Part shown: positions 1 to 22,070 of the stretch, piece by piece
Layout: every line of letters begins with the position of its first letter
Position numbering within the stretch: the first letter of the stretch is position 1
Virus record (IMG/VR): IMGVR_UViG_3300018416_000133
Coordinates: 1-22,070 of that record
Reading direction: 5' to 3' (one strand)
Source: a virus
Length of the DNA stretch: 22,070 nucleotides
Translations under genes and position numbers: made by a program
The notes under the pieces: generated by a model
The model's input: only the letters and a program-made list of their open reading frames with translations
What the model was told of the DNA's origin: nothing
Databases searched by the model: none

Positions 1-86
1 CGATTAAGCTTAGCTTCATATTTTTTATGAGCCTTTATTCCTTCAGGTGTATATGGGAATTCTTTACCATCACTTGCTTTGGGCAT
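1..86 (-). CDS. Partial small phage protein (5' end only)
   Basis: An open frame starts at 86 (ATG) and runs off the left edge. The visible start reads MPKASDGKEFPYTPEGIKAH and continues lysine-rich. An AGGAGA Shine-Dalgarno lies about 9 bases upstream, inside the end of the preceding 43-residue gene, and the two overlap by 17 nt, so translation is probably coupled. Short basic proteins with a PYT-x-EG-like N-terminus are common among phage structural-region genes, but I know of no assigned function. The rest is outside the window, so its length is unknown. Confidence 0.6.
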   Translation of the reverse strand, partial: MPKASDGKEFPYTPEGIKAHKKYEAKLN

Positions 87-201
87 TGACCTTGTCTCCT
101 AGTTTTACTTTTGAACCGAAGGTTTTGGCATAACCTTTAGAAGAAGTAGAGGGAGCTTTTACAGCCACCTCCACTTTAGTTTTTGTAGGCTTCTTAGCCA
201 T
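70..201 (-). CDS. Small basic protein, 43 aa, unknown function
   Basis: The ORF starts with ATG at 201, overlapping the TAA of the upstream 86-residue gene by one base (TAATG), and ends with TGA at 70-72. The product is lysine- and serine-rich (MAKKPTKTKVEVAVKAPSTS at the N-terminus), with no hydrophobic segment and no recognisable fold. Its gapless position between two leftward head-region genes is the main support. It may be a small virion-associated or assembly protein, but that is inference from context. Composition alone would not separate it from a chance ORF. Confidence 0.55.
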   Translation of the reverse strand: MAKKPTKTKVEVAVKAPSTSSKGYAKTFGSKVKLGDKVNAQSK

Positions 202-461
202 TATCTAGTATCCGTAGTCATGCTAACTATATCGCCAGTATCAATGGCAGAACCATCGTTACTTAAGACAGTACACATTCCAAAACCATTAGATGCATAG
301 ATAAAAACAACATCGCCAACATTCATCTCGTTAACCATGCTATTAAAGTATCCAGCAGTATCAACAGTGTTGAGTGCATCGCCAGCCGTTTTATAATGCC
401 AGATATGAAAACCATTACCTGAATAAGAAACTAAACTTAAATCTGCTTGTACAAACGCCAT
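201..461 (-). CDS. Capsid-adjacent small structural-type protein, 86 aa
   Basis: It lies 9 bp downstream of the major capsid gene in the same leftward operon and has a GGAGG-type ribosome site just before ATG 461. The product has no transmembrane segment or signal peptide. An N-terminal stretch around SLVSYSGNGFHIWHYKT is followed by a glycine-, valine- and serine-rich part (NVGDVVFIYASNGFG). This pattern resembles small conserved proteins that often follow the capsid gene in marine phages and may be decoration or head-fibre proteins. That assignment is from memory of the pattern plus position; the sequence proves only a conserved-looking beta-rich small protein. Confidence 0.6.
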   Translation of the reverse strand: MAFVQADLSLVSYSGNGFHIWHYKTAGDALNTVDTAGYFNSMVNEMNVGDVVFIYASNGFGMCTVLSNDGSAIDTGDIVSMTTDTR

Positions 462-470
462 GTCTACCTC

Positions 471-1310
471 CTAATTCTTAAGTTCTAGTTCAAATACACC
501 TTCAGCATCGATCAAGACTGAGTTCTGTTGCATTTTGTTTAATACAAAGTAACTGTCCTTATCGTTGTGATATTGCATATTTGAGGTTATATCAGCACCG
601 ATTGCATGAGCAATGGCATCACTATGGTATGCGTAACACTCTTTATGAGTTGTTCCGGCAGCACCTGATCCGTTTTTGCCTGGTAGACCTGAGTGTGGGA
701 ACCACATAAAGCCTAACCATCTTTTGGCAGTCATTCCACTTGGGAATGGTAGATCATTTTCGCCAACATATTCTGCTCTTGAGAATTGATCTAATGCCAT
801 AAGCTGAGACCATTGTTCCCAACCAATAACACAGAATCTTTTGCCATCATCAGGAACTTCATTGTTGCCGAACTTTTCCATTAATTCTAAAGCCCAAGCT
901 AATGTTATTCCATTAGTTGTTTCATCGTGTGCAGATGTTGTTGTTGTCAACTGATTAATAATTAACTCATCAGTTTTACGTCCTAGTGCATAAGCACCAG
1001 ACTGTTGAGCAACCATCATTTCATCATGGTTAATTCTTAACTGGTCTAGATCATCGACCCATTCCCCAGCAAAGTAATCTTCCAATGTGACGTTTACGTT
1101 AGTGTGTGCAAGGTTCATGGGTGCGATTGATCCATGAGTTGCTTTTGTCGTCGCAAAACCTTTACCGATTTTTTGAAATGTAGTTTTGTTCTTAACTCCA
1201 TTTCTTGAACGAACTGTATTTCTAAGCTTAGAACCCATTCTTTGGTAAGCCATATGAACGCCAGATTCAAATTCTTCAATAAAGGAAGTGCTAATGCTTG
1301 GTGTAGCCAT
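471..1310 (-). CDS. Major capsid protein
   Basis: The 279-residue product is predicted to form the phage head shell. Its position is classic: directly downstream of the scaffold gene and in line with portal and terminase. The N-terminal region (residues about 1-110: FIEEFESGVHMAYQRMGSKL, then a charged arm and an EDYFAGEWVDDLDQ segment) fits the capsid family sometimes called Phage_capsid_2, which I recognise by overall pattern and not by a search. The start is ATG 1310, preceded by a strong GGAGG. The 158-bp gap before it (1311-1468), after the scaffold stop, holds no convincing gene and may carry a promoter or mRNA processing site for high-level capsid expression. There is no protease domain or cleavage signal I can identify. 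Confidence 0.88.
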   Translation of the reverse strand: MATPSISTSFIEEFESGVHMAYQRMGSKLRNTVRSRNGVKNKTTFQKIGKGFATTKATHGSIAPMNLAHTNVNVTLEDYFAGEWVDDLDQLRINHDEMMVAQQSGAYALGRKTDELIINQLTTTTSAHDETTNGITLAWALELMEKFGNNEVPDDGKRFCVIGWEQWSQLMALDQFSRAEYVGENDLPFPSGMTAKRWLGFMWFPHSGLPGKNGSGAAGTTHKECYAYHSDAIAHAIGADITSNMQYHNDKDSYFVLNKMQQNSVLIDAEGVFELELKN

Positions 1311-1468
1311 TAAAGCCTCCGTATTAAAAGTTAAAATTTACTACTATTCTGGTTGTTCGCTTACCTACTTTCCTGAAGTTGTTCCATAAATGGGCTTCTA
1401 AGTAAGTTGTACGAGCCTTCTAGCAATTCCAATCTTTCAGAAAACAGAAACTTTGTTAATTCACATTA

Positions 1469-2245
1469 CTATGCACGTTTCCTAGATAGTTGTTCTGCCA
1501 TAGCTCTTACTTTAGCTATATGAGCTGGATCTCCACCATTTCTCCAGTATTTTGGATCTTGTTGTGCAGACATTAAATCAGCTTTAGTTACAGTTTCTTG
1601 AAATTCAGTAGAAGAAGTCATATTAAATTTAGGCTGACCATTTAACTGCATAATTTCCTCAAAGGCTTTTACCATGGATGCAGACGCTGGAATTGCTGCA
1701 AATGTTTGATAAGCATCTTCTGACAAAGCAGAACTAGCCCATGTGTCAACTCTTTCTAATCTTCTATCAGCATGTTCCCCTAAATCTTGGCTTTCAACTT
1801 CCCAATCAGGACCACTAGTAGAAGAAATATTTGTATATTCAGCAACAATGTCATTAAATTCTTTATTTGTTAAACCCATTTCATGTGCTTTACCACGAAA
1901 CCAATCTAATTTTGGATCATCTTGATTAAAATCAATATCAGCTCCATCTTCATCTACTAAAGAAACTTGATAATCCCCAGAACTTAACGGGACATCTGCT
2001 TGAGCTTCTTGATTAAGTTCTCCCACAAGTTCGTTTTTAATCTCATCACGTCTTGTATGAAATTTGTTTTCCAAGTTTTTATACGATGTAGCAAGTTGCT
2101 CAGGCGTTTCAAACTTAGGGGGCAACCAGTCTGGTCGTTCAACTTCGTTCTGTTCCCCAGAGTCTTGGGATATTGTGCTTCCGACATTGATTTCTGCCGT
2201 ATCGGTGCTTTCATTGCTTTCTGTAATTGTTTGTTCATCAGACAT
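1469..2245 (-). CDS. Head scaffolding protein
   Basis: The start is placed at ATG 2245 (MSDEQTITESNE), which has AAGGAGCGAAA in front, and not at the upstream in-frame Met at 2275. The product is about 258 residues, acidic and hydrophilic. It has a disordered N-terminus, a motif region RPDWLPPKFETPEQLATSYK at about 37-56 and a charged, helical C-terminus ending in basic LSRKRA. The WLPxKF...PEQLAxSYKxLE pattern and the position between portal-side genes and the capsid gene are typical of scaffolding proteins of T7-type podoviruses. These organise capsid subunits and leave the head during maturation. Confidence 0.85.
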   Translation of the reverse strand: MSDEQTITESNESTDTAEINVGSTISQDSGEQNEVERPDWLPPKFETPEQLATSYKNLENKFHTRRDEIKNELVGELNQEAQADVPLSSGDYQVSLVDEDGADIDFNQDDPKLDWFRGKAHEMGLTNKEFNDIVAEYTNISSTSGPDWEVESQDLGEHADRRLERVDTWASSALSEDAYQTFAAIPASASMVKAFEEIMQLNGQPKFNMTSSTEFQETVTKADLMSAQQDPKYWRNGGDPAHIAKVRAMAEQLSRKRA

Positions 2246-2259
2246 TTTCGCTCCTTGTT

Positions 2260-2526
2260 TTAATTGCAGTCCCACTTTCTTAATGCTTTGTTAATCCTAC
2301 TATTTGGATCATTTGCCGTTTTACTACTTGTTAATTTGTTTTTCATACCCTTCATTCTACTGCAAAAGCTTTTTCTTCTTGCAGCTTTAGTAGGACTATT
2401 TTTAGCTTGTTTTGCAGAAACTGGAGCTTGAATATTTTGCCCTTTAGCTTTAAGAGAAGCTCTACCTTTTGCGTTAAGTCCACCTTCAGGATTCTGTCCT
2501 TCTTTTCGTTGCCAAGCATCGGTCAT
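2260..2526 (-). CDS. DUF6321-like small basic protein, 88 aa
   Basis: It starts at ATG 2526, overlapping the stop of the preceding 47-residue gene (ATGA). The sequence begins WQRKEGQNPEGGLNAKGRAS at about residue 5 and ends with a conserved-looking block (ARRKSFCSRMKGMKNKLTSS, then a DPNSRINKALRKW run). This matches my memory of DUF6321, a family found in marine phages and cyanophages; no molecular function is established. It is very basic, so nucleic-acid or head-interior binding is possible. Position between portal and scaffold suggests a virion or assembly role. The 2260 stop lies 15 bp ahead of the scaffold start. Confidence 0.75.
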   Translation of the reverse strand: MTDAWQRKEGQNPEGGLNAKGRASLKAKGQNIQAPVSAKQAKNSPTKAARRKSFCSRMKGMKNKLTSSKTANDPNSRINKALRKWDCN

Positions 2527-2666
2527 ACTGTTTTCTTTGCAGTCTTTTCAGAATCTTTAAAATCTTGATTGGTCGGTGCATTCTTTGAATTCTTTTTATT
2601 CATTTTCTCACCACTACCATTTTCAATACGTTTACGTTTTGCATGAATATTGGCATATAGACCCAT
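2523..2666 (-). CDS. Small basic phage protein, 47 aa (MGLYANIHAKRKR type)
   Basis: ATG 2666 to TGA 2523-2525, with the stop overlapping the next start as ATGA. The N-terminus MGLYANIHAKRKRI and the following GSGEKM segment are a recognisable pattern in many phages, where the gene sits next to a DUF6321-like gene exactly as here. It is lysine-rich with no membrane segment. Function is unknown. The arrangement suggests the two products act together or are co-translated. The gene is easy to miss by length cut-offs. Confidence 0.75.
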   Translation of the reverse strand: MGLYANIHAKRKRIENGSGEKMNKKNSKNAPTNQDFKDSEKTAKKTV

Positions 2667-2670
2667 CTTT

Positions 2671-2931
2671 TTAGTCACCATTCTTTCGCCCCATTTCAGT
2701 TCTGTGCTTTAATAATGCTACGATCCATCTTTGACCTTCAAAGTGAGCAAGATGTTCAATTCCCAGTCCCGAACTGTGAATGTTGTTTGTTGTAATATTT
2801 TCCAAATACTGAAGGAAAGATTTGCCAATGCCCGAACCAAAAAGAGCATAGGCTTTACTATTAAGATCAGCTTCAACTTCAGCAGTGTATGACCTACCAT
2901 CAACCGACGCATTTATTTTCTCCTTTGTCAT
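2671..2931 (-). CDS. Conserved phage protein next to portal, 86 aa, unknown function
   Basis: The start ATG 2931 overlaps the portal stop (ATGA at 2928-2931), indicating translational coupling. The mid-region carries ALFGSGIGKSFLQYLENITT followed by an EGQRWIVALLKHRTEMG stretch near the C-terminus. The latter is a familiar pattern in small phage proteins near head-tail connector genes. It is predicted alpha-helical and soluble with no transmembrane span. An accessory head-assembly role is inferred from position only. Confidence 0.65.
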   Translation of the reverse strand: MTKEKINASVDGRSYTAEVEADLNSKAYALFGSGIGKSFLQYLENITTNNIHSSGLGIEHLAHFEGQRWIVALLKHRTEMGRKNGD

Positions 2932-4520
2932 TGTCCAAGAGTTCCTTGTTGTTGTTGTTGCATCATCTGCATAGCCATATCAATGTTCCCTTGTACTTCT
3001 TGCCTTGAAGCAAGCAGTTCTTCTTTGACACCAAATTTAGATGCCAAATACTTAATAACCTTTTCTTGATTATATAAAGCTGGTGTTATCTCTGGACCAA
3101 ATGTCCCAGCTACAGTTTGCTGAAACCTAACAAAGTCAGCTACGTCTTGTTGATCTTGAGCTCTTAACAATGGAGATACAGGTACAATTCTTATTTCCCT
3201 ACCATCAACCTTTGGTATATCAAGCAAACCTTGTTCTGAATATATAGCAACAACTCTCTCAACCAATGGGTGTAAGAATTCTTTTTGCATACGTCCTGCG
3301 ACTGCTCCCATATCTCTTGCCACGTCAGCAAGCCTTTCTGAAACTTCTGTTGCTGATAACGGTGTTTTTGCATTTGGTCTTGAATCAAGTTCATCAATAA
3401 AAAGAGCTTTCCTGACATTTCTTCTCATATCCTCTAAAATAAGCTGACCTACATCAAACCTTGCAGGACTCTGTAAAGACTCAAGAGAACTCCCAGGACT
3501 TCTAGGTATAAAAGTTCCAGGTTGAATGGTTATGTTATCAGGGTTAAACACACCATCGTCATCATAGACATATGCACCACCTATAGCCATTTCAGCATTT
3601 TCTAGGATTAACTGCACAGTAAGATTTAATGTTTTAATTGCTGGCATAGCTTGTAATATTGGACCTCGTCCCCAAACTTCAGAACCACTTTTAGACCAAC
3701 GTGTTGTTATCCAAGGTAAACTTCCACGACCAAATAACTTTTGTTTAAACATTATATGCTTATCTGTTTCAGATATTAAATAATAGGTAAACTCATCTTT
3801 AAATTTATCATCACTATCATACATTGTAGCTTCAATTAATTTAGTCTTACGTCTAGGATCACGCTTTTGTGCATTAATCATCTCAGATGAATATTTAGCA
3901 TGTGGGTATCTTAACTTTATATCAGTAATGTCACAGTCGTCATTCCATCTAAACCAATCACTTACCATATCCATTGCACCAGATAGCAAAGCAACATTAG
4001 TAGGAGGTACGGCAGTAAAATGGAGATCGCCAACAAAACGTCCAGATTCAACAAGCATGTTCATAGTACCTAAACCTAAGTCTTGAAGACCTTCGTGAAA
4101 CTCAGAATTAAAGTTACTGTTACGCAACCCTTCATGCAAAAGTTCAGTTATGACATCAAGTTCTTTTAGCAACTGATTAGAGATTTGATCAGATGGGTAT
4201 TCAGGTCCAGGAGCTAGCTTAAATGCCCGACCATTTGGAGGAAAAAAGCCAAGCTGTAGTCTTGAGGCAAATCGGGGGAGACCAGTTACTGCCGTTTCGT
4301 CATATATATTTTCTGTACGTCTTTGTCCTGCGAACTCACCAAAAAAGCTTTCTCTGTGAGGCAAAACATAGTCATAAATTTCTTCCCATATGTCAGACCA
4401 ATTCTGCCATTTACCTTTGGCTTTCTTGTATCTATCCATAACTTTTTTATAATCGGCTTGATCTGCACTCACACCACTAGATGGTATTGGGCTAGCATCT
4501 CCACCAACTTCATCACGCAT
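2928..4520 (-). CDS. Portal / head-to-tail connector protein
   Basis: About 530 residues, the right size for a T7-type connector that forms the dodecameric portal for DNA packaging and tail attachment. The N-terminal region (KAKGKWQNWSDIWEEIYDYV, then LPHRESFF) and the central block with PPTNVALL and WGRGPILQAMPAIKTLN are typical of this podovirus portal family. The C-terminus is Met/Gln-rich (MQMMQQQQQ), as in many portals. I prefer ATG 4520 because GGTGG lies about 8 bp upstream; an in-frame GTG at 4532 would add four residues. It overlaps the end of the upstream 75-residue gene by 8 nt (20 nt with the GTG start). It ends in an ATGA overlap with the next gene. Confidence 0.9.
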   Translation of the reverse strand: MRDEVGGDASPIPSSGVSADQADYKKVMDRYKKAKGKWQNWSDIWEEIYDYVLPHRESFFGEFAGQRRTENIYDETAVTGLPRFASRLQLGFFPPNGRAFKLAPGPEYPSDQISNQLLKELDVITELLHEGLRNSNFNSEFHEGLQDLGLGTMNMLVESGRFVGDLHFTAVPPTNVALLSGAMDMVSDWFRWNDDCDITDIKLRYPHAKYSSEMINAQKRDPRRKTKLIEATMYDSDDKFKDEFTYYLISETDKHIMFKQKLFGRGSLPWITTRWSKSGSEVWGRGPILQAMPAIKTLNLTVQLILENAEMAIGGAYVYDDDGVFNPDNITIQPGTFIPRSPGSSLESLQSPARFDVGQLILEDMRRNVRKALFIDELDSRPNAKTPLSATEVSERLADVARDMGAVAGRMQKEFLHPLVERVVAIYSEQGLLDIPKVDGREIRIVPVSPLLRAQDQQDVADFVRFQQTVAGTFGPEITPALYNQEKVIKYLASKFGVKEELLASRQEVQGNIDMAMQMMQQQQQGTLGQ

Positions 4521-4740
4521 TTTTATTGCCACCCATCATTTTACGTCTATAACCTTGAAAATCACCTAACTCGTCACTTTGCAAAGAAGCTTGACCAATT
4601 AAGTTATTAGTTGCTTTACGTTTCCTTTCTTCAGCCATTTGTGTTTGTTTGGCTTCATTCTCTTTATTTATTCTTTCTTGTTCAGCTCTTTGTCTTTCAA
4701 GTTCTGGGTCTTTCTCTACCCTAGGCGTTTTCATTCCCAT
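4513..4740 (-). CDS. Small charged coiled-coil protein, 75 aa
   Basis: Strongly charged and helical: a long Glu/Arg/Lys/Gln run (VEKDPELERQRAEQERINKE) predicts a coiled coil over roughly residues 8-48, and the end reads GYRRKMMGG. It sits between the 141-residue gene and the portal, overlapping the former by 20 nt and the portal by a few nt. Small coiled-coil proteins ending in a G-YRRKMMGG-like tail are common just before portals in marine podoviruses. No function is known; an assembly or virion-core role is plausible. Confidence 0.65.
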   Translation of the reverse strand: MGMKTPRVEKDPELERQRAEQERINKENEAKQTQMAEERKRKATNNLIGQASLQSDELGDFQGYRRKMMGGNKNA

Positions 4741-5146
4741 AAATAGGCTCCTCTAAATCTTTTGAATCAAAAATGACCTTTCCTTTTCGCTTTAGCAATT
4801 CACAATACAATTGATACGGTGTTAAAAGCCAAAATTTAGATATTCCACACAGATGTTTAATAAAACTTACGCAATACATAAGTCTAGGGACATAAATAGG
4901 ATTGTTTTCAGGTTCATATTCAATACATTTGCAACAAACCAACATGAACAATACTAATTCAGTGGCTTTTTTACCTTTTAAAATTTCAATATTAAAACCA
5001 GTAGTAGTAAATTCTATTTTCTTCCATAGCTTTTGTTGAGCATCATAGTTAACTGCAAAAACATGAGAAAAACCATGACGTTGCCTAGTAAATACTTTCC
5101 ACATTCCAATATTTTTACTTTCACAAAAGCATATTACCCATTTCAT
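4721..5146 (-). CDS. Conserved hypothetical protein between TerL and portal, 141 aa
   Basis: The start ATG 5146 overlaps the TerL stop (ATGA). The body contains RHGFSHVFAVNYDAQQKLWK and a C-terminal hydrophobic-aromatic region (PRLMYCVSFIKHLCGISKFW, then LTPYQLYCELLKRKG). Several cysteines and a His are present, but no catalytic signature I can name with confidence. An in-frame Met at residue 15 (MWKVFTRQ) is an alternative start. Proteins of this type recur next to terminase in phages. A papain-like fold occurred to me from the single His and Cys residues, but it is not supported well enough to claim. Confidence 0.6.
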   Translation of the reverse strand: MKWVICFCESKNIGMWKVFTRQRHGFSHVFAVNYDAQQKLWKKIEFTTTGFNIEILKGKKATELVLFMLVCCKCIEYEPENNPIYVPRLMYCVSFIKHLCGISKFWLLTPYQLYCELLKRKGKVIFDSKDLEEPIYGNENA

Positions 5147-6684
5147 AATGATCTAGCTCTACCCATACGACTATTTCTATTCTTTAAACGGGCAAATGGA
5201 TTGCTTACCCTCTCAACAGTAGTGGGGACGGATTGTTTTTGTCCACCTAACATAACTCTCCTTCCTTCTCCACCACCTAAAAACGCATATTGCAACGCAT
5301 CATGGCAATGAGAAAAACGGTTCTTATCAGGTTTGTCTTCATATCTCTCATTACCCATGTAATACATTCTCTTATATTGATAACCACCTTCAAACCCAGA
5401 GATCAAACTAGTGCAAGTAGGACTTACGGTTAAACATGGCAAACCATCAGCCATTCGGTTTATGACAGATTCAACGGCTTCAACTCTAACCGATATATCA
5501 TTACTTGGAGCTGGATATGCAGATATACCAGATGCCCTTAACATCATAAATGGAGTATGCTCAGAGACTTGTGCCATTTGATTTCCAGCAGGATCACCAA
5601 TAAACTTCATTGTTAAATTATCCCATTTGTTCTTGGCTATTTCTCTTTTAAGTATTTCGGCAAATCTAATTGCACCCATATCTTTACCAATTATTTCATG
5701 GAATATTATCCATCTGCCAGTATGTAGTTGCTGACAAAAGACTGCTGAAGGGGAGCGACCAAAGTCTATACCAACAACTACATCATTTTGATCATTAGGC
5801 TGCAAAGGTTCTTTCGATACATGAGTATCCCGTCTAAATGTAGGATAAACTGGTTTACCGTCCATTAAAGCTTGATACTGATTTAAAACATAAACCTTTA
5901 CCCATGAAGGAGCTTTACCTAAGATAATTTTATCATAGTAAGTTTCTTGTAAGTTATCTCTGTTCTCTGATTTTAAATTAGGAACATAACCAGCTAAATT
6001 ACCATGCTCATCTTTCTTTTCTATCATAGCACCAGCTTGGCAAAAGAAATTCCAATCATCTGGCTTAACCATCAATAACTTTTCTTCTGTTGTCATATAT
6101 TCAGGAGTAGGGACTTCTCCAGCAACAATTCCCCACCAATGATCTTCTGATGGTGCATTTGTATCCATTATTACACCAAACCAACTTGGACCACCTTCAC
6201 GCATTGAAGGAAATCTTCCAACCCTCATTGTGCAAGCATCTACAATTGATTTATTTATCTCTCTGGCTTCATTTATCCAAACACCACTTAACTCCAAAGA
6301 TAATAACTTTTTTACGTCTTCAGTTTTATCCAAAGCCAAAAAGATAACTTCTAATTCAACAGTGGTTTTATCCCCTAAAGCAAAACATATATTATGAGTA
6401 TAGGGAGGCGACCAGACAAAACGACCTAGATCATCGTCAAACCAATCTCTCCATGTCTTAATAGTCGTAGTCTTTAACTGAGGATTTGTGTTTCTAATAA
6501 CTGCCCAACGGCTTCTTCTTACACCTTGGTCATTTGGCTTTTGAGATACGGCTTTTCTCATTATCTCCATGCAACAAGCAACAGACTTACCAGACCCAAC
6601 TGGACCTCTAATGCCTCTTACAAATGATTTATCCTTCATAAATTGCTTGGCTACAATTCCAGGAGGTTTATAATCTAGTTTCAT
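5143..6684 (-). CDS. Terminase large subunit (packaging ATPase and nuclease)
   Basis: 513 residues, normal for a TerL. Walker A is GPVGSGKS at about 27-34. A Walker B-like strand LSGVWINEAREI lies at about 132-143, with E139 as the likely ATPase glutamate. The nuclease domain begins around 302 with VVVGIDFG (D307), and a second acidic site lies in FIGDPAG (D364). These are the expected ATP-motor then RNase H-like nuclease order. It pumps DNA into the prohead through the portal encoded two genes downstream. The start ATG 6684 follows the preceding stop directly, with only a weak ribosome site, so coupling is likely. Confidence 0.93.
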   Translation of the reverse strand: MKLDYKPPGIVAKQFMKDKSFVRGIRGPVGSGKSVACCMEIMRKAVSQKPNDQGVRRSRWAVIRNTNPQLKTTTIKTWRDWFDDDLGRFVWSPPYTHNICFALGDKTTVELEVIFLALDKTEDVKKLLSLELSGVWINEAREINKSIVDACTMRVGRFPSMREGGPSWFGVIMDTNAPSEDHWWGIVAGEVPTPEYMTTEEKLLMVKPDDWNFFCQAGAMIEKKDEHGNLAGYVPNLKSENRDNLQETYYDKIILGKAPSWVKVYVLNQYQALMDGKPVYPTFRRDTHVSKEPLQPNDQNDVVVGIDFGRSPSAVFCQQLHTGRWIIFHEIIGKDMGAIRFAEILKREIAKNKWDNLTMKFIGDPAGNQMAQVSEHTPFMMLRASGISAYPAPSNDISVRVEAVESVINRMADGLPCLTVSPTCTSLISGFEGGYQYKRMYYMGNERYEDKPDKNRFSHCHDALQYAFLGGGEGRRVMLGGQKQSVPTTVERVSNPFARLKNRNSRMGRARSL

Positions 6685-7029
6685 CTAAGATAATTTCTTA
6701 ACCTTAACAAATCTTCTTCTGTCTGCTGATCCAGTTGCACCAGCTACCATTGATCTTCTTGCAGCATCATCATTACCACTAGATTCTTCTTCTATAGGTT
6801 TGGGTTCTGGAGTCGGAGCTGGTTTTGGAGTGCCTTTGTCATATTTGTCTGTACCAGTAACAGTGTCAGTAACTTCTGTAATAATCTTTTTCCCAGGCTT
6901 TTCTATTATTTCTTCAAAGCCTTCTTTTGCTATATTCTCAATTCCTTTAGCAACTTTTTTAACTGGCTTGGTTACAATCTTATCAACTGCTTTAACTATT
7001 TTCTTTACTGGCTTTGGTGCTGAACCCAT
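6685..7029 (-). CDS. Lys/Pro-rich protein before TerL, 114 aa
   Basis: The start is chosen at ATG 7029 because AAGGAGACAAAA precedes it; a longer in-frame start at 7092 lacks a ribosome site. The N-terminal half is repetitive and basic (PKPVKKIVKAVDKIVTKPVK), suggesting an amphipathic or DNA-binding helix. The middle has a Pro/Glu-rich linker, and the C-terminus is Arg/Lys-rich (ADRRRFVKVKKLS). Similar proteins beginning MGSAPKP occur beside terminase genes in podoviruses. No function is known. Confidence 0.6.
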   Translation of the reverse strand: MGSAPKPVKKIVKAVDKIVTKPVKKVAKGIENIAKEGFEEIIEKPGKKIITEVTDTVTGTDKYDKGTPKPAPTPEPKPIEEESSGNDDAARRSMVAGATGSADRRRFVKVKKLS

Positions 7030-7098
7030 TTTTGTCTCCTTGTTAAATCGACTTCTGTAAGATAAAATATTTTTTTGGACTTTGCTTTTCACATGATG

Positions 7099-7175
7099 TC
7101 ATGAGTGTGTTTTACCCGTTATAGGATCAGTCCATGAAATTTAAAGGCGTGTCTGTATAGAACGACATATGGCAT
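7099..7175 (-). other. Possible very small or frameshifted ORF between TerS and the next gene
   Basis: Seven bases after the TerS stop, an AGGGG precedes ATG 7175, opening an 18-codon ORF (MPYVVLYRHAFKF, then HGLIL) that stops at 7119. The -1 frame over the same bases reads SWTDPITGKTHS and stops at 7099, and looks more protein-like. Either a short gene with a frameshift or a chance pattern. I do not call a CDS. Confidence 0.2.
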
Positions 7176-7182
7176 GGGACCC

Positions 7183-7614
7183 CTAATCAACATTGAAGTT
7201 AATCTGTACTGCTGTGTTCGCAACCTTAGGTGCGTCAACTCTTAGTCCAGCTCTGTCCATTAAATCCCTAGAGGCTTCTAACCTTACGTGTGCTGACTTA
7301 CTACTTAGCAAATCTCTCATAGTTGCTAGAGCTTGTGTTGCGTCCCAACCCAAACAACTCATTGCTAACTGTTGTCTATACTCTACAACATGAGGCTTAT
7401 TAAGGGTTATATATGCCCATGACTTGTTTCTACCTAGTCGTTTAGCACCTTCTGTTGGGTTGCAACCATCATGCAACATTGCGTGTACCAGATCAGCTTG
7501 TGCTTCTGTTACCTTATTATGTTGTGGTAGTAATGATTGACTGTTCGTTTGTATATCACCCATTGGCACAACCGAACCCTTATACTTATCTTGTTGTGTA
7601 GAATTAGCTTTCAT
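7183..7614 (-). CDS. Terminase small subunit (probable)
   Basis: 143 residues, first gene of the leftward head operon. An N-terminal low-complexity region is followed by a helix-turn-helix-like segment (residues about 36-70: VTEAQADLVHAMLHDGCNPT, then EGAKRLGRNKSWAYITLNKP) and a C-terminal helical part with LEASRDLMDRAGL, which resembles small terminase proteins. TerS binds the packaging site and presents DNA to TerL. The gene pair TerS-TerL is interrupted only by the small basic gene at 6685-7029. The start has a weak ribosome site; an internal Met at residue 18 is possible. Confidence 0.75.
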   Translation of the reverse strand: MKANSTQQDKYKGSVVPMGDIQTNSQSLLPQHNKVTEAQADLVHAMLHDGCNPTEGAKRLGRNKSWAYITLNKPHVVEYRQQLAMSCLGWDATQALATMRDLLSSKSAHVRLEASRDLMDRAGLRVDAPKVANTAVQINFNVD

Positions 7615-8385
7615 TGTAGGTCTCTTATTGTTGCTCTACGAGAGGATAACCATACACTTTATATTGCTGTCTATTCACATTGCTAAGTCATTGTTATTAG
7701 TACCTTAATCCAGCCCTACTCACTAAGGAACGAGTTCCTAAGTTCACCGACACTAAGGTGTGTCGTCCCATTCGGGTAACGATCTGGGGTAAGCCTTTTC
7801 ATTACATTCCCTAGCAGGGGCTTAAGTGATCTTAATATTACGATTTGCAAATCGTTAGCCTTATTCTTCCCCTCGAAGTATCGAAGTCAGAATAAGTAAA
7901 TTCGATGCAGAACATAAGTGCTTCATGCACTATTATGTTCTTTACTCATGGCTACGTACCTATGATTGTATAACACGATATTGCATGGGGTAGCCCCCAC
8001 GCTTCAATCGTAAAACTTTGTTAAAGAGGACAAAGTTTTCTGTACGTAAGAATTTTGTCTGACTTACGTCAGGTCAAAACCGTGTACCACTTTCTAAGAA
8101 CAGGACTACTACTACTACTAGGTTCTGCACTGCTCTTTCTTCGAAGAGAGATACCATGCTCTACAACCCCTTCTCAAATGGTCTTGTTATGTTGTGATGG
8201 ATATCCCTCTCCCCATTTGCTCATTCTTCCTAGTAAGCCAAGATGAACTTTTTCTAAGCAGAAAAACTGGGCTTACACGGAATTTATCAAGGGGGTTTCC
8301 CAAGCATGAAACGGTTACTGCATCAGAGCAGTACATAACCCAGTAGGCAGTGCTGTTTAACTTAATGTCATTATAGGAGATTAAC
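7615..8385. other. Gene-free spacer of about 770 bp, rich in hairpins and palindromes
   Basis: The leftward head operon and the rightward early genes diverge from this spacer. No ORF with a ribosome site is present. It holds many stem-loops. Arms include CGACAC/GTGTCG (7748-7765), a perfect 16-bp palindrome ACGATTTGCAAATCGT (7840-7855), CTTATTCT/AGAATAAG (7860-7896), an AGAACATA-type hairpin (7909-7941), AAAACTTTG/CAAAGTTTT (8012-8039), ACGTAAG/CTTACGT (8044-8069), GTAAGCC/GGCTTAC with an inner TTTTTCT/AGAAAAA (8233-8276), and GGTT-ACTGC/GCAGT-AACC (8313-8340). A short ACT repeat lies at about 8104-8119. Likely roles: divergent promoters, a structured 5' leader, or an origin or packaging site. 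None is proven. Confidence 0.6.
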
Positions 8386-8592
8386 ATGACTAAATTACAA
8401 CAATTACAGACAATTATCGGACTTATAATCTTATTCACATTCGCACTTTTCATCGCAATTGTGTGTGGTGTCGGTGGAATACTTGCCATGGCTTGCAAGT
8501 TTATTACGGAGGTACTGAACGACTTATTCTACCTTCCTAATTTCATATGGTCAGAACTTACTGACAAATTTAACAACAAAGCCAACGCTTAA
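8386..8592 (+). CDS. Small membrane protein, 68 aa
   Basis: First gene of the rightward early block, with TAGGAGATTAAC ahead of ATG 8386. A long hydrophobic span covers roughly residues 8-40 (IIGLIILFTFALFIAIVCGV and onward), long enough for one or two helices. A soluble C-terminus ends SELTDKFNNKANA. There is no known family. As the first early product, it could alter the host membrane (for example superinfection exclusion), but that is speculation from position and topology. Confidence 0.65.
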   Translation: MTKLQQLQTIIGLIILFTFALFIAIVCGVGGILAMACKFITEVLNDLFYLPNFIWSELTDKFNNKANA

Positions 8593-8616
8593 CTTTATAC
8601 AGAAAGGAACATTACA

Positions 8617-8838
8617 ATGTATAAACAATTAGACTTATTTAACAAAAGCCAACCAAGTGATCTAGAGATATTAGATACTATGGTTTCATCTACTGGCATA
8701 CATGATTCATCAATGTCAGCTTATAACAGGGTCACAGATGTATTCACACAGATTGATTGGGATATACAGATTGCACAAGATGCTGGTGACCATTACAGAG
8801 TACGTGAATTGTACACAATCAAGCACGACATGAACTAA
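8617..8838 (+). CDS. Hypothetical small protein, 73 aa
   Basis: The leader GAAAGGAACATTACA before ATG 8617 is identical to that of the gene at 8903. The protein is acidic and soluble (LDLFNKSQPSDLEILDTMVS, then a TQIDWDIQIAQDAGDHYR run), with no membrane span. I recognise no family. It lies 24 bp after the membrane-protein gene, so the two are probably co-transcribed. The DAGDHYRVRELY part could be helical, but nothing gives a function. Confidence 0.6.
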   Translation: MYKQLDLFNKSQPSDLEILDTMVSSTGIHDSSMSAYNRVTDVFTQIDWDIQIAQDAGDHYRVRELYTIKHDMN

Positions 8839-8854
8839 GTAAAGCCAAATCAAT

Positions 8855-8877
8855 GGGGGTATAATTTATATATCCCC
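8855..8877 (+). other. Short intergenic hairpin
   Basis: GGGGGTATA, loop ATTTA, TATATCCCC: nine pairs with one G-T wobble. It sits between the 73-residue and 240-residue genes. There is no T-run after it, so it is more likely an mRNA-stability or processing element than a terminator. Confidence 0.5.
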
Positions 8878-8902
8878 TTAATACCATGAAAGGAACATTA
8901 CA

Positions 8903-9625
8903 ATGGTACAATATATTACAATATCTAAAGACAATGCAGATCAACGTCGTAAGACATCTGCTAATCCTAACTTAACTAACCCATCTGTTGCACTTGACGA
9001 ATGGAAACTACAACATCAGACACCTGATCAGATTCAGGCACGTAAAGAGCTTGATGCTATGACTACAGAGCAACTTGACGCTATTGCATCACAGTTCATA
9101 CCACAATCTAACTACACTCAGGAGTGGGAGGTTAGATTTATAACCAAGGCACTAGAACTTGCAGAAATGTTCGAAGATGGTGACGAGGTTATCATCAAGG
9201 CTAAGTTTCAAGATCAGTTACCACGTATGTTTGAGAAAATGCGTGACAATGTTGCAACACAAGGCGAAGCCCTCAAACGTGAAAGACAAAAGCTTTTACG
9301 TCAGGACGTTGGCATTGAGATTACAAAGCACAAGCTAGAAGATCATGACAAAAAGATTGAACAGATGCGTCAGCAATATGCATCACTCAATCATGCCTTT
9401 CAGCTTCTGCTTACACATTTCAGACCTAGAATCAAAGGTACTACTGGTATAGATTTTGGTCATTACACTAAGTTGTCAGAGTTTGCAAAAGTCAAACGTA
9501 TGCAGACACGTAATCAGAAACTGACACTAGATACTTATATGAATGACAAGAAATACTTCGACGATATGTTTCTTGATGTCAGTAATCAAGATGGCATCAT
9601 CGAATTACCAGAACACCTAGAATAA
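8903..9625 (+). CDS. Hypothetical early protein, 240 aa, coiled-coil rich
   Basis: ATG 8903 follows the duplicated GAAAGGAACATTACA ribosome site. The protein is soluble and highly charged. Residues about 110-175 (EKMRDNVATQGEALKRERQK onward, DHDKKIEQMRQQYASLNHAF) predict a long helix or coiled coil. The C-terminal part has HYTKLSEFAKVKRMQ and ends acidic (IIELPEHLE). No known domain is recognised. It is the last gene before a strong intrinsic terminator at 9635, so it ends the first early transcript. Confidence 0.65.
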   Translation: MVQYITISKDNADQRRKTSANPNLTNPSVALDEWKLQHQTPDQIQARKELDAMTTEQLDAIASQFIPQSNYTQEWEVRFITKALELAEMFEDGDEVIIKAKFQDQLPRMFEKMRDNVATQGEALKRERQKLLRQDVGIEITKHKLEDHDKKIEQMRQQYASLNHAFQLLLTHFRPRIKGTTGIDFGHYTKLSEFAKVKRMQTRNQKLTLDTYMNDKKYFDDMFLDVSNQDGIIELPEHLE

Positions 9626-9634
9626 CATCAATAG

Positions 9635-9660
9635 GGGAGGGCTTCGGCTCTCCCTTTTTT
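9635..9660 (+). terminator. Intrinsic terminator after the 240-aa gene
   Basis: GGGAGGGC, loop TTCG, GCTCTCCC followed by TTTTTT. Eight pairs with one G-T wobble, a stable UUCG-type tetraloop and a T-tract make a textbook rho-independent terminator 9 bp after the stop codon of the 8903 gene. Confidence 0.93.
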
Positions 9661-9721
9661 ATTTATCCGTTTCCCTTTTGGCTTTCCACAAAAGCTAATT
9701 ATCGCCTCAGAAGGAGCAATT

Positions 9722-9853
9722 ATGTCTAAAGGTAACAAAGGTAGAGGTAAGATTCATAGCACATCTCGATCCTGGGAAAAATCATTGAAAAAAGTGGCTA
9801 AGGCAAAGGTTCGTCAGAAAGCCAAAGTGTTAATTAGAAAACAAGGAGATTAA
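9722..9853 (+). CDS. Small very basic protein, 43 aa
   Basis: GAAGGAGCAATT precedes ATG 9722; the stop is TAA 9851-9853, one base before the next ATG. The sequence is almost entirely Lys, Arg, Ser and Gly (MSKGNKGRGKIHSTSRSWEK start, KVRQKAKVLIRKQ end), suggesting nucleic-acid or ribosome binding. No family is recognised. Close spacing with the next gene supports it as real. Confidence 0.6.
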   Translation: MSKGNKGRGKIHSTSRSWEKSLKKVAKAKVRQKAKVLIRKQGD

Positions 9854-9854
9854 A

Positions 9855-10028
9855 ATGCCTAAAACACATTCAACACAAACTTTACATGAATACAATCAAT
9901 TACATTACTTCTTTGATATAGCCTATGAGTCAGGAGATCAGGAAGAAATGATTAGTCTAAGTGATCAAATTAAAGCTTATGAAAAAAGATGGAGTTTACC
10001 ATGTTCTTTTACATCATTGCAGGAATAG
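9855..10028 (+). CDS. Hypothetical protein, 57 aa
   Basis: ATG 9855 follows AAGGAGATTAA within the end of the preceding gene. The sequence (MPKTHSTQTLHEYNQLHYFF, then an acidic SGDQEEMISLSDQIKAYEKR) is soluble and mixed-charge. Its last 28 nt overlap the start of the next membrane-protein gene, whose ribosome site lies inside it, a pattern of translational coupling. The function is unknown. Confidence 0.55.
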   Translation: MPKTHSTQTLHEYNQLHYFFDIAYESGDQEEMISLSDQIKAYEKRWSLPCSFTSLQE

Positions 10029-10285
10029 CATCAGCTACTGCCGTATTATTTTTACTTGCTAAATTAAATATCAAAAGAGTTCTCTGCTTTGACATACTCG
10101 TGGACATTGGTGCCTCAATCTCATTGATTATCATGTTTGCTGGTACATTTTCAGGAATGATGGCTGGAATCCTAGGTGGAGCTATTATTTCTATAGTACT
10201 ATTCATTCTCAAACGCACAATAGGTTACGAAAAGCCAAAGAGAGATGGTTTTAAGATTAGATGGGTTAATGTTCCCCCCAGATAG
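10001..10285 (+). CDS. Small multi-span membrane protein, 94 aa
   Basis: I place the start at ATG 10001 because GGAG lies 7 bp before it; an in-frame ATG at 9989 is less favoured. Three hydrophobic spans are visible: residues about 2-20 (FFYIIAGIASATAVLFLLA), 30-50 (ILVDIGASISLIIMFAGTFS) and 53-71 (MMAGILGGAIISIVLFILK). A basic C-terminal tail (KPKRDGFKIRW) follows and probably faces the cytoplasm. No family is recognised; the topology resembles small phage membrane effectors or holin-like proteins, but it is not near the lysis genes. Confidence 0.65.
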   Translation: MFFYIIAGIASATAVLFLLAKLNIKRVLCFDILVDIGASISLIIMFAGTFSGMMAGILGGAIISIVLFILKRTIGYEKPKRDGFKIRWVNVPPR

Positions 10286-10641
10286 TCTTAATCGTGTCAT
10301 GTTTAGGGCAAAACTTCCAAGGCAGTAATGGTTTACGCCTATCCTTAACCAGCGAAGTTTAGACACAATGATGCAGTTACAGATAGGTCGACCCTGTGGC
10401 AATACTGCAACTGTAGGTAACATACCTGATGCCTACAATTTTACAACAGAAAAGGAGATTGATTCTGAGATATTCTAAGTCTAGCATTTCTCATTGCGAA
10501 GAATGTAAGTCTTAACAGTAGACACTGCCTCAGATTCAGTAATGTGAATAGCCTTTGGTTTAAAAAAAGCCAAGGGTTATTTGCATTGGGACAAAGCTAA
10601 ATCCCATTTCATTAATCATCTATAACGTAAAGGAGAAACAG
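10286..10641. other. Intergenic region before SSB, about 356 bp, no certain gene
   Basis: I find no gene with a clear ribosome site here. A 36-codon ORF at 10368-10478 (MMQLQIGRPCGNTATVGN start) has no Shine-Dalgarno and is doubtful. Inverted repeats include TGTAGG/CCTACA (10412-10437) and a CCTTTGG/CCAAGGG-like stem near 10553-10573. The SSB leader AAAGGAGAAACAG ends the region. It may hold the SSB promoter and an upstream leader or processing site. Confidence 0.5.
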
Positions 10642-11064
10642 ATGAACTTAGCACAAATCATGGTATCAGGTAACATAGGACAACAACCTGAAATTAAGAT
10701 AGTCGGTGACACTAAAGTTGCTAACTTTTCCGTTGCAGTCAACGAGAACTACACAACTAAATCAGGTGAAAAGAAAGAAACTACTCACTGGTACAGATGT
10801 GAAGCTTGGGACGGCAAAAACGGCAAGGGTTTAGTTACCAATGTTATTGAGCCATATGCAAAGCAAGGCACAACTGTATTCGTACAAGGTATGCCTATTA
10901 ATGAATCATATGAAAAAGATGGTGAGAAAAGATCAGCTTTCAAAATCAAGTTAGCTGGTATGTCTTCCACCTTCAGACTTCTCAACTCAAAAGACTCTAC
11001 AGATGGTCAAGCAACTGCTTCTCCAAGGGTAGATGTCAAAGATGACGATGAGATTCCGTTCTAA
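10642..11064 (+). CDS. ssb: Single-stranded DNA-binding protein
   Basis: 140 residues. An OB-fold SSB core runs from residue 1 to about 110, beginning MNLAQIMVSGNIGQQPEIKI, then NFSVAVNENYTTKSGEKKE, THWYRCEAWDG, and an extended strand with VFVQGMPINESYEKDG. A flexible linker follows, and the tail is the hallmark acidic tip DDDEIPF, which recruits partner proteins. It coats single-stranded DNA in replication and recombination and would work with the YqaJ/Sak3 pair at 16410-17905 and RuvC at 14168. The start has AAAGGAG nine bases ahead. Confidence 0.92.
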   Translation: MNLAQIMVSGNIGQQPEIKIVGDTKVANFSVAVNENYTTKSGEKKETTHWYRCEAWDGKNGKGLVTNVIEPYAKQGTTVFVQGMPINESYEKDGEKRSAFKIKLAGMSSTFRLLNSKDSTDGQATASPRVDVKDDDEIPF

Positions 11065-11078
11065 TCTAATTACCGTTA

Positions 11079-11126
11079 GACGGAAAGGGAGTAGGTAGTC
11101 TCGGCATAAGATTATCTACTTCCGTC
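11079..11126 (+). other. Large two-part hairpin after ssb
   Basis: An outer stem GACGGAA/TTCCGTC is separated by a five-base bulge from an inner 11-pair stem GTAGGTAGTCT/AGATTATCTAC (with G-T wobbles), loop CGGCATA. Unusually long and stable for a spacer of this AT content. There is no T-run after it, so it could be an RNA element, mRNA stabiliser or protein-binding site. Confidence 0.7.
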
Positions 11127-11131
11127 ATATA

Positions 11132-11175
11132 GGGAGGAAGGACACCATCTGCGTTAGAAATCCCTCCCCATTTTT
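11132..11175 (+). terminator. Probable terminator after ssb
   Basis: GGGAGG pairs with CCTCCC across a 25-base loop and is followed by CATTTTT. The loop is long, so termination may be partial. It directly follows the 11079-11126 hairpin and precedes the DUF3310 gene. Confidence 0.6.
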
Positions 11176-11188
11176 ACAAAGGTTTCAA

Positions 11189-11395
11189 ATGACAAGCAAA
11201 ATATCGCCTCAACATTATTCCAAATACAAGATAGAGCCAATCACATTTATCCTGGCTAATGATCTTGATTTTTGTCAGGGCAACATCATTAAATACGTCC
11301 TCCGATACAAGGACAAGAATGGTTTAGAGGACCTTCATAAAGCCAAGCAGAATATAGAGTTTTTAATCAAGAAATTAGGAGATAAAAATGTCTAG
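11189..11395 (+). CDS. DUF3310 protein
   Basis: 68 residues with the family pattern: SPQHYSKYKIEPITFILAND near the N-terminus, then LDFCQGNIIKYVLRYKDKNG, then EDLHKAKQNIEFLIKKL. DUF3310 proteins are small, common in phages, and linked to the T7 gp1.7 nucleotide kinase group, but enzyme activity has not been shown for this short form. The end overlaps the next gene by 8 nt. The start follows AAAGGTTTCAA, a weak ribosome site. Confidence 0.85.
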   Translation: MTSKISPQHYSKYKIEPITFILANDLDFCQGNIIKYVLRYKDKNGLEDLHKAKQNIEFLIKKLGDKNV

Positions 11396-11552
11396 AGACT
11401 GGCAAGAACAGCTCCAACTAGAGCAAGAACATGAAGAACAACAAGTCTTAGATGGCATAGCCAATCTACACGAAGAAGAAGCATTAAAACTACATCAGGA
11501 GGAAAACAATGCAATTAATGACAAAAGAAATCAAACAAAAGCTGTTGCGTAA
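11388..11552 (+). CDS. Small Gln/Glu-rich protein, 54 aa
   Basis: TTAGGAGATAAAA precedes ATG 11388. The sequence (MSRDWQEQLQLEQEHEEQQV start) is very rich in Gln and Glu and probably forms a single long helix or coiled coil. It overlaps DUF3310 by 8 nt and DUF2958 by 44 nt. The ribosome site for DUF2958 (CAGGAGGAAAACA) sits inside this gene. No function is known; the ribosome site and helix-like composition favour a real gene. Confidence 0.5.
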   Translation: MSRDWQEQLQLEQEHEEQQVLDGIANLHEEEALKLHQEENNAINDKRNQTKAVA

Positions 11553-11847
11553 CGGAGACGTTACTAACAGGGGCAATGACCACAAACCAGTAGTCAAGTT
11601 CTTTGGTGGCAGTTCATGCACATGGATAATTACAGAAATGGACTCAGCCGATGATGATACATTGTTTGGTCTATGTGATCTAGGTATGGGTTATCCTGAA
11701 CTTGGATATACAAGCCTACAAGAATTAGAATCAATGAAATTTCCACCATTTGGATTAGGTGTTGAAAGAGATCGTTATTTCAAAGCCGATAAAACACTCA
11801 GCCAATATCATAATGAAGCAATCGAAGCACATAGGATTATAGCATAA
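11509..11847 (+). CDS. DUF2958 protein
   Basis: 112 residues with the DUF2958 order: start MQLMTKEIKQKLLRNGD, a mid VVKFFGGSSCTWIITEMD strand-turn (residues about 28-45), then LFGLCDLGMGYPELGYTSLQ and a C-terminal VERDRYFKADKTLSQY. The family occurs in phages and plasmids; no enzyme function is established. CAGGAGGAAAACA before ATG 11509 is a strong ribosome site. Its stop overlaps the next start (TAATG). Confidence 0.85.
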   Translation: MQLMTKEIKQKLLRNGDVTNRGNDHKPVVKFFGGSSCTWIITEMDSADDDTLFGLCDLGMGYPELGYTSLQELESMKFPPFGLGVERDRYFKADKTLSQYHNEAIEAHRIIA

Positions 11848-12065
11848 TGTGGGATAAACTAAAAACAATCAAACCTCTATCAAGAAAAGCCAACTGGCTT
11901 GGTTGGTTTTGTACTGTGCATATCGCCTCAACAATATTCATTCTAGTATTGTTGCTTGGTATGGGCATCAACCCAACCCTAGTGGTTTCTACCATAGCAG
12001 CTCCCTTGTGGATTGCTGTGGCTTTCACATCAAAATATATAACCGATAAAATTATGGAGAAGTAA
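11847..12065 (+). CDS. Small two-span membrane protein, 72 aa
   Basis: It overlaps the DUF2958 stop by one base (TAATG). Hydrophobic spans lie at about residues 17-39 (NWLGWFCTVHIASTIFILVL and onward) and 43-62 (TLVVSTIAAPLWIAVAFTSK). The ends are basic and the protein is short, so an inner-membrane protein is likely. Function unknown. The next gene starts directly after its stop, so three genes form one operon. Confidence 0.65.
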   Translation: MWDKLKTIKPLSRKANWLGWFCTVHIASTIFILVLLLGMGINPTLVVSTIAAPLWIAVAFTSKYITDKIMEK

Positions 12066-12425
12066 ATGTTTATCAAATTAAAAATAGGTGACTTAAATTT
12101 CAAGGTTTCATCTGAAAACCATAAAAAAATTATGGACTTTGCAGGTATGTTCTTTGACCCAGATATCAAGGTTCAAGAAATCAGAAGAGAGCATATTTAT
12201 GTTAAAGATGATGATATTAAAAATATGACTGATGCAGAATTAGAAGCCATCAGAAAATATTGTCAATCAGCAAGCATGAGTGACTTTCAAACTTATGAAT
12301 CTTTAAATGATATTCCTGTTTCGATGTCTGGTGAAGAGGTCAGTGTAATGACTCATGCCCAGCAAGGTCTGCAAGATTTAATTAACAAATCTGTGAATAA
12401 GCCAAAAGTAGTGGCTTCAAGTTAA
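12066..12425 (+). CDS. Hypothetical early protein, 119 aa
   Basis: ATG 12066 follows the preceding TAA immediately, with GGAGAAG just upstream. It is soluble, with an N-terminal basic/hydrophobic part (LKIGDLNFKVSSENHKKIMD) and an acidic middle (KDDDIKNMTDAELEAIRKYC). I recognise no family. A stable hairpin at 12435 follows its stop, so it ends this sub-operon or is processed there. Confidence 0.6.
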   Translation: MFIKLKIGDLNFKVSSENHKKIMDFAGMFFDPDIKVQEIRREHIYVKDDDIKNMTDAELEAIRKYCQSASMSDFQTYESLNDIPVSMSGEEVSVMTHAQQGLQDLINKSVNKPKVVASS

Positions 12426-12434
12426 TTAATAAAG

Positions 12435-12468
12435 AGGAGAGGGTGGAACATTACTAACTCCCTCTCCT
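12435..12468 (+). other. Strong hairpin after the 119-aa gene
   Basis: AGGAGAGGG pairs perfectly with CCCTCTCCT over a 16-base loop. The hairpin is followed by TGTCAACG and lacks a T-tract, so it is more likely an mRNA processing or stability element than a full terminator. It lies 28 bp before the ParB-like gene. Confidence 0.7.
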
Positions 12469-12495
12469 TGTCAACGTCAACCAAAGGAGTGTAAA

Positions 12496-14088
12496 ATGCA
12501 AATAGCATTAAATCAACTAAAACCTAACCCAAAAAACGTCAGGAAAGTAGTAGCTGACAATCTTGACAAGCTTATCGCCTCAATCAAATCAAGAGACTTG
12601 TTGCATAACCTTGTTGTTCAGAAAAACGGCAGTGGCTTTAACGTCATTGACGGCAACAGACGTTTAGAGGCTTTGTTTGCTATACACGGCAAATCTTCAA
12701 ACGTAGAAGTAGAATGTAAGCTAATAGAAGACAACACCACAGAAGTTGGTGCTATGGCTAACATGCTACGAGAAGATATGCACCCATTAGACGAAGCAGA
12801 AGCTATCAATCAGGTAGTGTCTGACGGCTTAATGGATTACAACACTCTTGCTGCAAACTGGGGTCAGACAAACAAATGGGTTTTACAACGTGTAGCCCTT
12901 GCTGATTTGTCTCCTACAGTCAAAGATGCTTTTAGAAACAAAGAATTTGGTCTAGGCATTGCACAATTATTTACTAATGTAGACCAAGAAACACAGGACA
13001 AAATATTTGCAGATTGCAATGGTCGTTATGACTATGACAACATTAAGTATTCTATAGGTAATGTAAAAATATCTAAGTCACGTGTTATTATCGATCCTAA
13101 ACACAGCATCTACAAGAATATAGAGTTTGCTGGTGACTTGTTTGACGATGGTCAGTATGTTGCTAACATGGATAAGTTCCTTGCTTTACAACAAGAGTAT
13201 GTCGATGAAAAAGCCAAATATTACAATAAGAAATTCAAAGATTGTACTGTTATTGACTGCCACCCATCGGAGGTCAAAGGCTTAATCAAAAACCTTATTC
13301 AAGTATATGAATATGACATCAAAAAAGAAGAAATAGACCCAAAAGATATTAATGTTGTTATTACATATCAACCATACAAAGGTAACTTCTGGGTTCAGAA
13401 ATACAAAAGCAAAATAGAAATGTCCAAGAAAGAACTAGATGCTATTGAATCAGGGGAAATACCTGAGCTTACACTAGCAGATATGTCTAACCCACAACGT
13501 GAACTTACACATAATTTATATTATAATTATTTACGGTCAGAGTTTTGGAAAGCTGGCGATGGATATACAGATGGACACGTTGCTCTTGCAATGATTTGTA
13601 ACAATATAGTCAGACCATCATACTTTGCTGATAATTACTCAGAGGTTGGTAAGTATTTTGTAACATACACAGATACACCTTTTAACAAAATAACAGGAGT
13701 TGACGATGATTACTTTGACAATCTTACTGAAGAAATTATTAAGTATTGTAAAACTAATAAATGCAATTCTTTGGAATATTTCCTCAACCAAAAGCCTTCT
13801 GATCTCCACAATGTACTTTATAAAGGGCTTGTGGCTTCGATGGGTGAGAGTCAAGCCTTTCAGTCGCAGAAAGACCACTACCATATACCTGTTGCCAAAG
13901 ACTGGTTTAAACCGTCAGAAGAATGGCTCAATAAATATAAAATAACTCAGCTTCGTTTACTTGCACATAAAGTCAAATGTAAGCTATTACCTCACGACAA
14001 CAAGAAACTAGTAATAGAGAAGCTTGTAAGTGCCTTTAAAGATGGTGCTGTATTCGATCCTATTAAGTTTCTTGATACTGTCAAATAG
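12496..14088 (+). CDS. ParB-like protein, 530 aa
   Basis: The N-terminus is a ParB/sulfiredoxin-type domain. LKPNPKNVRK opens it, DGNRRLEAL at about 52-60 matches the family's conserved Arg-rich motif, and LREDMHPLDEAEAI at about 91-104 is the next block. A helix-turn-helix follows (about 114-136: DYNTLAANWGQTNKWVLQRV). The remaining 390 residues match no partner I know and contain many Lys/Tyr-rich segments and a small C-terminal SAP-like region (ITQLRLLAHKVKCKLLPHDN). No ParA is adjacent. Known relatives bind DNA at centromere-like sites or act as nucleases; here the role could be DNA binding in replication, partitioning or host takeover. GGAGTG precedes the start. Confidence 0.75.
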   Translation: MQIALNQLKPNPKNVRKVVADNLDKLIASIKSRDLLHNLVVQKNGSGFNVIDGNRRLEALFAIHGKSSNVEVECKLIEDNTTEVGAMANMLREDMHPLDEAEAINQVVSDGLMDYNTLAANWGQTNKWVLQRVALADLSPTVKDAFRNKEFGLGIAQLFTNVDQETQDKIFADCNGRYDYDNIKYSIGNVKISKSRVIIDPKHSIYKNIEFAGDLFDDGQYVANMDKFLALQQEYVDEKAKYYNKKFKDCTVIDCHPSEVKGLIKNLIQVYEYDIKKEEIDPKDINVVITYQPYKGNFWVQKYKSKIEMSKKELDAIESGEIPELTLADMSNPQRELTHNLYYNYLRSEFWKAGDGYTDGHVALAMICNNIVRPSYFADNYSEVGKYFVTYTDTPFNKITGVDDDYFDNLTEEIIKYCKTNKCNSLEYFLNQKPSDLHNVLYKGLVASMGESQAFQSQKDHYHIPVAKDWFKPSEEWLNKYKITQLRLLAHKVKCKLLPHDNKKLVIEKLVSAFKDGAVFDPIKFLDTVK

Positions 14089-14124
14089 AACCATGGTAGG
14101 CATAAGTATAACCTAATGCCGACT

Positions 14125-14174
14125 TAGCTAACAGAGTGGGATCAGACAGATCATCATGCTCACTCTGTTAGTTA
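14125..14174. terminator. Bidirectional hairpin between convergent genes
   Basis: CTAACAGAGTG pairs perfectly with CACTCTGTTAG (11 bp). It extends by further pairs with one G-T wobble, across a 22-base loop. The right arm contains the stop codon of the leftward RuvC-like gene. A T-rich stretch (TACTTTTAT) follows on the + strand, so it likely ends transcription of the ParB-like gene, and it may also end the leftward pair. Confidence 0.75.
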
Positions 14175-14641
14175 CTTTTATATATTCCCCAATAAGCTAT
14201 CAAACTGGCTTCAGCTAGACCATCTTGGTTCTTCTGTTGCCAGAGATGGCTTCCATTGGGCATTAACTCAGATGCTCTCATTCTAGATTGGTCTTTATCA
14301 GCAGTACATTTTAGGTCTTTTTTCCAGACTCTAGATTGCACTTCTGTGTAACTGTAGCCACCAGCTACTAGTAATCCAAGATAAACACCATAACCCATAC
14401 CAGTAGCAAATGTACTTACCAGTCCTTGTTGTGGCATGGCTTGTTGTTTTTCTATATAGACATGATCTGGATTGTGATCGTCTAACATAGACATTAACGT
14501 CCACATATCTAAGAATCTTTTAGTCTTGGTTTTAGTCTTTAGTTGGTAAATAGGTGCTTTCTCAGCATGGATTGTTTTAGTTTCATTATCAAAGAAACAC
14601 AAACCACCTGATAGCCCTGGATCAATGCCTGCTATTATCAT
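14168..14641 (-). CDS. RuvC-like Holliday junction resolvase
   Basis: 157 residues, short like phage RuvC-type enzymes. The RNase H-like fold is indicated by GIDPGLSGGL (D7), VYIEKQQAMPQQG (E64) and DGLAEASLIA near the end (D140/E144), which supply the metal-binding acidic residues. It resolves branched DNA formed in recombination and replication, consistent with an early recombination system with SSB, YqaJ and Sak3. GGAGG lies 6 bases upstream of ATG 14641, inside the end of the HTH gene, and the overlap of 20 nt indicates co-translation. Confidence 0.85.
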   Translation of the reverse strand: MIIAGIDPGLSGGLCFFDNETKTIHAEKAPIYQLKTKTKTKRFLDMWTLMSMLDDHNPDHVYIEKQQAMPQQGLVSTFATGMGYGVYLGLLVAGGYSYTEVQSRVWKKDLKCTADKDQSRMRASELMPNGSHLWQQKNQDGLAEASLIAYWGIYKSN

Positions 14642-14855
14642 TTATCGCCTCCACATTAATTTGACAGTTGAGAGCCTCAGCCCAACAATACAAATTAAAT
14701 GCCGTTGGCTTTCTGTTTCCAGTTTCCCATTTCGCCACAAGACCAGTGGCACACCCTATTATATGATCTAATTCATTCTGTGAAATATTTAGCTCATATC
14801 TTCGGGACGTAAACTGATTAATTAAGTTTTGAATCCATTGTTGTTCTTTGTTCAT
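14622..14855 (-). CDS. Cro/CI-type HTH regulator, 77 aa
   Basis: The start is set at ATG 14855 (MNKEQQWIQ), with GAGGTG 5 bases ahead; the in-frame ATG at 14870 lacks a ribosome site. A helix-turn-helix core spans about residues 22-60: LNISQNELDHIIGCATGLVA, then KWETGNRKPTAFNLYCWAEA. It has no long extra domain, so it is likely a Cro-like or small repressor. The adjacent operator-like repeats at 14880 and 14922 are good candidates for its targets. It is co-transcribed with the RuvC-like gene. Confidence 0.8.
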   Translation of the reverse strand: MNKEQQWIQNLINQFTSRRYELNISQNELDHIIGCATGLVAKWETGNRKPTAFNLYCWAEALNCQINVEAINDNSRH

Positions 14856-14879
14856 ATCACACCTCGTCATGTGAATATG

Positions 14880-14937
14880 ACTAGTTATCTAGTTGCTTAT
14901 CAATAGCACTTGACTTCTATAACTAAATAACTAATCT
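14880..14937. promoter_or_regulatory. Divergent promoter region with two operator-like repeats
   Basis: An inverted copy of ACTAGATAACTAGT lies at 14880-14893 and a near-copy ACTAAATAACTAAT at 14922-14935. A rightward promoter fits TTGACT (14910-14915), 16-base spacer, TAATCT (14932-14937), and the second site lies across its spacer and -10. On the other strand TTGATA (14898-14903) may be a -35 for the leftward HTH-RuvC pair, with the first site in its spacer. The -10 there is weak. The same word recurs at 16140. Confidence 0.65.
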
Positions 14938-14966
14938 AAACAAGTTAATTAATGGAGGTGCAACCC

Positions 14967-15545
14967 ATGACATTTAACGAATTTGATTATAAAGCTTATC
15001 CAACTGAACTAAAAATGTTCAGGGCAACTATATTAAAAGCTAAAATGATGCAAAGCCAATTAGGTCGTCATAGAAGAGGTCATAAATGGCTTGCATATGT
15101 TAACTCAACAAGAACTAGATATAATTTTGCCACATGGCTAATACACGCATTTTATGCTGATAGAAATATAACTGCTGCTATAGTATGTATGGAACTGGGT
15201 TGTAGCCGTAAAGCAATAGATGAAATGGTCAATGATTGGGAAGCAGAAGGCTGGCTTTATAAAGAAAAAGGTACTGGTAGTCATTCCCAAAAATACTATT
15301 TACACGTATCACAAGAAGTTCTTAATATCAATGATGAATGGTTCGAATGGTACGAAGAAGAAATAATGAAACTTATTGGCAAAGCTTACGATTATTACAT
15401 ACAAAGTAAAAATAATATACAAGACATGAAATCAAAATCAGAATTTAATAGTAGTGACAATGCGAACTTAAGTGGTATTGATGATAAAGTAACTTCTTTT
15501 ATTCTAGATAGTTCTAGGAAACGAAGAAGCAAAGGGAACACATAA
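14967..15545 (+). CDS. Winged-helix-like DNA-binding protein, 192 aa
   Basis: I use ATG 14967 because GGAGGTG is 7 bases before it; the in-frame ATG at 14952 overlaps that ribosome site. A helix-turn-helix-like segment (about residues 68-102: NITAAIVCMELGCSRKAIDE, then MVNDWEAEGWLYKEKG) resembles winged-helix DNA-binding proteins. The first part is basic (QLGRHRRGHKWLAY). The tail is low complexity and ends basic (SSRKRRSKGNT). It could be a replication initiator or transcriptional regulator. Transcribed from the repeat-flanked promoter and just before the S24-like repressor, it is probably part of the switch. Confidence 0.65.
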   Translation: MTFNEFDYKAYPTELKMFRATILKAKMMQSQLGRHRRGHKWLAYVNSTRTRYNFATWLIHAFYADRNITAAIVCMELGCSRKAIDEMVNDWEAEGWLYKEKGTGSHSQKYYLHVSQEVLNINDEWFEWYEEEIMKLIGKAYDYYIQSKNNIQDMKSKSEFNSSDNANLSGIDDKVTSFILDSSRKRRSKGNT

Positions 15546-15554
15546 GAGATAACA

Positions 15555-16121
15555 ATGTCAGATACTATTGGTGCAGTACATGACTGGGTAACCACTACAC
15601 TCAAAGCCAAGGGCTGGAGTGCTAGAAAATGGGCTTTAGATAGTGGAGTAGCTCCGTCTACTCTACAAAGGTTTATAGCAGAAAAACCCTGGTGCTTATC
15701 ACAAACAGTAATATCTAAATTAGCATTGACTAGTAAATCTTATCCTAATGTTAATCCCAAAATTTTTGTTTCCAAGGTTAAAACTTTACCAGTAATGGTA
15801 TTTAAAAAAGGTGCGTTAATGGAAACAACTGAAACAATAGTCACAACACAAGATATATCTCCAAAAGCTTTTGTTATTCCTGTTCAATGGAACACTATGG
15901 ATTTAGCAGGCTATTTTGTTGGCGATAGAATTGTTGTCGACCCTGACATAAAGCCAACAGACGGCAAAACTGTTCTTATACAATATAAAAACAAAATACA
16001 GATTATGGAATATAGAACACCTTACTTATTGCATAGATCATCAGATAAAAGCCAAAAGGAAATTGATATAGGCTTAGTTGATATAATGGGAGTTGTTGTT
16101 CAATTAATCCGTACTGTGTAA
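15555..16121 (+). CDS. CI/LexA-like repressor with S24-type C-terminus
   Basis: 188 residues: an N-terminal helix-turn-helix (about 10-45: DWVTTTLKAKGWSARKWALD, then SGVAPSTLQRFI), a linker, and an S24 peptidase-like domain recognised by IPVQWNTMDLAGYFVGDRIV and the VVDP that follows. Compared by eye with the usual SM and VKRL motifs, the catalytic Ser appears replaced by Thr (T114) and the Lys by Met (M151). Self-cleavage is therefore doubtful. It is the best candidate for the lysogeny repressor and probably binds the ACTAGATAACTAGT-type sites. The last gene before a fresh operator/promoter at 16133. Confidence 0.75.
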   Translation: MSDTIGAVHDWVTTTLKAKGWSARKWALDSGVAPSTLQRFIAEKPWCLSQTVISKLALTSKSYPNVNPKIFVSKVKTLPVMVFKKGALMETTETIVTTQDISPKAFVIPVQWNTMDLAGYFVGDRIVVDPDIKPTDGKTVLIQYKNKIQIMEYRTPYLLHRSSDKSQKEIDIGLVDIMGVVVQLIRTV

Positions 16122-16132
16122 AAAAATTTAAT

Positions 16133-16153
16133 TATAATGACTAGATAACTAGT
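16133..16153 (+). promoter_or_regulatory. Promoter -10 with overlapping operator for the recombination/integration operon
   Basis: A consensus TATAAT (16133-16138) is followed directly by ACTAGATAACTAGT (16140-16153), which covers the expected transcription start. GGAGGTG and ATG 16169 follow. No good -35 is visible, so activation or a weak promoter is likely. A repressor bound here would block the genes at 16169-19110. Confidence 0.7.
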
Positions 16154-16168
16154 TAATGGAGGTGTAAA

Positions 16169-16435
16169 ATGTATAGAATGACTAGAAAAGACTTCAAATG
16201 GTTTGCAGAGGAAATTGCTCCAATGATTTATCAAACAGACATGGAAGACTTTGCAAAGGCTGTCAAAGCCAAATCACGTAATAGTATATTCAACATGGAG
16301 CTGTTCTTGGAAGTAGCAAAACTATCTTGGGAAGGTCGCAATAGTCCTCATGCACAAGAGAACTGGTTAGCTAACGACTTAGACAGACAATATCAGGAAG
16401 GTAAAGATCATGGCACTCACACAAAAGCAGCTTAG
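16169..16435 (+). CDS. Hypothetical protein, 88 aa, first gene of recombination operon
   Basis: A strong GGAGGTGTAAA ribosome site precedes ATG 16169. The protein (MYRMTRKDFKWFAEEIAPMI start) is charged and helical, with no membrane span and no recognised domain. The last 26 nt overlap the start of the YqaJ gene, whose ribosome site is inside it. Placed first in an operon with exonuclease and annealing protein, it may regulate or assist recombination, as small proteins in Red-type operons do, but no homology supports that. Confidence 0.6.
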   Translation: MYRMTRKDFKWFAEEIAPMIYQTDMEDFAKAVKAKSRNSIFNMELFLEVAKLSWEGRNSPHAQENWLANDLDRQYQEGKDHGTHTKAA

Positions 16436-17270
16436 TGAACGTAAAAACTTTATAGGCTCATCAGAAGCTAAGATTATAGCCAATGGCTCATTCGATGAAT
16501 GGGCAAAGCTCATATCAGAAAAGAAAGGTGAGCAAGAACGTCTTGTTACCAAGCAATTACAGTTTCTCTTTGACACTGGTAATTACATGGAGCCGTTTGT
16601 CCTGGATAATTTTGCCCATATCACAGACCTCAAAGTAGGTGGTAGAGGATCAGGTAAAACTATAGATCATGAAGGTGTTCCTATACACTCAACCTATGAT
16701 GCTATTGCCTCAGATGGCAATCCTGTAGAAGCTAAAACTCATTTTGGCTTTATGTCTATGGACGAGTTATGTGACCTTTATGCTCCACAATGTCAGCATC
16801 ATATGCATACAAGAGCCAAAGATTATTGCTACATTGTAGTATTTTTCGGTGTTCATTGTCGTATGGAATACAGAAAATTACAAAGAGATGATGCATGGCT
16901 AAAAATGTATCTAGATCAATGTAAACAGTTTTGGCATTGGTACACAAAAGACATTATGCCTGATGCCTTTGAAATGCTTCCTCCAGTCGATTGGACAGAT
17001 CAAATTACAATCAATATGTCTGACCTAGAATATTGGGACAATAAGATGCAATCTGAAATGAATCTTAATGCTCAAGACATCATAGAAGCTTCAAAAGCCA
17101 ATAAGATAGCTGACCTTGCTAAAACAGAAATCAAACATTATTTACCTGCAAATTGTCGCAAGATGGTCTTGGATTTGTCGGGTAATCTACTAGGCGACAA
17201 GATAATCGTATCTCGTAGCAAGACCAATACTATCACACTTAAACATCAACCAAAAAAGGAAGAAAAATAA
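16410..17270 (+). CDS. YqaJ-family exonuclease
   Basis: 286 residues, lambda-exonuclease-like PD-(D/E)xK fold. Visible motifs in order: IGSSEAKIIANGSF (15-28), TGNYMEPFVLDNF (56-68), STYDAIASDGNPVEAKTHFG (94-113) with D97 and E107-x-K109 as likely metal-binding and catalytic residues, then YAPQCQHHMHTRAKDY. Degrades one strand of double-stranded DNA to make single-stranded overhangs for its partner, the Sak3-like annealing protein encoded directly downstream (TAATG overlap). AGGAAGG precedes the start ATG 16410. Confidence 0.88.
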   Translation: MALTQKQLSERKNFIGSSEAKIIANGSFDEWAKLISEKKGEQERLVTKQLQFLFDTGNYMEPFVLDNFAHITDLKVGGRGSGKTIDHEGVPIHSTYDAIASDGNPVEAKTHFGFMSMDELCDLYAPQCQHHMHTRAKDYCYIVVFFGVHCRMEYRKLQRDDAWLKMYLDQCKQFWHWYTKDIMPDAFEMLPPVDWTDQITINMSDLEYWDNKMQSEMNLNAQDIIEASKANKIADLAKTEIKHYLPANCRKMVLDLSGNLLGDKIIVSRSKTNTITLKHQPKKEEK

Positions 17271-17905
17271 TGACTACAAAAAACTCAGCTAAATCGGTAT
17301 GGGAAACATTGTCAGAAATCGACGTGTCTAATCACATAGAAAAGAAAGGTCAGTTCAGCTACGTATCGTGGGCTTGGGCATGGGCTTTAGTTAAGCAACA
17401 TTACCCAACTGCGACATTTGAAAAGCATACATTCAATGATAATCAAAACAATGTATTACCTTTCATGCGTGACTCACTTACATTTACTTATGTATCTGTA
17501 TCTGTGACAATCGATGGTATTGTTCAGTCAGAAATCTATCCAGTATTAGGCAACAGGAACGAGCCACTAAAGGCTGCAACTTCCTTCCAGGTCAACACGG
17601 CTTTGCAAAGAGGTCTTGTTAAATGCTTGGCTTATCACGGACTAGGCACTTCTATATATGCTGGTGAGGATTTACCAGTCATGGATAAAGAGTATGAAAT
17701 CAAGAAAGCCACTAAGGATCAACAAGATCATGAGCATTATCAACGTATAGATTCTGCACTAGCAAGTTGCAAAGACAAAGATGAGCTTATAGCTGCTTGG
17801 AAAGATGAAGCACCTACAATAGCTAAGTTAGACAACAAGGTTGTGACAAAGCTACAAGGTCATTACAAGCAATACCTTAATCAGCTCAAAGCAAAAGCTG
17901 CTTAA
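17270..17905 (+). CDS. Sak3-type (DUF1071) single-strand annealing protein
   Basis: 211 residues. The family signature is clear: VWETLSEIDVSNHIEKKGQF, then SYVSWAWAWALVKQHYPTAT, then VTIDGIVQSEIYPVLGN, then FQVNTALQRGLVKCLAYHGL and IYAGEDLP. Sak3 proteins anneal complementary single strands and pair with YqaJ exonucleases, as with Red beta and exo in lambda. It starts inside the exonuclease stop codon (TAATG), so the pair is translationally coupled. The C-terminus is a charged helix ending in KAKAA. Confidence 0.9.
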   Translation: MTTKNSAKSVWETLSEIDVSNHIEKKGQFSYVSWAWAWALVKQHYPTATFEKHTFNDNQNNVLPFMRDSLTFTYVSVSVTIDGIVQSEIYPVLGNRNEPLKAATSFQVNTALQRGLVKCLAYHGLGTSIYAGEDLPVMDKEYEIKKATKDQQDHEHYQRIDSALASCKDKDELIAAWKDEAPTIAKLDNKVVTKLQGHYKQYLNQLKAKAA

Positions 17906-18244
17906 ATGGAGAAACGCTATCCATTAGCATATCTCCTAGAAACTTTCTGTGGTTTAAGTTCTACAAATGGGAACTTAAATCGCTGGAAAGCTTTACTTAG
18001 AAAATCGACTGTGCCAATAATTCTAGATAGTGGTAATTGGCTAATTAAAGAAAAAGACTTTTATAATTTCTTGAAGGACAGGGAACATTGCTTCAGGTTA
18101 GAAAAAGAAAAGACAGTCCGTACTTCCAAATCAAGGGAACAATACAGTTACCCAATGGGACTTTCAGAGTCAGACAATCTTCAGGAACTTCTGACATCAA
18201 AGAAGCAGAACTTATTGCACTTAAAATCCATAAAGAAGTATTAG
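17906..18244 (+). CDS. Candidate excisionase-type protein, 112 aa
   Basis: ATG 17906 begins right after the Sak3 stop. The N-terminal half (MEKRYPLAYLLETFCGLSST, then a GNLNRWKALLRKSTVPII and GNWLIKEKDFYNFLKDRE block) looks like a small helix-turn-helix or excisionase-type DNA-binding protein. The last 157 nt overlap the integrase in another frame, and that part looks much less protein-like, so the real protein may rely mostly on the first 60-70 residues. Position just before int is classic for xis. No clear family match. Confidence 0.5.
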   Translation: MEKRYPLAYLLETFCGLSSTNGNLNRWKALLRKSTVPIILDSGNWLIKEKDFYNFLKDREHCFRLEKEKTVRTSKSREQYSYPMGLSESDNLQELLTSKKQNLLHLKSIKKY

Positions 18245-19110
18245 ACAAGTATCATGGAAAGGGACACTCCCCAAACTATAGCTTTAGAGATGCTACGATT
18301 GATTACGTCAATTCAAAAGAGTACATCGATGACTCAGAGCAAGGAAGAATACGATTTCTCAATAAGCATTTCGGGGATACCAGCCTTACTGACATTAACA
18401 ATGGAATGTTCGTTTCCATACTTGATCGAACTAAGCCAAGAATCAAACCTGGATATTACAATAGAATCAGAAACCAACTCCAATCAATTAGAAAATACGG
18501 ACTCCAGCAAATTGGAGATGGGCAAAATATTACACTTCCCAAAATCTACCAAAGAAAAGTAGAAAAGAAAAAACCCGTATTCCTTACATATCTAGAACAG
18601 GAAGCATTAATCAATGAGTTTAACCCCATTCTCAAACCACTTATCATTTTCCTTTGCTATACAGGAGCTAGGGTTGGTGAAGCCGTTAGCCTATTATGGG
18701 AAAACGTCGATATGGATAAACGCCGAATCATATTCTGGAAAACCAAGAACGGTGATTTTAGGTCTATCCCAATGCATAACAGGATTTATGAAAGCCTACG
18801 TGGTATCAACAGAGAACGAACAGGTCCAGTATTTCTCTCAACAAAGCTCAAGCCTTTCTCATATCTCACTAACAGAAACACTAAGCCTCTGGACAAAACT
18901 CATACAAACGCTGTCAAAAGAGCCTTTGGTGGTACAAAAAGATTCACAGTACATAACTGGAGATCACATTGGGCATCAACACATGCTTTAATTGGTATTA
19001 ATGATAAGAAGCTAATGGCTCTTGGTGGTTGGAATGATCCTAGATCAGTATCAGCTTATGTAAATCTAAACCCAGATCAGCTTATGAACGACATTAACAA
19101 AATGAAATAA
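18088..19110 (+). CDS. int: Tyrosine integrase
   Basis: 340 residues from TTG 18088, with AAGGACAGGG upstream; the frame has no Met start and is closed by TAA at 18064-18066. An N-terminal arm-binding and core-binding part is followed by the catalytic domain. R195 is in YTGARVGEAV, Lys in WKTKNGD (K218 or K220), H289-x-x-R292 in VHNWRSH, W315 in GGW and Y324 in SVSAYVNL: a full active-site set. It catalyses integration at the attP core located 120-190 bp downstream. It overlaps the upstream excisionase candidate by 157 nt. Confidence 0.92.
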   Translation: MLQVRKRKDSPYFQIKGTIQLPNGTFRVRQSSGTSDIKEAELIALKIHKEVLDKYHGKGHSPNYSFRDATIDYVNSKEYIDDSEQGRIRFLNKHFGDTSLTDINNGMFVSILDRTKPRIKPGYYNRIRNQLQSIRKYGLQQIGDGQNITLPKIYQRKVEKKKPVFLTYLEQEALINEFNPILKPLIIFLCYTGARVGEAVSLLWENVDMDKRRIIFWKTKNGDFRSIPMHNRIYESLRGINRERTGPVFLSTKLKPFSYLTNRNTKPLDKTHTNAVKRAFGGTKRFTVHNWRSHWASTHALIGINDKKLMALGGWNDPRSVSAYVNLNPDQLMNDINKMK

Positions 19111-19119
19111 CCCTCACAA

Positions 19120-19134
19120 CAGTAGTGGGAAAAG
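19120..19134 (+). repeat. Left arm of an inverted repeat flanking attP
   Basis: CAGTAGTGGGAAAAG at 19120-19134 is inverted at 19346-19361 as CTTTTCCCCACTACTG, one extra C. A second inverted pair is AAATATGTTT at 19138-19147 and AAACATATTT at 19388-19397. They bracket the att core and may be integrase- or Xis-binding sites. Confidence 0.6.
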
Positions 19135-19165
19135 AATAAATATGTTTATACTAAAATAAGTCTTG

Positions 19166-19183
19166 TGGCACAGAATTGGCACA
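19166..19183 (+). repeat. Integrase arm-site candidate, left pair
   Basis: TGGCACA occurs twice, spaced 11 bp (starts 19166 and 19177). The same doublet, spaced 12 bp, lies at 19439-19457 on the other side of the att core. Paired direct repeats flanking an att core are the usual arrangement of integrase arm sites. Confidence 0.65.
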
Positions 19184-19194
19184 AAAAGAGAATA

Positions 19195-19206
19195 ACTAGA
19201 TAATTA
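19195..19206 (+). promoter_or_regulatory. Operator-like site near attP
   Basis: ACTAGATAATTA differs by one base from the first 12 bases of the operator word at 16140. A further copy, CTAGATAACTA, lies at 19379-19389. A regulator or Xis may bind here to influence integration. The short length leaves chance possible. Confidence 0.45.
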
Positions 19207-19227
19207 CACTATCTTAATCAAGGGTGG

Positions 19228-19295
19228 AAGCTAAACATGAAAGCAATAAGAAGACCGTGTAGAGGTCAGGGGTTCGAGCCCCCTTAGCTCCACCA
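19228..19295 (+). other. attP core: copy of the 3' end of a tmRNA (ssrA) gene
   Basis: The T-arm AGGGG, loop TTCGAGC, CCCCT (19268-19284) is followed by a TAGCTCC acceptor strand (19285-19291), A and CCA (19293-19295). A GACC/GGTC hairpin with a seven-base loop precedes the T-arm, and further upstream CTAAACATG resembles the CTAAGCATG of tmRNA. The preceding bases do not form a tRNA anticodon arm, so tmRNA fits better than tRNA-Ala, although the T-arm/acceptor alone would fit either. There is no complete tmRNA gene here. Confidence 0.75.
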
Positions 19296-19438
19296 ATTCC
19301 CAAAAAAAAAGACCATAATGTTAGGCGATCTAACACTTACAGCCTCTTTTCCCCACTACTGCCGAGTTGGGCAATACCTAGATAACTAAACATATTTGTA
19401 CGATTATGATCAATTCACATTGCTAATGCCGATATTTT

Positions 19439-19457
19439 TGGCACAGAAATTGGCACA
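19439..19457 (+). repeat. Integrase arm-site candidate, right pair
   Basis: TGGCACA starts at 19439 and 19451 with GAAAT between. It matches the left pair at 19166-19183 except for one extra A in the spacer. Confidence 0.65.
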
Positions 19458-19477
19458 GTTTATGTGAATGGAAAAAT

Positions 19478-19511
19478 AAAGGGACAGCCTTAACATAAAA
19501 ACTGTCCCTTT
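19478..19511 (-). terminator. Possible terminator in the attP region
   Basis: AAAGGGACAG pairs perfectly with CTGTCCCTTT (10 bp, 14-base loop). Read leftward it is followed by ATTTTTCC, so it could end leftward transcripts coming from the lysis genes. Read rightward there is no T-run. Confidence 0.5.
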
Positions 19512-19559
19512 GAAGGTGCAATTTTACATTAATCTATTTAAATAACAGGAGGTATTCAC

Positions 19560-19823
19560 ATGAAGGACTTTAATTATTGTAAAGAATGTGGGGAAAAACT
19601 AAAAGAAGTAAAAATAACAAGAACTAAACCTTTATCTTGCTCTAATTGCAGAGGTAATTCTCAAAACCATGCATTTAGACAAATAATGAAAGAATGTGCA
19701 GAGATGTCTCAAGAAGAAGAAGGTAGGTTTGAAGACATTGAACATGATCCTGAAGAAAGAATAATGATGAGATCAAGAGCTACGAATCATATAGGAGTTA
19801 GAAGTAGTTTAAATAACTTTTAA
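19560..19823 (+). CDS. Zinc-ribbon protein, 87 aa
   Basis: A strong ACAGGAGGTATTCAC ribosome site precedes ATG 19560. Two CxxC pairs, C7/C10 (YCKECGE) and C27/C30 (SCSNCRG), form a zinc ribbon. The rest is charged and helical (MKECAEMSQEEEGRFEDIEH). It lies on the strand opposite to the lysis genes, overlaps the end of the endolysin by 15 nt, and would be at the prophage end after integration. Expression from the lysogen is plausible; the role is unknown. Confidence 0.7.
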   Translation: MKDFNYCKECGEKLKEVKITRTKPLSCSNCRGNSQNHAFRQIMKECAEMSQEEEGRFEDIEHDPEERIMMRSRATNHIGVRSSLNNF

Positions 19824-20333
19824 CATCTCTATTGCAGTCTTACGTGTCTCATAACATCTCTTATCCCAACCTTTACCAAACGTATCGTAGGTTTTTAATG
19901 TTCTGTAAAAGTTTGATCTTTGAGATGTGTAGGTTTCTATAACACCTTTAACTGTAGTAGGGTAAGCATCAATAGCTGACAATGTACCTGATCCTATAAT
20001 GCCATCTACAGATGTGTTAAGAAAACCTTGTAATACTTTAGAAGCTCTAGATACACCAGCATTAACTGCAAAATCAAATACACACCAATCAAGACCACTA
20101 GGCAAATCATCGCCTCTTACTTTATCCCAGTACTTTCTTTTATATATATCGCCTACTGCCTCTAATGGCATATCCTTAACTTCTTGCTTAGTACATTCTC
20201 TACCAAGATAAGCTTCATATACCTTTTTAGTTACACCATAGTTAGTAGCTCCTCCTGGGTCTTTAGGGTGATCTACATAACCTCCTTCATGCTTTAGAAC
20301 TAACTCTAATGCTTTGTCAAAGTTACCTATCAT
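19809..20333 (-). CDS. Endolysin, GH108-type N-acetylmuramidase
   Basis: The start is placed at ATG 20333, overlapping the holin stop (ATGA); a longer frame from 20405 would run into the holin gene. The 174-residue product has the GH108 hallmark near its start, LKHEGGYVDHPKDPGGATNY then GVT, with E16 the likely catalytic acid. A second conserved part is DWCVFDFAVNAGVSRASKVL, followed by the usual peptidoglycan-binding-like end. It cleaves the glycan backbone in the cell wall at lysis. No signal peptide is visible, so holin is needed for export. Confidence 0.9.
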   Translation of the reverse strand: MIGNFDKALELVLKHEGGYVDHPKDPGGATNYGVTKKVYEAYLGRECTKQEVKDMPLEAVGDIYKRKYWDKVRGDDLPSGLDWCVFDFAVNAGVSRASKVLQGFLNTSVDGIIGSGTLSAIDAYPTTVKGVIETYTSQRSNFYRTLKTYDTFGKGWDKRCYETRKTAIEMLKVI

Positions 20334-20695
20334 TTCTTTAACTTTGCTATAGATTTTAGCCCAAAGCTTGCAGCTATTGAGGCCAAAATCCCGTAACTTA
20401 ACCACTCAGGACAATCTTCTCTTAAAAACTTAAAACCTTCAGATATATATGGTTGTAGTGCTGGAACAAAACACCCAAAAATTAGAGCTATAAAGCAAAT
20501 AGTCCATGCTTCGTCTTTCCAGCTATTAGCAGAAGCATCCATAGCTTTTTCTTCCCATGTACCATCTTGCTCAACACGTTTAACTTGTGCTTGTACTTTT
20601 GCAACTTCTAATTGTTGTTTAGCCTTGGCTTTCTCTTGCTTACCTTCAAGCCAAGTCGTAGCTATGCTAGTCAATGGTCCTAATAATTGTATCAT
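20330..20695 (-). CDS. Holin, 3TM-family type
   Basis: 121 residues. The N-terminal part is amphipathic and charged (EGKQEKAKAKQQLEVAKVQA); C-terminal hydrophobic spans lie around residues 65-84 (WTICFIALIFGCFVPALQPY) and 98-114 (WLSYGILASIAASFGLK). The order and the AKVQAQVKRVEQDGTWEEKA section match phage holins of the Holin_3TMs type. It permeabilises the inner membrane to release the endolysin encoded directly downstream. The basic tail KLKK is typical. Confidence 0.8.
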   Translation of the reverse strand: MIQLLGPLTSIATTWLEGKQEKAKAKQQLEVAKVQAQVKRVEQDGTWEEKAMDASANSWKDEAWTICFIALIFGCFVPALQPYISEGFKFLREDCPEWLSYGILASIAASFGLKSIAKLKK

Positions 20696-20904
20696 TACTT
20701 ATCTCCGTTGTGTTCATGACCCATCCATATTCCAAATACACCTGTCATCACACCCATAACGACTGATACAAAAGCTGATTGAGCAGCAGTAGGTGCATCT
20801 AAATCCATAAACCATTCAGCACACCTCCAAGACATAACAGTAGAAGCTAACATCATGCATCTTGGTAATATCTTCCATCTAAGGAATTGCTCTACTGATA
20901 CCAT
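20695..20904 (-). CDS. Small membrane protein in lysis cassette, 69 aa
   Basis: ATG 20904 overlaps the stop of the upstream gene (TAATG), and the stop at 20695 touches the holin start. It starts MVSVEQFLRWKILPRCMMLA, with a hydrophobic N-terminal part at about 9-30 and a second span at about 43-61 (AFVSVVMGVMTGVFGIWMG). I recall similar proteins next to phage lysis genes. It may be a holin partner or antiholin, but the sequence gives only topology and position. Confidence 0.65.
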   Translation of the reverse strand: MVSVEQFLRWKILPRCMMLASTVMSWRCAEWFMDLDAPTAAQSAFVSVVMGVMTGVFGIWMGHEHNGDK

Positions 20905-21101
20905 TAATAAATTTTTACCTTGCTTATATCTACATACGGTACAAGTTTACACATACATTCATAAACCTGTGGCTTGTCGTCTTTCATATACGTTTGATTG
21001 TTAAGTGCATCTTTATAATCTAGGCAAACATTAACATTACGAAAATAAATAGCACCATTCACAATGCCATTAAGAGTGCAGGCTAGTAAGAAAGCTGTCA
21101 T
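20904..21101 (-). CDS. Small exported or lipoprotein-like protein, 65 aa
   Basis: The start ATG 21101 overlaps the stop of the 156-residue gene (ATGA). A short hydrophobic start MTAFLLACTLNG resembles a truncated signal or lipobox (LLAC), and the rest is soluble with four further Cys. A spanin-like outer-membrane lipoprotein would suit the lysis cassette, but the signal is too short to claim. No family recognised. Confidence 0.5.
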   Translation of the reverse strand: MTAFLLACTLNGIVNGAIYFRNVNVCLDYKDALNNQTYMKDDKPQVYECMCKLVPYVDISKVKIY

Positions 21102-21568
21102 ATGATGCCTTTGTTTCTAGCTATAATAGCCAAGACAGTAACTACACCTGCCAATAAAGCAGAAACTAATATAGCCAATACAATTTTAAGAGCTATGTCT
21201 TTAATCTTTTCTCTTTGTTGTTCACCTTTTATCCTAGCTTCTTTCCTAGCTTTACGTGCATCAGCACAATAGAATATGTAATCATTGTAAAGATTGGCTC
21301 TGCCATATAGCTGCATGAACTCTCTGAGTTGTTCGTTCTTAACTCGAATCTCTTCAAGAGCCATAAACTCTTCTAGGTCATTGTCTTCCTTGCCTAGAAA
21401 GTTAGTCCAAATACTACTCTTTTTTTTATCTAAATCTTTTTTGAGTTGTTCTTCAGCACCTACGAACTTCGCAATGGCTGCCCCTGCTGAAGAAAGTTCA
21501 CGACCATTTTCGATTGTCTGCTTGATAACTGCAAAAGCACTATTGGCAACCATTAGCATTTCAAGCAT
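21098..21568 (-). CDS. Membrane-anchored helical protein, 156 aa
   Basis: It follows the 53-residue gene, with GAGGTGACAAT before ATG 21568. A long charged helical region (DKKKSSIWTNFLGKEDNDLE, then LEEIRVKNEQLREFMQLYGR) ends in one C-terminal transmembrane span (residues about 128-150, IALKIVLAILVSALLAGVVT). Similar proteins occur in lysis or tail-adjacent cassettes of phages in my memory. An inner-membrane spanin-like role is possible because of the coiled coil, but the anchor is at the C-terminus. Confidence 0.6.
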   Translation of the reverse strand: MLEMLMVANSAFAVIKQTIENGRELSSAGAAIAKFVGAEEQLKKDLDKKKSSIWTNFLGKEDNDLEEFMALEEIRVKNEQLREFMQLYGRANLYNDYIFYCADARKARKEARIKGEQQREKIKDIALKIVLAILVSALLAGVVTVLAIIARNKGII

Positions 21569-21572
21569 ATTG

Positions 21573-21734
21573 TCACCTCAATAGTAAACCTGCCATCATA
21601 ACAATCATTGTACCTGCTGTACCAATCATTATATGTTCTATACGTTTGATGCGAAGTATAGTTTCTTTCCACCTCTCAGAACATACTGCTTCATGTGTGT
21701 CTATCTGTGCTTTTACATCACTAGCCTTAACCAA
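21573..21734 (-). CDS. Small coiled-coil and membrane protein, 53 aa (TTG start)
   Basis: The frame opens with TTG 21734 directly after the TAA of the tail-associated gene, with AGGAGGTG just upstream inside that gene, and stops with TGA at 21573-21575. It reads VKASDVKAQIDTHEAVCSER, then WKETILRIKRIEHI and a hydrophobic tail MIGTAGTMIVMMAGLLLR. This EAVCxERW...helix-then-TM pattern is common in small phage holin-region proteins (XhlA-like layout). Missed by length and start-codon filters. Function is unknown. Confidence 0.65.
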   Translation of the reverse strand: MVKASDVKAQIDTHEAVCSERWKETILRIKRIEHIMIGTAGTMIVMMAGLLLR

Positions 21735-22070
21735 TTACACCTCCTCTGGAAAATCATAGATAGGAGCATTGCCAGTAGGATTACCATCATCATCTTTAGG
21801 CACTACAAACAAAGTCTTAAAAGCATCTAGTGTAGTGCAAGCATTAATCGCTGTTTCTATTGTGCCACTAGCAGTCCTTACTGCATCTCTAAAAGTTGTT
21901 ATATCTGTAGGTATTGCTATAGACTTTTCTGCATTTCTTACTACATACCAATCAGAAGCAGTTAATAAACCATTAGCAGTTGATTTGGTTCTTTCTATCC
22001 ATTGTGATTTAAGACCTAACTGAACTTGTTGCACTCCAGTAGTAGGGTCAATGACTGCATTGCCATCTTC
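21735..22070 (-). CDS. Tail-fibre-associated chaperone-like protein, partial
   Basis: The frame is open to the right edge; at least 12 codons precede the GTG at 22034 (EDGNAVIDPTTG read before it), so the start lies outside. The visible part has LKSQWIERTKSTANGLLTAS followed by DWYVVRNAEKSIAIP and FRDAVRTASGTIETAINACT. The R-x-x-LL-x-x-SDW and R..lR pattern is that of phage tail assembly chaperone (Phage_tail_APC) domains, usually beside tail fibre genes. It ends in DFPEEV, and its last bases carry the ribosome site of the next gene. Confidence 0.7.
   Translation of the reverse strand, partial: EDGNAVIDPTTGVQQVQLGLKSQWIERTKSTANGLLTASDWYVVRNAEKSIAIPTDITTFRDAVRTASGTIETAINACTTLDAFKTLFVVPKDDDGNPTGNAPIYDFPEEV

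Follow-up and report, generated by a model that had tools for sequence, protein, structure and literature searches.

A candidate large structured RNA with exchangeable domains between the early genes and the terminase genes of marine podovirus-like phages

The spacer that separates terS from the early genes in a lineage of marine phages probably encodes a large structured RNA (~600-700 nt), read on the late strand toward terS and composed of exchangeable domains; the probability of this reading, which is drawn from sequence comparison, is put at about 0.6. That the element acts as RNA, and on the late strand, seems quite likely. In the proposed mechanism, the RNA would be transcribed from the late (-) strand during lytic growth and would consist of domains that fold independently and bind a protein or another RNA. 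The comparisons show that the domains are exchanged between phages at sharp edges and that helices are preserved by compensatory change.

The late-strand RNA reading is supported by spacer alignments that fold, double compensatory changes, matches to one module on the terS strand, the placement of a recurrent motif, a single stem position that runs through A-U, G-U and G-C, an excess of late-strand wobble pairs, the late-strand fold of one spacer type and domain swaps. Points against it are that a conserved 5' promoter and a terminator ahead of the terS promoter are both missing, that several groups of spacers lack a strand preference and one folds better on the early strand, that fold z-scores are similar on both strands, that the spacer forms share no common motif, that one module is absent from most sources searched, and that some spacers fold weakly.

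Phage lineage and genomic setting

The window, i.e. the whole 22-kb stretch of viral DNA analysed (22,070 nucleotides), carries late genes on the - strand (major head protein, head-tail adaptor, TerL and TerS) and early genes on the + strand (SSB, ParB-like, repressor-like, RecE-like exonuclease, Sak-like annealing protein and integrase). Given this gene content and strand layout, the phage is most likely temperate and podovirus-like. Its source is a marine virus of bacteria from an abundant marine podovirus lineage represented by hundreds of contigs; the window's TerL shares 56% identity, over 91%, with the TerL of Pelagibacter phage EXVC031P Hodr. A prokaryote genome scan returned one terL relative (L221, 53%). 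The ParB-like protein (530 aa, 12496-14088) lies in the early region of this integrase-carrying phage, and no ParA-like match was seen among the proteins scanned. Past the integrase gene, ~450 bp without a clear gene (19110-19560) might hold an attachment site.

The gene for the terminase small subunit, terS, is called at 7183-7614 on the - strand. The first early gene (8386-8592, + strand, ATG at 8386) encodes 68 aa with no assigned function; among the terS-scan loci, homologues of it occur in a few close relatives only (L002, L003, L004, L029, L030), and the early region of most other loci begins with a homologue of the window gene at 8617. The isolate EXVC031P Hodr has a similar layout, its terS being divergent from the neighbouring gene across a 337-nt spacer in which a long hairpin and a TTGACA-N17-TATACT site are visible by eye. 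A hypothetical protein in the EXVC031P Hodr annotation (L222:1922-2302) matches the lineage TerS at 52%. No comparable spacer exists in BcepC6B and MEP301, whose TerL is more distant and in which terS is immediately preceded by a gene. Neither the window spacer nor the L220 spacer had a match in DNA searches of annotated phages.

Folding and coding status of the spacer

Folding and relatives together define a structured non-coding spacer of 771 bp (7615-8385) between the divergent terS and first early gene, bounded exactly by the base after the terS start and the base before the ATG. Two ORFs overlap it, of 63 aa (+) and 103 aa (-). A coding spacer was rejected and the spacer taken as non-coding, because in relatives these ORFs lose the start codon, gain stops or diverge.

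An initial annotation had described a hairpin-dense region between late and early genes, and the folding agrees. When the late strand is folded locally, 19 hairpins form, nine of them with at least 7 pairs, and the - strand tile 7711-8481 has the lowest z (-9.2) among the 56 strand tiles of the window, several others of which also reach about -4. Against dinucleotide shuffles, the spacer scores z -4.1 (+) and -4.8 (-) with pairs at most 150 nt apart, and -4.2 (+) and -6.1 (-) with no limit on pair distance. A strict count (perfect stems of at least 7 bp, loops of 3-10) finds two hairpins in the spacer and five window-wide; mononucleotide-shuffled spacers average 0.38 with a maximum of 3, and 26 other tiles hold 0 or 1. 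The hairpin density is genuine; many of the small stems are near chance taken singly, since the strict count gives only two. The annotated perfect 16-bp palindrome, ACGATTTGCAAATCGT, is indeed present at 7840-7855; the window has just one other perfect palindrome of at least 14 bp. It is identical in five of ten type I relatives (L002, L003, L014, L038, L039) and replaced by other sequence in the rest.

Mosaic architecture and conserved pairing

Three terS scans yielded 97, 592 and 327 encoding loci. Of the 97 relatives in the first scan, 80 loci were kept; the spacer was usable in 40 of these, 23 of them distinct, and late-strand z lies above -2 in 5 of the 23. With position 1 set at 8385 on the late strand, homology to the window breaks at two recurrent places, ~595 (window 7791) and 684-689 (window ~7700), which mark off module A (1-595), module B (595-688) and, nearest terS, a stretch that holds a promoter-like site. 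The window's module A (7792-8385, - strand) is the 5' part on the late strand, and its edge at ~7791 is sharp in many relatives. It occurs in two interchangeable forms: type I, the window's own (10 sequences), and type II (11 sequences aligned). L032, counted with type I, is a recombinant whose first 237 nt are 99% identical to type II L031 and whose remainder is type I. Module B is exchanged as well: L014 joins a module A of the window type to a different form of module B, and L029 carries both module B forms in tandem. No sequence motif is common to all spacer forms.

Within type I, the core (7897-8122, - strand; alignment A1) has 53 consensus pairs, of which 7 show double compensatory changes, a number that none of 500 shuffles attained. 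Alignment and folding place in or around it, all on the - strand, a co-varying hairpin of 12 pairs at 8051-8081, in which TGACGT/ACGTCA becomes TGTCGT/ACGACA in L032; a co-varying hairpin of 10 pairs at 8012-8039; a hairpin at 7983-8002 whose tip is exchanged as a block in relatives; and a co-varying hairpin of 13 pairs at 7909-7941. Local folding adds a hairpin of 14 pairs at 7860-7896. In type II, double changes affect 23 of 78 pairs, long-range helices included, again with 0/500 shuffles as high. Both types share the single-stranded run GUAGUAGUAGUA (8107-8118, - strand), seen in alignments and folding.

Module B (7690-7794, - strand) is a 105-nt domain on the terS side, supported by covariation, in which a closing helix surrounds three hairpins. 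In its alignment (A7; 20 of 22 sequences, leaving out L065 and L002, a near copy of the window), 93.4% of cells are paired, as against 24-46% in slid-alignment controls, and 10 of 22 pairs show double compensatory changes (0/500 shuffles as high). The closing helix switches from CCAG/CUGG to CCUG/CAGG among relatives. One C-G pair is replaced by A-U in L016 as well as the distant L045, and by a mismatched A-G in L187. A covariance model of module B has matches at E <1e-4 in 8 of 75 sources, the window copy included, always on the terS strand, and finds no module B in the other 67. It matches the distant contig L065/L123, which is absent from the model, on the terS strand at E 1.4e-5; two weak opposite-strand matches (E 0.2 and 0.65) look like chance.

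The same holds beyond the window's own forms. Nine spacer alignments were built, comprising type I, type II and seven clusters of at least 4 distinct members each from the two further terS scans; the consensus-fold test used 9 of 10 type I sequences (without L032) and 11 of 13 type II sequences (without L006 and L045). Against column shuffles, the consensus folds of the late strand score z -4.6 to -21.1 and those of the early strand -3.5 to -16.1; two control alignments of terS coding sequence give -0.1 to -2.1 (late strand -0.1 and -1.8). With G-U forbidden, 145 of 669 pairs in the spacers show at least two Watson-Crick types, compared with 4 of 100 in the controls (summed). In two other terS clades (66/89 distinct spacers folded), median z is -3.3 to -4.0, as against -1.1 to -1.7 in terS. 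Because all nine alignments beat column shuffles and the terS controls do not, the structure is judged to be kept by selection across relatives. Conservation of pairing had been named beforehand as a check on the annotated suggestion of a functional DNA or RNA element; the double compensatory changes in modules A and B, which preserve pairing in relatives, support that suggestion.

Recurrent hairpin motifs

A stem-flanked motif with an asymmetric internal loop, UCU(U/C)UGU...GAG, was located at 24 distinct sites when 2.28 Mb of DNA was scanned. Counting within 1000 nt, 17 of the 24 lie 372-716 nt upstream of terS and on its strand. Four more (L125, L197, L198, L194) likewise have terS downstream on the same strand, the contigs of two (L187, L206) showed no terS, and the L219 site looks like chance; a site found later, in L388, fits the same placement. 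The stems are wholly different and the loop constant (AAUCUUA/UAAGAUU in L072, AAAAUAC/GUAUUUU in L125, CAAACUCC/GGAGUUUG in L303), and one stem position reads A-U, G-U and G-C in L197, L202 and L198. Carriers span three terS clades, namely the window type, the L202 type and L303 (nearest L220). Pattern-scan matches in L212, L213, L217, L189, L204, L385, L386, L387, L389 and L390 were judged to be chance, as were most unmatched rows of a further pattern scan.

A second motif, GCC-CAACUGGA-GGUU, recurs in type II; it is also present in phages with a TerS identity of only 30-33%, and there runs such as GUUGUUGUAGUAG follow it. The window's type I module holds neither recurrent motif, only the run at 8107-8118.

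Promoters and the relation to terS

A promoter-like site directed toward terS, TAGACA-N19-TATCCT (7673-7643, - strand), lies between module B and terS. Among 116 distinct loci, the best promoter-like site in the 130 nt next to terS begins with TTGACA in 92 and with TAGACA in 15 (107/116). In L214, L215, L218 and L220, the stretch from the promoter-like box to the terS start contains a repeated GGGGGG element, AAAGGGGGGAACACAAGGGGGGTTC. No conserved promoter at the RNA 5' end or for the early genes was found in 21 loci, and PF00940 (phage-type RNA polymerase) had no match in 12 relatives, nor in control genomes.

The position of the conserved box bears on whether the RNA stands alone. Since it separates the RNA from terS, a self-standing RNA is likelier than a part of the mRNA made from the terS promoter, and the chance that the spacer yields a self-standing non-coding RNA of the lytic cycle falls somewhat short of even. 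More tentatively still, it may represent an uncatalogued class, a large, domain-swapping non-coding RNA at the early/late junction that would act in trans in the lytic cycle, for example as a scaffold or in packaging beside the terminase. The alternative closest to it is a cis-acting late leader, in which a transcript would start near the early gene, run through the RNA into terS and alter RNA polymerase or protect the late mRNA. The RNA and terS keep the same strand and order in all forms with terS present, and no terminator-like site was found between module B and terS; the window also has a candidate promoter, TTGTAA-N19-TATAAT, at 8400-8370. That site is shared only with L002 (the window copy), L003 and L029, and this lack of conservation, together with the promoter-like box between the RNA and terS, makes the leader rather doubtful, though still a serious rival.

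RNA or DNA

A DNA-level element, i.e. cruciforms or protein sites acting on the double strand in replication initiation, packaging start or regulation, would account for a structure nearly equal in strength on both strands (single-sequence fold z is alike on the two) and for a position beside terS. In the late fold, wobble changes affect 99 pairs and double Watson-Crick changes 185, and the small share of wobble leaves room for such a role. Wobble nevertheless has a direction, which argues for RNA. In the co-varying helices of a strand-symmetric search that treats G-U and A-C alike, 47 late-strand and 24 early-strand pairs show it (p 0.009 in a binomial test that treats pairs as independent), with a small bias in the same direction from a late-strand G+T of 0.51-0.55. 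An earlier test, run with G-U forbidden and hence of little power, gave 48 vs 35 pairs. Also against a DNA element are the A-U, G-U, G-C series, the fixed asymmetric internal loop with its variable stem, and the long-range helices.

Packaging and replication, both raised in the initial annotation, can be considered here. A packaging site beside terS finds no support beyond its position. Among contigs of at least 30 kb, 1 of 35 has an end within 800 bp upstream of terS (0.8 expected) and 4 of 35 end within 1 kb (2.1 expected). These counts show no clustering of contig ends in the spacer and speak against fixed packaging ends there, as a weak test since assembly hides true ends. Cumulative GC skew turns near 8750 but tracks gene direction elsewhere. 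A DNA-level element is on balance unlikely, but it too is a serious rival.

Late and early strands

Groups c (14:1) and i (7:1) and type II (6:2) contribute most to the late-strand excess of wobble; in type I (3:5), group b (5:7) and group d (7:6) neither strand is preferred. Late-strand RNA is thus modestly favoured for the family by the comparative evidence, and for the window the suggestion rests on module B and positional homology.

The initial annotation had also offered a long structured early leader, an untranslated region of the early mRNA that would control the first early genes. Group b gives this idea some support, its consensus folding better on the early strand with slightly more early wobble. 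Group c (L319, L323, L329, L333, L340, L367, L368) carries near terS an inverted copy of the early gene's first codons; the resulting stem of ~27 bp closes the whole spacer and changes together with the early gene start, a pairing that would also suit an early leader. The overall wobble points the other way, the window's own 5' module excepted, the early-strand fold of type II is poor (consensus z -3.5, vs -12.6 late), and there is no conserved early promoter on the terS side, so that an early leader is not favoured and seems improbable. Absence of function, with inverted repeats kept perfect through strand switching in replication, would fit stems in which pure Watson-Crick pairing predominates and changes come in blocks, but is very improbable given the long-range co-varying helices, the conserved loops and linkers, and a spacer of 500-957 bp kept in all 23 distinct relatives measured.

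Comparison with known RNAs

The late-strand RNA proposed here matches no catalogued family. Scans with all 4227 Rfam families gave nothing above chance in the window region or in 17 relatives, and a known RNA family was rejected on that basis. The GOLLD and ROOL models had no match, for GOLLD even with E values allowed up to 5 in the window region and up to 1 in the 17 relatives, and no packaging-RNA model matched in the window region or the relatives scanned. No tRNAs were found in the window or in 36 relative loci, which are fragments, and a tRNA-linked RNA was rejected for this reason. A literature search of open-access journal papers, mostly at abstract level, returned no description of this element.

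Phage phi29 pRNA is a packaging-linked phage RNA that serves a different packaging system. A packaging link is suggested for the spacer RNA by its place next to terS only; pRNA is far smaller, and the Rfam scan of the spacer stayed at chance level. HK022 put RNA acts in antitermination and, like lambdoid late leaders, is a structured RNA near an operon start that acts in cis on transcription. These are much shorter, and in the present lineage the conserved promoter-like site stands after the spacer RNA.

GOLLD is described as a phage-encoded RNA of hundreds of nucleotides with an elaborate co-varying structure, a conserved 3' part and a more variable 5' part, and ROOL as phage-encoded, ~600 nt long and ornate; both often lie near tRNA islands, and neither has a known function (PMC12286853). 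The spacer RNA would resemble GOLLD in being phage-encoded, in a 3' part more conserved than the 5' part, and in a large multi-domain structure backed by covariation, one of the GOLLD criteria, which also include a homo-oligomeric cage. With ROOL it would share phage origin, comparable size and ornateness. It differs from both in having no match to the Rfam models and no nearby tRNAs, and from GOLLD also in standing beside terS. The best reading of these comparisons is that the spacer RNA would be a modular RNA that evolves fast, like GOLLD and ROOL in kind without being a member of either family.

Significance

Few large structured phage RNAs are known, and the spacer RNA would be a further example, in a constant and interpretable position between the early genes and the terminase operon. 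Its relatives (97, 592 and 327 loci) are numerous enough for strong comparative work, and EXVC031P Hodr, an isolated phage with a similarly placed spacer, provides a testable system.
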